In this document: positions 1 to 64,000 of the stretch, piece after piece
Position numbering within the stretch: the first letter of the stretch is position 1
Layout of the letters: every line of letters begins with the position of its first letter
Assembly: GCA_006503475.1 (NCBI GenBank)
Contig: RSEH01000042.1
Coordinates: 1-64,000 of the forward strand
Origin: Stentor roeselii
Lineage: Eukaryota; Ciliophora; Heterotrichea; Heterotrichida; Stentoridae
Direction: 5' to 3'
Length of the DNA: 64,000 nucleotides
The notes under the pieces: generated by a model
Told to the model about the DNA's origin: nothing
The model's input: only the letters and a program-made list of their open reading frames with translations
Database searches by the model: none
Made by a program: the position numbers and the translations under genes

Positions 1-436
1 AATTTATGGTTGATATCTAAAAGATCTTTTGACCTTTTAACTTTTGAATACTGAATAGGTATCCCTGATACAAGGTAGAACGAATCATCAGAGGTTTGAA
101 TTTTACAATATACCGATCTTTTGACAGGGATTTTTACATTGTTTTTTGTATTAAATGAGGCCGATCTTTTAACAGGAAGATCGAAATCTTTTTGATTTCC
201 ATAAGATGCAGATCTTTTGATCGGTAATTCGAGAGTTTTTTGTGTATCATGTGATGATGATCTCTTGACAGGTAGTTTAACATTTTTTTTGAGCCATAAG
301 ATGCTAGTCTCTTCATAGGTAGTTTGAGTTCTTTTTGAGCTTTATGTGATGCCGATCTCTTGACGGTGGTTCCTATCTTTTTTTCAGCATCTATTGATGC
401 CGGTCTTTTAGCTCGATGCTTCAGAGGTTCTTCCAT
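1..436 (-). CDS. 16-residue basic repeat protein, frameshifted, C-terminus cut by window edge
   Basis: Not recognised as a family. The start is ATG at 436. After nine residues the protein is a tandem array of a 16-residue unit of the form KRxAS-x6-LP(V/I/M), seen as KRPAS, KRSAS, KRLAS, KRSSS, KRSAS, KRSAS, KRSV. The literal frame breaks after the third unit and stops at 134. The break is at a run of eight T on the + strand (283-290). With nine, the 16-residue period would run on without interruption to the window edge, so one base appears to be missing relative to the ancestral frame. Each unit carries R-x-x-S, a consensus for basophilic kinases such as CaMKII, so the protein may be multiply phosphorylated (inference). 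The frame stays open to base 1, so the C-terminus lies outside. Either a homopolymer error in the assembly or a genuinely broken gene fits. Confidence 0.6.
121..409 (-). repeat. Six tandem 48-bp coding repeats
   Basis: Six consecutive 48-bp units encode the 16-residue KRxAS...LPV repeat of the left-edge gene. Units differ by substitutions only, apart from the single missing base at 283-290. Confidence 0.75.
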
Positions 437-1768
437 ATTTATTATTAGAGACTGATGTTCAAATATAGAATATATATCAAAGATACTTAAATATTTTAAT
501 TACATTAACTCTAGAATGTATTTGATTCAAAATTATTTGTTTCAAGATCATGAAATTTATGCGTGTTCTTATCAAATTCATAAACGCTCAAATAGATTAA
601 ATAGATGCGAAGTTCTTGATATATGTTTACATAAATGTGAGAAGTTTTTCAAAAGATTGTACAAATGACAGGATTTCAGTCGACTTCGAATTTCAGGATA
701 TGAAAAAAATACAAATCAGTGATGCAATTCAAAAAGATAGTTTCTTCTATATCTTAAAAGTGGGGTTCATTGTGAAGAGCTGGTGAAAATTTGATAAATC
801 TTAAGAAATGTTTTAAACAGCTTCCTGAATCAAGCCAGAGCCAGTGATTTAGAAGAGTCTTGATTTTGAATAAGTAATTATTCGATTGATACTTAGAAAT
901 GTCGGTGATTTAACCTTTAAACTTGATAGATGTTGAAGAACAGTCTGAAGTTTTTAGAATTTATACTTATATTGTGAATATACTGATGATTTCTTTAATA
1001 TTCAAAAAATGAATCTTTTCTTGTTTGAGCTAAACTTTTGAACAGTGACTTTTTAAATATTTGGTGATACTTTTAAACCTTTATGATTCTAGTAATTATT
1101 CTTGCTATCTGCTATATAACTTTGTTCAGTCATCACAAAGTTTATCAGAAGCTCATATATGGAATCAATGAAGTATTTTTATTAGTTCTTTATAAACTCA
1201 GTAATTTCAATCATTTCTTCGCGATAATAATAGAAATTCTCATACAATTGCATTCAAAAAATAGTTAAAATAAAGTTAGATTAATATTGGATAAAGATCA
1301 AGCTGAGAGTTCTTTATTTGATAATTTTCTCGTAAAATCAAAATTTACTCACAAATGAATAACTTCAGAAATTGTAAACTTCCTTCAATTCTCCAATGGT
1401 GAAAGTATCTTTAATCCTCATCCTGGTTCTCAATTCGAAACTTATCCACAACATTGTTCTTTATCATTATTTTTGTATCTATATAGAATCTGAAGATTCT
1501 TCTGGATGATCATTCAGAGTTTCATGTTTTTCTAATTATTGAATCTTATTATCCTCAATATGTAAAACCTGTCTACCAAAGCACTAATTATCTTATCCTC
1601 TTAACACCAAAAAGTCTAATATTTCCAGAATATCCAAATAACTTCTAATTCTTTTCAATCCAAAACAATAAAATTTTCTTTCCTGACTTAATTCCCAATC
1701 CAAGCCATTTTGATTTCACTGACTTCATTCTTCTCTTTGCATAAACTAATATTATAAACTCCTTCGAC
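437..1768. other. AT-rich spacer, no supported gene
   Basis: About 1.3 kb without a convincing coding sequence. It is the upstream side of two genes pointing away from each other (left-edge gene on minus, gene at 1769 on plus). The reading frames present are short, hydrophobic and of low complexity, as expected of AT-rich noncoding DNA. I see no repeat array or RNA gene in it. Confidence 0.6.
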
Positions 1769-2134
1769 ATGAATTTCCTCCAAACCAAAAACAGTTTCCT
1801 CGTAAGTTCCCCTCGAAAGCGCTTCATCATAAAAGAGCCTCCACGTGCAATCCACTTCCGAAACTCGTTAAACAACATGAACTTCATAAAAAACGAGATC
1901 TTCGTTCTAGCAAACACAAGCTCTCGGTCATCGTCAACAAGTCAAAAGTCTCGTCCACTGACCCAAGTGCAGAAGTTCCGAAAGTCCTCTCAAAGGTCTC
2001 CAAGTCTATTTTCAAGTGTTTTCAGCGCAAGACGAGACAGTCTTTCAGTCCACCGCAAAACGAAATTCGACAGCGAAGAGGAAATCGAGACATTTAAGGC
2101 AGACTGCATATCTTACTTCATCGAACGAAAATAA
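1769..2134 (+). CDS. Hypothetical Ser/Arg-rich basic protein, 121 aa
   Basis: Not recognised. The frame opens with ATG and ends with TAA, 44 bases before the SAXO-like gene. The product is rich in Ser, Arg and Lys, with low-complexity stretches such as SSRSSSTSQKS around residues 51-61 and a short acidic stretch near residue 103 (SEEEIE). The C-ending codons (TTC, AAC, GAC) resemble those of the genes downstream, which supports real coding. There is no membrane segment or signal peptide. I looked for a 15-nt GT...AG intron that would fuse it to the next gene and found none with the A at position 10 seen in the other introns here. A spurious frame cannot be excluded. Confidence 0.45.
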   Translation: MNFLQTKNSFLVSSPRKRFIIKEPPRAIHFRNSLNNMNFIKNEIFVLANTSSRSSSTSQKSRPLTQVQKFRKSSQRSPSLFSSVFSARRDSLSVHRKTKFDSEEEIETFKADCISYFIERK

Positions 2135-2178
2135 TAATGATAAAATAATCGTCTTAGCCTTCGAGGCGTTTAATAAAA

Positions 2179-2994
2179 ATGTGCAGTTATCCTCGAGCGA
2201 AGAAGAAACTTTTCTGTCGACTTGACGACTTGAAACTTGCAATAGTCTCGGAAAATGACCATCAAGTCGGCAGGTGCCTTTGCAAGTTCTGCACCTGTGG
2301 AAGACACTTTTGCCCTTCACAACGACAGGGCCGATATGCGGATTCTACTTTTTGGACGACTTATGGAAAAGACTTTAAAACAAATAGTTTTGACTTGCCT
2401 TTCAAACCTGATCGAAGTGAAGCACGGAAAGATGAGAGGACTGTTCCGATGATTACTACTAACCAGGAGGATTTTCGACCGTTTAAAGTTACTAAGAAAA
2501 AGGGAAAAACGCTTTTTTGGAGTGCGAGTCCTGCACGGACTTCACAGCTGACTTCTTACAAAAACGCCTTCTGTGAGTGGGAAATTCCTAAAGTGAACCA
2601 TGAGAAAAGGTTCCATCCTCCAGTCAGATCGACTGAAATTCCTTTCACATCATCCACTTTGTACCAGACCTGCTACAATCAGTCCTCAACCAGCGACAAC
2701 CCTGGAGGTCTCTGGCTGAACGACTTGAAAACCACGTCAAAATCAACAGAATTCACTTTCGGACCCCCAAACGAAAAACTCTCAACTTACCAAAGCGAAA
2801 TGAAGGACTTTTCTAAAAACCAGCTGAATCCAAAAGAAACTCGCACAACACCCAACAAAGCGATTTTCTCAGAAACCAAATCAAAATATCAGGCAACTTC
2901 AAAAATCGACTTTTCACATCAAAAAAGCCGTTATAAAGACCCACGTGAATTAAAAGTAGCTCTTGAAGCAGCTTCCTTGAATTTGCGACTTTAA
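2179..2994 (+). CDS. SAXO/FAM154-type stabiliser of axonemal microtubules
   Basis: Probably a microtubule inner or outer wall protein of cilia and basal bodies. The SAXO family has an N-terminal cysteine-rich signature followed by repeated Mn modules that bind and stabilise microtubules. Here residues about 33-47 read RCLCKFCTCGRHFCP, which matches the family's C-x-C-x2-C-x-CGRH-x-CP signature. Downstream are several spaced modules of the type T-x-Y...F...PP/KP (for example around FWTTYGKDF, LTSYKNAF and LSTYQSEMKDF). It is 271 residues, ends with TAA, and has no membrane segments. The start at 2179 is the only ATG close upstream of the signature and gives about 30 extra N-terminal residues. 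It lies 12 bases before the next gene on the same strand. Family assignment is good; exact paralogue unknown. Confidence 0.75.
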   Translation: MCSYPRAKKKLFCRLDDLKLAIVSENDHQVGRCLCKFCTCGRHFCPSQRQGRYADSTFWTTYGKDFKTNSFDLPFKPDRSEARKDERTVPMITTNQEDFRPFKVTKKKGKTLFWSASPARTSQLTSYKNAFCEWEIPKVNHEKRFHPPVRSTEIPFTSSTLYQTCYNQSSTSDNPGGLWLNDLKTTSKSTEFTFGPPNEKLSTYQSEMKDFSKNQLNPKETRTTPNKAIFSETKSKYQATSKIDFSHQKSRYKDPRELKVALEAASLNLRL

Positions 2995-3006
2995 ATTTAA
3001 TAATTA

Positions 3007-3195
3007 ATGGGAAATAGCATCTGCGCGAAACCAGTCCCAGTGAACCTCTGCAGAACCGCAGAAGTCGAATCTCCAGACGAGGCTGAAAAGCGAAGACTGA
3101 TGGGTCTTGTTTTCGCGCACCGTCTTTTAAAAGCTCCAATTTTAGAGCTGAAAGAAAGTCATCTTTACAAAACACGAAAAGCTTGTAAAAAGTAA
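3007..3195 (+). CDS. Small putative N-myristoylated protein, 62 aa
   Basis: Not recognised. The frame begins MGNSICAKPV, a good N-myristoylation context (Gly2, Asn3, Ser at position 4) with Cys6 available for palmitoylation, so membrane anchoring is likely (inference). The rest is basic, ending YKTRKACKK. It is flanked tightly: 12 bases after the SAXO stop and 28 bases before the ACBD6-like start, all on the plus strand. That packing is typical of real genes in this window and supports the call despite its length. Confidence 0.6.
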   Translation: MGNSICAKPVPVNLCRTAEVESPDEAEKRRLMGLVFAHRLLKAPILELKESHLYKTRKACKK

Positions 3196-3223
3196 ATCTA
3201 ATAATCTAGTTATTATCTTATAA

Positions 3224-3877
3224 ATGAGTGAAGAGTTCCTCAAAACTGCTGAACTTGTGAAAGCTCTCGGAATCGACCCCCAGACACAACTGGAACTTTA
3301 TGGTCTTTACAAGCAAGCCACCCAAGGCGACAACCTCGGCCAAGAGCCGTCTGAAGCTGTGGCCAAGGCCAAGTTTTTGTCGTGGATGAAGCACCAGGGC
3401 AAGGCGAGTGAGCAGGCAGAACTTGAATACATTCAGATTGTCAGGAGTTTCACTGGAGAAGGCTGGAAAATGGGAGTTTCTCGACCTGTCTTCGAAGAGG
3501 AAGAACCTGAAGAACTTAGTGAAAAGGAACTGCTTGTTCGAAAATTGTGTGAATCGGTCAAAGCTGACTCTATTGATGAAGAACTACTCGCTTCGCTCGG
3601 AGTTAATGTTTCGGATAAAAATGGACTCACTCCTCTTCATCATGCGGTTGATGAAGGACTCACTCATGTTGTTCAAGTCCTTTTGGATCGAGGAGCTGAT
3701 TGTAATGCCAAGGATAATCTTGGAATGACTCCTGGACATTATGCTGGAGAACTTGAAAATTTGGAGGTTTTAAGGATTTTGATAGGACGGTCTCTGGATC
3801 TGGATATTCAGGACCTTGATGGAAACTCGGTTCGAGATGTGCTTAGAGGTCCTTGTGCGGAATTAATTAAAAATTAG
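3224..3877 (+). CDS. Acyl-CoA-binding domain protein with ankyrin repeats (ACBD6-like)
   Basis: A cytosolic acyl-CoA carrier. Residues about 3-85 form an acyl-CoA-binding domain: F-x2-A...LYGLYKQATQGDN, then the Lys/Trp helix AKAKFLSWMKHQGKASEQAELEYI. Residues about 120-215 are ankyrin repeats (NGLTPLHHAVDEGLTHVVQVLL, LGMTPGHYAGELENLEVLRILI, then a partial third). ACB plus C-terminal ankyrin repeats is the ACBD6 architecture. In animals that protein supports N-myristoyltransferase by buffering acyl-CoA. It is notable that several neighbours look N-myristoylated. Length is 217 residues, ending in TAG. The next gene starts only 5 bases after the stop. Confidence 0.88.
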   Translation: MSEEFLKTAELVKALGIDPQTQLELYGLYKQATQGDNLGQEPSEAVAKAKFLSWMKHQGKASEQAELEYIQIVRSFTGEGWKMGVSRPVFEEEEPEELSEKELLVRKLCESVKADSIDEELLASLGVNVSDKNGLTPLHHAVDEGLTHVVQVLLDRGADCNAKDNLGMTPGHYAGELENLEVLRILIGRSLDLDIQDLDGNSVRDVLRGPCAELIKN

Positions 3878-3882
3878 TAAAA

Positions 3883-4458
3883 ATGAGAGCCACTGACCTG
3901 CAATTCCGCAGTCCAAAAGAAAAGACTCCTGATTTTTTAGTGACTCAGGTAACTTTTGATGGACGATTTCTGCCGATGATCCAAAGAAACCAAAACCAAA
4001 CCTTCAGCAAAGCGACTAGATTCAGACAATACGAAATAAATGCAAAAAGAACAAGACCAGGGCCTGGGTCATATGACCTTCAGACACAGAAGAGGATTTG
4101 CGGTACTCCTGCTTATTACTCGTTGCATGGAAATCGAGATACCAGTGATAACGGGTTCTTCTTTTTCGGACAGTCACTGGTTTATGAGCCTTCTTTTGTG
4201 ATGAAGAACGTTAAAAGGATCAAGGATCAAAAAAAATCAAATGATGTGGAAAATAGTTTGAAGTCTACGAATGATTGTGAGGAGACTAGCTTGGCTGAGG
4301 AGAATAGAGTCAGGGTTAATACTTGCTCACCTACTAAAAGGAAGTTCTTGAATACAAGTCCGTATAGTGAAAAACTTTACAAGAAGAAGGCGGAGAAGTG
4401 GGTTAGAAATCGTGATGAGAGACTTGATTTAAAAGATACTGATAACAATAGTTCTTAA
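3883..4458 (+). CDS. SHIPPO/STPGPG-motif-like protein, 191 aa
   Basis: Likely a ciliary or cytoskeletal protein. Residue region 50-65 contains RTRPGPGSYDLQTQK, the Pro-Gly-Pro-Gly-Ser-Tyr core of SHIPPO (Sperm-tail PG-rich) repeats found in microtubule-associated proteins. The second half is charged and low in complexity, with many Lys, Asn, Ser and Glu. Only one good PG repeat is present, whereas family members usually have several, so the assignment rests on one motif plus the ciliary context (SAXO upstream). It starts 5 bases after the ACBD6-like stop, and its TAA is 14 bases from the stop of the convergent CH-domain gene. Confidence 0.55.
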   Translation: MRATDLQFRSPKEKTPDFLVTQVTFDGRFLPMIQRNQNQTFSKATRFRQYEINAKRTRPGPGSYDLQTQKRICGTPAYYSLHGNRDTSDNGFFFFGQSLVYEPSFVMKNVKRIKDQKKSNDVENSLKSTNDCEETSLAEENRVRVNTCSPTKRKFLNTSPYSEKLYKKKAEKWVRNRDERLDLKDTDNNSS

Positions 4459-4472
4459 TTAACACCTATAAT

Positions 4473-6869
4473 CTAATCCAATTCCACTTTTTTCGAGTTA
4501 AACGCCTTCATGCTAACAACAGTTCTCTTATAAATCTTATAAATCTCTTTAAGCAAAGCCCTGACAACACATCCATCTCCATTAAAAACCTCTTCTTCAC
4601 AAAAGCACAAATAGCTAGGAAAAGCTGGTTTTTTTCTTAAAACCTCAAAAACCTTATTCAAATTATGAAAACAAGCCGCCTGTGCAACAGCATTTTGCCA
4701 GAGTCCCTCAATTTTTTTCCATTCCAATTTTCCCACAATTTCCGCTAAAATTTCTCCATTTCTAAATTCCAAGATTTTTTCCTGCCTTAAATCCAGACTA
4801 TCAGGAATGAAAATTCCGATAAACCTAAGCCATTCAAAGCCCTTCAGTTTTTCATCGAATTCTACAACAGGTGAATCAGGTTGAGACCTTCCCTTCACTA
4901 CAGAAGAGTGACTTTGAATGAGAAACTTCGATGCTGGACTTTCAGGTCTTGAATTTTCAGTGAAAAGTGAAAAACTCATTCGTCGACTTGTTGATTGTCT
5001 GAGTTTCGGCCTTCCCAGATAAGGACCGTCGGAATGATACTCGGCGCCTCTTTGTCTTGGAGGCAATTTGTCTGAATAACGGTGGAGGTCTTCAAGAAGC
5101 CCGAGAATGACCCCCAGGTTGCCTTGAAAGACTTCTTTTTCACTGAATACGAAATGCTGACCTAGTTTTCGTAGGCTTCGCAAAGGCTGCAATGCTTTTT
5201 TTATGTTGGATAAAGCTAGGGACTCGGAAATTTGTGAACGGAATACACCGAATATCGGCTTTTTTATCACTCTTGAGACCAGGTCGCAGAGAAGAACTCC
5301 TGAGACCAACTCGGGAAGTAAATCTTGGAAGGACTTTGGATGTCTTCGGATGTCGATTATGCCTTGAGATAAAATGAACTCGAGAAGGGAGTCTTCTAGG
5401 TCTTTTAGTTCGGATGGGTTGTAGGGCAGCTCGTTTAGAGTCGTTTTTGATGGCTTTAGAGGCAGTTTTGGGTGAGTTGTCATTAAGTGGCTTAGCAGGG
5501 TCCAGATAGTTTGAGAGTCACCTCGAGCAATAAGAAGTGGGTTGGATACAAGGTTCAAAGGAACACTATCTGCCATTCTAAACACTTTAAAAGCAACTTC
5601 AATATTTTCACATGCATCATGTAAACTCTTAGGATTTCTATATTTCACCAAGTTCTTCTGATTCGAAATCCTAGCAGCTAACTCACATAAAACAACTCCA
5701 TTCCTCAAGTTATCACTAAGCAAGTCCTTCGAGCACCCAACAACCAGAAACCCAAGACCAAGACTATTAAGCCACTGAACGACTCTGCTTTCATCATCCA
5801 AAAACCTATTCTCAATCGATTGACTTTTTTCAAAAACCTCAGAAAACTCTTTAGGAGACATTTTAGTATCCAAAGAGCCAGTCAAGTGTTTTTTCTTGAA
5901 AAAATTCTGAGTCAACAAAGGCGAATTCGTCTTCATTTCAGGACTCGAGAACTGAATTTTATTGACCTGGACCTTCAAGTCCTTCTTCGGGACTTTCTTG
6001 TAAAGGACCAGCACGTCAAACATGAGACCTTTGATGGTTTTGATGTCGCCCTTCAAGATTTCTTCGTCACTCCACAAGAACCGTGATTTCATCTTCGGAA
6101 AACTTCTCAAAAACTTCAAGATTTTGGAAATATTTGCAGCTTTATACGATTTCCACAGCGGCTTTCTGATGATTCCTTTTAACCTCTCCTGCTTTCCTTC
6201 AAGTCCATTGATAAAATCAGCGATAACTTCTCCCGTCTTGCATAAAGCCAAGAATTCTTCTTGACTTTTTCCACAAAACACATGCAATTCTTTTAAAACT
6301 TTTAAAAGGTCGACTCCATGAATAGTCCAAGGACTTTTAAACTGAGAATTTTCAGGTTTTTTCAGTCTTTCTTCAGTTTTTTCTAACATTTTTGATAAAC
6401 TTTTCGATTTCGCGTTTTTCATGTTTTGAAGGTCGTTTTCAGTGATTTCAACCCCTTTGGAGTAAAAGCGAGGGAAGGAAGATTTAAGTTTCTGGTAAAA
6501 AGGAAAGTCGAGGACTTTCACCATCCACCGAAGAAGGACGAAGAGTTTTTCTGGACTGTTTAAAAGGTCTTCGGCTTTGAGAAGAGAAAGGTGAATGGGT
6601 AGGACTGGCTCTAAAGATCTTAGAAGAGTTCTGAGGTTGTGTCTTTGCTTGTACTCGGAAAGTGGCTCTGAACGGTAAATGGAATCGCAAAGAGATGTGT
6701 TTAGGATTAAACTGCTGATGTCGTTTAAAGCGATTCCTTTTTGAAGGCAGGAAAAACTTGAGACTTCGAGGCATGATGATAGGTTTATTGATGATACCCA
6801 GTCGAGAAGGAGACGGTATTCCTAGGTGGAGATCACTGTTTCGAGTGAAGGACGCAACGTTGACGACAT
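4473..6869 (-). CDS. Protein with five tandem calponin-homology-like domains (one 15-nt intron)
   Basis: Probably a cytoskeletal scaffold. The start is ATG at 6869. After ten codons a 15-nt intron (6822-6836) joins to a frame that runs 780 codons to TAG. The spliced protein is 793 residues. Five CH-like units follow one another, each with a xxWLxxxxL-type first helix, a (N/S)G-x-(V/I)-L/A-x-(D/E)-L/I middle and an L-x-L-L-x-x-L/I end. Examples are LLLDWVSSINL, LCKTGEVIADFI, VVQWLNSLGL with NGVVLCELAARI, LVSGVLLCDLVSRV, and EWLRFIGIFI with FRNGEILAEIVGKL. Without the intron the frame would begin at 6524 and lose domain 1. The domains are divergent, so actin or microtubule binding cannot be assigned. 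It lies 24 bases downstream of the ALIX gene. Confidence 0.7.
6822..6836 (-). other. 15-nt intron in CH-domain gene
   Basis: GTGATCTCCACCTAG on the minus strand. It removes an in-frame TAG and joins ten N-terminal codons to the first CH-like domain. A is at position 10. Confidence 0.8.
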
Positions 6870-6893
6870 TTTTAACTATTATGAGGAACCAAA

Positions 6894-9608
6894 TTATTTT
6901 CTTACCTGTTGGAAGGGATTAGGTGGGTAACCTTGAGGTGGGTAGTTTCCAGGATATCCTTGTGGATAAGGTTGACCAGGATAGGGTTGAGTTTGATAAG
7001 GAGCACTTGGATACCCATGAGTAGGGTACGCCTGAGGTGGGTATCCTTGAGGAGGGTATCCCTGAGGAGGGTATCCCTGAGGAGGGTATCCCTGAGGAGG
7101 GTATCCTTGAGGAGGGTATCCTTGAGGAGGGTACCCCTGAGTTGAATATCCCTGAGGAGGGTATCCCTGAGGCGGTGCGCCCTGAGGCGAATATCCCTGA
7201 GACGGTGCGCCCTGAGGCGAATATCCCTGAGGCGGTGCACCCTGAGGCGAATATCCCTTAGCCGGAGCGCCCTGAGGGGCGTTCTGAGAAGGGGCACTCT
7301 GAGGAGGGGCGCTATGAGAAGGGGCATTATGAGAAGGGGCACCCTGAGGGTATCCCTGAGTCGAGTATCCCTGAGGCGGGGGGTACCCCTGTTGAGAGTA
7401 AGTCTGAGAAGAATGTCCCTGCGGTGGATACCCAGCATTACTAAATCCCTGAGGAGGATACCCTTGATTCGGGGCACTCGTTCCTCCAGGTTGATACAGA
7501 ATATTCGAAGGAGGCCTAGCAGCAGGGGAATAGTTAATATTCTGTGAACTCACCGGCACATTGCCAACAGGCGCTGAATGATGCATGCGAGCTACAAAGT
7601 TCTTCTTCTCCTCATCCCTCTTCATGACAAACTCACGAATCGCAGCACATGCAAGGCCAACCCTGCCATCAAAACTCAAATAAAACTTAATCCCTTGTTC
7701 CAACCTCAAAGCCAAATTTTTCTTGCATTCCAAAGACCTTGCAACATTATCTAAAAACTCAGCAGCTCGGTACTCAACACTGACACTCGCAAGAAGTTGT
7801 AAAAATTTCTCTTGTTTTTGCTTTAAAATTTCAATCTCCTGCGCGATTTTATCACGAAAGTCAGAAAATTCAAGACTTATCTCTTCAAAGACCTCTTCTT
7901 TCACAAGTTTCTGATCAACAATGCGTTTTAAGTCCTCTGAGCTGTTAGTGTTAAAAATGGCTTCTCGGTACTGGTTTAAAATATTGACAAGTGACGATTC
8001 TGACTCTTGTAACTGAAGACTAAGAGATTCTTTTTCAGAAAGGACTGAAGACTCGACTTGTGGGACTAGTTTATCCAAGTCACTTCGGGAAAGTGCCAAG
8101 ATATCAAGACTTGCCTTGTGAGTCTGAAACTCAGCAACTGTTTTTTCGTCAGTTTCGCTTGCCTGAGCAAGTTTACTTAAAAGAAGTTCAACTTCTTTCT
8201 TCAGCTCCTGCGTGGCCGAGGCACTTGTAGGCCGGGTCCAGGCAGGTCCGAATCTTTTTCTAAGTTCTTCATCTTCAAGTTCTTCTTTTTTCAGCTCTTC
8301 TAAGGACTGGTTGAGTTTTTCAGTTGCTTGAGTCTTTATATTGCGGATTTGCTCGATTTCAGCTTCGCAGTCTCGAGATTGAAACTCGCTGATTTGAAGC
8401 CAAGTGACTTCTGGGATTCCTTCGAAGGTCTTCCCGAAGAAGCTTTTTTTTACGTCTTCTAAGGCCAGGTCGACTTTTTCCTTGGAGACCTCGAATTGTC
8501 TCATGATGAAACTTTCGAATTCTTTATGGATTCCGATGATTTCAGCAGGAACGATTATTAAAATCAGTTCTTTTCCAGGGAACTCGCGAAGGACTACTTC
8601 TTTAGGGATGATCATGTTGAGTGCCTCGAGGACATTGACCTCGCTTTCCTCAGGGATTCTTTCCATGTAAATTGTAAAGTTCTCATTTTCCGCGTTGTTT
8701 TTTTCACTAGCGACCATTGTGAGCATGTTTTTTCCATTTTCCAGAAGATTTCCACGAATTCCTCTTAAAGTCAGTGCCTTATTCAGACACTTCTCAGTGA
8801 CCTTCAACCTTGCAACGACCTGTCCAAAGCCACTGCCTGTGTTAGAAGCTTTTTCTTTTTCAAACAAGGCCTGATAGTAATGCCCGGTGGCTTCATAAAA
8901 AGCTGAGTTGAACTTCAAAATATTTTCCTGTTCCTTCGGAAACGACTTGACATTCGCTAAAAACGAAAGCGCTTTTTCAAAGTTCGAATAAACCGAAAAA
9001 GCCAATTTCGCAATGCTTTCTTTTTTCGCAGTCTGTTTGTCCAACTTGTCAAATAAAGTGCAATACCCCTGAGCAGTCATGACAAAAGCCCAAAGTTCAA
9101 AGTTATCAGCACAAATTTCTCCCTTTTGGTCCACAGGGCTGTCATTTACCAGTTTTTTACAGAGCTGTAGCCAGTTTAAAGCACTTTGAAAAGCTGAAAG
9201 TGCAGTTTTGTGCCCGTTTAAAGACCGTAAGTCAGTATCACTGGCGATTTTACTCCAACAGGCCGCGATGTTGTACATCACGCAGAGCTTTTCGAGGGTA
9301 AAGGTGAGAACTGGCTGTTTGGACCTGAGATAAGAGTCTGACCAGGTGAATTTGAGGTCTGTTGAGCTTATCGGGATACGCGACTCTAAAAGTGTCAGGC
9401 CTGAAAGGTAAGTCTCAAGTGACTGGATCACTAATTCGAGATTTGACGAGTCGCTTGATTCTACGAAGCTCCGCCGAGAATCGTCGAGACTGGAGAAGAA
9501 TGGACGAAGCCGCTCGTGCGTTGGCTTGTCGTAGTTCTTTAGGATGAATACTTCTAAACTACGCGAAAGGTTCACTGGCTCGCTCTTTTTTATTGGAATC
9601 CACAACAT
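6894..9608 (-). CDS. ALIX/Bro1-domain ESCRT-associated protein
   Basis: Bro1-family adaptor of the ESCRT pathway (multivesicular bodies, membrane repair and scission). The first ~380 residues match a Bro1 domain: IPIKKSEPVNLSRSLEVFI at the N-terminus, then LEKLCVMYNIAACWSKIA, which corresponds to the conserved helix that binds CHMP4/Snf7. Residues about 390-690 are helical and charged, as in the V domain. The C-terminal ~200 residues are a Pro/Gln/Gly/Tyr-rich tail dominated by PPQGY repeats, like the Pro-rich tail of ALIX, though more regular. Length is 904 residues, close to human ALIX (868). The stop codon is TAA. The divergent neighbour starts 78 bases away at 9687. Confidence 0.88.
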   Translation of the reverse strand: MLWIPIKKSEPVNLSRSLEVFILKNYDKPTHERLRPFFSSLDDSRRSFVESSDSSNLELVIQSLETYLSGLTLLESRIPISSTDLKFTWSDSYLRSKQPVLTFTLEKLCVMYNIAACWSKIASDTDLRSLNGHKTALSAFQSALNWLQLCKKLVNDSPVDQKGEICADNFELWAFVMTAQGYCTLFDKLDKQTAKKESIAKLAFSVYSNFEKALSFLANVKSFPKEQENILKFNSAFYEATGHYYQALFEKEKASNTGSGFGQVVARLKVTEKCLNKALTLRGIRGNLLENGKNMLTMVASEKNNAENENFTIYMERIPEESEVNVLEALNMIIPKEVVLREFPGKELILIIVPAEIIGIHKEFESFIMRQFEVSKEKVDLALEDVKKSFFGKTFEGIPEVTWLQISEFQSRDCEAEIEQIRNIKTQATEKLNQSLEELKKEELEDEELRKRFGPAWTRPTSASATQELKKEVELLLSKLAQASETDEKTVAEFQTHKASLDILALSRSDLDKLVPQVESSVLSEKESLSLQLQESESSLVNILNQYREAIFNTNSSEDLKRIVDQKLVKEEVFEEISLEFSDFRDKIAQEIEILKQKQEKFLQLLASVSVEYRAAEFLDNVARSLECKKNLALRLEQGIKFYLSFDGRVGLACAAIREFVMKRDEEKKNFVARMHHSAPVGNVPVSSQNINYSPAARPPSNILYQPGGTSAPNQGYPPQGFSNAGYPPQGHSSQTYSQQGYPPPQGYSTQGYPQGAPSHNAPSHSAPPQSAPSQNAPQGAPAKGYSPQGAPPQGYSPQGAPSQGYSPQGAPPQGYPPQGYSTQGYPPQGYPPQGYPPQGYPPQGYPPQGYPPQGYPPQAYPTHGYPSAPYQTQPYPGQPYPQGYPGNYPPQGYPPNPFQQVRK
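7020..7400 (-). repeat. PPQGY/APPQGYS minisatellite in the ALIX tail
   Basis: Short coding repeats of 15-24 bp encode YPPQG, PPQGYSPQGA and related units. Eight nearly identical YPPQG units lie at about 7020-7150. This would be a site of frequent length change. Confidence 0.85.
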
Positions 9609-9686
9609 TTATAAGAATCTTTGAAAATTGAATATTTGGATTTTTTAGGGTTTGGGAAAATTAGAGGGTTATGGAATTGATTATTA

Positions 9687-11132
9687 ATGAACTTGGAAAA
9701 TGAGTTTAAGAATAGTCAGCAGCGCTGGCTTGAGACATCGTTTAAGAAAAGAGTGGCTGAGATTAATAAAAATCAGGTTTTTAGAGCTTATTCTCATGCT
9801 TTGAAAACTGTTCAGCAGGTCTCTGCTAGGGTTAAAAGAAGTTTCTTGACTCGTACTAATGTTTTGAAAGAGAAAGATACTTCTGATGCTGTACCCACAC
9901 TGGACACCTTACATCAAGACTCGAAAAGTGAGAAAAAGATAAGATACAGGAGCCAAACCCCAGCAAAAAACAATTCAATTGGTCCAGGTACCAAAAAACC
10001 TAAAAAAAATCATGATTTTATCAAATTCGAAACCATCAAAGCAAAAAGTGACCTCTTAGAACTAAAAAGAGACCTCGCGACCTACGAACTTAATTTCATC
10101 CTATCATTCCAATCACACCAACAAAAGCAATCCCTCCAAAATCATTTCACTTTACTCTCCTCTAAAATTGTTGACTTTAATCTTGAAACTGTTGGCACAG
10201 ATTTACTAAAAAACCTTCAAAAAGCTCTGAAAATTCCAGATCCAATTAAATCAAATCTTCCAAAACTATCATTCAAACAAGAGTCTTTTCCTGTAAAACA
10301 TCTAAAAACGCATTCAAAGCCTGAAATTTTTGAAGGATTTATAAAAATCTCAGAAACCCTTGTTTTAGCGAAAGTTCAGTCATCAAGTCTCTCAAATCAC
10401 GTGATTCTCTTCTGCCTTGGAACGAAAACAGGAAGACTCGTGATCGAGAAGGCCTTAACCGAAAAATCCTCAGAAAAATATTCACTTGTTTTAAAGAAAG
10501 ACCTTCTTCGTCACTGCTTTTTGATTCACTTTCAAAATGAAGTCTCTTTCGGTTATGACCCTCTTCATTCAGTCACTTTTTCAATCATTTCTGTCAAAAT
10601 TAAAGGACTTGGACTTGTTTCGGTCAGACTTGAACCTGAAGAAGAAGGAGTCAAAGTTGAAGTCGTTCGATATAACCTCAGATGTTTTCTGGAAAAAGAA
10701 AAAATCCAGTCTTTTTGGACTGAAAAAAAAAACTTTGAACTTTTTGATATAAGTAAAATTTCGAGTTTTCTTCAGAATTTTTTAGTTTATTACAAAAAAA
10801 AATTATATTTTTGGGAGAAAAGTAAAATTTTTGAATCACGTGAAGAAAATTCTTACCTTTTAAATGAGGAGAGACTTTCACAGATTTTTTGCAACTACTT
10901 CAAACAAAAAGCGAAGTTTCTGTTGAGAGTTAATGGAAAACAAGTAAGTGTCACGGTTTTAGACTCTACTGGGATTAAGGTCTCGATTAAAAGAAGAGAA
11001 AAGGCGTATTTAGGCCCTGAACACATTTCTTTCCTAGAAGGTTTGCAGAGTCTATCAATTCTAAAGAACCCTCTAACACTAAGCAAAAGTCTAGAACTGA
11101 AACATTTGATAATAAAACAGCTGAAATTGTAA
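9687..11132 (+). CDS. Hypothetical protein, 481 aa
   Basis: Not recognised. ATG at 9687, TAA at 11130-11132. Residues 1-110 are basic and helical (RVAEINKNQVFRAYSHALKT, then KKIRYRSQTPAKN). Residues about 115-180 look helical (FIKFETIKAKSDLLELKRDL). From about residue 215 to the end the sequence is richer in beta-type segments with many aromatic residues. No signal peptide, membrane segment or Cys/His cluster is seen. It is divergent from ALIX with 78 bases between starts. The frame contains A-runs but no break. Function unknown. Confidence 0.65.
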   Translation: MNLENEFKNSQQRWLETSFKKRVAEINKNQVFRAYSHALKTVQQVSARVKRSFLTRTNVLKEKDTSDAVPTLDTLHQDSKSEKKIRYRSQTPAKNNSIGPGTKKPKKNHDFIKFETIKAKSDLLELKRDLATYELNFILSFQSHQQKQSLQNHFTLLSSKIVDFNLETVGTDLLKNLQKALKIPDPIKSNLPKLSFKQESFPVKHLKTHSKPEIFEGFIKISETLVLAKVQSSSLSNHVILFCLGTKTGRLVIEKALTEKSSEKYSLVLKKDLLRHCFLIHFQNEVSFGYDPLHSVTFSIISVKIKGLGLVSVRLEPEEEGVKVEVVRYNLRCFLEKEKIQSFWTEKKNFELFDISKISSFLQNFLVYYKKKLYFWEKSKIFESREENSYLLNEERLSQIFCNYFKQKAKFLLRVNGKQVSVTVLDSTGIKVSIKRREKAYLGPEHISFLEGLQSLSILKNPLTLSKSLELKHLIIKQLKL

Positions 11133-11294
11133 AAAGTAGAAAAATAACTAAAACCTCGATAAACCTTTATAATTCATAATTCACTTTCTTGACTTTCCCC
11201 GTTTCTCAGTATTTCTTTCTAAAAATTCCTTCAAACCTTTAAATTTCCATCAAAACCAGATTCTTAAAGTATTTAAATTTCAGTCAGTTAATAA

Positions 11295-11855
11295 ATGGAC
11301 TACTCAAAAGCCAAGCCGGGCTACCTTTCTTTAAAGCGAACTCTCGAATCCACGAAATACAAGCTGAAATATTCCAGAACTCAAGAAAAGCACTTGTCGC
11401 CCAATACAAGTTTTCCAGTCAGTCTTCAGCCGACAAGAAAACCATCAGAGGTCCTGATGAAAAACTCGAGCATTGTGAACAACTCCATTGAAAAGTCGAC
11501 TGTTTATCACTATGAAGAAGAACCTTGCGAATTTTCAGAGTCGTTTGACACTTGTTTTTATTCCTTTTCGAAAAATAATCAGAAATCAACCCAAACGAAG
11601 AAAGTTCAGAATTTTTGCTCGAAATGTGGAAAAGGACAGGAAAATGAAGTCAATCAAGAAATTAAAGAATTGAGAGATGAAGTCACTCATTTGAGGGAAG
11701 CTTTGAAAGATATTCAAAATTTACTTGGAATTGATAGAAATCAGATTTTTTACACGAAAAATAATACTACGGTGGACACTGAGGATAAAAGAAGTACTGG
11801 GTTTTGTAAATTGCAAGATAAGCTGAATTTCATACAGAAGATGTATGAGTGCTAA
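11295..11855 (+). CDS. Hypothetical protein with CxxC and short coiled coil, 186 aa
   Basis: Not recognised. Residues 1-100 are Ser/Lys-rich and probably disordered. A single CSKCG stands at about residue 107 and is followed by a heptad-like helix (EVNQEIKELRDEVTHLREAL, residues about 116-136). A lone CxxC is not enough for a zinc site, unless a dimer shares it. It ends with TAA. The start follows the AT-rich TTAATAAATG context typical of the window. Confidence 0.55.
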   Translation: MDYSKAKPGYLSLKRTLESTKYKLKYSRTQEKHLSPNTSFPVSLQPTRKPSEVLMKNSSIVNNSIEKSTVYHYEEEPCEFSESFDTCFYSFSKNNQKSTQTKKVQNFCSKCGKGQENEVNQEIKELRDEVTHLREALKDIQNLLGIDRNQIFYTKNNTTVDTEDKRSTGFCKLQDKLNFIQKMYEC

Positions 11856-12365
11856 TTTTGTAATTAATGATTTTCAATGAAAGATTGTCGGACCAGCTAT
11901 TTTAATCTAAGATCAGAAATTTTTTAATCACTTTTTATGAATTTAATGGAATATATTATAATTTTCAGTCATTTTTCATGGCTTTATGAAATATTGAATA
12001 GTTTTAAGTCAATTTTCATGGATTTAATCAAATATTCAATAGTTTAAATTCACTTCTCATGGATTAATCATATATTTAATAATTTTCAGTCACTTTCATA
12101 AATTTAATGATTTAGTAAAAAATTTTAAGTCAATTATCTTTAATTTACTGAAATACTCAATAATTTTAAGTCACTTCTCATGGATTTAATGAAGTATTAA
12201 ATATCTTAAATTTTTTAGCTACTGCATAATAAATTTCATAAAAACACTTGTTAAAATATTTGTTAATTCCTGGTTTAACTTCAGAACCATCATTAAATTT
12301 TTCTATCAGTCCATCTATCCAAACATCGAATATTTCAATATGGAACCTCAGGTTATTATATCCAA
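11856..12365. other. Spacer largely filled by 40-bp tandem repeats
   Basis: About 510 bases between two plus-strand genes. Most of it (11925-12205) is a diverged tandem array described separately. The remainder is AT-rich with no supported gene. Confidence 0.6.
11925..12205. repeat. About seven diverged ~40-bp tandem repeats
   Basis: The phrase TTTAAGTCA-CTTCTCATGGATTT recurs with a period near 40 bases: the CATGG or its equivalent falls near 11938, 11978, 12018, 12058, 12097, 12137 and 12179. Units differ by substitutions and small indels. The array is noncoding. Confidence 0.7.
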
Positions 12366-13145
12366 ATGGGCTGCAGTCCAGTAAAAGAAAATTCGCAAAC
12401 ACGCAAATCAATCAAACTTTTGACTTATCACAACTTGACAACCAAAAACTTTTCTAATAGTTTCGGAGATGCATTGAACGAAGACAGACAATGTCTGAAA
12501 ATCATCATCAAGGAAGATGATGTGGAGAAGTGGGAAATTACGAATGAAATGACGAAAGTTTATGCTTTCGAGATTTATGAACAGTGCATGCAAATTTACT
12601 TGGATCATACAAACCTTGCTTGCTTGTTGACCCATTTTGAAAATTTAATCCATGGTGTTTGTATTTCAAACTTTGATATTGTTAAAGGTCTTGAAATACT
12701 TTTCATCTTTTTAGAGGTAAATGAAACATCCAAAAACCTTCTAAAAAATCTTCCAAAAATCCCAGTTTTCGAAACTCTCGAATTTCAAAACGACTTTTTG
12801 AATAAAATTTTCAAAGCATGGAACAATTTGATAACTTTCATCACAAACCCTAAATCTCTCAATTCTTTGACAAAGAACTCAAAAGAAATCAACACATTTT
12901 TAATCAAATTCACGGATCAAAGTCCTAAAAAAGCCTCCAGCATCTTCAAAATCGCAAGCAAATACCTTTCGCTCTCAGAAAAAACCACTTTTAAACTTTC
13001 ATCAATGGCAAAACAAATTGAGGACTATATGGGAAACTTTAACAAAAGAAGAACTTTTATCAAAAAAGCTGCTAAACTTAATAAGAAGCTTAAAGGTTAT
13101 GATGTTTCTCTTTTTGTTCATAATTTAAGGATGCCTCTAGGATAG
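12366..13145 (+). CDS. Putative N-myristoylated helical protein, 259 aa
   Basis: Not recognised. It begins MGCSPVKENS, a dual-acylation context (Gly2 myristoylation, Cys3 palmitoylation), so peripheral membrane attachment is likely (inference). The remainder is predominantly helical with regularly placed Leu, Ile and Phe, for example YEQCMQIYLDHTNLACLLTHF and MAKQIEDYMGNFNKRRTFIKK. There is no Cys/His cluster and no membrane segment. It ends in TAG. Confidence 0.6.
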   Translation: MGCSPVKENSQTRKSIKLLTYHNLTTKNFSNSFGDALNEDRQCLKIIIKEDDVEKWEITNEMTKVYAFEIYEQCMQIYLDHTNLACLLTHFENLIHGVCISNFDIVKGLEILFIFLEVNETSKNLLKNLPKIPVFETLEFQNDFLNKIFKAWNNLITFITNPKSLNSLTKNSKEINTFLIKFTDQSPKKASSIFKIASKYLSLSEKTTFKLSSMAKQIEDYMGNFNKRRTFIKKAAKLNKKLKGYDVSLFVHNLRMPLG

Positions 13146-13640
13146 AAATAATTGATTTTTTAGAATCTGAAATGCTCTTGATTCAAAGAGCTGATGAGAA
13201 ATTTTATTAGTTTTAGGAGAAAAACTATTATTTGATTAAATAGTTTTTTACTAAATTTACTTTAATAAATTTTATGTTTTAGAAATAGTTGGAAGACTGT
13301 TTTGGAAGAAAGGTTTTTTTTTGGAACACTTAAATGATAGATTGATATAAAATACAGTTCGAATAATTTTTCAACCCTAAACCTTGAAATAAAACACCTA
13401 CCGAATAGTCTTTTTCTAAGGAAGTATGAAGGAAACCTCTATTTTAATTCCTGCATAATTTTATTATATAAAATTAAAGGTAATCTAAAGTATTCTAACT
13501 GAAAATCAAAAAGTCTAAACTTAATAAATCTTGTATTAAAACTATTTCACTAAGACCAATAACCTTTTTGAAATATTCAAATTTTCATCGCTTTATATGA
13601 AACCAATATACAAAACTCATAAATCAAATTTAAACTTAGT
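13146..13640. other. AT-rich spacer between convergent genes
   Basis: About 495 bases between two stop codons facing each other. It is AT-rich with T- and A-runs. I see no coding frame, repeat array or RNA gene. It is unusually long compared with the other convergent gaps here (5-29 bases). Confidence 0.5.
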
Positions 13641-16600
13641 CTAATATCCAGCTTTAGGTAAACTACTTCCTTTCATCATAATTTTTGTATCCATTTCTTT
13701 CTGTTCAGCATAGGGCACAGCATCATCTCTTAAAGACAGGGTAGAAAACCAAGTAGGTAAGTCGACCTCAGCATCAAAGCGTCTAGCTTCTTCCATAATA
13801 AAAGGGTGAATTTGCCTAAGAATAACAGTAATCGACCTTCCCGCCAAGTCACAAGGCCTAACACAATGTTTAGCCGAGTTAGCCGCATAGCTAAACTCTT
13901 CCAACATACAAACAGCTCCACGAGGACAAGGAATACAAAAAGCTCCATTCAAATACCCATAAAACTGGCTTCCAAAAGAAAGTCTAGAGTCACTATCAAG
14001 TTTAACAGTAAAAATAGGTTGTTTAAACCTAACAGCATCATCAAAATGCTGAGCAAGTCCTTCTTTACCATCATGATAAATATTCATCGCAATAGAATTA
14101 ATGAAGCCCTTCTCAACAATTCCCGCCTGGACCAAAGGTTTCTCTATTTTTTCCTTCATCCACTGGGGAGTTGCTGAGACGTCGACTCTGACGCCCGCAG
14201 CGATTCGAGACTGTTTTTCAGCGAGTTGTGCAGAAGTCCACAAATACCGAGTCCCAAAGAAAAATTTAGTCCTTTTGATTTTTCCCTTCCCTCCAAATGT
14301 GGGTTGAGCAGTATTTTTAATGAACCTTCCTGCAAGGAAGTCCTTTTCTGTCTTCAACGCTTCTTGTTCTAAGTCAAGTAAGGTCTGATGACTGAAGCAA
14401 TTTTTAAATGTAACAACTCCTGTTTTGACATAGTCTCCTTCACAGTACTTTTCCCAGTCTTTATAGTTGGAAGGAAGGTCGTCTTTATGAAACATGTACT
14501 CTTTTTTAGTGATTCGGCCTACACCTGACCCGATGTACGTTTTTTTCACTTTTAAGTCATAAGAAAATGAATCCCTTGTGTTGATCAGGTAAAACCAGTT
14601 CGGACTTGACTTGCTTTCACAGAGATTCGAGAGACCGACTTGAAAACCTGAGACGATTTCAAATAAAACAGCAGAACAACTTGAGCAGGTCTGAGAAAAA
14701 AGTGACCTGACACTTGTTTTATATTCCCAGAAGCCCTGTAGGGCTTCTGTTTTATTTTTAGGGCAATTGCAAGAGTTTTTAAGTTTAAAGCAGTGACTTG
14801 TTGAAGGTACCTGCTTTGAAGTGAAGACTTGGCTTCTTAAGTCATTCCAAGTGACTAGAAACTTCTGCATGAAGACCTCCAGTTCGCCGATGAAGGCGCA
14901 GAGAAGCTTTTGAGTGTCTTTCAAAGACTTCTTCCACAAGGGGCGGGTGACGTAAAGCTCTAGTCGCAACTGAGTCGCGTACATGTTAAGCGGGTCAGTT
15001 TCCACATCAGGCAGTCCCAGACATCTTTTAACTGAACGAGTGCCGCAGAGGCCTTTTTTGACTAAAATCCCGATTTTACAGTCGCCTGTCTCACCAGGTC
15101 CTGCCGGGATAAAGAGACACTTGGGATGAACGCGAAGATGAATCACGACAAAGGCGTCTTTCGCGAGAAGTCTCCACAATTCGCTGAGGTCATCAAGAAA
15201 AATTTCTTCTCCGTCATTTTTTTTCCCCAAGATGTAATTTTTCAGGTCTTCTTCACTGTAGTCAGTTTGAATCGTGACTCGGAAAAGATGACCTGATTTG
15301 AAAAGGTCGCTTATTAAGTCGTTTGCAAGGGAAAAAAATTTTGGTTTTTCTTCTGATGCGATCAAACGGTCAACTGTTCCTACCTGGAAGGCAAGCGGGG
15401 GAAGAGGGGGGAACTCGTGGGTTACTCCTCTTTGTTTGGACTCTGTTGGCTTCACGTATGTCACTCCGCAGCTTCGCTTTATGTTTACTGCTGACTGCTT
15501 TTTTCGGATGAAGTGGGCTTTTGACTCTTTTTCTTGCTGGACTTTTTCTTGCTTCTCGTGCTCTTCTTGCATCTCGATTGGAAGGTAACCACGACGGAAG
15601 TCTGTTCGGTAACCCATGGAAACTGGGTCTCTTCTGCGAAATTCATTAGTCATCGGGTTAGGAACAGGTAGTGGTTCAATACTCTCTCTATGAGAAACCT
15701 GTTCATCTTTCACTATAACCTTTTCATTAATCAAATCCTTTCCAGCTTCTTTCAATTCCAAATTATTTTTCCCCTGTTTTTTCAATTTTTCCAAGTTATC
15801 ATTATTCTGTTTTTTTTCAATGACAGGTAACTTGTTCTCACTCTTCTCTTTCAAATCTTCCTTTTTTTTCTCTAAAGTATTTTCTTTTGCTGAATTCAAA
15901 GTTTTTGACTTGTCTGCCTTTTCATTAACCCTTTTTTTGATCTTCGGGTTGAGAGACCTGACGACAAAGATCGGGTCTTCCTCGAAAGGTTCATCGAATT
16001 CAGCAAGTTCTTCTCGAATTTTGCGTTTTTTCACAGGAATTCCATAAGTTTCGACATTTCCTAATAAGCTCTCCATGACCTCATAAATATCTTTATCGAC
16101 TTCTGCCCTTGATGGCGAAGGAAAAGTGCTTTTTGGACTCTCGGGCTTCGGTTTTTCTATTTTCGGTAAAAATTCTTTTAATATAATGATAACCAATGAG
16201 GTGTCGATACAGCCAATGCTCACTGGTCCCTTTTCTTGCAGCCAGGCTTCAAAAGCTTTTAGTTTGGTTTTGTAAAAACGACGGAGAGGTCTTCGGAATT
16301 CACTTGTTGACTGACTGGCTCCCAGGGCCTTTGCCACTTTTCGCCAGCTGATCCTTCCCAATTGCCTTCTAACTTGCAATATGATATGGAAAAGATCATA
16401 CAGATCAATGGCTTGATTTTCCGATACTATACTTTCAGGCATGTCTTCCTTAAAAAAACTGGTCACTATCTCTCTAAAGTTGTTCCTCGGGGTAGAAAAG
16501 GGATTCTGGCAATTCCTTTTAGCATAAAGAATGGGCACATTACAGCCACAAACGCACTTTTTCGCCAATTCAGGTTTCTGATGAGTTTTCACAATGTTTT

Positions 16601-16670
16601 TCTGTTCAAAACCACTGAATATCTGTTCATCCTGAATATTCAGCTCAAGTCTCTGATTTTCAGTTCCCAT
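13641..16670 (-). CDS. ARID-like domain plus AlkB-type 2OG-Fe(II) dioxygenase, 1009 aa
   Basis: Probably a nucleic-acid demethylase. C-terminal residues ~740-960 resemble the AlkB/ALKBH dioxygenase fold. The metal triad is visible as H875-x-D877 (AQHFDDAV) and H935 (AKHCVRP), with the 2-oxoglutarate arginine in GRSITVILR (R945 or R952). This looks most like the ALKBH5/plant ALKBH9-10 group, whose members remove m6A from RNA (family knowledge, not shown here). Residues ~65-145 resemble an ARID DNA-binding domain: LYDLFHIILQVRRQLG, WRKVAKALGASQSTSEF, LRRFYKTKLKAFEAW. Residues ~260-400 are Lys/Glu-rich and disordered. Cys clusters occur near residues 39-54 (CVCGC...C) and in the middle (CFKLKNSCNCPKN, QTCSSCSA), possibly metal-binding. 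There is no intron. Confidence 0.7.
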   Translation of the reverse strand: MGTENQRLELNIQDEQIFSGFEQKNIVKTHQKPELAKKCVCGCNVPILYAKRNCQNPFSTPRNNFREIVTSFFKEDMPESIVSENQAIDLYDLFHIILQVRRQLGRISWRKVAKALGASQSTSEFRRPLRRFYKTKLKAFEAWLQEKGPVSIGCIDTSLVIIILKEFLPKIEKPKPESPKSTFPSPSRAEVDKDIYEVMESLLGNVETYGIPVKKRKIREELAEFDEPFEEDPIFVVRSLNPKIKKRVNEKADKSKTLNSAKENTLEKKKEDLKEKSENKLPVIEKKQNNDNLEKLKKQGKNNLELKEAGKDLINEKVIVKDEQVSHRESIEPLPVPNPMTNEFRRRDPVSMGYRTDFRRGYLPIEMQEEHEKQEKVQQEKESKAHFIRKKQSAVNIKRSCGVTYVKPTESKQRGVTHEFPPLPPLAFQVGTVDRLIASEEKPKFFSLANDLISDLFKSGHLFRVTIQTDYSEEDLKNYILGKKNDGEEIFLDDLSELWRLLAKDAFVVIHLRVHPKCLFIPAGPGETGDCKIGILVKKGLCGTRSVKRCLGLPDVETDPLNMYATQLRLELYVTRPLWKKSLKDTQKLLCAFIGELEVFMQKFLVTWNDLRSQVFTSKQVPSTSHCFKLKNSCNCPKNKTEALQGFWEYKTSVRSLFSQTCSSCSAVLFEIVSGFQVGLSNLCESKSSPNWFYLINTRDSFSYDLKVKKTYIGSGVGRITKKEYMFHKDDLPSNYKDWEKYCEGDYVKTGVVTFKNCFSHQTLLDLEQEALKTEKDFLAGRFIKNTAQPTFGGKGKIKRTKFFFGTRYLWTSAQLAEKQSRIAAGVRVDVSATPQWMKEKIEKPLVQAGIVEKGFINSIAMNIYHDGKEGLAQHFDDAVRFKQPIFTVKLDSDSRLSFGSQFYGYLNGAFCIPCPRGAVCMLEEFSYAANSAKHCVRPCDLAGRSITVILRQIHPFIMEEARRFDAEVDLPTWFSTLSLRDDAVPYAEQKEMDTKIMMKGSSLPKAGY

Positions 16671-16714
16671 TTAGACTTACTTTTAAGAATATCCACTTCT
16701 ATATAATAAGCTCT

Positions 16715-17314
16715 TCATTTTCTTGAATAAAACGACCTAAACCCATCCTTATTCTCTTCGTGATAATTAAACCCAGGGGCACTTGCCCTTGCCTGTTCTC
16801 CAAACATCGACATATTAAACATTTCTTCCTTCATCCTTCGAAGATCCATGCTTTCCTGCAGCGGGTTCTTCTTTGACCCTGCAGTTTTTTCAGGTCTTTG
16901 AGAAGGGTACTCGTAAGGCGGGTGAAGCGGGTAAGGGTAAGGCACGTATTCAGTTCTTGTGTAATGATGCACGGGCGACTCGCTTCTAATGCCTCGTTCG
17001 TGCATTGGAACATTGTAAATTTCTTCATATCTTTTGAATTGCCCCGGGGGAGGCGCGTAAACTTCTGGCTGGTAAAATGAACCGAGGTATGAATAAGGAG
17101 TGCAAAGGACAGATGGCTCTATCTTTGACTTTGGAACTTCATTTGTGCCAAATGGAAACTTTCCTCGTTGCACTGGGTTTGATGACTTGAAACGGTGAAG
17201 GTAGGACTCTTCAAATCTTTTCATTGATGAGTCGAATGACTCGCGGGTTTTAGTTCTTTGAAGCTCGGTTAAGAAATAGTCGAGGTCTTCTGGAAGTGAT
17301 CCTGGGATTGACAT
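16715..17314 (-). CDS. Hypothetical Pro/Tyr-rich protein, 199 aa
   Basis: Not recognised. ATG at 17314, TGA at 16717-16715, one of the two clear TGA stops in the window. The protein is Pro-, Tyr- and Arg-rich (YVPYPYPLHPPYEYPSQRPE, about residues 116-135) and probably disordered, with a short helix near residue 155 (MDLRRMKEEMFNM). It lies 44 bases downstream of nothing and upstream of the ARID-AlkB start at 16670, same strand. Its own upstream DNA is strongly C/A-rich on the coding strand. Confidence 0.6.
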   Translation of the reverse strand: MSIPGSLPEDLDYFLTELQRTKTRESFDSSMKRFEESYLHRFKSSNPVQRGKFPFGTNEVPKSKIEPSVLCTPYSYLGSFYQPEVYAPPPGQFKRYEEIYNVPMHERGIRSESPVHHYTRTEYVPYPYPLHPPYEYPSQRPEKTAGSKKNPLQESMDLRRMKEEMFNMSMFGEQARASAPGFNYHEENKDGFRSFYSRK

Positions 17315-18138
17315 TTATGATATTTGAATTGGTTTGAGATTAATTGTTTTGTGATTTTAAAGGATTGAAGGATTTTAGGTTTTTTAGTGGAAAGGGGTGG
17401 GTTAATGAGGATTTTTAGGGTTGGTTTTGTTGGGTGCATGGATTTTTGGTGAAGGGAATTTGGTTTTGTTTTAAGGGTTTTTTGAAGAGATGATTAATAG
17501 ATTGGTTTTGAAGAGGAATTTATTGAATTGATTGATTTATCTTTGGGAGTTTTGAAAATCTAAGTTTATTGGTAAGTTATCAAATTTTATTAATTCAATC
17601 TTTTTTAACAGAAAATATTTCTGATAATATACAATCAGTTACATATTGAATATTTTATAGATAGATGTTCAGTTAAACAAAAGGATATACTCAGGTATAG
17701 AAGGTGAGTAAAGAGACTTTATAATTTAGTTACGATGGATAAAGTATTGATTGGTTGAATGATTATGATAAGATGATTGAAATGTGAATAAATTATTGTT
17801 TTAGTATTCATATCTTGATATACCATAAACTTCAGCACTTATATCATACTTAAAACTAGAATCTATTTTAAACTATTAATTTAACCTTGACCATTTAAAA
17901 CCTCATTTTGTAAATACACATTTCCAATAACTCTGAAGTCTTTTGAACATAACTTTTGACCTTTTTCATTAGCATCTGTTTCAATATTAAGCTGACTAAA
18001 GACTTTCCAAACCTTGATAAATTATACTCAGGAAAATCTGATAATAAAAAATTAGTACCTTTCAAATATTTATTTTATATTGCTTACCAAATAATGTTAT
18101 TTCTAAAATTTATCCTCCTTTGATTTTTGGGTTTTGAA

Positions 18139-18331
18139 TTAAAATTTATTTTCATTTTCAGGCTGCTCTTTTTCTGAAACTTCCTCTATATTGTTTATAG
18201 TTTTCTTTTTTCTATAAAATTTCTTTCATCAATAGATTTATGTTACTCAACGAATTCTTTCCTTCAACTTTTTTCTTTAGTTCATTAGATTGCTTTTCTT
18301 TAATTGAATTTTTTTTCTCAATAGACTTTTC
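18139..18331 (-). pseudogene. Decayed Lys/Glu-rich reading frame
   Basis: Reading the minus strand from 18331, about 40 codons give a Lys/Glu/Ser-rich coiled-coil-like stretch (KSIEKKNSIKEKQ, then ELKKKVEGKNS) before a stop. A second frame continues it (KKFYRKKKTINNIEEV, then SEKEQPENENKF) and ends with TAA at 18141-18139. The composition looks coding but needs at least one frame change, and no 15-nt GT...AG intron fixes it. Further upstream (18.6-18.8 kb) similar Lys-rich frames are broken by stops. Interpreted as a remnant; AT-rich chance is the alternative. Confidence 0.3.
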
Positions 18332-20055
18332 CTAAACATATTGTTTTTCGATATAATTTTAATTTTTAAATGAACATGTTTTTTCATCAGGATCTATTAT
18401 TTGACGTTGAATTTTAACTTGAATGCGGGGGTATTTCTCTATGAAATTATATTATATCTGAATTATTTTTATAATCATTTTTGTTTATTCTCATTATGCT
18501 TACCCTTCTTTATTAGAGGAATTATGTTCAATATATTCAATCTTAAATTGATGGATAATATTATTGTTTTTTTTTGCACATTTACTGAACCTCTAATAAA
18601 TTGCTCAATTAAAGGTTTTTATATTTTCAAACTATACTTCCGTATTTTTATTTCTATTTCTTCTTTTTGATTTCAAAAGCAGCTTTCGTCTATTTAACTT
18701 GATTTGAACATGCTGCTATTCTTCGCTTCTTCAGTCTTATTTTTGTTGATTTGATTATTCCTTCTTTGCTGAGATCAGGTCTAAAAATTGACACCAAAAA
18801 TTCAGAAATTTAAAGTTACTCAATTCTCCTAGATTATTGCCTATATATCTTCACTTTCCTTTTGAATATTTTAAAGTTTGGACTGAAAAATCTTCCAAAA
18901 TCTCTTAATGTTCGATAATCCATCCTTGATAAATAGTGACTGCTCTCGTCTAAAATGTATAAAAGTGCACACTTTCTTATAAGATTCACTGTAATTATTA
19001 TAATAACATTCTGCTACTTAGATTGATTCCAGAGACAGTTTAGTTTTTTTATTATAAAAGTATTTCGAGCTATCTTTTCTAAGAAGCTTCGTAAAATATC
19101 TGAATCATTTGGAAGAGCCTACGAAAGAACACTTTTAAAAGATAGAATCTATTTTAAAACTAAATTATTTTGAAATTGAGGACTTAAGTTTTCAAATTCA
19201 AGTAATATGAAAATTTATACACCTTTTATGTAGTAATTGAATATTTCAATTTAGTTGATGTAATTCGAGTAAGCGGCAGTAGAATTAATATCTGTAAAAG
19301 TAGGTAAAATTTGAGAAGCTTTTCAAAAAATTACTTTACAGATAATGGTCTTTGGTTTTTAATGTTTAGAGAAAAATCAGCTTATGTTATTTTATTAAGT
19401 ATTTCAAAAAATAAAATATTTGATGAATGAAAGCAACAGTAGTGGTATCAATATTTGTATTATTTTCTATTTTCATGTTATTAAATTCTTATTGATTATA
19501 ACAATTTCATTTTTTCACTTGAGAATATGATCAATAATTTGTTTTCCTTCTTCTAATCGGCATATTTTATAATCTAAGAACATTGAAAAGGAGTGCTGAT
19601 TATAATCAATCAGCTTCGATGCAACTTTAAATTGAAAGTGATAGTCATATTCATTAATATAATTATAAATTTTTATTTATCTTAAACAGTCAAAGTTGAT
19701 GTGTTTATTAATTCTTCTAAATAATTACAATTTTATTTGATAGCTCAGTTGAACATTCAAAAATGCATTTTAATAATTTTTTCGTAATTTTATCTTCCTT
19801 TTGTGAATGATTTTAATCTATTGTTGATAAATTAGTCTCAAATTAATTATCCACTTTATTAAATTGTATAATTTTTCGTAAAGTCATTTTCAATAAAAAG
19901 TTGTAAATAATATATCTAATATAAAAATTTCAATTCTTTCGTAGTCGATAATGAATAAAATGTTTAATTTTTGCAAAATATTACTTTATCTTTAGGTGCT
20001 AAAATATTTTCCTTCTTTAAAAATCATAAAAATTTTCTTGATTTAATTTTTCTAC

Positions 20056-20579
20056 AGTCTTCATAAACTGAATTAAACTGTTCACGGTTTTTAACAAGAT
20101 TTGAATATTATGTATTATTTTATAAAAAATCTGATAAGTTTATATACAATTTTTTCTTTCAATTTTCAGGTCTCAAAATATTTCATTAAGCTCAGATATT
20201 TCTTTGAGTTATTGAGATTCTATCATTTTAAAGAGTATTTCAGTTTAAGGACCTGCAAAGAGAGACTTAAAAGTGTCTTCAATTCTATCGGATGCCATTT
20301 ATATAGTCACCAGAATGGCATCAAAATCTAAATTTACCAAAAACTAGCTGATTTTCTTAAAGTGTAAATGATTGTTTATCAATTTCTTAAACCTAACTGT
20401 ATTTTATACCCTACAATACAAGAAATATTCTTTATGAGTATTTTCATTCCTAGTATAATTTATAAATATATTCCTATATTATGCAATCAAAACAGTTTGA
20501 TTCATTTAGAATCTCCTGGAAATACTAGGTTAACTAAATCTTGAAAATTTACAAAGGTTTTGAAGATCTAATAATCAGA
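20056..20579. repeat. Diverged dispersed repeat, copy A
   Basis: About 520 bases that align in order with copy B just downstream. Shared blocks are CTTCATAAAC at the left end, CTCAAATATTTC-like and GATATTTCTTTGAGT in the middle, GGATGCCATTTATATA, ATAATTTATAAAT, AATCTCCTGGAAATAC, and TTTTGAAGAT...TAATAATCAG at the right end. It carries a perfect 9-bp inverted repeat, GATGCCATT at 20291-20299 and AATGGCATC at 20314-20322. Confidence 0.7.
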
Positions 20580-20606
20580 TGTATAAGCATCTAATAGATT
20601 CAGTTC

Positions 20607-21089
20607 AGCTCTTCATAAACCCAATCAAATTATAAACGGTTTTTTTTTAAAATTTGAATTTTGTAAGACTTTTTATAAACATCTGGGAATGATTAAAGTT
20701 TATATAGAATTTTTTCGTTTCTATTTTCATGTCTCTAAATATTTCAATTTAAGATATTTCTTTGAGTATTTCAGACTATATTATTTAAGAGAGTTTAGAA
20801 GAATCTTCAATATGTCGGATGCCATTTATATATTCTCTAATGACATCAAAATCTATTTGACCTAAAACTATTTGATTTCATTAAGTAATAGGTATTAATT
20901 TACAACTTAAGTTTTATAATGCAACTAATATTCATTAATGATAATTCTAATTGCTTTAGTATAATTTATAAATTTTATCATAAAATATGAAAGGAAAATA
21001 GTTTGAATCATTTAAAATCTCCTGGAAATACCATTTGACTAAAATATAGAAAATTTAAAAAAATTTTGAAGATATGACTTAATAATCAG
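20607..21089. repeat. Diverged dispersed repeat, copy B
   Basis: About 480 bases, in direct orientation to copy A and 27 bases after it, with the same order of blocks. The inverted repeat is kept with one mismatch: GATGCCATT at 20818-20826 and AATGACATC at 20839-20847. Confidence 0.7.
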
Positions 21090-21754
21090 GTAAGGTTATT
21101 GATATTCACAATTATTCATTTTGATTCATTGGCTTCATTGTTCTAAACGAAAAAGTGTTACTTTTTTATAAGTCTGTTGAAATAAAAATTATTTTTCCGT
21201 ATTTCTTTAAATCTTTATCATTTAAACTCAGGCATATCGATAGAGTCTGATTCATATATTTTTATTATTTCACTCACAACTCAGAATATGACCTATTTCA
21301 TAACAAAAATCGTATTTTTATGTTCCTTAAAGAAAATGAAATAAATATTTTATAAATTTCAGAATAAAACTTTCATAGAGAAAAACTTTCTCAATTTATG
21401 GATTTATAAAATTTATTAAATTATAGATTAGAGAATGTTTTCATATGGGATTTGGTTGCGAGAGCTTTTATTGATTTGTTTGAAATAAACATTTGAGGCT
21501 TTTCTAATGCTTCTATAGCCCTTCACCAATGGTCTTGATCGATTATCAGTTGAGTTTCTTCAATATACTCGAAACTCTAGGAAATATTCAAGGTCTTCTA
21601 AATCAACTTCCTTTATATGTATTGCAAGTAAATAGATACATCATACCAAAAAAATTATATATATTCAATTATCATTCAAAATCATAAAAACACAAATAAC
21701 TTCTTCAAGATATAAAATCGCCTAAACCAAACAAAACATCAATTACAAATAAAT

Positions 21755-22315
21755 TCACTTAATTAAATCCAAAATTACAGGAAACACAAAAGCCTGATTT
21801 CGATTAACCCTATTCCTCAAAAACGTGATATTCCTTAAAAACTCATTTTCATCTTTTTCCTTCACCAGTTGTTGTAAATTTTCCAACTTTTTCCAAAGTT
21901 CATCCCTAAAGTTATTACAAGTAAGTTCACAACTCTTATAAGAATTATCCGGAACAATAAACTTTTCAGTTGAGACATCAGATCGATTATTGAAAGTGAC
22001 AAAGTTCCCTTTATTAATTTCTTCATAAACCTCGATGGATTTTTCAGTGACAAGAATTCGATCATGATTTCCAAGTTCATCATAAACATCTCTAAAGATC
22101 TGGTTGAAATAATAAGTAGGCGCTTTTTCCACGTGTTTTCCCTGAAGAGGAGCCAGTTTACAGGTATCAGATACAGTTCGTCGATGACCCTTCCTTGGTT
22201 TCAACCGAGGACTGGGGTTGGCGTAGGTCTGGACTGAGTTGTTTTCAGTCTTTCTGGTGACTGATCTGTTGAGAGTTCTCTTTGATCTAGATAAAGATCG
22301 TTTTGAATTCCTCAT
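21755..22315 (-). CDS. Hypothetical protein, basic N-terminus, 186 aa
   Basis: Not recognised. The N-terminus is very Arg/Ser/Lys-rich (RNSKRSLSRSKRTLNRSVTR) and likely disordered or nucleic-acid/microtubule-binding. Residues about 75-180 are mixed and look folded (YYFNQIFRDVYDELGNHDRI and ELWKKLENLQQLVKEKDENEF). It diverges from the ATPase-cyclase gene with 95 bases between starts. The stop is TAA. Confidence 0.55.
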   Translation of the reverse strand: MRNSKRSLSRSKRTLNRSVTRKTENNSVQTYANPSPRLKPRKGHRRTVSDTCKLAPLQGKHVEKAPTYYFNQIFRDVYDELGNHDRILVTEKSIEVYEEINKGNFVTFNNRSDVSTEKFIVPDNSYKSCELTCNNFRDELWKKLENLQQLVKEKDENEFLRNITFLRNRVNRNQAFVFPVILDLIK

Positions 22316-22410
22316 GAATATTTATCGATATTTAATCTTATTTCAATGCAATCCTTCTCTATCTAATCTTTATTCAACTTATCTGTACTCAGCGAAAGGA
22401 AAATATAAAA

Positions 22411-25400
22411 ATGAATAATCAAGACCAAAAACCATTGCGTTATATCGAATTACAAGGAATCAGAGCAAACCTGACCTCTCCATACCCTTCCAACAAAATA
22501 ACTACCTCTTTCTACACAAAATACAATTTTCTTCCAAAAGTGCTTTTTAAGAATTTCATGAAATTTCCGAAACTCTGGTTTCTGTTGATCACTTTGCTTG
22601 AAGTTGTAGACTTGTTAGACACGACATACAAGTATGGAACATTGATTCCTTTGGTAGTTTTAACAGGGATTTTTATGATAAGAGAAGGAATAAGTGACTA
22701 TTATCGACATTCTCACGATGATCTTATAAATTTTCATGAATATTCCGTGTGGGATGGAAGTCAGCGCATTTTAAAGAAATGTTCAGATCTTTTAGTGGGT
22801 GACATCGTGGCTCTTTTTGGGGAAGACGAAGTTCCAGCTGACATAATGCTTCTATCCGTTGGCAACGAAGAGCATCAATGCTACGTCGACGCTTCTGAGG
22901 TCTTCGGCGAAGGAGGTTTAAAAATAAAGTCTCCTACAAAAGAGACTCAAGCGATTTTAGACTCTTTGAATTTCGAGCAAGTTTTGAATTCTTTGAATTT
23001 GATTGATAATGATTTACATATCATTGCCCCGAATAAGGCTTTTAAAGACTTTTCTGGAAAGTTTCGACTTGTGACGGCCCCGACGTCGACTGAGGTGACG
23101 ATGAAGAACTTGATATTGAGAGGAATGAAAGTGGTGCATACTCCTTGGGTCATTGGGGTAGTTGTTTACACTGGATTTGAAACGAAGATCTGGATAAACC
23201 ACAGCACTTCGAATAAAGAACCGAAACTCAATGAAATCATGGAAAATTGGCTGAAATGGGGAGTTTTGCTTGTTTTAGTCATCAGTGCTGTTAACACCTC
23301 TATTTTTTCTACCTTGGGACTCCCTGGGTACCAGTGGTATGAGGTCCTTTTAGCGAATATCTTGATGTACAACCATATAATCCCCACTTCTTTGTTATTA
23401 TCTGTTGAGTTTGTAAGACTTTTTTTAAATTTTCTCATCAGAAGACAAGCTCCTAATGTTTTTTTAAACGCGCCTAACCTTTGCTCGAACCTTGGAATGG
23501 TCGAGTACATCGTGACTGATAAAACTGGAACACTCACTGATAATGTACTTCGGGTGGCTTTGATAGTGATTGAAAACCGGGTTTATATCGATAAAGATGA
23601 AGAAGAGGCAGTTTCAGACCAAAATGAATTTCAAGATGATTCACAAATTCAGTCAGATTCTAACTTAAACCTCGCTTTTAACCTTCTACAAGACTACCCT
23701 GGACAGATCTTTACTTTTAAAAACCTCGGCGAAGAGCTGGTAAAAGAAGAAACTGATCAATTACGACATCATTTTTTTTACTGTCTTTCTTTATGTAACT
23801 TAGCCATTCCTGAAGATGGAGACTTTCTTTCTATTTCTCTTGATGATAAGGTACTTGCTTACTGTGCAAGTACTTTTGGATTCAGGGCAGAGTCTCGTGA
23901 TGAAAATGAATGTGACATGAAGGTCTTTGAACGAGATGAAAACTTTTACGTCATCGGGACTCAGGCCTTTGCCTCAGAAAGTAAAAGGTCAAGAATCGTG
24001 GTAAAGAAAAAAGGCTCTAATGAGGTCTTTATGTATATCAAAGGCAGAAAAGCTACTGTTTCAAGAGTTTTTAAGGACTTTAAGGAAAACCCTGAGATTG
24101 AAAAGTGCCTCATGAACTTCAGGTGTCTTTACCTAGGGTATAAAAAAATGACTAAACATGAAGTTGAAGATTTCATGTTTGAATACTCAAATGCTCGAAT
24201 GTCTCTTGTGAATAAAGAAGGTAGAGTTGAATCTGTTTTCGAAAAATACGAAAAAAATGCTAAATTTTTAGGAATTATCGGAATTGACGATGGAATCTCT
24301 GAACAGACCAAGACTGCAATAAGGTCTTTAAAAGGAGCAGGAATAAAATTCTGGGTGTTAAGTGGCGATTCAGCAGACTCAACTTTAACCTCTTCTTTAT
24401 CCTCAGGGATTCTCGACCCTTCTCACAAGGTGTTAAAAATTTCAGACTTTAAATCAGAATTAGACTGTTTGAACTTTCTGGAGTCTTATTTAAAAAAGCA
24501 TGTCTTTCCCGGATTTCTGACATCTGAAATTGAGCTCGGCGACCTCGCCGAGCACCCTGAAAATGAACAAAGCATAAAAAGCAACTTAAGTGAAAAAGAC
24601 CTTGAAAGTCCTCTAGCCGAGGTGGAACACATTAGAAAGACTTCTCAAAAGCGAATGTCTTACGTTCCATCAAAACTCCGAAGGTCTTCAGTGCACCCTG
24701 CAATATCCCAGCTGAGTCTTTACAAGCACTTGACAGAGCTTCAAGGTGAATACAACCCGAAGTCCTTGAAATTCGTGTTAAGCATCGATTCAAAAGGTTT
24801 CGAGCTTTGCCTGGAGACTCACATTCACTTGAAGTACTTTATTTTTCTTTTATTCACGGCGAAAGCCGTGATTTTTCACTCGTTGTTACCAGACCAAAAA
24901 GCAAAAATCATCAATTTGATGACTTGCAACTTTCGCTTCCGGCCAATGATCATGACTGTCGGCGACACCTTAAGCGACGCGGGGATGATTCAACAAGCTC
25001 ATGTAGGAGTTGCCTTGCAAGGAAGCAGTTCAAGCAACAGCGCTGATGTAGTGATTGAGAAGTTCAGTGACTTGGCAAGTCTTATCTTGATTCATGGTCA
25101 CCGTCAATATATTCAGATTTCAAAAATGGTGCTTCTTTCATTTTACGCTACAAGTTTAATTGAATTTCTGTTTTCTTTTTTCAATATGGTCTCAGGGTGG
25201 ACTGGCAGCCTGCCCATGAGCAAGGCGCCGTTGATGGCGTATGAACTGGTGGCGAGTATTATTCCTTTAGTCACCCTCTGCTTGTTTGACGAGGACAGTT
25301 CTTCTACCCGGTTGACTCCTCAGGCGTACAAGGCAGGAATATTTAACTCGGTGTTGACTGTGAAAAATCTTGTCTTTTACGTGATGACTGCATTAGTTCA

Positions 25401-28400
25401 AAGTATTTTTATTTTTGTGACTTGCAGGGTGTTCTTTCAAGGAGTCTCAGAAAATGGAAAATCTGGAGAATTGACTTTAATGGACTTTTCATTAAGTGTC
25501 GTCACTTATAACACCTTGATGGTCTGCTTTTTAGTAGAGGCTTATTCTTTAACAGTCAAGTTACTTGCTTGGTACTTGTTGTCTTTGTTGATTGGAGTGC
25601 TTATCGTCGTTCCTCTCTCTTACACCCAGTCTGAACTGCAGGGGATGATTCAAACTGCTGCTGAATACGACCTGCTCTGGGCTTTTATCCTTATCAACTT
25701 ACTCTTTGCATTCACTTCAATGTACCTGCTTAAAACTTGCAGGTATCTCGTCTTTCCAGGAATTCTTGAACTGGCAAAGTCAGACTCTCCTAATAGTAGT
25801 TTACAAAATCAGACTAGAATTCGACAGTATTCGAAAAAATTAAATCAGGTCTTTAGAAATTCTTCTGAATTTAATAAGAAAAAAGACTATGAACCTAGCA
25901 AGTTAAATTCGAAGTTCTTGTTTTTTTCTTCGAAATTCTTGGAAAATCAGTATCAACAAGATAAACTTGCGGAAAATTTAGGAAGTGCTCAGATGTCTTT
26001 GGTTGTTGTTGGAACTGCTGTGGGGGGGTATAGCTTGTTGCAGATTTTTACACATTTGGACGATGTTCCTGGAGTTGCTTTTCAGGTTGTGATGAGTGCT
26101 GCGTTTCTGGCAGTTACGGGGTTGATGAGGGTTAGAAGTGTTTTGAGGTACTCTCGTGTTTATGTTACGGTTTATTATGTTACTTTGCAGATGTTTTTCT
26201 TGGTATCGCAGGTTAGGTTCAAGATGTACTCTCTACCAGTCCTATTATTCGGTCCATACTTTATCCTTCTAGGTTTCAACTACCACTGGTTCACTTTAAC
26301 AGTAACAGTCTTTCTCGGAACGATACCAGCATTGATAAACTTTATCTCCCATTCAAAAGAAACATCCCCTCAAATACTTTACGACTCCATCGCCTACACC
26401 TTCATCTACCTGACACTCTGTTCATTATCCTCAATAATAACCTACCACATCGACAAGTCCAAACGTCTCGAATTCCTTTTAATCCAAAAAGTCATGATCG
26501 AGATCCAAAAGACCAAAGGAGTCCTCAACTTCCTCTTACCCGCCTTCGTCCGTAAGCGAGTAAAAGAAGGCGTCCGATTCATATCCGAGAACCAAGGCGT
26601 TGTAAGCATAATCTTCTGCGACATCGAAAACTACGAAACCCTTTTAAAAGAATACAGTCAAAAAGAACTAACTATTTTCATCGACGAGTTATTTTCACGC
26701 ATCGACCACATCTGTCACTTATCAGGTTGCACTAAAATCGAAACTGTTGGAAAAACTTACATGGCCTGTGCAGGTTTAAAAGAAAGTGAATTAGAACTTG
26801 ATGTTTATTACAGCTCGATACCTGCTTCAAGAAGATGTGTCGAGATGGCTGCCGCTATTTTAAGACTTGCTGAATCAGTTCACTTGAAAAGTGGAGAAAG
26901 TATTCGGTTTAAACTAGGAATTCACTCTGGAGAAGTCACTGCAGGAGTTGTCGGGTATCATAAACCTCAATTTTCACTTGTTGGGGACACTGTCAACACT
27001 GCTAGTCGCATGGCTTCTCTTTGTCCTGAAAGCAACGTCGTGCAAATTTCTCAAGCGGCTTATGATACCATTGGCGAAACCTCTGGATTTACTTTCACTC
27101 GAAGTCAGATTCAAGCAAAAGGAAAAGGCTTGTTAGCAACTTTTTTAGTTTCTCTTCCAGTCTCAGCTGAACCGCCTTCTTCAAGTTCAAAGCTCGGGCT
27201 GAATAACTCTCTGTCATTATCTGAACTTTTCACATTCAAATCAGTCAACCGCAGCAGAAAACAAACACGTCGAACGACTTTGTATAATTTTTCAAATCAA
27301 CACGCGGACCACGACCAGCGACGGTCAAGTCTTATCGAGTTGCTGAATGAAGACATCTCACCAGATGACGGCTTTATTCGCAGAGAAACGGAAATAATTG
27401 AACAGGCCAAATGGTTCACTTTTTCTTGCTCTGAAAGTTTGAAGGAGAAAAAGTTTAGACTTGAAATCAGTGAAACTAATTTTCCAGTTATTTTGTGGTC
27501 GGGTGTTCTGAGAATTGCTTGTAATGGACTTTTGTTGGTTTTAATGGTTGTGGAAATTTCAGTTGAAAAGGATTTTAAGGATTTTTATGAAATTGTTAGA
27601 CTTGTCGTTGAAATTATTGCGGAAGGCTGGATTTTGATGAAGTTGAGGAAAAAGTTTAATGAGTTTAGCTTTGTTTGGACTATTGGATTGGTTTATATGA
27701 TAGGAGCTGTGAGTAAGATTGGGATTAGTTGGAAGTCGCCTGATTTGATCTTTGCTGATTTTATTGTTCATTCTTTGCAAGTCGCTCACTGCAGTCAATT
27801 GTATTTCAAGCACTTTATTTGGATCGTTTTAGGACTTTTTTGTTCTTTTATTGTTTTTATGTCTGTCACTCGGATTAGTGGCTTTGCTGAGATGATTTAC
27901 GGCCTTTTCGTATGTTTACTTATTTTGACTTACAGTGTTTATTTAAGGGAAAAAACTCTTCGATTTTACTCGAATATCACGAAAGCTGCGAATAAAGAGT
28001 TGAAGAGGATTAACGAGTTGTTAACTGAAATGATGCCGAAACATGTCTTTGAGACTTTAAGAGAGCAAAACACTGTAACTGAAAAAATCAGCAATGCAAC
28101 GATTTTATATGCGGATATCGTCGGATTCACTCAGTGGTCCTCTTCTAAGACCCCTGGAGAGGTCGTCAACATGCTAAGTGACCTTTTCACTCAGTTTGAC
28201 ATGAAATGCAAAGAACACCAGGTTTATAAAGTTCATACTATCGGAGACTGTTACGTCGCTATGGGTTATTTGCAGTCACATAACAGGAACTATCAGGAAG
28301 AATGTAAAAATCTCATCTTTTTCGCTTTAGATCTCGTGAAAATCATTCAAGAAGTCAACTTGGAAAGAGGAATTGAACTGAATATGAGAATTGGTGTTCA

Positions 28401-28644
28401 TACTGGTGATATCATTGGAGGGATCACTGGAACTAGCATTGTGAGATATGATATTTATGGAATCGACGTCTTAATTGCAAATAAAATGGAAAGCTCGGGA
28501 ATACCTGGAAAAGTTAAAATCAGTCAAAAAACTTTTGAACTACTTGAATATCGATTTCCTGGAATGTTTTTGTTTGAAGAGGATAAAATCGTTGAAGTTG
28601 CTGGGAAACAGATCAGGACTTATTTTGTTAATTTGAATAATTAG
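22411..28644 (+). CDS. P4-ATPase/guanylyl cyclase fusion, 2077 aa
   Basis: Membrane guanylyl cyclase of the alveolate type: a P4-ATPase-like unit followed by two six-helix-type membrane sets and cyclase domains. The ATPase part shows DKTGTLTDN with the phosphorylatable Asp near residue 370 and a hinge GDTLSDAGMI near 850. The actuator motif is weakened (FGEGG where flippases have DGETN), so lipid transport is doubtful. The first cyclase domain (~1395-1600) has KIETVGKTYM and FSLVGDTVNTASRM. The Glu (~1445) and Ser (~1520) at base-selecting positions favour GTP, and Asn/Arg are kept, but the second metal Asp is Lys. The second domain (~1890-2070) keeps both metal Asp (YADIVGF, HTIGDCYV). This is the complementary, order-inverted pair known from Paramecium, Tetrahymena and Plasmodium. 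There is no intron over 6.2 kb. Confidence 0.9.
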   Translation: MNNQDQKPLRYIELQGIRANLTSPYPSNKITTSFYTKYNFLPKVLFKNFMKFPKLWFLLITLLEVVDLLDTTYKYGTLIPLVVLTGIFMIREGISDYYRHSHDDLINFHEYSVWDGSQRILKKCSDLLVGDIVALFGEDEVPADIMLLSVGNEEHQCYVDASEVFGEGGLKIKSPTKETQAILDSLNFEQVLNSLNLIDNDLHIIAPNKAFKDFSGKFRLVTAPTSTEVTMKNLILRGMKVVHTPWVIGVVVYTGFETKIWINHSTSNKEPKLNEIMENWLKWGVLLVLVISAVNTSIFSTLGLPGYQWYEVLLANILMYNHIIPTSLLLSVEFVRLFLNFLIRRQAPNVFLNAPNLCSNLGMVEYIVTDKTGTLTDNVLRVALIVIENRVYIDKDEEEAVSDQNEFQDDSQIQSDSNLNLAFNLLQDYPGQIFTFKNLGEELVKEETDQLRHHFFYCLSLCNLAIPEDGDFLSISLDDKVLAYCASTFGFRAESRDENECDMKVFERDENFYVIGTQAFASESKRSRIVVKKKGSNEVFMYIKGRKATVSRVFKDFKENPEIEKCLMNFRCLYLGYKKMTKHEVEDFMFEYSNARMSLVNKEGRVESVFEKYEKNAKFLGIIGIDDGISEQTKTAIRSLKGAGIKFWVLSGDSADSTLTSSLSSGILDPSHKVLKISDFKSELDCLNFLESYLKKHVFPGFLTSEIELGDLAEHPENEQSIKSNLSEKDLESPLAEVEHIRKTSQKRMSYVPSKLRRSSVHPAISQLSLYKHLTELQGEYNPKSLKFVLSIDSKGFELCLETHIHLKYFIFLLFTAKAVIFHSLLPDQKAKIINLMTCNFRFRPMIMTVGDTLSDAGMIQQAHVGVALQGSSSSNSADVVIEKFSDLASLILIHGHRQYIQISKMVLLSFYATSLIEFLFSFFNMVSGWTGSLPMSKAPLMAYELVASIIPLVTLCLFDEDSSSTRLTPQAYKAGIFNSVLTVKNLVFYVMTALVQSIFIFVTCRVFFQGVSENGKSGELTLMDFSLSVVTYNTLMVCFLVEAYSLTVKLLAWYLLSLLIGVLIVVPLSYTQSELQGMIQTAAEYDLLWAFILINLLFAFTSMYLLKTCRYLVFPGILELAKSDSPNSSLQNQTRIRQYSKKLNQVFRNSSEFNKKKDYEPSKLNSKFLFFSSKFLENQYQQDKLAENLGSAQMSLVVVGTAVGGYSLLQIFTHLDDVPGVAFQVVMSAAFLAVTGLMRVRSVLRYSRVYVTVYYVTLQMFFLVSQVRFKMYSLPVLLFGPYFILLGFNYHWFTLTVTVFLGTIPALINFISHSKETSPQILYDSIAYTFIYLTLCSLSSIITYHIDKSKRLEFLLIQKVMIEIQKTKGVLNFLLPAFVRKRVKEGVRFISENQGVVSIIFCDIENYETLLKEYSQKELTIFIDELFSRIDHICHLSGCTKIETVGKTYMACAGLKESELELDVYYSSIPASRRCVEMAAAILRLAESVHLKSGESIRFKLGIHSGEVTAGVVGYHKPQFSLVGDTVNTASRMASLCPESNVVQISQAAYDTIGETSGFTFTRSQIQAKGKGLLATFLVSLPVSAEPPSSSSKLGLNNSLSLSELFTFKSVNRSRKQTRRTTLYNFSNQHADHDQRRSSLIELLNEDISPDDGFIRRETEIIEQAKWFTFSCSESLKEKKFRLEISETNFPVILWSGVLRIACNGLLLVLMVVEISVEKDFKDFYEIVRLVVEIIAEGWILMKLRKKFNEFSFVWTIGLVYMIGAVSKIGISWKSPDLIFADFIVHSLQVAHCSQLYFKHFIWIVLGLFCSFIVFMSVTRISGFAEMIYGLFVCLLILTYSVYLREKTLRFYSNITKAANKELKRINELLTEMMPKHVFETLREQNTVTEKISNATILYADIVGFTQWSSSKTPGEVVNMLSDLFTQFDMKCKEHQVYKVHTIGDCYVAMGYLQSHNRNYQEECKNLIFFALDLVKIIQEVNLERGIELNMRIGVHTGDIIGGITGTSIVRYDIYGIDVLIANKMESSGIPGKVKISQKTFELLEYRFPGMFLFEEDKIVEVAGKQIRTYFVNLNN

Positions 28645-28659
28645 GTGTTTTTAGATTAA

Positions 28660-30933
28660 CTAATGGTAAGTCTTTAGTGATGGCGATACTGCTACTGTTT
28701 GGGAATTGTTTGGGTGGTTAACGTCAGGGATTTCATAGTTTACTGAATATGGAGTAGCGTCAACTCGAGGTTTTCTGCATTTTCCTAGAACGTAAAAAAT
28801 AAGATAGTAAATCTCTCCGATAAATGGAATCAGAATCAAGATCAAAGCAGCTCCATAAAGAAATCCTAGAACTCTATCAGCTCCATTAGCGAAAAATCTG
28901 AATATTCTTTACCTTTCAAATAAAAATCCAAATATTGAATTAGACAAAACATATGCAATCAAATAAAAGAACTTTTTATACTTGAAAGCTTCATGTTTGC
29001 TGTTGTAATCGTTTCCTCGAGTTCCCCAGGATACATCATCTGTCTTACAAATAGCGTAAATTTGTAGAATGTTGACGTAGGTAGGGATGTAATAAGCATA
29101 TGGCAGAGCACAGAGAGCATATTTACAGATTGAACTAGGATCATATAGCATCAGACTTAAAATCAAAGTACAAGGAACAATAATAATGACTATTAAATAA
29201 ACTTCACTTTCAAATCCTACTGCAATTAAAACATAGAGTAAGACAATTAAAATATATAATAGCACTAAAAAGTAAAATAATGCCAAATAGTTGAAAATAA
29301 TAGAACCACATCTATTTCTTTTTACTTTTACTGCCCTATTTTCAACCACCTTATCATTTAAATCACCTGCACCGATTACAAGTGATATGCAAAATAGACA
29401 AAAGGTAAGAATCAAATATATTCCTTCAAATAACGGTAATAAAAAACTCATCTGATCTTCATCTGTAATTATTTTCTAAGTGTTTCTTACTCTAAGAGCC
29501 ATCGCAAAGGCCAAGTAAAACGCCCCTACCGAGCACCATTGAAAACTGACAAGTAATATATAATAGCTTACTTGTAAAATAAGCGCAAGTTTTCTTATAG
29601 GACTATGCTGAGTCAAGCAAATATTCTTCGAGTTACAAGTTTTCCATAATGTTTGATTAAGTGAAAACCAAGCTCCATTGTTCCATCTTCTTCTCTGGTT
29701 AATTAATTGTAAAATCGATTCAGGTCCATCAGTTGTTGCTTTTGAATCCTTGATAAAAGTCAGAAAATGCCCAGATGACCAGCAAGAAGGCTCTGTTTCT
29801 GTATCAAGCTTGCTGATTTTATCTAAAATAACTCGATCTTCTGCTAAATGATAAATATTCGACTGTGTCCAGCCTATAAGATGAGGCTGATCAAAAGGTT
29901 TCAAATATTCTTTAATCACGAAGTAATTTTTCGCCTTTAAAGCACTCCAACGATAAGCGCAAAACGCTCCAGGAAGGACTGGAATAAAACCACAAGAGCT
30001 TTCAAATGTTTTTTGCAAACAATGTGAAAACTTATATTCTAGCCATTGCGCCTTGAGAATAGACTTTTTCTCGAGATTATCCCAGAATGATTCATTTAGA
30101 TCATTAAAATTTAAATCGATTTCTAGTTCTCCACAGCATCCACTGATTTGCTCATCTTCTACCATAGCTTTGATTAAAAAATAAATTCCATCATTTCTTG
30201 GAACTGTTCCAGTATCGAGTAGCTAAATAAAAAGTACTACAATGAATTCCGGCTGAAGTTTCCTTGCACAGAGCATTAAAAGTAGCAGATGTGAATGAAG
30301 TTTTTTCCTATTTTTTAATTTCACTGCAAATACGACTTTTATGATATTTCGAGAAGTTACTGAATTATCTTCAGGATTAGGACTAGCATTGTTTTTATAG
30401 CATCCGAGCTCACCTTGGAAGAAATAAGTGATATCTGGATATGGTGAATCTTTATCTAGATTTATGTCTATTTCCCTTTTTTTCGATCTCAGGGTTTTTA
30501 TGTCTAATAAGCCAAAACTTTCGAATTTCTCAACTAGTTTTTCATCTAGCTGCTCGAAGCCATCAGCTATAATAATAATAAGTGTCTTACTCATGATAAA
30601 ATCGTAGTTGATACTATTGCTATCTATTTCAATTCGATTTCTGAATATTGAGATAAGAGTTTGTTCGAGTTGTTGATAAGTTTCATTGTAAAGAGAAATT
30701 CCGATTATTTTGCTATATTCTCTCTCACAGTCAAAATAGTTGTGTTGGTTATGAGAATTTTCTCTCATCACTTCATCCTCTTTCAAATCATCATTGAAAA
30801 TGTTGTATCTTATAAAACGATTAAGATTAATGTCTCTTATAGTCTCCTGCAATAGTTCGTATTCAAGTAATCCTTCATTTCTATCTCTCTTACAAAGAGT
30901 GTAAGTATTTTCTTGCCCGCTGGCTTGATTCAT
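28660..30933 (-). CDS. Chitin synthase, four exons
   Basis: Processive GT2 membrane enzyme that polymerises UDP-GlcNAc into chitin. Four open segments join through three 15-nt introns to give 742 residues. In order: N-terminal KIIGISLYNET and IIIIADGFEQLDEK; VLLDTGTVPRNDG across intron 1 (family D-x-GT-x-P); AQWLEYKFSH then GFIPVLPGAFCAYRW (family EYK and VLPGAFSAYR); HLAEDRVI (catalytic Asp); LINQRRRWNNGAWF (family QRRRW); then several hydrophobic membrane segments to the end. All catalytic motifs are intact. Without the introns this region shows four short frames. It converges on the ATPase-cyclase gene with 15 bases between stops. Chitin in ciliates is known from some cyst walls and loricae; a role in either is inference. 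Confidence 0.88.
28898..28912 (-). other. 15-nt intron 3 of chitin synthase
   Basis: GTAAAGAATATTCAG on the minus strand, A at position 10. It joins FLFER to FFANGADRVLGF. Confidence 0.85.
29476..29490 (-). other. 15-nt intron 2 of chitin synthase
   Basis: GTAAGAAACACTTAG on the minus strand, A at position 10. It removes a TAG stop and joins MALR to KIITDEDQ. Confidence 0.87.
30223..30237 (-). other. 15-nt intron 1 of chitin synthase
   Basis: GTACTTTTTATTTAG on the minus strand, A at position 10. It restores the conserved VLLDTGTVP motif across the junction. Confidence 0.9.
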
Positions 30934-31003
30934 ATTTATATCTATATTTAATCAAATAAGTTGAATTTGCTTATTGTAAATTTTTTACACTCAACCTAGA
31001 AAT

Positions 31004-31999
31004 TTAAAGGAATGAAATCTTTTTGCTCAAATATTTAGGAGAATAATAAGCAGGCCCTGGAGCCAATATCTTCTTTTTCGTTAATTCTCTTGGGACTTTA
31101 GAAATGAAAAAACTTGATTGAGCCTTTGACTTGATGACCTCGGAATTCTTAAAATAACTGCCTGGACCTGGTGATGGAAACTCTTGGATTTTTACAGATT
31201 TTACTTCTTTTTCTATTATTTTCGTTGATTTTTTTAACCATTTCTGATTTACTTCGTACATACCTGGCCCAGGAGTAGATTCAAGTTTCTCATTGAAGAT
31301 AGGATTATAAATTTTGTTATTGAATTTTTTTACATTTTGATGAAAAGTGTTCAGGTTTTGGTTATTTTGTAGTTTTTTTAGATTTTCAGAGGATTTATTG
31401 CCAAAAGTGTTTTTAGGTGAGTTGGATTTTTTTAATTTCGAATTCTTTTCATCTTTTATACTTTTTGAAAGACTCAATTTTTCAGGGTTTTTTTTAGAAT
31501 TAGATTTATTTTTATGCGTTTCGTCAGGACAATAGTGCCAGGGATCGGGTGAGGCCGGTGATGGTATCTCCATTCTCTTACACTTGCTAACAAAAGAAGA
31601 AACACAACTTTTCACATTTTTAATAACCCTGGGACTATAATCGCCAGGAGCAGGTGTGCAATATTGATAAACTTTCGGAGAAAAACGACAAGCAAAAGGA
31701 GACCCAATAGATACCGAGGCAGCCTTCGTATCATCAATTGAATAACTTCCAGGGCCAGGGCTAGTCACAAGTTCAGGTAAAAACCTAGGACACTTGCTGA
31801 TAATACTCCCAAATCCCTTTGTGCTAAAAGAAGGACTAAAACGTTCATCAAACATCTTAAAACAATAATCAGCAGGTCCAGGGTTCTTAATAATTTTTCT
31901 TGAATTATCTTTAGGAATTTTCAGTTCTTGCAAAGAATAAGAAACTTTCAAGTGCCCTGTAATAAGACTAGAACCTTTACATTTTCTGGGTGATTCCAT
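31004..31999 (-). CDS. SHIPPO/ODF3-type (CIMAP) PG-rich repeat protein, 331 aa
   Basis: Ciliary microtubule-associated protein. At least six Sperm-tail PG-rich repeats are visible: NPGPADYCF, SPGPGSYSI, APGDYSP, TPGPGMYEV, SPGPGSYF, APGPAYYSP, spaced 25-80 residues apart. A Lys/Asn/Ser-rich linker occupies residues about 155-220. The length and repeat number fit ODF3/CIMAP proteins, which line axonemal microtubules. The start is 70 bases upstream-side of the Dpy-30-like gene's stop; both are on the minus strand. Confidence 0.82.
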   Translation of the reverse strand: MESPRKCKGSSLITGHLKVSYSLQELKIPKDNSRKIIKNPGPADYCFKMFDERFSPSFSTKGFGSIISKCPRFLPELVTSPGPGSYSIDDTKAASVSIGSPFACRFSPKVYQYCTPAPGDYSPRVIKNVKSCVSSFVSKCKRMEIPSPASPDPWHYCPDETHKNKSNSKKNPEKLSLSKSIKDEKNSKLKKSNSPKNTFGNKSSENLKKLQNNQNLNTFHQNVKKFNNKIYNPIFNEKLESTPGPGMYEVNQKWLKKSTKIIEKEVKSVKIQEFPSPGPGSYFKNSEVIKSKAQSSFFISKVPRELTKKKILAPGPAYYSPKYLSKKISFL

Positions 32000-32060
32000 T
32001 AGAACTTGTTAATGAAAGATAAAGACAAGAGTGAATTGAAATATTTAGACTATTAGATAC

Positions 32061-32438
32061 TTAGTGCTTTTCATGCTCGGATATTGCTTGTTTCGCTTCT
32101 TTTACCATGGCTTGGTTCCGGAATACCTCGTTTACGAGGCCTGCTATTTTGTTAGGATTGTTTCGCATTAGGTACTGAGCAAGCCACCGTAAAGGGTTGA
32201 ATCGAGCTCGGATTCTTAGGTCTCGATGGTCGCCGTCGTTTTTTATGTTCTCGACTTCTTTTGCGAGACCTTCTAGGGCTGGGAGTAAAACCGGGTAGAC
32301 ATGTTCTAATAAATATTCATCCATGTCTTGACCATTCCAAGCTAGTTCTTTTTTTTCACGATCAATGAAAAGACCTCTGTAAAACATATGGTCTAGTTTG
32401 TGCTTGATTCTTTTGTCTTCTTCTTCGATACTATTCAT
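32061..32438 (-). CDS. Dpy-30/RIIa-like docking-domain protein, 125 aa
   Basis: Small helical protein. Residues about 45-100 contain VYPVLLPALEGLAKEV, then FNPLRWLAQYLMRNNP. The latter matches the Dpy-30 type dimerisation motif (LLPAL-x-x-LAKE ... NP-x-x-WLAQYL-x-x-NNP). Such domains are docking modules for amphipathic helices in radial spokes, other ciliary complexes and histone methyltransferase complexes. The ciliary neighbours favour an axonemal role (inference). It has no EF hand. Confidence 0.6.
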   Translation of the reverse strand: MNSIEEEDKRIKHKLDHMFYRGLFIDREKKELAWNGQDMDEYLLEHVYPVLLPALEGLAKEVENIKNDGDHRDLRIRARFNPLRWLAQYLMRNNPNKIAGLVNEVFRNQAMVKEAKQAISEHEKH

Positions 32439-32818
32439 TATAACTGATAAAGATGAAGATATATTTAAGTTTTGAATAGGATTAATGTATTCGAACTTCT
32501 GAGAAATAATAACAGACTTTAAGAAAGTAATAGGATTAATGGGAAAGCACTTCTAAATTTATTGGAAATCCTTTTAAAATAATAGGAAAATCTTTCTACA
32601 TTAAACGAAAACCCTTCTAAATTGACATACAAATGCCTCTAAAATAATAGGAAAGCATCTCTAAAATAATATGAAAACACCTCTAAAATCATAAGAAAAC
32701 CCTTCTAAACCCATAAAAAAACCCCCCAATACCCAAAAGAAACCATTCCCAGCCCTTCCAAATAAATCCTATTTCAACCTAAAACCTAAATTAATCCTGT
32801 TAATCCATCTAATATAGA
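32439..32818. promoter_or_regulatory. 380-base divergent spacer with 22-bp repeats
   Basis: Separates the starts of the Dpy-30-like gene (minus) and the ankyrin-DHHC gene (plus). Roughly half is a 22-bp repeat array (32550-32724). The last 100 bases before the plus start are C/A-rich on the plus strand, like other upstream regions here. No gene is seen. Confidence 0.5.
32550..32724. repeat. Eight diverged 22-bp tandem repeats
   Basis: Units of the type CTCTAAAATAATAGGAAAAC repeat eight times at an almost exact 22-bp period, ending in the C/A-rich upstream tract of the ankyrin-DHHC gene. 22 bp is close to two helical turns. Confidence 0.75.
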
Positions 32819-34477
32819 ATGTCTGACCAATTATCTCAACTATGCGACTGCGTGACTCTCGTGGACACAGAGACTTTCTCCAATCTTTTATCCTCCCAAA
32901 AGCATTCCTTGCCAGATCTAAAAACTCCAGACGGAAAAAACAGTAAGTTCCACTCAGTCTTCCACCTTCTAAGCGTTTGTGACTCAAAAGAAGACACAAT
33001 CCTAAAGTTCCTAAACCAGACAATCACTTTCGTATTCTTTAATCAGCTAGAAGCGAATTTTCCATCATCACCAGTGGAGTCAATGTTGAACAGTCCAAGT
33101 AAGTCCCTTCAAAGAACTCCATTGTTTGAGGCAGTCTGGTTCAACAAGCGAGTAAATATTAAACAGAAAATCGTCAAAAGGTTCATCGAATGCAAGGCCG
33201 ACCCTTCAGTGCGGGACAAAGACGGGCAGTCACTTCTTCATGCTTGCACGATTTGTGGACATTTATCACTTTTAGCTTATTTTTCACTTACCTTGAAACT
33301 CCAGATCGATACCCTTGACCTTAACTCAAGAACACCTCTTCACGTCGCAGTTTTTGAAGGAAAAGAAGCTGTTTCAGCTTTTTTAATCGCGTATTCGAAG
33401 GACTTTGAACTTCGTGATCGATTTGGGTTTACAGTTCTTCATTTAGCTGCTTTTACTAACGCTTATCGAACTGTTAGACATCTGGTTATGAGAGGTGCTA
33501 AAAGAAAAGCAGGGACTCCTCATTTTCGTTCTTTTGAAATTGGAGAAATAATGACGGTGAATCCTGATGTTTTAGAACTACTGAAAGAACCTAGTTGTTT
33601 CAAGTATTTGAACCCAATAAGTCCTCCACTTGATAAAGTTTCAAACTCAAGAAAGACTTTTGCTTTAAATTTGACGTTTTTTGTAGTAAGAGTCACTTTT
33701 TTAGTCCTTTTTCAGTATCCTCGGCTTGGACTACTTTTGGTTGTTTTTTCTTTATGTTTGGTTCTGATGAGTCTCAGCTTTTTGATGCTTAGTTCTTTTG
33801 TCAAGCCTGGATATGCTGAACCTGGAAATGACCTGCCTGACCTTTACGCGAGTTACAAAGAAGAAGATATCTGTGCTTATTGCTGCATATTGAGGGAAAA
33901 AAGCATGAAACATTGCTATCGATGTAATAAATGTGTGAAGAAATTCGATCATCATTGTCCTTGGATACATAATTGTGTAGGTCAAGGGTAAGAGTTATTT
34001 AGAAATCACAAGTTTTTTTACTTTTATGTACTTTTCACGGATTTGGACTTTTTGTTTCATTCTATCTCTGCTTTTATTGCAATTTCGGGAAATGGAGAGA
34101 GTGGATTGTTTCAGCCTTTTGTGAATGATGATGTCTTGGCTGATACTGTTAATTTGATCTTTGGTGTTTTGACTATTTTATTGTTTTTCGCACTTGCACC
34201 TTTGGTTTATGTCCAGACTGTTAACTTGATCACTGGACTTACGACTCATGATAGATTTGCTAGGAGGAATGGTGCGAGGGATAGCAGGGTCTCTCATTTG
34301 AGTTTACCGTTTTTTGATAGTGAACAGATACCTATGAGTCTTCTTGAACCGAATTCAGCTGCTTCTTCGGTTGTGAAAGAAATCAAAGCCGGTTTCTGCG
34401 GATGCAGCAAGGCAGTTTCCTTCGTAAAAGACTTCGGAATAGAAGAAATGCAATACACTAGCTCACTAAGACCCTAA
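32819..34477 (+). CDS. Ankyrin-repeat DHHC palmitoyltransferase (one intron)
   Basis: Protein S-acyltransferase of internal membranes. The first exon (32819-33987) and second exon (34003-34477) join through a 15-nt intron to 547 residues. Residues ~95-260 are ankyrin repeats (DGQSLLHACTICGHLSLLAYF, SRTPLHVAVFEGKEAVSAFL, FGFTVLHLAAFTNAYRTVRHL). Two membrane segments follow (~282-325). The cysteine-rich catalytic domain comes next: CAYCCILREKSMKHCYRC, then [22 protein letters not shown] with intact DHHC. Two more membrane segments end it. This is the HIP14/ZDHHC17 and Akr1 architecture, though with about half of the ankyrin repeats. The junction restores the family's CVG-x-GN-H motif, so the intron is secure. 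It converges on PRP28 with 21 bases between stops. Confidence 0.92.
33988..34002 (+). other. 15-nt intron in ankyrin-DHHC gene
   Basis: GTAAGAGTTATTTAG, A at position 10. It removes a stop and restores CVGQGNHK, the conserved sequence after DHHC. Confidence 0.95.
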
Positions 34478-34498
34478 AAATAAATGTATTAGAAAATA

Positions 34499-36139
34499 TT
34501 ATTCAATAATTTCATTAACTTCTCTTCTTTCTTCTAAATATCTTATAAGTTCCTCAGGTATTTTCTGACTAGTTTTCCTCAAATAATTTGAAATCTGAGG
34601 AAGAATAAAACTATCTTCTTGCGTAACAAACGTAACAGCTGTTCCTTTCTGCCCCATTCGTCCAGTCCTTCCAATGCGATGTTCATAATCAATGATATTT
34701 TTCGGGCAATCAAAATTGACAACAACCTTGAGTCCTTTAACATTAATTCCTCTACTAAACACATCAGTAGTAATCAAAACTTGCAACTTTCCTTCTCTAA
34801 ACCTTTCCATGACCCCTTCTCGAACATCTTGACTTTTTTCTCCATGTAAACAAGCGACTTTCCACCGATCATCTAAAAAGTTCTTAAGACAATCAGCAGT
34901 TTGCCTTTGATTAACAAAAACAAGTGCAGGCAGGTCCATTTCTTTTAACATGTTTCTGATCCTTCCTCTTTTCCCACCTTCATCTAAAAATTCGAACTTT
35001 TGAATGATTTTCCTGGAAAAGTCGCTGATTTTCACTGTTGCAGGATTTCTTAAATAAGTTCTCCAGAATTGTTCTACTTGTGCATCGATTGTTGCAGAAA
35101 AAACCTGAAGAGTTATAAGTTTTTCTTTGTTTTGGGAATCGGTATTAGAAAAATTGGGCTTTTTCCAAAGTTCGTTTGGAAAAAATGAGAAAATTTCGCG
35201 AATTGTTTCGGCGAGTTCGAGTAAGAAGATCTTGTCTGCTTCATCAATGATTACTCGAAGACATTGATTAAGAACCAAGTAATTTGATTTAAGAAGTTCA
35301 AGAAGTCTTCCAGGGGTTGCGATGAGTATTTCTACGCCAGATGTCATCTCGGTTCTTTGAGTTTCAATGTTTTTACCTCCTACTATGCAATAGGTTCTTA
35401 ATTCAGTGAATTGTGTTAGTTCTGTACATTCTTCTGTGAGTTGTTGGGCTAGTTCTCGGGTAGGTGATAGAATTAATGCATATGGACCGTCTCTTGCTGT
35501 TTCGAAGTTGAGTCTTGGAAGATCTAGACAATAGTTTATAAGAGGGACAAGATAAGCCGCTGACTTACCACTTCCAGTATAAGAAATTCCAATCATATCT
35601 TGACCAGTCAAAGCTACAGGTATACCCTGCATTTGCACAGGAGTGGGATGGTAATACCTAAGCCTTATCAAAGCCTTTTTAATCCTTTTATCAAACTCTC
35701 CCTCATCCCAATTCCTAAAAGGCAGTACATTATTATTGAAAGTTTCAATAAAGTGATTTTCCTTAAAAATCCTCCAATCTCTGGGAGTCATAAGACTTTT
35801 TATCTTTTTACTCAAGTCATCCTTATTTTCCGTCTCAACTCTTCTAGCCTGTCGAGATTTAAGCGAAAATGCTTCAACTCGAGGCATAATAAGTCCTTGT
35901 TCAGTATCATCCGCCGCATCCCATTCAAATCTAAATGTCGACCGGTACTTCTGAATATCAAGTTCACGTCTTTTAGGGACTTGAAACTGATTACAAGACA
36001 TCTCAACCGGCTTCGGCGAGCGAGATCGAACAGGCGACACAGAAGACTTGACTTCAGCCTTGGGTAGTTCTTTTTTCAGTTTTTCACGTTCTTCCCTTGT
36101 GAGGAACTTGGGCTGAATACATATTACCTTGAACTCCAT
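34499..36139 (-). CDS. PRP28: Spliceosomal DEAD-box helicase PRP28/DDX23
   Basis: Helicase that exchanges U1 for U6 at the 5' splice site. The Prp28-specific stretch FEWDAADDTEQGL and MTPRDWRIFKEN precedes the core. Core motifs are Q motif (HPTPVQMQGIP), I (YTGSGKS), Ia (PTRELAQQ), II DEAD (IIDEADK), III SAT (VFSATID), IV (ALVFVNQ), V (ITTDVFSRGIN) and VI (EHRIGRTGRMG). I chose ATG at 36139 (MEFKVICIQPKFL), giving 546 residues. A farther upstream ATG at 36184 overlaps the neighbouring gene. It starts 8 bases after the stop of the cysteine-rich gene. The N-terminal RS-type region of animal DDX23 is short here. With introns of only 15 nt, its 5'-splice-site partners must be unusual. Confidence 0.9.
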   Translation of the reverse strand: MEFKVICIQPKFLTREEREKLKKELPKAEVKSSVSPVRSRSPKPVEMSCNQFQVPKRRELDIQKYRSTFRFEWDAADDTEQGLIMPRVEAFSLKSRQARRVETENKDDLSKKIKSLMTPRDWRIFKENHFIETFNNNVLPFRNWDEGEFDKRIKKALIRLRYYHPTPVQMQGIPVALTGQDMIGISYTGSGKSAAYLVPLINYCLDLPRLNFETARDGPYALILSPTRELAQQLTEECTELTQFTELRTYCIVGGKNIETQRTEMTSGVEILIATPGRLLELLKSNYLVLNQCLRVIIDEADKIFLLELAETIREIFSFFPNELWKKPNFSNTDSQNKEKLITLQVFSATIDAQVEQFWRTYLRNPATVKISDFSRKIIQKFEFLDEGGKRGRIRNMLKEMDLPALVFVNQRQTADCLKNFLDDRWKVACLHGEKSQDVREGVMERFREGKLQVLITTDVFSRGINVKGLKVVVNFDCPKNIIDYEHRIGRTGRMGQKGTAVTFVTQEDSFILPQISNYLRKTSQKIPEELIRYLEERREVNEIIE

Positions 36140-36147
36140 GAACCTTA

Positions 36148-37170
36148 TTAAAAAATTATAAAGAAAAGAGCAGGCAAGACCCAAAAAGCGCCATTAAGTT
36201 CAGGAAAGAACACTGAAGTAACACAAGATGAAGAATTCTGCAACTGGGCGAAGTTAAAATAAGAGTAATACGCTTTCATCAGCTTTTCATATCTATAAGT
36301 CCCTGAACTTACCTCTAAACATTTCTCATCAAAGCGTCTTTGAGTGTTGCATCGTCCTAACATCCCCGCATTCATGAAATTTTTCCATTCGCTTCGAAAG
36401 TTGATGGCGACGTCGTCGCCGTCACTGGCTTCACAGTACTTTGTCCCGTTCCAGTTCATTCCACATTGACAATTGAAATTTTTAATGTGAGAGCCACTTG
36501 TCCCGATGCAATCATTGTTGCTTGAACAGGACCTGCCTTTGACTTTGCTTATGAACCCTGCGATGCAAACTCCTGTTTTACGAGTGTTGTTGTAAATGCA
36601 GGACCCTGACTCGCAAAATAAAGAACTTTGATGAGCTACTGTGCAGTCACTCACGCTTTTTGATTGGGGTAAAGAAAAGTAACTGGTGCAGACTCCGTTG
36701 TTGCAACCTGCTGTTGAGACACAGTCGAAATCGGTGAAGCAGGATTTTCCTGGGTTTAGTAAAGTTGTGCAGAGGTTGTTGGAACATCGAAGACCCGGGT
36801 TACACTCTAAGTGGCTTTTGCAGATTTGGTTCAGGACTTGACCGAAACAGTACTCGCTTATACAGCGACCGTATAGACAGTCTTTGTTTGATAGGCAGAA
36901 CTCGCCTGGGTACCCTCCAGGAGAAGGAGTAAGTTTTGGAACAATCGAGCAAGTGACATTTGAACTAACCATAGACGAATTGCAATAAGGACGTGCCTCA
37001 TCCTTACAAGGAGATACATAATAGCTATACGTAGAAGAATTACCCAAGATGCAATAACTTTTAGAACTCGCACACAGATAATTCCAGCAAGTTCCATCTT
37101 GCCCCGATAGAACCTTAGGAATATTTAAAAACCCGGAGACAGTCACCAAAATTCCTACGACCAGAATCAT
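36148..37170 (-). CDS. Cysteine-rich secreted or GPI-anchored surface protein, 340 aa
   Basis: Extracellular protein of unknown role. The first ~22 residues (MILVVGILVTVSGFLNIPKV) form a signal peptide. The body has about 30 cysteines in EGF/dickkopf-like spacing (CLSNKDCLYGRCISEYC, CTTLLNPGKSCFTDFDC, CSSNNDCIG) with several N-x-S/T sites. The last ~16 residues are hydrophobic (AFWVLPALFFIIF) directly before the stop, with small residues upstream, which fits a GPI signal. It is similar in style to ciliate cysteine-rich surface proteins, but no named family is recognised. Confidence 0.7.
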   Translation of the reverse strand: MILVVGILVTVSGFLNIPKVLSGQDGTCWNYLCASSKSYCILGNSSTYSYYVSPCKDEARPYCNSSMVSSNVTCSIVPKLTPSPGGYPGEFCLSNKDCLYGRCISEYCFGQVLNQICKSHLECNPGLRCSNNLCTTLLNPGKSCFTDFDCVSTAGCNNGVCTSYFSLPQSKSVSDCTVAHQSSLFCESGSCIYNNTRKTGVCIAGFISKVKGRSCSSNNDCIGTSGSHIKNFNCQCGMNWNGTKYCEASDGDDVAINFRSEWKNFMNAGMLGRCNTQRRFDEKCLEVSSGTYRYEKLMKAYYSYFNFAQLQNSSSCVTSVFFPELNGAFWVLPALFFIIF

Positions 37171-37330
37171 ATTTATTTGAATAAATTATAAAATCTTCCT
37201 AAATATTCAAATCTTTCATCTTGATCATTTTCCTAAATATCCATCAAGCCAATGCCTAAAATCCAGCCATTAAAAACCCAACCAAGCCGTTGCAGGTTTA
37301 AATGCAAATCAAATCATTATAAACCATAAC

Positions 37331-38467
37331 ATGGGCTGCAAAAATGCTTGCTTAAAAAACACCAAAGACGAAATCACCTCAGACCCAATAACAGAAAAAA
37401 TCGACCTGGACCAGAAATCAACTCGAAAGCGAGAAGAGCAGGAAGAAGAAGTTCATCAAGAAAGCCATGAAAAGTCAATCGAAGTCCATATCGAGCCTTC
37501 AAATGACCCTGAGCCTCAAATTCAAGTCGATCCAACTCCAGTTCAAAGTGCATTAAGAGGATATCTTTACAGAAAAGAATTCGAGCCACAACTTCAGGAA
37601 TTTCGTGATAATAAGTTTGTGGACATTGAAAATATCTATGAAAAGGTGGAAAAAGATCTGGAAGAACTTGTTACTGATGAAGTCTTGAAGATTGAAAAGC
37701 AACTCGCGAGTTTTCATCTTACAAGGCCTGATGATAATGTCAGTGTTCAGATGAGAAACCCGGTCAAGTTGGATGATGGAAGGATTTATAGTGGAGAATG
37801 GAGTAAAGAAGGAAAAATGCATGGAATTGGAACTGTTATTGATAATGATGGGAATAAAATTACTGGAGTCTTTCAGAATGGACTTTTGAATGGAAAGGGA
37901 AGGAAAATTGAGTCTTGTGGACTTGCTGTTGAAGGACAGTTTAAGGAAGGGAAAATTGATGGAGAGGCTAAGGTTGTTAGAAAGGATGGGGCCAGGTTTG
38001 AAGGGAATTTTGAAAATGGAGTTATTAGTGGAAAGGGAAAAGAACAGTGGAATGACGGGGTTGAATACGAAGGTGACTACCTCGACGAAAAAAGGCACGG
38101 CAAAGGCGTTCTAAAGACCAAAAACGGTATATATTCAGGTCAATTCAGAGAAGGTAAAATCCACGGAAAAGGCGAATTCAAATACAACAACGGGAACATC
38201 TACAAAGGAAGATGGAAAGACAACAAAATGCACGGAAAAGGTGTATTTAAATGGACAGACGGAAGAGAATACAACGGTCTCTGGAAATACGACTTAAGAC
38301 ACGGCGAAGGAATCATGACCTGGCCGGACGGTAAAGAATACAACGGAATGTGGGAAAACGGTGAACAACACGGTGAAGGCAAATTCAAATACAAAACTCC
38401 AAAAGGCATCGAAAAGTTCAGAGAAGGTATCTGGGAAAATGGCGTTAGAATAAAGTGGACTAATTAA
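37331..38467 (+). CDS. IQ-motif and MORN-repeat protein, 378 aa
   Basis: Membrane- or cytoskeleton-associated scaffold. It begins MGCKNACLKN (myristoylation on Gly2, palmitoylation on Cys3 or Cys7 likely). Residues ~75-87, VQSALRGYLYRKEF, form a good IQ motif for calmodulin-like proteins. Residues ~150-370 are about nine MORN repeats (YSGEWSKEGKMHGIGTV, YEGDYLDEKRHGKGVL, YKGRWKDNKMHGKGVF, YNGMWENGEQHGEGKF). MORN arrays bind acidic phospholipids or build cortical and basal-body structures. Synonymous-site composition changes sharply near 38060, from G/T-rich to C-ended codons. Stop TAA; TAF13 starts 35 bases on. Confidence 0.85.
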   Translation: MGCKNACLKNTKDEITSDPITEKIDLDQKSTRKREEQEEEVHQESHEKSIEVHIEPSNDPEPQIQVDPTPVQSALRGYLYRKEFEPQLQEFRDNKFVDIENIYEKVEKDLEELVTDEVLKIEKQLASFHLTRPDDNVSVQMRNPVKLDDGRIYSGEWSKEGKMHGIGTVIDNDGNKITGVFQNGLLNGKGRKIESCGLAVEGQFKEGKIDGEAKVVRKDGARFEGNFENGVISGKGKEQWNDGVEYEGDYLDEKRHGKGVLKTKNGIYSGQFREGKIHGKGEFKYNNGNIYKGRWKDNKMHGKGVFKWTDGREYNGLWKYDLRHGEGIMTWPDGKEYNGMWENGEQHGEGKFKYKTPKGIEKFREGIWENGVRIKWTN

Positions 38468-38502
38468 CCATCTCTAATCACTCAATAATCTTTTATCTTA
38501 TA

Positions 38503-38913
38503 ATGGGGGAGCGTATTGTTTCAGTCACTACAATCGGAGTAAGCGATAACAAAGTAGTCCAGCCACAGCCTCAGAGACTTGAGTCAAGATATTTGTTCAT
38601 GGAAGAACTCGCTAAACTTTCTTATTCCTTCGGAGACGAAAGAGACCCCCGGTCTGACACAGTCGAGTTACTTGAGTGTTACATGATCGAGTACATAAAA
38701 GACCTCCTAACCAAAGCTCAAAATCGATCAAGTCGAAGAGGTCAACCAAAACTCGAGATACCAGACCTGATGCACTACTTAAAAGACCAGCCAAAGCAAT
38801 TTCATCGTATAAAAGGTCTTCAAAAAGCAAAGAAAAACAACCAGAAAACAACAGGTCTTTTAAACAGCATCATAAACGACGAGGACATAGTAAAAAAAAA
38901 GCGAAAAGACTAG
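38503..38913 (+). CDS. TAF13: TFIID subunit TAF13 (histone fold)
   Basis: Basal transcription factor. Residues ~30-115 fit the TAF13 histone fold: FMEELAKLSYSFGDERDPRSDTVELLECYMIEYIKDLLTKA (family: L-x-x-MMYGFGD-x-x-x-P...TV-x-LLE). This is followed by the family's basic strand (RRGQPKLEIPDLMHYL), then the D-x-x-F-x-R-x-K tail (DQPKQFHRIKGL). It would pair with TAF11. 136 residues is close to the family's 120-165. The C-terminus is Lys-rich (VKKKRKD), possibly a nuclear localisation signal. Its stop is 8 bases from that of CK2 beta on the other strand. Confidence 0.88.
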   Translation: MGERIVSVTTIGVSDNKVVQPQPQRLESRYLFMEELAKLSYSFGDERDPRSDTVELLECYMIEYIKDLLTKAQNRSSRRGQPKLEIPDLMHYLKDQPKQFHRIKGLQKAKKNNQKTTGLLNSIINDEDIVKKKRKD

Positions 38914-38921
38914 ATCCAAAC

Positions 38922-39572
38922 TTATTTTAATTCTTCAACATTACTGTGTTTATGATGCAACCTAAACCCATACACCTTAGGTACGAACTTATTAACCTTG
39001 GACTTAGGGTAGAACTCTTCATAAGTCTGCAAAAAAAGTAAAGGAGCAGAGGTTCCGAAATTAGCTCCATCAATATTTCCGTATTTTTCTTTTGGCACGT
39101 AAACATCTTGGCACTTCGGACAGAAAACCTTGACTCTAGAAATTCCTAACTGGTCAGACATTCCGATGGGTACCACTTTTTGCTTCTCGCACATCACTCG
39201 AGGGCAGATGCCGAAGTCTCCCGCTAAGAACTTCTCTCGCATTGCAGATAGTCCAGAAGCTGACTGGATGTACCTCGCATGGATAAGAGAGTAAAGCTCA
39301 GCACTAGCTTTGTAAGTCTCTAAAAAGCCCTCGTCTTGCAGGTCTTCTTCTTCAGGTACCCCACCAGTGAGGATAAGTTCTAAAGCTTCGTTGTATATGG
39401 AGACCTTGGTTTTAAGACCGTAAAGGTTGAAGGCGTCTTGGATGTACTCTTCAGGGATTTCAAGTAAAAAGCGGTGACCTTCTAGACTACAGTACCAAGT
39501 TATCCACCCGGTTTCTGAAGTTTCGTCTTCTTGGGAAGAGTCAGCTGGTTAGATTTTACTATACATGTCCAT
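38922..39572 (-). CDS. CKB: Casein kinase II regulatory beta subunit (one intron)
   Basis: Dimerising regulatory subunit of CK2. A 13-base first exon (ATG at 39572, MDMY) and a 15-nt intron lead to exon 2 (39544-38922). The 211-residue product matches the family length (~215). In order: GWITWYCSLEGHRFLLEIPEEYIQDAFNLYGL (family WI-x-WFC...G-x-E/R-F...Y-x-x-D-x-FNL-x-GL), LYSLIHARYI, AGDFGICPRVMCEKQKVVPIGMSD, VFCPKCQDVY, IDGANFGTSAPLLFL. All four zinc cysteines are present (CPRVMC and CPKC). Unspliced, the frame looks like only its last 106 residues. The 13-base exon is very small. Confidence 0.93.
39545..39559 (-). other. 15-nt intron in CK2 beta gene
   Basis: GTAAAATCTAACCAG on the minus strand, A at position 10. 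It follows a 13-base first exon and removes an in-frame TAA; the only ATG in reach then joins the conserved domain. Confidence 0.88.
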
Positions 39573-39593
39573 TTGATGAATTATTATCATTAT

Positions 39594-40793
39594 TCATGGA
39601 TAGTTTACATAACGACCGCTGAAGAGTCTTGTGAACTCGTTTTGGTCCAGGAGTAAGTTCTCGTCAACGTCGTATTCTTTGAATAGCTCTTCTGCTGCCT
39701 TTTTACTTAGAAAGTTCTGAATTCCTAGTCTTAGTTCTCGGAAAGATATAAACCCGTCACCGTTTAAATCGTATTTTTCGAAGATCTTTTGAATCACTGC
39801 AGTTTTTTCTTTTTCTTTCCTGGCTAAAGCACTCATTCTTTCTTTTTTAGAACCTAAGACACTTTTGATTTCTCGAGTTCTTCTTTTCTGTTCTTTTACA
39901 TGAATACAAACTTTTTGGAACTCATGAAAGTTTAGTTCGGTTTTTAGCTTTAAAGAAAAAAGACTGAAGAAAATGTCAGCTTCTGGCAGAAGTTTCGGTT
40001 CTTTTATCATCAAGTTGTAGATATTTCCAGCCTGCGCTTTTTTCATTCGGTTACAAGCTCTGAAAAAAATCGAGTTCATCTTTTCCTGCTTTGTTTGTTT
40101 TTCTAAATGAGAGCGATTCAAAGAAGCCCTTCTTGAGTTTTCCTTTGCGACTCGTGTTTTATCGAAAGTTTTACTGAAAATGTTAGGAATTTCATGAGTT
40201 AGGCTTTTCTTTTTGCTTGTCTGGCGTAGTAGTTGTCTTAAAGTCCTTTGCCCATCAAGCCAACTGACAAGTCTAAATATTTCATACGCGTTTAGCGACA
40301 AGCCATCTGAATTCCCGAGGAAAGAATCTGTTATTACTGAATTTTCAAATGTGAAAGGCAGGTGAAACTTGTTTTTCGTCATAGTTTGTATTGACTTGAA
40401 GAAACATTTGCTCATTATCACCAGTTCATCACGTGTTAAAAGCTTAGATCTGTCGAAATCGAAGAGTTTGAATAAAAGAGTCGCTTTTGACTGCCAGCGC
40501 AATTCACTGTATGTTATTATCGCTGAAAAAAACTCGTAGATGTTGATTGTAGGGTGCGAGGAGCAAAACTTGTTAAGGATAATGTCTTGATGATCTTCTA
40601 GGATCGTGTTCTGGCAGAGACGTTTAAATTCGTAAGCGGATAGAAAAGTCTTTTGGATAGCTGATGAGTGGAATCTTGATAGAAGGTGTAAAAGAAGAGA
40701 CTTGTCGAGATGCATCAGGAAGAGAAGTGAGTCGTCCACTGCGGAGAGCAGGGATATGTTGTGGACATATGAGGATCTTGAGGCGTTTCCCAT
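39594..40793 (-). CDS. Putative N-myristoylated EF-hand protein, 399 aa
   Basis: Calcium sensor of unknown target. It begins MGNASRSSYV (Gly2, Ser6: good myristoylation context). EF hands: FKLFDFDRSKLLTRDEL (~residue 130), KYDLNGDGFISFRELRLGI (~350, canonical D-N-D-x-F-x-x-E) and EYDVDENLLLDQNEFTRLF (~380, canonical acidic loop without the usual Gly). The middle (~200-340) is helical and basic. It resembles neuronal-calcium-sensor-like signal proteins only in the combination of myristoylation and EF hands; it is longer. The gene ends in TGA, confirming that TGA is a stop in this genome. CK2 beta starts 21 bases downstream. Confidence 0.75.
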   Translation of the reverse strand: MGNASRSSYVHNISLLSAVDDSLLFLMHLDKSLLLHLLSRFHSSAIQKTFLSAYEFKRLCQNTILEDHQDIILNKFCSSHPTINIYEFFSAIITYSELRWQSKATLLFKLFDFDRSKLLTRDELVIMSKCFFKSIQTMTKNKFHLPFTFENSVITDSFLGNSDGLSLNAYEIFRLVSWLDGQRTLRQLLRQTSKKKSLTHEIPNIFSKTFDKTRVAKENSRRASLNRSHLEKQTKQEKMNSIFFRACNRMKKAQAGNIYNLMIKEPKLLPEADIFFSLFSLKLKTELNFHEFQKVCIHVKEQKRRTREIKSVLGSKKERMSALARKEKEKTAVIQKIFEKYDLNGDGFISFRELRLGIQNFLSKKAAEELFKEYDVDENLLLDQNEFTRLFSGRYVNYP

Positions 40794-41245
40794 GATATAA
40801 TAGTTTTTGAGTTATTATTTTTTAAAATGGAGAGTTTTTTGGCTTTGTTGTGGGTAAATGGAGTTGGCGATGGGATTTTAATGGTGGATGAAAGGAATTA
40901 GGGAGCTTTTTTAGCTGGATTGTGAAAGGGGTTTAGGGTTGGAATAGCTTGGGAAATATTTGATTTATTTTTATACTTTTGTAGTTTTATCAGGGTGTAG
41001 TCTATTCATTTCCTTATCCATAAAGTCAAAAGTAGTAAATCAAGGTTTCTATAACACCCTGATACTTCAAATATTATCTAATTATTGTAGATTTTTTATT
41101 ATCATGCATTTTTAATCTACTACTAAAACTCTTAAACTCCTGCCAATCACTGACTCTCTTCAAAGTCCCTAAACTCATCCATAAACCTCAGTCCTTCAAA
41201 ACCCCATAAAAAAAACCCTAATCCACAACAAACTCACTAATCCAG
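40794..41245. promoter_or_regulatory. 452-base spacer with an 11-bp inverted repeat and opposed strand skew
   Basis: Lies upstream of the EF-hand gene (minus, start 40793) and downstream of the five-gene minus-strand run. The left half is G/T-rich on the plus strand and the right half is C/A-rich. Between them is a perfect inverted repeat, TATCAGGGTGT (40988-40998) and ACACCCTGATA (41054-41064), with a 55-base spacer. No coding frame is convincing here. Confidence 0.5.
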
Positions 41246-41548
41246 TTAAAAAATATCATGATAATTAACCTGCTTACTTCCCAAAGAAATCAGGCTTTTT
41301 TTAAGTTCTTTTGTCGATGGTTCTCTAGAAATATCTCCGAATTTCTCATAATCAGTACTACAGTCATCTTTAAAGATCTTACCACTTCCCAAAGGAAAAC
41401 TCTCATACTGAAAAACCTCATCAGGAATCGGCGATTCATAGCTCGATCCTCTGCAAAAGCTGTTTTTAATAGACTCTTCTAAGCAAATTTCATGAAAACT
41501 TCCTCCAATCTCAGGGCAGCAAGAATTTCTGCTGTTAAAACTTCCCAT
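41246..41548 (-). CDS. Small putative N-myristoylated protein, 100 aa
   Basis: Not recognised. It begins MGSFNSRNSC (Gly2, Ser6), so myristoylation is plausible, with Cys10-Cys11 as palmitoylation candidates. The rest is acidic and Ser-rich (GSSYESPIPDEVFQYESF). It uses ordinary coding-like codons (GGA, GAA, GAT). It starts 8 bases after the stop of the preceding gene and is the last member of a five-gene run. A shorter plus-strand frame overlaps it but looks less protein-like. Confidence 0.5.
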   Translation of the reverse strand: MGSFNSRNSCCPEIGGSFHEICLEESIKNSFCRGSSYESPIPDEVFQYESFPLGSGKIFKDDCSTDYEKFGDISREPSTKELKKSLISLGSKQVNYHDIF

Positions 41549-41556
41549 AATATAAG

Positions 41557-41918
41557 TTAAAACTCAAAAAGTCTAAACAAAACTTTCTTTAAACTCGGCG
41601 ACAAGTCATCAAAAAAAGTTTCTTTTTCCTCTAATCGTTGATTTCTCAGATTTTCATTAGCATCTTTTACGACCTGCTGTTGAAACAAGTAAAGTTTTTT
41701 GTTAAACTCTTCATTCAAGTAGGTGCTATTTAAAGATACTGTAAATGTTTACATCTCTGAAGTTCGTTTATTTCTTTAGAGCATTTCGAGAGAGGTTTTA
41801 TTGTTTTGCACCATTTTTTAGTAGCTTTGAGGTCTGAGTATTTCTTACGCTTGATATCACAGATGGTATTTGCGTAGATTTCAAGGTTTTGATAGCGGAT
41901 ATCACTAGGATCAGCCAT
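41557..41918 (-). CDS. Small Cys-containing protein split by an apparent 14-nt intron, 115 aa
   Basis: Not recognised. Exon 1 (41918-41740) gives MADPSDIRYQNLEIYANTIC onward, ending in ELQRCKHLH. The literal frame stops soon after. A 14-nt GT...AG segment (41726-41739) joins it to a 56-codon frame (TYLNEEFNKKLYLFQQQVV...) that ends with TAA 8 bases before the next gene. Four cysteines lie in exon 1 with C-x8-C and C-x9-C spacing. The product is helical and charged. The alternative is one base missing from a normal 15-nt intron in the assembly. It starts 2 bases after the ubiquitin protease stop. Confidence 0.5.
41726..41739 (-). other. Candidate 14-nt intron
   Basis: GTATCTTTAAATAG on the minus strand. 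It keeps an A six bases from the 3' end, the same distance as in the 15-nt introns. A second in-frame 14-nt option, GTAAACATTTACAG at 41740-41753, lacks that A. Confidence 0.45.
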
Positions 41919-41920
41919 TC

Positions 41921-43543
41921 TTACTCAATAAGTTTATAACACAACAAATATGCCTGAGAAGAAAGGACTTTGCCAAGGTCTACCTCCGTGACAGTCTCAT
42001 CATCAAAGCGGTACCACTTGTCCCTTACACAATAAGCGAAATAATGGCCTCCAAGGACATTGCCAAGATGAACCCCAACCGCCACAAGCTGATATCTTAA
42101 CACGTCTCCTTCCTGGTCAATCACATCAAGAGTCAGTCCAAACTCGCACTTATTGTCAAGTTTAAAAGGCGAGTTACTAAATCTAAACCTTTTCAATTGT
42201 ATCACAAGACCCTTGGGCAGTTGATGAAATTGAAAAAATTTTTTAATTCTAGTGTTTTTCTTGCATTTTTCGCATTTGTAGTTCGAAATCACCTCTTCAT
42301 TCAAAAATTCAGAAATTGAAGTCTCTAGTCTTCGGGTGAGTTCAAGCATTAACATTGTGAAAGGCTCGTAAGAAAATGACTCGTTTCTGCATGAAAGGCA
42401 GAGAACTGTACTGCATAACATTCCTAAGAACTCTTCACTTATTATGGATGAAAATTGGGAACGACAGGTACTCCATGGAGATAACTCGCCTTTAGGCTTG
42501 TTTTTTGGGTACTCCTCGTTTAGTTTGTCTAAAAGAGCTCTGCAGAACTCGGGAGCGTCGTGTTGCTTGTAACCTGGAAAGGTCTTTGTGAAGATTGCTG
42601 GCAAGGTCTGGCAGGTTATCACTGTGTCTTGACCTCGTGATGAGCGGGCTTCTTTTATGGCTGAGTTTAAAGCGCGGGACACCGGCCCACTCGGGTCTTT
42701 CTCCAAGCGATTCGTGAAAGACTCAAACGAAAACAAGCACTGAAGCACAGTATTCATAAAACATTGAAATCGAGGGTTAAAAATCCCAAACTTCAGCACT
42801 GGTTTCGAAAGGTTCCTAGATAATAAAGAAAGTCTTGACGCTCCTTCTGTAAGCAATGTCTTATCTTTCTTCCCCGGGTTCGAAATGTCTTGCCGCGGCT
42901 TTTTAATTTGAAGAGGTGTGCTCGACCGTATCGGTCTCGCTTGAATATTCTGGCTTTGAGTGATATTCTTCAATCTTAAAAAGTCATTTTGAGAGGTCTT
43001 ATAAAGATTTTCCCCTGTTGAAATACTTGAATCGCTTCTTTCTTTAGAATCATTTCTTTTCGACAGGTTTTGAGGAGTTGAAACTTTTGATTCACGAATT
43101 CTTTCTTTAGATTCTGCACGTTTCGAAAAAGTTTCTGTCTTTTCAGCTGGATTCGGCCTTGTGAATGAATTCGGTCTCAAAGGCGGCTTCGAAGGCGGGT
43201 CTGTATTTTTAAGGAATTCGATTAAAGGCACTTCTGGTTTGTTGTAAATGTTTTTGAACTTGCTGGAAAACTCGTTGTCTGAAGAGTACTTCGCTTTGAA
43301 GAAAGACCATTGCTCGGAGGATATGACTTGGTAGTCCTTTTTTATTTGAAGTGATTGTTTCAGGTTTCCTTTCTTGTCTATGAAATCTTTGAATGAAATT
43401 TTTCCTGGGTTTTCAGAATTTCCTAAAGTGAAGTTTCTCCATTTGCGAAGCCAGTCTAGTGGAATGAAGAAATAGTCTCCGCCTGGAGATGGCTCCAGTT
43501 TAGATACGTAGTCGAATTCATTTTTTGGCACAAAGTCAGCCAT
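41921..43543 (-). CDS. Ubiquitin-specific protease (USP/UBP), 540 aa
   Basis: Cysteine protease that removes ubiquitin. Residues ~1-90 resemble a DUSP-like region (FIPLDWLRKWRNF). Residues ~120-250 are low complexity. The catalytic core runs ~265-540: Cys box FGIFNPRFQCFMNTVLQCL (catalytic Cys, though the usual GNTCY is RFQCF), QHDAPEF, a zinc knuckle (CLSCRNES ... YKCEKCKKN), LPKGLVIQLKRF, and the His box GGHYFAYCVRDKWYRFDD. The triad residues are all there, so it should be active. I start at ATG 43543 (MADFVPKNEF), 4 bases after the kinase stop. The longer frame from 43630 would overlap the kinase. Confidence 0.88.
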   Translation of the reverse strand: MADFVPKNEFDYVSKLEPSPGGDYFFIPLDWLRKWRNFTLGNSENPGKISFKDFIDKKGNLKQSLQIKKDYQVISSEQWSFFKAKYSSDNEFSSKFKNIYNKPEVPLIEFLKNTDPPSKPPLRPNSFTRPNPAEKTETFSKRAESKERIRESKVSTPQNLSKRNDSKERSDSSISTGENLYKTSQNDFLRLKNITQSQNIQARPIRSSTPLQIKKPRQDISNPGKKDKTLLTEGASRLSLLSRNLSKPVLKFGIFNPRFQCFMNTVLQCLFSFESFTNRLEKDPSGPVSRALNSAIKEARSSRGQDTVITCQTLPAIFTKTFPGYKQHDAPEFCRALLDKLNEEYPKNKPKGELSPWSTCRSQFSSIISEEFLGMLCSTVLCLSCRNESFSYEPFTMLMLELTRRLETSISEFLNEEVISNYKCEKCKKNTRIKKFFQFHQLPKGLVIQLKRFRFSNSPFKLDNKCEFGLTLDVIDQEGDVLRYQLVAVGVHLGNVLGGHYFAYCVRDKWYRFDDETVTEVDLGKVLSSQAYLLCYKLIE

Positions 43544-43547
43544 GATA

Positions 43548-44462
43548 TTATAAGAATCGTTTACAACTATTCTTAGAAAAATTTCGAGGTTCTTCTGGGT
43601 AGATTGGTAATTTCTTCTTAACAGCCCCACCAGCTAAAAACGGATGTTCAAGTGCCTGAGCAGCAGTAATTCTAGAATTAGGATCCCAACGAATCATAAG
43701 TTCAATCAACCTAATCGCCTGTCTAGGTGCACAAATAAAATCACTTAAAATAACCCCAGGTGAATTTTTGAACTTAAACCCACATCTCCTAGCAAGAATT
43801 TCTCCATCAGGCCAAAAAGGCGTTCCTAAAACCTCCGTGATTCGATTAAGCTGATCATCTTCATTATTTCCAGGGAAAAGTGGTCTTTTCAAAAAGATCT
43901 CTGCAACAATGCACCCTAAGGCAAAGACATCAACAGAGCAAGTATAACTTTGACAATGCAACAACATTTCAGGTGCGCGGTACCAACGAGTAGAGACATA
44001 ATCCGTATTACGGGGACTTCCAAGTTTTTTAGCAAGTCCAAAGTCGCTAATTTTGCAAGTTTCTTGAAAGATCAGCAAGTTTTCAGGTTTCATATCACGG
44101 TGCATGTACCCCGAACGGTGCAGATAGGCCAGAGCTTCCATCGCTTGTCGGATGATTTGAACGATTTGCACCTCTTGAAGTGGACCGTGCGAGATGTAGT
44201 CGATGAGTGAACAGTCCATGTATTCAAAAACAAGGTAAAGGTCTTCTTGTTCTCTTATTACTTCTTTTAATTGGATAATGTTTGGATGGTGAAGCTTTCG
44301 AAGTATTGCAATTTCTGGCAGGTCTGAACATTCATCCCAAGATGAGACTTTTCGTTTTAACTTTTTTATTGCGACTTGCTCTCGAGTGTTCTTGATTATC
44401 GCTTTTTTCACTGTTCCGTAACTACCGTCTCCGAGAGTTTGAAGAATTTTGTACTTTTCCAT
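43548..44462 (-). CDS. RCK-family ciliary kinase (MAK/ICK/MOK type)
   Basis: Ser/Thr kinase of the group that limits cilium length (MAK, ICK, Chlamydomonas LF4). Start at 44462: MEKYKILQTLGDGSYGTVKK, with a complete Gly loop, VAIKKL, HRDMKPENLL, DFGLAKKL, and activation loop TDYVSTRWYRAPE. The TDY is the RCK signature of MAK/ICK, whereas ERK-type MAPKs have TEY. The domain ends ITAAQALEHPFL and the protein stops ~25 residues later (304 residues), so the long C-terminal tail of animal MAK/ICK is absent, as in MOK. It starts 2 bases after the TGS1 stop. Frames reaching upstream to 44633 overlap TGS1 and are not used. Confidence 0.9.
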   Translation of the reverse strand: MEKYKILQTLGDGSYGTVKKAIIKNTREQVAIKKLKRKVSSWDECSDLPEIAILRKLHHPNIIQLKEVIREQEDLYLVFEYMDCSLIDYISHGPLQEVQIVQIIRQAMEALAYLHRSGYMHRDMKPENLLIFQETCKISDFGLAKKLGSPRNTDYVSTRWYRAPEMLLHCQSYTCSVDVFALGCIVAEIFLKRPLFPGNNEDDQLNRITEVLGTPFWPDGEILARRCGFKFKNSPGVILSDFICAPRQAIRLIELMIRWDPNSRITAAQALEHPFLAGGAVKKKLPIYPEEPRNFSKNSCKRFL

Positions 44463-44464
44463 TA

Positions 44465-45271
44465 TTAGGGAGAGGGAAGAGACTTTAGGTATGTGACTTG
44501 GGATTCGTTTGGATGTACTAAGTCTCCGCAGAAACAACCAATTCCTTTGATTTTTGAGTTGATGTAGTAGATTTGAAGCTCGATTTTGGAGATTGGCACT
44601 TCTGAGGAAAGAAGCTCTTCGTATAGGTCGCATGGGTCTAGGTTTTTAGGAAGGTAAAAAATTAAGTTTTTGCTGAGTGATGAGGATTTTTTTAGGATCT
44701 TTGAAAATGATGGAAAAATATCGCAAAAATTAAACTTCTCGGAATTTATGTAATCTGGACCCCCCCAAGGTGGAGAAGCGAAAACAACATCTATTTTTTC
44801 AGAGGTTTCGAATTTGAGAAAATCTGAATGAACTAGAGTTACATTAGGCCTCACTTCGTAGATCTCTGCATTGTTGTCAAGCATTTCAAGTTTTTTTTGG
44901 TCTATATCTACAGCGATCACTTTTGAGTGCTTAGCGAAAGCTATCACATTTCCTCCCACACCAGCAAAACCATCTAGAACAATTTTGCATTTTCGACAGA
45001 TCTTTGCGATATGCTTGGCGATTACTTCATGAGTTACGCTGAACCAACTTTCTTTATCCAATTGAATTCCTTGATCGAATTTTTTAAAAAGCGAGTATCT
45101 TTGATTGAAATACTTGTCACAACCATCAACTTTCTTATTTTTTTCATTGAACTTGACTTTTCTAACAACACAAACAATCTCACTTCCCTTTTCTCCAATC
45201 AAATGCAATCCTTCCTTCATCTTTCCAAGCATAGGCAAAGGTTTAAACATACCCTTCCTAGTTTTAGTCAT
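44465..45271 (-). CDS. TGS1: Trimethylguanosine synthase (TGS1), catalytic-domain form
   Basis: Methyltransferase that converts the m7G cap of snRNAs/snoRNAs to m2,2,7G. Visible motifs: KYFNQRYSLFKKFDQGIQLD with WFSVTHEVIAKHIA (family Y...R..LF...D.GI..D...W.SVTPE.IA), motif I LDGFAGVGGNVIAFA, acidic VIAVDIDQKKLEMLDNNA, and the catalytic SPPWGGPDY. 268 residues correspond to the catalytic domain alone, as in Giardia and yeast forms. It begins the five-gene minus-strand run; its start codon is 12 bases from that of the plus-strand neighbour. Confidence 0.92.
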   Translation of the reverse strand: MTKTRKGMFKPLPMLGKMKEGLHLIGEKGSEIVCVVRKVKFNEKNKKVDGCDKYFNQRYSLFKKFDQGIQLDKESWFSVTHEVIAKHIAKICRKCKIVLDGFAGVGGNVIAFAKHSKVIAVDIDQKKLEMLDNNAEIYEVRPNVTLVHSDFLKFETSEKIDVVFASPPWGGPDYINSEKFNFCDIFPSFSKILKKSSSLSKNLIFYLPKNLDPCDLYEELLSSEVPISKIELQIYYINSKIKGIGCFCGDLVHPNESQVTYLKSLPSP

Positions 45272-45283
45272 TTATAAAAATCC

Positions 45284-45784
45284 ATGAAAAATCTTAATTC
45301 TCCTCTCCGAAGTCCTCAAATCAGTCTGCGTAGTTCATCCTGCCGATCTCCAAGCATTCCTCTTTCATGTCAAGAAGAAATCAATTCCCTTCCAAGTCTC
45401 TCTAAAACTGATTCTGACTCATCAAACACTTTGACAGGAGAACAAGTGGCGGCAGTCCTCGACAAGTCAAAAGTAATAAACAATCAAGTAAAACTAAGAC
45501 TAAAAAAATTCATAGCAAATTCAAGCAGCATGGTTCAAAACCTTAAAAAATCTTCAGAAAAATCAAGAAGCATCGTCGTTAGTTCTGAATATTTGAAAGA
45601 AATCAAGAATCAACAGGAGTATATTTTAGGACTCATTGAACAGGTCTCTGTTCTTCAAGGAGAAATCGAAGAAAGTTACACTGAAAAAAATCCTTTTAGT
45701 GAAGAGGAAAGTTTGAGAAAAGAGTGTTCTTTAGATAGATGTGGAATTGGGAAAGGAAATTCTTGCAATTGTAGTATGTGGTAA
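45284..45784 (+). CDS. Hypothetical Ser-rich coiled-coil protein, 166 aa
   Basis: Not recognised. Residues 1-50 are Ser/Pro-rich (SPLRSPQISLRSSSCRSPSI). Residues ~55-135 are helical with heptad character (VINNQVKLRLKKFIANSSSM, EYLKEIKNQQEYILGLIEQV). The end is Cys-rich (CSLDRCGIGKGNSCNCSMW). ATG at 45284 lies 12 bases from the TGS1 start; the intervening TTATAAAAATCC contains a TATA-like element. It ends in TAA. Confidence 0.55.
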   Translation: MKNLNSPLRSPQISLRSSSCRSPSIPLSCQEEINSLPSLSKTDSDSSNTLTGEQVAAVLDKSKVINNQVKLRLKKFIANSSSMVQNLKKSSEKSRSIVVSSEYLKEIKNQQEYILGLIEQVSVLQGEIEESYTEKNPFSEEESLRKECSLDRCGIGKGNSCNCSMW

Positions 45785-46103
45785 TAAATATGGAACCACT
45801 TGCCTGGCGATGTGGAACAGAACTTACGATTTAATCCCAGCTGGACTTTTCTTAGCTGATTCATGCTCGTAAAACATTGAAAGGAAGAGGATATTAGGGG
45901 TGATTAGTTGAGGAATGGAAGGTTTTTGAGGTTGAAATATGATCGGCAGTATGAAGCTGGATAATTAAAGGTACTTTAGGTGTAATCTATTAAGTGATGC
46001 CAAATACACAACTCTTTGTAGTGTATCTTTTCTTGAATCATTCTTAATTCATTCTCAGCTAGTTTCAAACTTCTTTATCTCTAAGTTCACAATTTTTTAA
46101 TAA
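45785..46103. other. 319-base spacer, nothing recognised
   Basis: Between two plus-strand genes. It has G-rich stretches near 45890-45970 and T-rich ones near the downstream start. No gene, repeat or RNA structure that I can support. Confidence 0.5.
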
Positions 46104-46994
46104 ATGTGGATACTTAATCAGTTCTTCATCCTCATCGGTCTTCTCACTGTCTTAGACTACCTGGTAACTTTTTATAAATTCTTCAGATCTCTTTCATTCA
46201 GAAGTCCTCTGAAACCTGAGAACTCCTGGGCAGTCATCACTGGAAGTACTGATGGCATCGGAGAGGGCTTTGCCCATGCTCTAGCTGCGAAAGGTTTCAA
46301 CATCGTTCAAGTATCTAGAAATCAATTAAAACTCGAAAAAACAGCAGCTGATCTTCGGTCGAAATTCGGAATTCAAGTCAAGAATATCCAGAAAGACTTT
46401 TCAAAATGCACTGAAAATCCTTTTATCTTCTTTTCAGACATTTTTGAACAATGCAAAAATTTGGAAGTCAGTCTTTTGGTTAATAATGTTGGGACCAGTT
46501 ATTCGAATACTTTATTTTCTGATGTCAGTTCGAATAAACTTCAAGAAGTTTTGGCTTTGAATATCTTTCCAACTGTTTTTCTTTCATTGTTGTTTATGCC
46601 TCTACTTGCAAACCGTGCTAAGAAGGGTCAGAATGCAGGGATTATTAATTTGAGCAGTGTTTTAGGAAATGTTTGTTATGAAAGGTATTCGGGATATTGT
46701 GCGGTTAAGGCTTTTGTGAAAACTTTTTCAGAGTTTGCTGATGTGGATAATAGGCTTATGAAAAATAAGGTTTTGACTTTATGCCTTCAGCCAGGTTATG
46801 TCTTGACCCCATTAACCTCAGGTACCAAGGGCAAGTTCCTTGTGATCGACCGTTCAGTATGTGCAGAAAACGCCCTTAGACTCATAGGCTACCAAGTAGT
46901 ATCCCATGGTTACTGGAAGCACTTCATCTCAGGTTTAATCTACAAATCAGTGAACTACAAGACTTTCATGCTAATAAAAAAGCTGAACTCTTAA
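46104..46994 (+). CDS. Very-long-chain 3-ketoacyl-CoA reductase (HSD17B12/KAR type)
   Basis: ER-membrane short-chain dehydrogenase that reduces 3-ketoacyl-CoA to 3-hydroxyacyl-CoA with NADPH during fatty acid elongation. An N-terminal membrane segment (WILNQFFILIGLLTVLDYLV) precedes the Rossmann domain. Cofactor motif TGSTDGIGEGFA has the TDGIG form typical of the HSD17B12/KAR branch. Then LLVNNVGTSY, the catalytic Ser in NLSSVLG, and YCAVK with catalytic Tyr and Lys. 296 residues, near the family's ~310. The steroid-reducing alternative in this subfamily cannot be excluded by sequence. Confidence 0.85.
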   Translation: MWILNQFFILIGLLTVLDYLVTFYKFFRSLSFRSPLKPENSWAVITGSTDGIGEGFAHALAAKGFNIVQVSRNQLKLEKTAADLRSKFGIQVKNIQKDFSKCTENPFIFFSDIFEQCKNLEVSLLVNNVGTSYSNTLFSDVSSNKLQEVLALNIFPTVFLSLLFMPLLANRAKKGQNAGIINLSSVLGNVCYERYSGYCAVKAFVKTFSEFADVDNRLMKNKVLTLCLQPGYVLTPLTSGTKGKFLVIDRSVCAENALRLIGYQVVSHGYWKHFISGLIYKSVNYKTFMLIKKLNS

Positions 46995-47023
46995 AAAACT
47001 TTAAAACACTTAACCCTAACTAA

Positions 47024-48139
47024 CTAGTTTCCAAGTCCATTTCCTCTACTTTTCGACAAGGCAATTAAATAATTCGAGTTGACCATCTGCTGCATTTTCA
47101 TTTTTGTGCTTTTAAGTTTAATTTCCAACATATCCTTCATTTCATTAATAAACCTGCTTTTGATTTCAACCTTCTTGCTCTGTATTTCAATCATTTCATT
47201 CAAAATCCTGTCAATTTCAATTTCCTCATTTTTTCTGGCAATTTTCGCATTTTCTAAAGCGAGCTTCATATCGATTTGAACTCCGAATTCCTTGTCATTA
47301 GTTGTAAGAGGATCTTGATAATCATCTTCTTTTTCATTTTCAGCTTCAATCAAATCCTGCAAAGGTAAAGACAAGTACTTTGCAATGACCTGAGACTTGT
47401 CAACTCCTACGGCTTGAGCGACTTTTTCCCAGTCCTCTCCAAGTCTTTTAAGGGCTGTGATTAAATCTGCAGTTTTTTGATGGTCCCATTTGTCATCGAT
47501 AATAAGTGAAGAGTAGTTGAAGTGTTTTAGAAGATTTTCCTGTTGAAAGTCTTGATCACTTATCAGGTCATAGTTGCCTTTCTCGTAACAGTCATTGCAG
47601 AGGATCAGGTCAGGGTTATGCATCCAGGTGACTCCACAGATGTTTCCACAGGACCCGCAAAATGGCCTGCCCAGTTCATAAAGTCTTTTCCTTCCATAGC
47701 TCATATGTCCAGGCCATGCAAAGTCATAAGCAGGTTGACTATACGGTTTTTCAGCATAAAGATTAACAAGTCCCCAATGTTCAAGAAACGCATGAAGTCT
47801 AATAATGCTACAAGCGTCTCCAGTGATAAGTCTTCGACATTGAGTGGCCGTCAGGTACCCAGTAGGTTTATCCCTATAAAGTTTGATGATAAAATTCCTG
47901 TAAGTCATATAAACCGAAGGAGTTTTAGAAGGAAACTTTCCATTAAAGTACTCAGGAAGTGAATCGACTTCCACCTGGTGAATAGTCAGAGGGTCGAACC
48001 ATGCCGCACAACTAGGAATCACTGCAGGAGTCAAGGTCCTATAAAAGGGTATATAAGGAAAGCTAAGGGCATATCCGACATCTTGCACGACGCTGTAGCC
48101 TTCGTCTTCCCGCTGCAAAGTGACAACGATGTCTTCCAT
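47024..48139 (-). CDS. SWI3/RSC8/SMARCC-type chromatin remodelling subunit
   Basis: Core scaffold of a SWI/SNF-type remodeller. Residues ~40-125 are a SWIRM domain (WFDPLTIHQVEVDSLPEYF, YMTYRNFIIKLYRDKP, ACSIIRLHAFLEHWGLVN). Residues ~155-190 are a ZZ-like zinc finger (FCGSCGNICGV...LILCNDCYEKG). Residues ~215-260 are a SANT domain (WDHQKTADLITALKRLGEDW, VAQAVGVDKSQVIAKYLSL). Residues ~290-360 form a coiled coil (ALENAKIARKNEEIEIDRIL). That order is exactly SWI3/SMARCC. 371 residues is shorter than animal BAF155/170 because only the core is present. Its start is 16 bases from that of the divergent neighbour. Confidence 0.92.
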   Translation of the reverse strand: MEDIVVTLQREDEGYSVVQDVGYALSFPYIPFYRTLTPAVIPSCAAWFDPLTIHQVEVDSLPEYFNGKFPSKTPSVYMTYRNFIIKLYRDKPTGYLTATQCRRLITGDACSIIRLHAFLEHWGLVNLYAEKPYSQPAYDFAWPGHMSYGRKRLYELGRPFCGSCGNICGVTWMHNPDLILCNDCYEKGNYDLISDQDFQQENLLKHFNYSSLIIDDKWDHQKTADLITALKRLGEDWEKVAQAVGVDKSQVIAKYLSLPLQDLIEAENEKEDDYQDPLTTNDKEFGVQIDMKLALENAKIARKNEEIEIDRILNEMIEIQSKKVEIKSRFINEMKDMLEIKLKSTKMKMQQMVNSNYLIALSKSRGNGLGN

Positions 48140-48155
48140 ATTCTAACATATTCAA

Positions 48156-49301
48156 ATGGCAGAGACTCAGTATTCAAGTGAAAGTCCGAACCAGAACTAT
48201 TACGAAGACTGGGACCCGAAACTTGATAAAGAAGTTTTAGACTCAGGGTCTGTGAATAAGTCTCTTAATGAGTCCAGTCTCGTACTTGACAATGGAACTC
48301 TTTATGGCTCTTCGAAAAATTTAGGAAAAAGAAGACTGATCAGCAGCTTGGAAGACTCAGAAAATATTATAAAAGAAGATAATCGTGAAGTTATCACACA
48401 TGTAAATGAAATGCTTAAAAGAAACGGTTTTGCTGTGATTAAGTCTTCTTCTCATTCTTCTTTCTTAAGACTTATTGAACAGTTATTAAGGGTGATTGAA
48501 GAAATGACCTATGGAATCAACTTCGCAAGTCTTGATGATATCTTTAAAAGAACTTTTGGAAGAGGAATTGATAAAAACTCTAAAGTGGACTCAATTATCG
48601 CTAATCTCATCAGTGTCTATGAAGTACAAAAACGTGCTTATGAACAGGACATCGAAAGACTCGCGAAGGAACTCAATAATAAAAGACGAACTATTGCTCA
48701 AGTTGAAGAAAACATGCGTCAAAATTATCATAAGGCACTTAGTGACATGCAGGAAAAGCTTCTGGTACTTGAAAATAGATGTTCTGAAGTAAAAATCGAT
48801 AAAAAAAACACTTTTGAAGCGGATCATTCAGGGATTATCGAGGAAGTCTGTAAAGTCTTGAATATTAAACAGTCAAGTCAGATAGTTCCAGCTGTCGTCA
48901 AACTGGAAAAGGTCCTTCGAGCAGTGCCTTCTTTGGAAAAGTTCATCAAAGATGTATTTTTTATTGTTTCTTCTAATGATAGTTCTGAGGAAAAACTGAC
49001 AATGGAAAACTTGATCCCGTCGTTAAAAAGGTCGTTTAAAGAACTTCATGAGTTGAAAATGAAAAGACCTGGAAAAATACCTAGCAAGTTTGAGTATTAT
49101 CAGGAAGTCATCGAGCATTTCAAGCATCTCTTTGAAATTGATAAAGATGAAGACTTGATTGAAACTATGGATCAGGTCTTTTTGTTTGTTCATGAATTGA
49201 GAAGCTTTCTTAAGTCGATCCGACTCACTTTATCTTTGGATGAAGCGGTCACAGTCAATGGGATCCTGGTGAGAATAAAAAATATCATCGAAAGACAATA
49301 A
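48156..49301 (+). CDS. Coiled-coil protein, possibly CEP70-like, 381 aa
   Basis: Residues 1-75 are Ser-rich and acidic. Residues ~85-200 show VNEMLKRNGFAVIK, then LRVIEEMTYGI, then a coiled coil (YEQDIERLAKELNNKRRTIA and MQEKLLVLENRCSEVK). The pattern of a short 'NxxLKxxGF' start plus coiled coil reminds me of the centrosomal protein CEP70. I am not sure: this is resemblance by eye, without alignment. Residues ~225-380 are helical. It shares a 16-base divergent spacer with the SWI3 gene; stop TAA, 24 bases before the next start. Confidence 0.55.
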   Translation: MAETQYSSESPNQNYYEDWDPKLDKEVLDSGSVNKSLNESSLVLDNGTLYGSSKNLGKRRLISSLEDSENIIKEDNREVITHVNEMLKRNGFAVIKSSSHSSFLRLIEQLLRVIEEMTYGINFASLDDIFKRTFGRGIDKNSKVDSIIANLISVYEVQKRAYEQDIERLAKELNNKRRTIAQVEENMRQNYHKALSDMQEKLLVLENRCSEVKIDKKNTFEADHSGIIEEVCKVLNIKQSSQIVPAVVKLEKVLRAVPSLEKFIKDVFFIVSSNDSSEEKLTMENLIPSLKRSFKELHELKMKRPGKIPSKFEYYQEVIEHFKHLFEIDKDEDLIETMDQVFLFVHELRSFLKSIRLTLSLDEAVTVNGILVRIKNIIERQ

Positions 49302-49325
49302 TGTTAAAATAAAACGAATAGTAAT

Positions 49326-50390
49326 ATGACGGAATTCTCCCAGGTTATCACTGTCAGAGCTCCCACCAACATAGCCTTGATCAAGTACTGGGGAAAGCGG
49401 GACCCAGTCCTGAACCTTCCATTAAACTCTTCATTATCGCTGTCAGTCAACATTTCCCAGTTCTTCACAGAGACCCAGGTATCATTTTCAGATGACGGCT
49501 CATATTCAATGATATTAAACAACAAGGACTCTGCCATCACGAAGAGAATTAATTCAGTTATAACTGCTGTCAAAGCTGTTGCTGGACCTGAACTTGAAAA
49601 TCGTGGAGTAAAAATCGTCACTTTCAATAACTTTCCCACTGCTGCTGGAATGGCGAGCTCGGCCTCCGGCCTCGCTGCTTTGACTTTTGCACTGAGTAAG
49701 TTGTTTAGACTTAGTCTTAGTGATGAACAACTCTCGGCTATTGCTAGGCTCGGGTCTGGAAGCGCTAGTAGAAGTCTTTTTGGAGGGATTGTTGAGTGGA
49801 GGGCTGGAGACTCTCATGAAACTAGCCATTCGCTGCAGGTCTTTCCTGCTAGTCATTGGCCGGAATTGAGACTACTAGTTTTAATCACGAGTTCCAAATC
49901 AAAAGAAGTTCCAAGCACAGACGCGATGTTAATCCGTACCGAGCAATTGATGAACCGTGCAGAAAACATCGTCCCAGGGCGACTGGAACAAATAAAATCA
50001 GCTCTAGCATCCAAAAACTTCGAAGAATTAGCAGAAATAATAATGACAGATAGTGACTGCTTGCACAGCTGCATAAACGCAACAGGAGTGAACTACTTAA
50101 ACGAAATCTCCGAAAAGATCAAAACCGTCGTAAGAAGATTCAACCATGCAACCAAGCGAGTCGCCTTCACCTTCGACGCGGGTCCAAACGCTTGGATCTT
50201 AACTCAAGAAGCCGACGTTCCCGACTTCATAAAATTCCTATTATCCGATCTAAAAGTCCCAAAAGAAAAAATCATGGCGAGGGCCGACTTGAGTGATTAC
50301 GATTCCCTTCAAGCAACAGCTTCTTTAGAATTAGAAGCGATTATCGAGACAAGTGTTTCAGAAACCGGGCCAGTGGTGATCTCTAATTAA
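49326..50390 (+). CDS. MVD: Mevalonate diphosphate decarboxylase
   Basis: GHMP-superfamily enzyme of the mevalonate pathway: ATP-dependent decarboxylation of mevalonate 5-diphosphate to isopentenyl diphosphate. Residues ~9-25 read APTNIALIKYWGKRDPVLN (family signature). The ATP loop is PTAAGMASSASGLAALT (~103-119). The substrate Arg lies in GSGSASRSLFGGIVEW (~150) and the catalytic Asp in FTFDAGPNAW (~285). 354 residues, a little shorter than the ~390 of yeast and human. No intron. Composition of the coding strand switches near 49860. Confidence 0.94.
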   Translation: MTEFSQVITVRAPTNIALIKYWGKRDPVLNLPLNSSLSLSVNISQFFTETQVSFSDDGSYSMILNNKDSAITKRINSVITAVKAVAGPELENRGVKIVTFNNFPTAAGMASSASGLAALTFALSKLFRLSLSDEQLSAIARLGSGSASRSLFGGIVEWRAGDSHETSHSLQVFPASHWPELRLLVLITSSKSKEVPSTDAMLIRTEQLMNRAENIVPGRLEQIKSALASKNFEELAEIIMTDSDCLHSCINATGVNYLNEISEKIKTVVRRFNHATKRVAFTFDAGPNAWILTQEADVPDFIKFLLSDLKVPKEKIMARADLSDYDSLQATASLELEAIIETSVSETGPVVISN

Positions 50391-50411
50391 TTCAGTTAGT
50401 TTAGACATATA

Positions 50412-51026
50412 ATGGACCAAGATGAGATCTACAAGCTTTACACTATCTGGAACTCTCTAATGAAAATGCTGCAGGACCGTGAATACCAAGTGCCTGATGA
50501 ACTTATGTCTAAAAGTCAGTATAACTTTAAGCTAGCTCTGCAGGAAGCGCAAAAAAGAGATGTTTTAAATACGGAATTTGTGAAATCTGGAAATGCTTCA
50601 GAGAAAATTCTGCTTTTTTTTGATGACTCTCCTAGGGTCACGGTTCCTGTCATTTCAAGCCTTGCTCAAAAAATGAACGCTGAAGGGATTCAAAGGGCAA
50701 TTTTGATTGGAAAGTCGGGAATCACCAACTCGGCTCTTCAGGCTATTCAAGAAATTATTACGCATTTTGTGATTGAGTTTTTTGATGAAAAAGAATTGGT
50801 TTCGAATTATCAGGAAAGTGACTCTGCACAGCATCATGTTATTTTGAGTGAAGAGGAAAAAGTTAACTTTTTGGAAAGGTTTCAGATTAAAGAAACTCAG
50901 ATACCGAAAATTGATTTGAATGACCCGGTGGCCAAACATTATGGACTCTTGAAGGGAGAGATTATTAAAATGGTGAAAATTACTGAGACTTCTGGAAAGT
51001 TTTTTACTTATAGGGTAGGATATTAG
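50412..51026 (+). CDS. RPB5: RNA polymerase subunit RPB5 (RPABC1)
   Basis: Subunit shared by RNA polymerases I, II and III. N-terminal jaw domain ~1-135 (IYKLYTIWNSLMKMLQDREY at the start, then ILLFFDDSPRVTVPVI). The C-terminal assembly domain carries the archaeal RpoH-like signature: HHVILSEEEKVNFLERF, IPKIDLNDPVAKHYGLLKGEI, MVKITETSGKFFTYRVGY. 204 residues, family ~210-215. ATG directly follows ATATA. Confidence 0.93.
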   Translation: MDQDEIYKLYTIWNSLMKMLQDREYQVPDELMSKSQYNFKLALQEAQKRDVLNTEFVKSGNASEKILLFFDDSPRVTVPVISSLAQKMNAEGIQRAILIGKSGITNSALQAIQEIITHFVIEFFDEKELVSNYQESDSAQHHVILSEEEKVNFLERFQIKETQIPKIDLNDPVAKHYGLLKGEIIKMVKITETSGKFFTYRVGY

Positions 51027-52455
51027 TTGATTTAAGTTAAGAGTTTATGGATTTTCTGAAGTTATGGACTATTACAATCTCTAATTATATTATTATCAAT
51101 TCTTTACAGGAATTACCTACTTTTATGTAAAAATCTATAGAAAGTTCATTCTTTTCAATTGCATGTTTGTTTCTGATATTTTCTTATGAGTGTTTATGAT
51201 CATAATAATTTTGGAAGTATTTTCTTTTAATTATAAAATTTATTTAGAAGAACTGAACTAAATATTTGAAAATGGTTTACTAGATGCGTTAATAAACATT
51301 GTTTGATATTATGGGACTAAATCTTGTAAATCAGAGACCTATTTATAATCTAAATTTTTTATAATTAATTCATATGTTAGCGTTTTTGAAAGAATTTGGA
51401 TCAGCATACATAGAATAGTAATTTGAATCAATTGATACAAAATAGACTTTTGTAAAAAATTGACTTGATTTTTTACATTCAGAATACTAGCTCACTATCG
51501 TCTATAAGTTTCGATGCAACTTTAAACTGAAGTTGTTGTAAAATTCTTGAGTATAACTCAAAATCTTAGATTAATCTCCAGTAGTTAAAGTTGATATTAA
51601 TTAAGTCTTTTAAATAATTAAGGTTTTGATTGAGATCTGCATTGAAAATTCATTGGTTTATATGAAATCCATTAAATTCAATTTTCTTTAGTCATTATAA
51701 TTTCAATCTAATTACCTATTGTTTTCACAAAGGTTTGATTTGGTAAGTCCTTTGTTAAACATCTGGTAATGATTAAAATTATTTTTTCTATAATCAGGTC
51801 TCAAAATGCTTTTAGCACAGATATTTAAATATATTCTTTAAAATCAATAATTTTAAGTCTTATTTCAGTTGGAAAGTCTGTAAGAAGAAACTCAACAGTT
51901 TTTAAATTCTGTTAGACGCCATTTATCTAATCACAATAGTGGAATCAAAATTGAAATTTAACCGAAAAATAGTTGATTTCTCAAAGTAAGAAATGTGGTT
52001 AGTCGGCCTTCAGAAAATTACCTTTTCCTATCTTTTGAATTGGGCTAGAGGAGCTGCATAAATGGGCTTCATGAATAAAGTATCAAATATTTTGAATTAG
52101 TTATCAAAACTATTGACTCTCAATTTACCTTTGGAATTTCATTCTTCCCAAAGTTGAGTTACCTCTTTTAAGAGAGTGTAAAGAGTTTAACTCATGCAGA
52201 TAAGACTCTTGAAATATGAAATAAAGATATGAGTGATTAGTTTCTATTTGTTTATTGGGGCTGGCTTTAGAAATAGTTAAATCATTTGTAATCAAGCTGA
52301 CAAAATTTATTTGAATTTAGTAATGTTTAGGATTCTAGTGAAAATGAATGTTAGAGAGAATGATTTGCTGATTTTAAATTAGTTTAGATTTTATTGCAGG
52401 ATTTTAGAGGTTAAGGATAATCTATCAGCTTATTATAAAAAAAATCTTAAAGCTT
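51027..52455. other. 1.4-kb AT-rich spacer carrying a repeat copy
   Basis: Between RPB5 (plus) and the zinc-finger gene (minus), so between two gene ends. Contains segments related to the 19.6-21.1 kb repeats (51509-52000). The remainder is AT-rich with no supported gene. Confidence 0.6.
51509..52000. repeat. Diverged dispersed repeat, copy C
   Basis: The left block TCGATGCAACTTTAAACTGA (51511) matches 19616 (TCGATGCAACTTTAAATTGA). Then ATTAAGTCTTTTAAATAATTA matches ATTAATTCTTCTAAATAATTA near 19708. CATCTGGTAATGATTAAA matches copy B, and TCAGGTCTCAAAAT matches copy A. The hairpin zone GACGCCATTTATCTAATCAC is at 51915, with a decayed right arm. Same orientation as copies A and B. Confidence 0.6.
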
Positions 52456-53862
52456 TTAATCAAACCCCAAATCATTCCAAGGAAAGTTTTCCCCATTAAA
52501 AACCCCAGGCATAGGATTTCCACACCTAAAACACATCAAACACTCCCTATTAGGAAAAAAGCAAATCCCACATTTCCAGAACTCCTTCAAACATTTCGGA
52601 CAAATCATTTTATTCTGCCTAAACCCACAAACTTCACATTTCCCTAAAACAATAAACCCTTCACACCTCAAACAAAAGACCTCCTCCCAAGAGAAAAGTC
52701 CATTACAAAGTTCACATTCAGGAATAGTCCTCTGACATTCACATTGAAATTTAAAAGACTTCTTCAAACAAATGCATTTCCAAGCATTAATCCTTTTAGG
52801 TTTACCTTTTTGACAACAACTGCAAAATTGTGAAAAGTTTACTGTTCGACATTCACAGACCCAGAAGTTTTCTGAGTAGTTTTTGAAGACGCGACTTCCA
52901 AGAAAAGGCATTTTTTCTGGGATTTTCTTGTTGAGAAGGCCTTGAATTGTCTGAAGAGATATGAAGTTCTGGTCTCGAAAATCAAGGATTTCATGAAAAA
53001 CTTGAGAATAAAAAACGTGAACTGGAAAAAGCTGTTGGTTTAAAATAGTTTCAATAAGATTAGAGAAATTTCCTGTTATTTGTCTTTTTTCAATCAGTAA
53101 CACCCAGGTGTTACTTTCACCGTCGAATAAAAGAGATGCAGATTTAGTCGAGGAAATCAAAAGAAAGGCAAAAACTTGAAATTTCACAGAAAACTCAGGA
53201 AAATCAAGAACTAAAGGAAAAATCGAGAAAAGTCTTAAAATCTCCCGAAAGTTCGGATAGTCTTTCAAAATCACTGAAAACAGAAAATTTTTTGAAAGTT
53301 GCTGAATTTTTAACTTGTATTCAGGAATCATTTTACAAACTGAGTTCCTGCATTCTTTCGCAAGTTCATAGATCTTGATAGCAGAGTCTTCAAAATGTTT
53401 TAAGTACTTTTTCCATTCAAGATTTTTATAAACCTTTTCCTGGTTGATCCTCACAAGTTTAGAGCACTCTGCAGGGTAGTCAATTGAATTGATTTCGATT
53501 ATCTCTTTCTCAGAGACACAGTCACATTTGTACTCAGTTGAGTATTTTATTGAAAAAACCTGATGATAAGGGCAGAAATCTTCAGAAAGTTTTAAATGTC
53601 GAGTTGTATGTTCATGAACCTGGACCAGTATCAAATTCATCACTTCCCAAAAGCAGAAGTTTTCATTAGAAATCGTTGAAAACATCTGCAAAAAAGACTC
53701 ATTCATCACATTCGGAAACTTTTTCTGTGTCATTAACTCCTGAAGGTCATTAAAAATGCAGATAAATTCACAGTTTTCTAGACCAGCGACCATTTCACAG
53801 AACTCAGAAGATTTCTGTAGAGTGACAACGACTTGCAAAACAAAGTTATTTAAAGAGTCCAT
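52456..53862 (-). CDS. Zinc-finger-rich protein, possibly a degenerate USP-like fold, 468 aa
   Basis: Not firmly recognised. The N-terminal ~300 residues are helical and include LSEDFCPYHQVFSIKYSTEY and a segment (FAFLLISSTKSASLLFDGES) that faintly recalls the end of inactive ubiquitin-specific proteases. No catalytic Cys/His boxes are visible. The C-terminal ~140 residues are Cys-rich, with about ten CxxC pairs: FWVCECRTVNFSQFCSCC, CICLKKSFKFQCEC, CELCNG, CLRCEG, CEVCGF, CPKCLKEFWKCGICF, CLMCFRCGNP. The last one fits a RanBP2-type W-x-C-x2-C-x3-N-x5-C-x2-C finger. It starts 11 bases after the stop of the vWA gene. Confidence 0.5.
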   Translation of the reverse strand: MDSLNNFVLQVVVTLQKSSEFCEMVAGLENCEFICIFNDLQELMTQKKFPNVMNESFLQMFSTISNENFCFWEVMNLILVQVHEHTTRHLKLSEDFCPYHQVFSIKYSTEYKCDCVSEKEIIEINSIDYPAECSKLVRINQEKVYKNLEWKKYLKHFEDSAIKIYELAKECRNSVCKMIPEYKLKIQQLSKNFLFSVILKDYPNFREILRLFSIFPLVLDFPEFSVKFQVFAFLLISSTKSASLLFDGESNTWVLLIEKRQITGNFSNLIETILNQQLFPVHVFYSQVFHEILDFRDQNFISLQTIQGLLNKKIPEKMPFLGSRVFKNYSENFWVCECRTVNFSQFCSCCQKGKPKRINAWKCICLKKSFKFQCECQRTIPECELCNGLFSWEEVFCLRCEGFIVLGKCEVCGFRQNKMICPKCLKEFWKCGICFFPNRECLMCFRCGNPMPGVFNGENFPWNDLGFD

Positions 53863-53873
53863 TTATAGACTAT

Positions 53874-56800
53874 CTACTTTCTTCCTCTTTTCAACATTTT
53901 TCCTCTTTTTGGTGCTTTTTTGACTTTAACGCCGGAAGGTTTACTAGGCTTTCCTTCCCAATGTCTCTTATCTTTAACATTGCTTCTAGGTTTCGAGTAA
54001 GGAACGAAGACTCCAGCAATTCTCAGATATTTATGCTCGATGAAGTCTTTTTTACTGGGACAAGCCTCAATCCAAAGGTCTTTCTCGTAAAATTCCTGGT
54101 GAACCTTCCAGATCTTATTAAAAACTTTGTTATTTGGACTCCAGCTGATGAAAGGTTTGCCTTTCACATCGTCCATAATGAGTTTGATTCCTAAAAACTC
54201 TCCATGAGTGATCATTTTTAGCTTTGAACAAACAAGAAGAGAAGTTGGTTGAATTAGTTGCTTGTAAAATAAGGAAAAATCAGAAGAACCTTGTTTTATG
54301 CCGTATAAACACCCTGCGGCTTCTTCGAGATCTTGAGTCACTCCGAATTGAAGGGCAACTTCTTTTGTTGCTCCTCCTTTTATCTCGGATAAAAGGCTTG
54401 TCTTGTAGTTTAGGGCTTCTCGGGTCACTGCTGTTGTGTACATCTCTGTTAATGACTTCACTGCTTCTTCCTGGATGAAGACGTTGAAGAACTTTCCGGA
54501 TCTGATTATTTCTCGACGCTCTTGGTTTCGTTTGTCTCGGTAGGATTGAAGAACTAGGCAGAGCTTTTGTTCGTTGGTTACTAGCCCGAAAGACTCGAGT
54601 GAAGAGTATTCCCCAATATGAGAAAAAACTTGAAATGACTTCAAAATACGATTTAAAATTCCCGACCTACCCATCGACTTTTCCAATTTTTGTATAAAAG
54701 AAGTGGCTCTAGGAGTAAGCACAGAAAAGTCAGGAACCTCATTAATTTCAAACTTAGCAGCATACTTCATATCCGGCTTCGAAGTATTTCCTTCAGGAGT
54801 CGGTATAGTACCATGCGATTTTGTTTTCAAGTCTTGAAAGATTTTATTATATTTCGAGGATTGAGACATGACACTAAGTCTAACTTGTTCGGCATACAAC
54901 CCTTTCTCAATTCCCATCAACTTAACGACAACATCATGAAAGGTAATATCTTTATTAGTATCAATTCTTCTCCTCACTTCTTCTTCAAACAGAAAAGGAA
55001 CAATGACTTCCGGCTTATCAATATCTCCCATGGTAAACCCTGCCCACAACTGACAAACAAAAATAGAATTGCTCGGAATATGTTTAGGAAGTCGATGAGT
55101 AGGTTTTTCCAAATACTTCAACAGATGTTTTTTCACCATTCCTGACATAAACTCTCGACTTTCCTTATAAACTGCAAGACATGTTTCTTTGAGGACTTCA
55201 CATTGAAACTTAGCGAATTCAGTTTCAGCGTCTTCAAGTGCTTTAACGAGAATTGCGAAAGGAAAGTTATGAAGCTGAATAGGAATGAATCCAAGTACGT
55301 CAACAGTGATGTCCCAAGCAATCATCTGCCTGATCCTCAACCTCGCGATTTGCCAGTGGTCTTCATTGATGTAGATCGGGAGGACTCCATTAATGATCTC
55401 ATCAGGAAGTCCTTTAACGAGAGAAGCAGCAGGTAAAGGGTTTTCGCCATGTTGATAATTTCTTCCACCCTGAATGATCTGCCCAGCTTTCGTCTCGAAC
55501 AAGGCAGAGTCAACAAAAGAGTCACAGCTGATGACAGTCGTGTTGATTTTCTTTATCTTTATCTCCAGAGGGTCACCCAGCAAGTTCTGAGGTCTTTCTA
55601 AGTGAAAAGTAATGCAAAAACAGTCTCCATCAACAAGTGCTTCAAGCCAGTTCCTGGTTGTTAGAAGACATTCTCCGTATTTTTCAAGAGAATCTTTGTA
55701 TTTTCTTTGAAGTTCTTCTTTATTTAAACCTTTCGAGATTTCCTCGATTTTTAACTCGGACTGGTTGAGGAGGTCGAGGTTTCTTCCGAATTCTCTCATG
55801 ATTTTTTTCTCTAGGTTTCTTTTTAAAGAGTTTTTATGGGCCAAGTTGTTTAAACTGGCTAATTGAATGTTTGAAAGTTGAGCACCGGAATTTTCTCTTA
55901 AAGTTTGGTAGTATTGAAGGAGTAAGTCTTTTGTTGCTGAAAAAAATGGCTGGATTTGCTTGCGGAAAAATGCTCGGAATTTTTTGGATTCTTGGATTAA
56001 ATTTTCAATTCTTCGGTCCATTTCTTCGATTAGAGGACGCATTTCTTTTAAGTGGTTTACGGCTTTTTCACCTGAGACTTCGAGGACTTGGATTATTTTT
56101 GAACTTATGAAGTTTGTTACTAGGAGGACTAGTTCTTTGAAGTCTTTTGCTTGGGATCGGTATGGGTCCAGGTCGAACAATTCGATGATTTCACCTCGAT
56201 GAATTTCAACTTTACAGTCTTCCAAGTCATTTTCACTAATATAAGCAAGCCCTTTCAACCTTTCATCTTCTTTTTCAATTTCAATTTTATAAACTTTTTC
56301 TGCAGTCATAATTCTTGCCCAGGTAGTTGAAACGAAGGCCAATTCATAGACATTGTTAACAGCGACTGGAATTCGACCTCCTGGTGGCACGTATTGGAAA
56401 CTGCCTGGTCTTGTGCCGCTTTGGCTTAGTTTTGTCAGAAGTGCCGCATCGTGGTCTGGAGAAAAGCCGATTGTGTGCACTGCGATTGATACACCTGAAC
56501 TTTCCATGTCCAGTAAAAATTGGTGCATCTTGTCTACTAGTGGGTTTAGACCTTTGTTGTCTTGGCCGTCGGTTAACCAAACTGCGAAAACGTTTTTAAG
56601 GTGCTTTTCACGGATTTTTTCTTGCATTGAATCGATTACTGGGCCAAACAAAGTCCCTCCGGCAGCTCGAAGATTATCAGCTTCTTCTAGCATAGCAGCA
56701 TATCCTTCTTTTTCAGATGAAATTTCTTGCATCTTGTTCGAAAACAGGTACACCGTGATAGGCACCTGCACCTTCTGAAACTTTTGGATAAGAGAAATCA

Positions 56801-56972
56801 AGGCACCTTTAGTGTCTTTTATCGGAGAACCTGCCATCGACCCACTTTTGTCCACACAAAAGAAGGCGTGAAGTCCTGATGACTCGAAATTCTCACCTTC
56901 TTTCGATGGGACCAAGAAGCGGACTGCGAGGAACTCCCCGACTAGATGAATGAGCTCAGCAGGTATAGCCAT
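53874..56972 (-). CDS. Large von Willebrand factor A-domain protein, 1032 aa
   Basis: Intracellular vWA protein of unknown partner. Residues ~30-220 form the vWA domain with an intact MIDAS: FCVDKSGSMAGSP (D-x-S-x-S), the Thr in AAGGTLFGPVID and the Asp in VWLTDGQDNKG. No signal peptide. Residues ~290-450 are helical. The middle and C-terminal parts contain a segment similar in style to ubiquitin-like or RING-linked vWA proteins, but I recognise no second named domain. The C-terminus is very basic (SGVKVKKAPKRGKMLKRGRK). Start at 56972; its 5' flank is duplicated 130 bases upstream. Confidence 0.75.
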   Translation of the reverse strand: MAIPAELIHLVGEFLAVRFLVPSKEGENFESSGLHAFFCVDKSGSMAGSPIKDTKGALISLIQKFQKVQVPITVYLFSNKMQEISSEKEGYAAMLEEADNLRAAGGTLFGPVIDSMQEKIREKHLKNVFAVWLTDGQDNKGLNPLVDKMHQFLLDMESSGVSIAVHTIGFSPDHDAALLTKLSQSGTRPGSFQYVPPGGRIPVAVNNVYELAFVSTTWARIMTAEKVYKIEIEKEDERLKGLAYISENDLEDCKVEIHRGEIIELFDLDPYRSQAKDFKELVLLVTNFISSKIIQVLEVSGEKAVNHLKEMRPLIEEMDRRIENLIQESKKFRAFFRKQIQPFFSATKDLLLQYYQTLRENSGAQLSNIQLASLNNLAHKNSLKRNLEKKIMREFGRNLDLLNQSELKIEEISKGLNKEELQRKYKDSLEKYGECLLTTRNWLEALVDGDCFCITFHLERPQNLLGDPLEIKIKKINTTVISCDSFVDSALFETKAGQIIQGGRNYQHGENPLPAASLVKGLPDEIINGVLPIYINEDHWQIARLRIRQMIAWDITVDVLGFIPIQLHNFPFAILVKALEDAETEFAKFQCEVLKETCLAVYKESREFMSGMVKKHLLKYLEKPTHRLPKHIPSNSIFVCQLWAGFTMGDIDKPEVIVPFLFEEEVRRRIDTNKDITFHDVVVKLMGIEKGLYAEQVRLSVMSQSSKYNKIFQDLKTKSHGTIPTPEGNTSKPDMKYAAKFEINEVPDFSVLTPRATSFIQKLEKSMGRSGILNRILKSFQVFSHIGEYSSLESFGLVTNEQKLCLVLQSYRDKRNQERREIIRSGKFFNVFIQEEAVKSLTEMYTTAVTREALNYKTSLLSEIKGGATKEVALQFGVTQDLEEAAGCLYGIKQGSSDFSLFYKQLIQPTSLLVCSKLKMITHGEFLGIKLIMDDVKGKPFISWSPNNKVFNKIWKVHQEFYEKDLWIEACPSKKDFIEHKYLRIAGVFVPYSKPRSNVKDKRHWEGKPSKPSGVKVKKAPKRGKMLKRGRK

Positions 56973-57135
56973 TATATATTAAACAATCAGACAAGAATAG
57001 AAGTAAATCCAAACAATTTAATAAAAATACTCCTAATATATTCCAAAGTTAAAAATTATCAAAATCTAAATAATCCCAGTCCAAACCCTAAAACAATACC
57101 CATTATATAAACCAATCAGACAAGATTAGAAAATA
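56969..57135 (-). repeat. Direct duplication of the vWA start-codon flank
   Basis: CCATTATATATTAAACAATC followed by AGACAAGAATAG (56969-57000) recurs as CCATTATATAAACCAATC followed by AGACAAGATTAG at about 57100-57130. On the minus strand both place TATAATGG next to the same ~20 upstream bases. The distal copy therefore has its own ATG (57103), opening a short frame that stops after about 14 codons. Confidence 0.7.
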
Positions 57136-57143
57136 TTAAATCA

Positions 57144-58964
57144 CTACTGTTTTCCATTTTCCATCAATTCCTTCCACTTTTCCTTATTCTCCGCAATGAT
57201 TCTTAAATTTTCAGCGACAGCCGGAAACAAATTAACCAACAAATTAAAAGTAGGTTCAATAAACAACTCAGTAAATCCAATCTGAGACTTAGGTACAGAA
57301 ACCGTAAACCTATCACAAAGATTACTAATAGGAAGTCCCATTTCCCTTTCCTTATCCCCCTGCACAAAGAACTCATTCATAACCCTAACAGCCCATTCAT
57401 AGCAATTCTTCCAAGGCCTGGAAGGATTTCCCACATCACTAGCATGCATGAGCATTTCCATAACAATCATCCGATCCTCATCATCTTTAACAGTCGCATT
57501 CGAGAACTTGAGTTGAAACTTTCCAAGATCAGCGAAGTGTCTTGCAAAATCAGTTGCAAGGACAACTGAAATAGTTTTAAACCTGAATTTTTTTTTATCA
57601 TCTTTTGAGAAATTTTCAATAAAATTGAATTTTTCAGTCATCAGTAACTTGAAAGCAGAAGCGACGTGAAAGTTTTCAAGGACTGACTTGTCGTTGTAAG
57701 TCAGGGCTAAAGAGTCGTTTGAGTTTATTAGGAAAAGGTTGTTTAGACCTGGATGGTCGTAGTCGTGAATGGCGGCTGAGATCAGACAAACTCCGATTTC
57801 GAAGTCGGCTAAAGAAGCGATTTCTATGGCTTGGCAACTGTGAAGGAAGTAGTAGTAACTTTGGACTACGTCTGCTGCGTGAAGAGAGTTGTGGTATGGG
57901 TTTTCTTTGTGGTAACCTGATTGGATTGCTTGGATAAAATTATTGAATTTTGTGTTGTCTAGGGATAGGGTGTGGAAGAGGTTGTAGAGAGAGAATAAGT
58001 GAGTTGTTATGATTTCTAGGCTTTTGTTTTCCGATGATTTTTCTAGTTTAAAAATGTCGAAGTCCCAGTTGTGGCAGTCTTTTAAAATCGATTCAACTTC
58101 CTGGCCATAATGTTCAATAGCAACCAAATTAACATAAGTTTCAGTTTTCATAGGAGTATCACTTTCATCTTCAAACTGATTCTGATTAACAGCCCAATTA
58201 ACCAGATCCCTTAACTCTTCCTTAACAGCCCTGATATTAGTCTGATAAATTTTCTGTTCTTTAATCATATGAATGCTCCATTCAATATCAGTCTTCAACT
58301 GAGTCTGATAAGAAATCCATTCAAGTTCCAAGATAGTCGAAAGTACTTCAATAACCTTTTCAGAAGGCGAGGTCAAATTAACAGCTGCATTCTTAACCTT
58401 CACAATTTTATCCTTGTACTTTCGCATAGTGTTCATTTTGCGAAACATAAGAAAAAGCCTGAAAATCCTCAGGACTTTTCCTAGTTTAAAAGCCAGACTT
58501 TGAGTGATTGAGCTGTTTGATAAAGACGCGATGATGACCAGAAGACAAACAATGATGATGATCATATCGAACAGGTTCCAGAAGTACTTGAAAAAAATCT
58601 AAGTGTTTCTCACGATTTTGTAGGCGAATATTCGCAAAAAAAGCTCTAAAACGAAAATACTTAGAAAAACGAGCTCTAAGATGTCAAGTTCAGTCGATAC
58701 TGAATTCACTTCTGACTCGAATGCTATCCGAATCACTACTAGCAGGGAGTAAACTATTATTAGAGTTGATAGTACTAAGGCTGTCCATCTGTGGCTTAGG
58801 AAGTATTCTATTTTTACTGATGGGGTTGAAAATGAAGTGCTTTGGTCGATTGTTTGGTAATTGAATACGACACCGTCTCGGGCTCCTAACCCGATTGAAT
58901 GACGTTTTACTGATATTCGTCGAGATGACTGATAATTTGATGCTGGAGCAATTTGCTCTGACAT
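57144..58964 (-). CDS. Voltage-sensor domain fused to cyclic-nucleotide phosphodiesterase (one intron)
   Basis: Predicted membrane enzyme hydrolysing cAMP or cGMP. The spliced product (exons 58964-58614 and 58598-57144) is 601 residues. Residues ~60-172 form an S1-S4 bundle. S2 is LELVFLSIFVLELFLRIF; S3 carries D128 in FWNLFDMIIII; S4 is SLAFKLGKVLRIFRLFLMFRK, with K155, K158, R161, R164 and R170 at three-residue steps, as in voltage sensors. No pore loop or S5-S6 follows. A helical linker leads to the class I PDE domain (~280-590): HNSLHAADVVQ, HDYDHPGLNN, MLMHASDVGNPSRPW, FFVQGDKEREMGLPISNLCDR. All metal ligands and the conserved Gln are present. The intron lies between S2 and S3. Ciliates have other channel-like PDEs, so homologues may exist. 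Confidence 0.87.
58599..58613 (-). other. 15-nt intron in the voltage-sensor PDE gene
   Basis: GTGAGAAACACTTAG on the minus strand, A at position 10. It removes a TAG and joins the end of S2 (FAYKI) to S3 (IFFKYFWNLFD). It differs in one base from chitin synthase intron 2. Confidence 0.92.
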
Positions 58965-59046
58965 TTATTTAAAGATATGATGAGTATACGAATTAGTAAA
59001 CATTTTATTAAAAGGCACTATAGCAATAAAATTTTAATAATTCTAT

Positions 59047-60519
59047 CTATGAACTCACAAACTTGGTAACCAAGACTGAAAATGTTTCAAAGTCCATTTT
59101 GTCGTTATCCAGAGTATCTGTCATCATCTTTCTTAAGTTCTCATAATCATCCACGTTAAAATAAGCATCAAAATCTTCAGGTCCTATAAAACCATCTTCA
59201 TTTGTGTCGAGCAAGTTAAAAGCTTGTCGAATGATTGCTTTATCAGAGATATCACAGAGAAGACCTACGAACTCATCTTTTGTGATGCATCCTCTTTTAT
59301 CAAGATCGAACTTTTTAAGCATTTGATGAGCCTTGGTGCTTAAATCAGGTTTGCTAAGAATCCTTTCAATATTATTCACCAAATCCGCTTCCATCAAAAC
59401 TTCAGTACCATTCACATCAAATTCCCTCCAAAGTCCATCTAAAGCATTTAAATCATGCAAAACATTAAAAGGACTCAAAATCTTATAAATCGCGATTTTC
59501 AACTTATTAGAAAACCTGACTTTAATTGAATAAACAGTATCAATTCTGATACTTTTCACAGTCCTGATAAGTCTTTTAACAGCAATTTTATTATTCTGAC
59601 TTAAAAATCTCTTAACAAAAGGCACTTCAAAAATTTCTGCCGCAGAAGGTCTTTTTTTAGAAGCCAACAATAAATGAATAAACTTTTTTGTATCCTTTTC
59701 AAGATTTTTATAGTTAGGCGATTTGATAACATCTCGGCTTTGAACCTTTTTCTTCAAGTCAGGAAAGCTCCGGGCTTGAAAAGGTTGATGACCGACGACC
59801 ATAGTATAAAAAATAACACCCAATGACCAAACATCACATTTTTCATTATAATTCTCAGCGAAAACTTCAGGAGCCATGTACATAGGCGAGCCGTATTTCA
59901 TTTTAAACCCACTGATAGACCTAGAAGCTCCAGAAAGTCCAATAATTTTAATTTTTTTCTTATCACTATCAGCAAACAGTACATTTTCCAGGCACAGTCC
60001 TCGATGAGCAAATCCTTTTTCATGCATATATTTAACACCTTCTAAAATCTGAATGAAAATCGCCATCGCATCATTAGTTAAAAGTCTGTCATTAACAATC
60101 AAGTCAAACAATTCCCCTCCTTTGCATAAATCAAGAACCAAGTGCAAAAATTTCTGATCAATAAAAACTTCATGAAGTCTGATGATGTTCGGATGAGTCA
60201 ACTCAGTTAAAGCCTTTATTTCTCCGAGGATCATGTCGAAGTCTTGCACTGGATGACTGGAAAAAAGGACTCTGTTGGTTTCTAGGTTGGCGTCGCCAAG
60301 ATAGTAAGATTTGACTGCCCGTTTCAGGTTTAGGCTTCGATGTACTGCAAGATGAAACTGGGCACTTTGAGAACGAACGGTTCCTTCGAGTTGATGGCCG
60401 ATGTGGTACCTTTCTTTGATATCTCTTCCGAATTCTTGGAGAATTACACTTGTTTTTCCGTATTCGCGCTTTAACTGAAGGTATTTTTCTTGCATTATTC
60501 GGGATTCTTCAGAGGCCAT
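59047..60519 (-). CDS. CDPK-derived pseudokinase with EF hands, 490 aa
   Basis: Calcium-dependent protein kinase architecture: kinase domain (~40-310), junction, then EF hands (~360-490). Key residues are lost. The Gly-rich loop is unrecognisable (GHQLEGTVRSQSAQFHLAV). The catalytic HRD is HRG (AHRGLCLENVL, G174). The DFG metal site is GLS (KIIGLSGAS, 194-196). K70 (RAVKSY), E100, the APE (MYMAPEVF) and the lower lobe (DVWSLGVIFYTMVVGHQPF) remain, so the fold should be intact but phosphotransfer is unlikely. EF hands: one canonical (DLDKRGCITKDEF), one near-canonical (DTNEDGFIGPEDF, Asp at position 12), two degenerate. It may act as a calcium-regulated scaffold (inference). Nothing suggests gene decay: the frame is intact over 1.5 kb. 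Confidence 0.88.
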   Translation of the reverse strand: MASEESRIMQEKYLQLKREYGKTSVILQEFGRDIKERYHIGHQLEGTVRSQSAQFHLAVHRSLNLKRAVKSYYLGDANLETNRVLFSSHPVQDFDMILGEIKALTELTHPNIIRLHEVFIDQKFLHLVLDLCKGGELFDLIVNDRLLTNDAMAIFIQILEGVKYMHEKGFAHRGLCLENVLFADSDKKKIKIIGLSGASRSISGFKMKYGSPMYMAPEVFAENYNEKCDVWSLGVIFYTMVVGHQPFQARSFPDLKKKVQSRDVIKSPNYKNLEKDTKKFIHLLLASKKRPSAAEIFEVPFVKRFLSQNNKIAVKRLIRTVKSIRIDTVYSIKVRFSNKLKIAIYKILSPFNVLHDLNALDGLWREFDVNGTEVLMEADLVNNIERILSKPDLSTKAHQMLKKFDLDKRGCITKDEFVGLLCDISDKAIIRQAFNLLDTNEDGFIGPEDFDAYFNVDDYENLRKMMTDTLDNDKMDFETFSVLVTKFVSS

Positions 60520-60545
60520 TTATTGAAAGAATATCTAACACTCGA

Positions 60546-61100
60546 TTAATTAGTTTGTTGGAGGACTCCTTGACGGATTAGGTTTGCTACTTCTTCACGC
60601 TTTACTAGCTGAGAAGTGTTTTTCTTCAGGGTTATTTGGCCTCCGTTGCTTAAGAGGATATCGCCGATGTCCTCTTTTACTCGCACTTCGACGAAGAGGT
60701 CTTTTGGAGGCACGAGGTCTGTTGTTAGGTCGATGTACTTGGAAACTTTTCGGTTATAGTCTAATAATAACCCTGAGTATTTTTTGAAGTACTCCATCTC
60801 CTCAGCACAGAGCTGATTGGAATAATGAGGGGGGATGCTAGGTCCATTCTCAATCCTAAGTGCTTCTAGTTTTGAAGTACGATAGTTAAGATATGCCAAC
60901 ACCCCCCTTTTGTTGCGATTTATGATGTTTGACTGCATCACAGCCATTGAGCTCTCATGGTTATTCAAACTTTCGGCAAGACTGTTGCACATGGAAGTAG
61001 TTTCCTTGGAGATCTCTTTGATCAATTCACTATTGAAGGGAGGCAGCCATTTGGATGTTTTCAGTTCCCGCACAAGTTTTTTGGATTTCTCTGAATTCAT
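60546..61100 (-). CDS. PSF1: GINS complex subunit PSF1 (GINS1)
   Basis: Part of the CMG replicative helicase. Residues ~60-80 (NKRGVLAYLNYRTSKLEALR) match the family helix 'R-x-K-x-x-LAYHYxRxxxI', followed by EMEYFKKYSGLLLDYNRKV (helix packing GINS subunits) and LTTDLVPPKDLFVEVRVKEDIGDI. The family has (L-T-x-DL-x-PPK-x-L-x-I-x-VR-x-x-x-D-x-G). The end reads LKKNTSQLVKREEVANLIRQGVL, again the PSF1 C-terminal (B) domain. 184 residues versus ~196 in animals. It is 26 bases upstream of the pseudokinase gene. Confidence 0.9.
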   Translation of the reverse strand: MNSEKSKKLVRELKTSKWLPPFNSELIKEISKETTSMCNSLAESLNNHESSMAVMQSNIINRNKRGVLAYLNYRTSKLEALRIENGPSIPPHYSNQLCAEEMEYFKKYSGLLLDYNRKVSKYIDLTTDLVPPKDLFVEVRVKEDIGDILLSNGGQITLKKNTSQLVKREEVANLIRQGVLQQTN

Positions 61101-61422
61101 TAGAAATTATATCCAAACATGGAGATTGACGGTTCTATAAGGGGAAGATTAAGATACTTTACATTGAGTATTAGGAATTTTTAAGATTTTAATATGAAAT
61201 CAAGTTGAGGAATGACTGGAATTTTTTGGTTATTTGAGAATTTTAAAGGAGGATTAAAGAATTAAAGGAATTTTAGGAAAGTCTTGATTTTTTATTTTGG
61301 TTAGTGAGGTTCATATTATTCTATTGTGAAGAGAATTTCGGGAAGTGATTGGTTTATTAAGAGATAAGGAAAGATATATTTTGTTGATATTATTATTGGA
61401 TTATATATCAATATAATTTATT
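61101..61422. promoter_or_regulatory. 322-base divergent spacer
   Basis: Separates the starts of GINS1 (minus) and the two-TM gene (plus). The first half is G/T-rich on the plus strand (C/A-rich upstream of GINS1 on its own strand). The end is a run of TATAT/AATTTATT before the plus ATG. No gene or repeat is seen. Confidence 0.5.
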
Positions 61423-62055
61423 ATGGAAAATTTACCTCAGTATGAAAGACATCCTTATGGGACTGTCCAGATTCATTGGATAAAGTTCTGGCAGCCTTTT
61501 GAAAAAACTATAGTTCCAGAGTCAGGGAATAATCATTACTACGTCCCTCTGCGAGAGGGTATAACTTCAGCAGAGTATGAGCTGAATTTAGCAAGATTTC
61601 CTGGATTATCAGAGGTTTTGAACTCGACATCCTACACTTCAGTAGCCACATCTTGCTCATTCGCTTTGAAGAGCCCATATTTCAAATACACTTTTATCAG
61701 ATTCCTTCTCTTCATTTTGATGATAGTATATTTCCTTCGATTCATAGCCAGTTGTATAGCAGGAGATATATTCAACATAATTTATAACCTGTTATTTTTG
61801 ATATTGAGTCCATTCTTAATGAGGTTAGGAGGGAAGCAGTATTTAGAAAGAATGAAAAAATACGAAAAAGTTCTACTTAAGTGCTGTCATGGCCTGTCAA
61901 ATACAGTCCTCGCCGGAAGCGGTTTAGTAGTAGAACCTGGCTACCGGTGTCTTTGGCTGGACTTCCACCAGGGCGGGTACGCTCCACCCCCTGCTCCAGC
62001 AGCCATTCAGAACCCGGTCTATTACTTTCCAGGAATGCAAGTCAGTAATGTTTAG
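61423..62055 (+). CDS. Hypothetical two-TM membrane protein, 210 aa
   Basis: Not recognised. Residues 1-85 are soluble with many Tyr and Pro. Two hydrophobic segments follow: FIRFLLFILMIVYFLRFIAS (~93-112) and IFNIIYNLLFLILSPFLMRL (~119-138), forming a hairpin. Residues ~140-175 are basic then Cys-containing (LKCCHGL). The tail is Pro/Ala/Tyr-rich (GGYAPPPAPAAIQNPVYYF). Both termini are probably on the same, cytosolic side (inference). It ends in TAG, 5 bases from the stop of the convergent coiled-coil gene. Confidence 0.6.
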   Translation: MENLPQYERHPYGTVQIHWIKFWQPFEKTIVPESGNNHYYVPLREGITSAEYELNLARFPGLSEVLNSTSYTSVATSCSFALKSPYFKYTFIRFLLFILMIVYFLRFIASCIAGDIFNIIYNLLFLILSPFLMRLGGKQYLERMKKYEKVLLKCCHGLSNTVLAGSGLVVEPGYRCLWLDFHQGGYAPPPAPAAIQNPVYYFPGMQVSNV

Positions 62056-62060
62056 ACTAG

Positions 62061-64000
62061 TTAATAATTATCTCTCGATTTTGTTGTGTTGAATAAAGTT
62101 GCTTCCATCAGCAGCTTTTCGTATTCTTCTTTTTTTTTCATCGTTTTTTGACGCTCGAGGAACAGTTCTGTTGAGGTCGAGTTTAATTTTTCTTTAAGTT
62201 CTCTGATTTCTTCGTCTTTTATTGATGACTGTGAATGGGAAAGGGGTCTCTGGCATATCGATTCTTCGGACTTTTCGATTTTTTCTGGCTTTAAAAGGTT
62301 TTTTTCGAGATTTTTAAGTTTTTTTTGGAGTTTCTTGTTTTCGGCTTCAAGAGATTCGGTTTTGTTCGAGTTTAAGTAAATGAAAAGTTCGGATTTGTAG
62401 GTTTCTGCGGTTTTTTTAACGTTTTCGTAGTTTTCTGAGAGGTTTTCGATTAGTTCGGATTGGTTTAGGATTCTTTTGTTTAGGGCTTGCTCTTGAGTTT
62501 CGTATTTTTGGAGAATTTTTGATAGTTTTAAGACTTTTTCATCGTGTTCTTCGATTTTTTGGATTAATTTTTCGTCTTTTCTTTTTCTGAGTTCTTCGAT
62601 TTCTTTGGATTTTTCGTGGAGATTTTGAAGGGTTTTTTCAAGAGCTTCTTTTAGCATGTTTTTTTCGTTTTCTTGTTGTGAGACTTGAGATTTATATGAA
62701 AAAATTGCTCTTTCATTTAATTTTAATGAATTTTCAAGAGTTTCTATCATTTTTTCAGTTTCTGAAAGTCGGTTGATTAGTAGCTCGATTGAATTTTTTT
62801 GTATTTTTTTGGAGTTTTTTAGGTTTTCTATGATTTTTAATAATTTTTGAAAGTATGCAATTTTAAGGTTTATTGATTCATTGATGCTTTCGAAGGTGTT
62901 TTTGATTTCAGAATCGAAATCTAAGCAATTTTTTCTGAATTTACCTAGAAATTCCCCTATAAATTGCTTCAAATTAAAATTTCCACAATTAAAATCATCA
63001 TTTTTTTCATTAATCTTGGACCAGTTGTCCTTTTCAAAAAGTAATAAATTAATTTCCTGCTCCTTAGTATCAAGACAATTTTCATAATTTTTCAGTAGTT
63101 GTTTCAAGTTAACTTTTTCATTTTCACACAAAGCTAGTTTTTTATTAGTAATCCCAAGCATCTGATTAACTTCTCTAAAACTTTTAAACAAATTTTCAAG
63201 TTCCAGATCTCTTTTATAAGGTTTAGGTAAAAAAATGCATTGAAATTGAATTTCCTGAACAAGTTCTTTTTTTTTACTTGGAAAAACTCTGCTTGTTTCA
63301 GATTCAAACAAAGAAGTCTGAGTTTCTCTTGAATAAAACACTTTTTTTTCATTAAAAGATTTAAAAATAATTTCTTTTTCATGACATTCTTTTTCTTTTT
63401 CCTTTAATTGCTTTCTTAGAGCTCTTATCAAGTTTTCATTGTGATAAGTGACTTGAAGGTTAAAAGAGCTTTCCTTGCAGAGAGTCAATTTCTTGTTTCC
63501 TTTGAAAAAACCATCTGAAGTTGATATTTCAGAAGCAGTTCTCAAACTACTTCTGAGAGTTTTTATTTCATTTCTGAGATCTTCTTTTTCTTTTTCAAGG
63601 GAATTCACATTTCTTTTGAAATTTAAAACAATTCCATGCAACATCTTTATTTCGTTTGCTTGTGCATGAGGATTTAAAGTTTCAATTGACCCTGACACAC
63701 TTTTTAGATTTTGAACTGGGATTTCCTCGTTTTTGAAGCGAGGAGTAACGATTTCGTCGATGATTTTTTCTATTTCTTCAGTCTGGAACTGAAAGTTTTC
63801 CATAATCATTCCGAAGTCATCTTGTTTTACTTTTGTATTCTTCAAACCAGCTGCTTGCTCTGAAAGTTCTTTAACAAGTTTTTCAATAAAAGCAAGTTTC
63901 TCATAAATTGTCTTATGAAACAAATGATTCGAAGGTGAATTCACTTCAATTTGAATTGGTTTCGATAATTTTTGATCATCTTTCGAAAAAATTGAAAGAC
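62061..64000 (-). CDS. Long coiled-coil protein, N-terminus outside window
   Basis: Not recognised beyond being a coiled coil. The frame is open from the right edge to TAA at 62061; no reliable start is inside the window (the first Met-like codon at 63944 is GTG, and the frame continues upstream of it). More than 640 residues are almost entirely heptad-rich and Lys/Glu/Asn/Leu-rich, such as EIKTLRSSLRTASEI, LRKQLKEKEKECHEKEI and LKNLEKNLLKPEKIEK. Ciliate basal-body and cortical proteins are often of this type (family knowledge; inference here). The A-rich coding sequence makes homopolymer errors likely, but the frame is unbroken. Confidence 0.75.
   Translation of the reverse strand, partial: LSIFSKDDQKLSKPIQIEVNSPSNHLFHKTIYEKLAFIEKLVKELSEQAAGLKNTKVKQDDFGMIMENFQFQTEEIEKIIDEIVTPRFKNEEIPVQNLKSVSGSIETLNPHAQANEIKMLHGIVLNFKRNVNSLEKEKEDLRNEIKTLRSSLRTASEISTSDGFFKGNKKLTLCKESSFNLQVTYHNENLIRALRKQLKEKEKECHEKEIIFKSFNEKKVFYSRETQTSLFESETSRVFPSKKKELVQEIQFQCIFLPKPYKRDLELENLFKSFREVNQMLGITNKKLALCENEKVNLKQLLKNYENCLDTKEQEINLLLFEKDNWSKINEKNDDFNCGNFNLKQFIGEFLGKFRKNCLDFDSEIKNTFESINESINLKIAYFQKLLKIIENLKNSKKIQKNSIELLINRLSETEKMIETLENSLKLNERAIFSYKSQVSQQENEKNMLKEALEKTLQNLHEKSKEIEELRKRKDEKLIQKIEEHDEKVLKLSKILQKYETQEQALNKRILNQSELIENLSENYENVKKTAETYKSELFIYLNSNKTESLEAENKKLQKKLKNLEKNLLKPEKIEKSEESICQRPLSHSQSSIKDEEIRELKEKLNSTSTELFLERQKTMKKKEEYEKLLMEATLFNTTKSRDNY

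Follow-up and report, generated by a model that had tools for sequence, protein, structure and literature searches.

A predicted fusion of a pore-less voltage sensor with a class I cyclic-nucleotide phosphodiesterase in the ciliate Stentor roeselii

Background

Can a voltage sensor be joined directly to an enzyme that destroys a cyclic nucleotide, with no ion channel in the same protein? This question is raised by a gene found in a 64,000-nucleotide stretch of the Stentor roeselii genome (assembly GCA_006503475.1, contig RSEH01000042.1, positions 1 to 64,000, designated 'the window'). An initial annotation had read its product as an S1-S4 voltage-sensor domain (VSD) running straight into a class I phosphodiesterase (PDE), and had likened it to voltage-sensing phosphatase (VSP). 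In VSP, a pore-less S1-S4 sensor is followed by a basic stretch and by a cytosolic enzyme that acts on a signalling molecule. We analysed the gene, its paralogues and the cyclases of the same genome.

Results

Gene model

The gene was resolved into the following features:

58964-57144, minus strand: whole gene, one protein, spliced product of 601 amino acids plus stop
58614-58964, minus strand: exon 1, with the N-terminus, S1 (residues ~59-82), S2 (~95-115) and the start of the S2-S3 linker
58599-58613, minus strand: intron GTGAGAAACACTTAG, 15 nt, phase 0, A at position 10, containing an in-frame TAG
57144-58598, minus strand: exon 2, with S3, S4, linker, PDE domain and TAG stop
58416-58790 including the intron, minus strand: S1-S4 voltage sensor, residues 59-178, from Ion_trans and solved sensors
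58242-58382, minus strand: linker motif SPSEKVIEVLSTILELEW...IEWSIHMIKEQKIYQ, residues ~190-236, common to the six VSD-PDEs of the genome
57204-57896, minus strand: class I PDE catalytic domain, from PDEase_I, solved-structure matches and catalytic residues

The gene limits and the 15-nt intron given by the initial annotation were exact, and splicing yields the 601-residue product. The intron lies between S2 and S3. According to a study of Stentor introns (PMC9505925), 92.81% are 15 nt long, with the branch adenine at position 10; the intron of the window gene agrees with this rule in size and in its A10. In the C35 paralogue this codon boundary is likewise interrupted by an intron, GTAAGGGTTAGCTAG, again with A at position 10, and the two introns have little in common except their ends. 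In the four other paralogues (C391, C167, C48 and C145), sensor and PDE lie within one unbroken frame with no intron-like insert, and the fusion is therefore independent of the intron. A codon-score search for introns, at its middle cut-off, returned 15 nt as the commonest length (5 of 31 candidates), and the intron of the window gene was absent from its candidates. Such a search is too weak alone, so the argument for the intron rests on the paralogues.

The standard genetic code was adopted, because 24 of the 25 long standard-code frames of the window end in TAA or TAG and because the in-frame TGAs look spurious. Reading TGA as Trp was rejected, as the frames with these TGAs were judged to be spurious, to lie on the antisense strand or to precede the start.

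The upstream neighbour, an EF-hand kinase-like gene, is 82 bases away and the downstream neighbour, a VWA gene, about 170 bases away, which leaves scant space for a pore exon. The kinase-like neighbour (59047-60519, minus strand) is probably a pseudokinase: by eye, HRG replaces HRD and GLS replaces DFG.

A voltage sensor with no pore

Pfam assigned residues 58-183 to Ion_trans (5.5e-14), over positions 1-123 of the 241 of the profile, that is, S1-S4 only. Besides this domain and PDEase_I, it reported nothing in the protein up to E = 1. All the residues on which the initial annotation had based its sensor are present: K155, K158, R161, R164 and R170 in S4, with a neutral L167, and the acidic D128 in S3. 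S2 contains F104, E107 and R111, with E97 ahead. By comparison with Kv1.2, we take the S4 residues to be gating charges and F104, E107 and D128 to form the charge-transfer site. Basic residues at every third place of S4, together with a charge-transfer centre, place the domain with VSDs of the voltage-gated channel type.

The S5-P-S6 pore of a voltage-gated ion channel was not found in the protein. Its absence is deduced from two observations: the Ion_trans match stops just past S4, and the stretch of about 170 residues between S4 and the PDE contains no hydrophobic helix (the highest 19-residue Kyte-Doolittle mean within residues 172-351 was 0.8). The direct passage from S1-S4 to the enzyme is thus borne out.

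By itself, the four-charge S4 pattern is a weak test. Shuffling the VSD residues 100,000 times reproduced it in 337 cases, and the six-frame translations of the window (34,432 amino acids in frames of at least 60) contain it at two places, in the window gene itself and in its kinase-like neighbour. The case is carried by the Pfam and PDB E-values and by the paralogues. Among the best 60 of 164 matches to solved structures, the whole CaV1.2 chain scored 1.4e-14, a value to which its four sensors all contribute; taken singly, the best of them gave 3.9e-5. For single sensors in the same set, the values were 3.3e-7 for the NavAb/Nav1.7 chimera 5ek0, 5.4e-6 for 3wkv (listed as 'Ion channel', and presumably the pore-less Hv1 structure) and 1.5e-5 for the VSP structure 4g7v. 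The comparison with VSP, Hv1 and channel sensors suggested at the outset hence gave matches to each; within these best 60 of 164, the bacterial-type channel ranked somewhat better, and CaV about level with VSP.

The phosphodiesterase domain and its likely substrate

Residues 352-582 matched PDEase_I at 3.1e-79. The motifs of class I PDEs were all found: HNxxH (H353, H357), HDxxH (H395, D396, H399), the second Asp (D505) and the invariant Gln (Q556). These are the metal and substrate residues of such enzymes, and for them the enzyme is indeed intact, as had been proposed.

Among the best 60 of 151 matches to solved structures, the domain was closest to PDE4D (1e-59) and PDE1B (1.2e-57), and also matched PDE7, PDE8 and PDE9 (about 3e-45). 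PDE1B was the first match for the last 115 residues. Within this set the enzyme resembles PDE4 and PDE1 most, and PDE9 less; its substrate is therefore likelier to be cAMP or both nucleotides than cGMP alone, which weakens the earlier suggestion of cGMP. Where PDE4 has a His adjoining the active site (H232 of PDE4D2), the window protein has Phe427, but Met, Tyr or Phe also occupies this position in other PDEs of the genome.

The catalytic domain is thus like that of PDE4 and PDE1, whereas the voltage sensor stands where UCR or the PDE1 N-terminal domain would be expected. Neither of these was detected by Pfam in the linker of the window protein, or named by NCBIfam in the three proteins tried. 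Beyond eukaryotes, tblastn found no relatives in viral contigs among 10 pattern matches, and prokaryote genomes gave a single match of 52 residues, in a Spirochaetaceae MAG (L046).

Six VSD-PDE genes in one genome

The genome (44.4 Mb, 522 contigs) contains 56 PDEase_I places, of which 39 were inspected: 36 with about 4-6 kb of upstream sequence, C517 and C186 with about 1.4-1.9 kb, and C38 in part. The remaining 17 lie outside this set. An S1-S4 domain precedes the PDE at six of the 39 loci, namely the window gene, C35, C391, C167, C48 and C145, so that the search for further proteins with a VSD, then a PDE and no S5-S6, as the initial annotation had advised, brought up five paralogues of the same order. 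At C38, GAF domains precede the PDE. Whole-genome protein searches with parts of the VSD revealed no further VSD at PDE places; at C517 the match was confined to sequence beside the PDE, and this protein proved to be soluble. The other matches to the VSD queries lie in frames of 1416-1859 amino acids and were taken for multi-domain channels. As a control for Ion_trans, ten other PDEs with hydrophobic N-termini were examined, together with L017 and L036, and none matched at E up to 1.

At the same threshold, Pfam made no Ion_trans call for C167 and C48. The C48 sensor matched NaV1.7 at 3.2e-13 over three stretches. For the C391 sensor, the first solved-structure match was the sperm Na+/H+ exchanger (1e-4). 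This exchanger (SLC9C1) is, like the VSD-PDEs, a non-channel protein with a VSD, its effector being a transporter.

The strict four-in-a-row S4 pattern was found, among 36 PDE frames, in the window gene and C35 only. Across the six VSD-PDEs, a basic residue is present at positions 161 and 170 in all, at 164 in five, and at 155 and 158 in four each. The S2 FxxE and the S3 Asp are kept in five of the six. The exception is C167 (L015:4319-6094, plus strand), where the S2 Glu is replaced by Lys, the S3 Asp by Glu, and position 164 is Pro, with VSD, linker and PDE all kept. This gene is possibly a voltage-blind relative, and as such a natural control. As its fusion has been kept with a degenerate sensor, the membrane part may have a use other than voltage sensing in C167, if not elsewhere. 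C48 and C145 (L035:937-3687, minus strand, and L039:2930-5836, plus strand) have a Cys-rich stretch and extra helices before the VSD; the Cys-rich domain is probably on the outer side of the membrane.

A further regularity was seen at eight PDE loci (L013, L014, L019, L023, L025, L026, L027 and L038), where a TAG stands in the frame of the PDE match, 6-7 codons ahead of it. This looks like one shared small-intron site.

Linker between sensor and enzyme

A custom profile of the linker recovered the six VSD-PDEs at E <= 2.5e-20 and, weakly (0.013), the soluble PDE L024. Since the profile was trained on these six, only its absence elsewhere is informative. The weak copy in L024 led us to soften the view that the motif is unique to VSD-PDEs, and for the same reason the motif is no proof of coupling. 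Within the 18 positions starting at 170, all six proteins have 4 to 8 basic residues. This run resembles the basic stretch found in VSP, though it is also what the positive-inside rule would lead one to expect.

Selection and history

Selection was estimated on a single pair, the window gene and C35, whose whole proteins are 65% identical. Identity was 74% in the VSD, 61% in the linker and 72% in the PDE, with pN/pS values of 0.20, 0.28 and 0.22, respectively, at saturated synonymous sites. In this pair the gene is under purifying selection, and the sensor is under constraint equal to that of the PDE.

A tree was built from 35 PDE domains out of 36 fetched, the broken-frame L030 being left out. 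All six VSD-PDEs fell in one group of 12 rows (99/96), beside six PDEs with no VSD, and the VSD label required two changes on the tree, compared to 5.7 in shuffles. The exact number of origins is unsure because of long branches (L035, L039, L036, L024 and L044). In the same group, L036 (965-2563, minus strand) has two weak helices and no S4; these helices are perhaps the remnant of a VSD.

Cyclases of the window and of the genome

The guanylyl cyclase to which the initial annotation had drawn attention is real, and Pfam identifies it as a P4-ATPase-guanylyl cyclase fusion (22411-28644, plus strand). Its link to the VSD-PDE gene was not supported. The genome contains 77 cyclase domain matches, 68 of them paired in 34 frames of 1879-2290 amino acids, and the window cyclase is one of these double-cyclase frames. 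At a distance of about 28 kb, and as one of 34 such frames, its proximity means little, and it was dropped as a partner gene.

Nine cyclase matches are unpaired. Those on C520, C133 and C189 were read; C513, three on C50, C217 and C284 lie outside this reading. The three proteins that were read have the following places and composition:

C520, C133 and C189 (L047:376-2901, plus strand; L048 and L049, minus strand): single-cyclase proteins with S1-S4-like helices and a cyclase

In each, the S1-S4-like helices include a long Arg row in S4 and are followed by two more helices, then the cyclase. No K+ filter motif was visible in the outer stretch of ~100 residues between the two post-S4 helices. 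Ion_trans was matched by C189 (1.5e-7, over profile positions 6-114), Pfam made no such call for C133 and C520, and C520 matched Shaker at 5.3e-4. The custom VSD profile gave no significant match to any of the three, which places their sensors in another line. As these cyclases too carry S1-S4-like domains, both the making and the breaking of cyclic nucleotide may be voltage-coupled in the cell of this genome.

Discussion

We consider it likely, on the strength of the sequence comparisons, that the window protein is a voltage-regulated PDE, working like VSP though not belonging to it. Of the VSP-like logic first proposed, the core stands, namely a pore-less sensor wired to a PDE, on the grounds of homology, of five paralogues of the same order and of selection on the VSD; the link to the cyclase falls away, and cGMP as the substrate is weakened. 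In the predicted protein, the pore-less S1-S4 sensor lies in the membrane and the class I PDE in the cytosol, and the two are connected by a basic stretch just after S4 and by a conserved linker. S4 would move with membrane potential; this movement would travel down the basic stretch and the linker and alter the activity of the PDE, and the breakdown of cyclic nucleotide (by kinship, of cAMP or of both nucleotides) would become quicker or slower with voltage. As to the sign, we favour activation on depolarisation, by analogy with VSP and because this agrees with the rise of cAMP on hyperpolarisation in Paramecium; the opposite sign is possible. PMC4588038 and PMC5746546 describe, for Paramecium, both this rise and adenylyl cyclases with a K+ channel domain. 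A depolarisation-activated PDE would fit in as the opposing arm.

The S1-S4 domain might also be a mere membrane anchor or assembly module derived from a channel, the PDE being constitutive or regulated otherwise. The persistence of the fusion in C167 despite a degenerate sensor speaks for this, as do several other PDEs whose four to six predicted helices form no VSD, which indicate that anchoring alone is common in this genome. An anchor, however, would not be expected to need the charges and charge-transfer residues that most of the six VSD-PDEs have kept, nor the 74% identity and the pN/pS of 0.20 of the VSD between the window gene and C35, and we judge this explanation unlikely, though worth keeping in mind. 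Much less probable still is that protons or cations pass through the VSD itself, as in Hv1, with the PDE as a linked effector or regulator. Hv1 is marked by an Asp in S1 and by RxWRxxR in S4; S1 of the window protein (59-82) has no acidic residue and its S4 no such motif, even if 3wkv, presumably an Hv1 structure, was matched at 5.4e-6 among the best 60 of 164.

To the idea that the fusion is an assembly or gene-model artefact, or is decaying, we give hardly any credence. It is true that the gene model was predicted from DNA sequence. Yet the same order recurs at six separate loci, at four of which a single open frame spans sensor and PDE, the gene is under purifying selection, and its neighbours are only 82 and ~170 bases away.

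How does the predicted voltage-regulated PDE compare with known systems? With VSP it shares the pore-less S1-S4 sensor, the basic stretch and a cytosolic enzyme, as well as the match to 4g7v (1.5e-5, among the best 60 of 164). The enzymes differ, that of VSP being a PTEN-like lipid phosphatase and that of the window protein a class I PDE; the HCx5R motif of PTEN-like enzymes was not found in the window protein, in which Pfam reports only Ion_trans and PDEase_I. VSP is also treated in PMC4187576. The window protein resembles the sensor-enzyme fusions already known. In apicomplexan PDEs, too, the class I catalytic domain follows several helices, a likeness drawn from descriptions; a review (PMC10865986) credits them with six transmembrane motifs, and neither the word voltage nor the term ion channel is used in it.

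Adenylyl cyclase-K+ channel fusions have reportedly been described in Paramecium, Tetrahymena and Plasmodium (by Weber et al. 2004, as cited in PMC5746546 and PMC4588038). They too are alveolate cyclic-nucleotide enzymes behind channel-type helices, with potential as the input. They synthesise cAMP and include a K+ channel domain, whereas the window protein is predicted to destroy cyclic nucleotide and is pore-less; Pfam found neither a cyclase domain nor a K+ channel pore in it.

Among the matches listed, we found no report of a VSD-PDE in the literature on voltage sensors, on PDEs or on ciliate cyclic-nucleotide signalling, and no published report of a voltage-regulated PDE. The words phosphodiesterase and cyclase are absent from the text of a 2024 review of voltage sensors (PMC13095418). 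In Euplotes, PDEase_I and Ion_trans are always adjacent according to PMC8670190, and we suspect that some of these pairs are VSD-PDE fusions, perhaps split by annotation. Homologues may well be present, unremarked, in eukaryotic sequence databases.

If the proposed reading is true, VSP would no longer be the one kind of signalling enzyme driven by voltage, the VSD-PDEs being a second, and a messenger could be switched off by membrane voltage without ion flow. We know of no earlier voltage-driven enzyme that acts through cyclic-nucleotide breakdown. Such a protein would also be a possible tool for lowering cyclic nucleotide by voltage. A wider push-pull scheme is plausible, though we advance it tentatively: pore-less VSD-cyclases would make the messenger and pore-less VSD-PDEs destroy it, so that voltage would set its level without ion flow, and the two PDEs with a Cys-rich domain may join an outside signal to voltage. 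How potential is coupled to cyclic nucleotide has been a question since the work on hyperpolarisation and cAMP in Paramecium. In ciliates, the VSD-PDEs would connect membrane potential directly with the cAMP or cGMP of the cilia.
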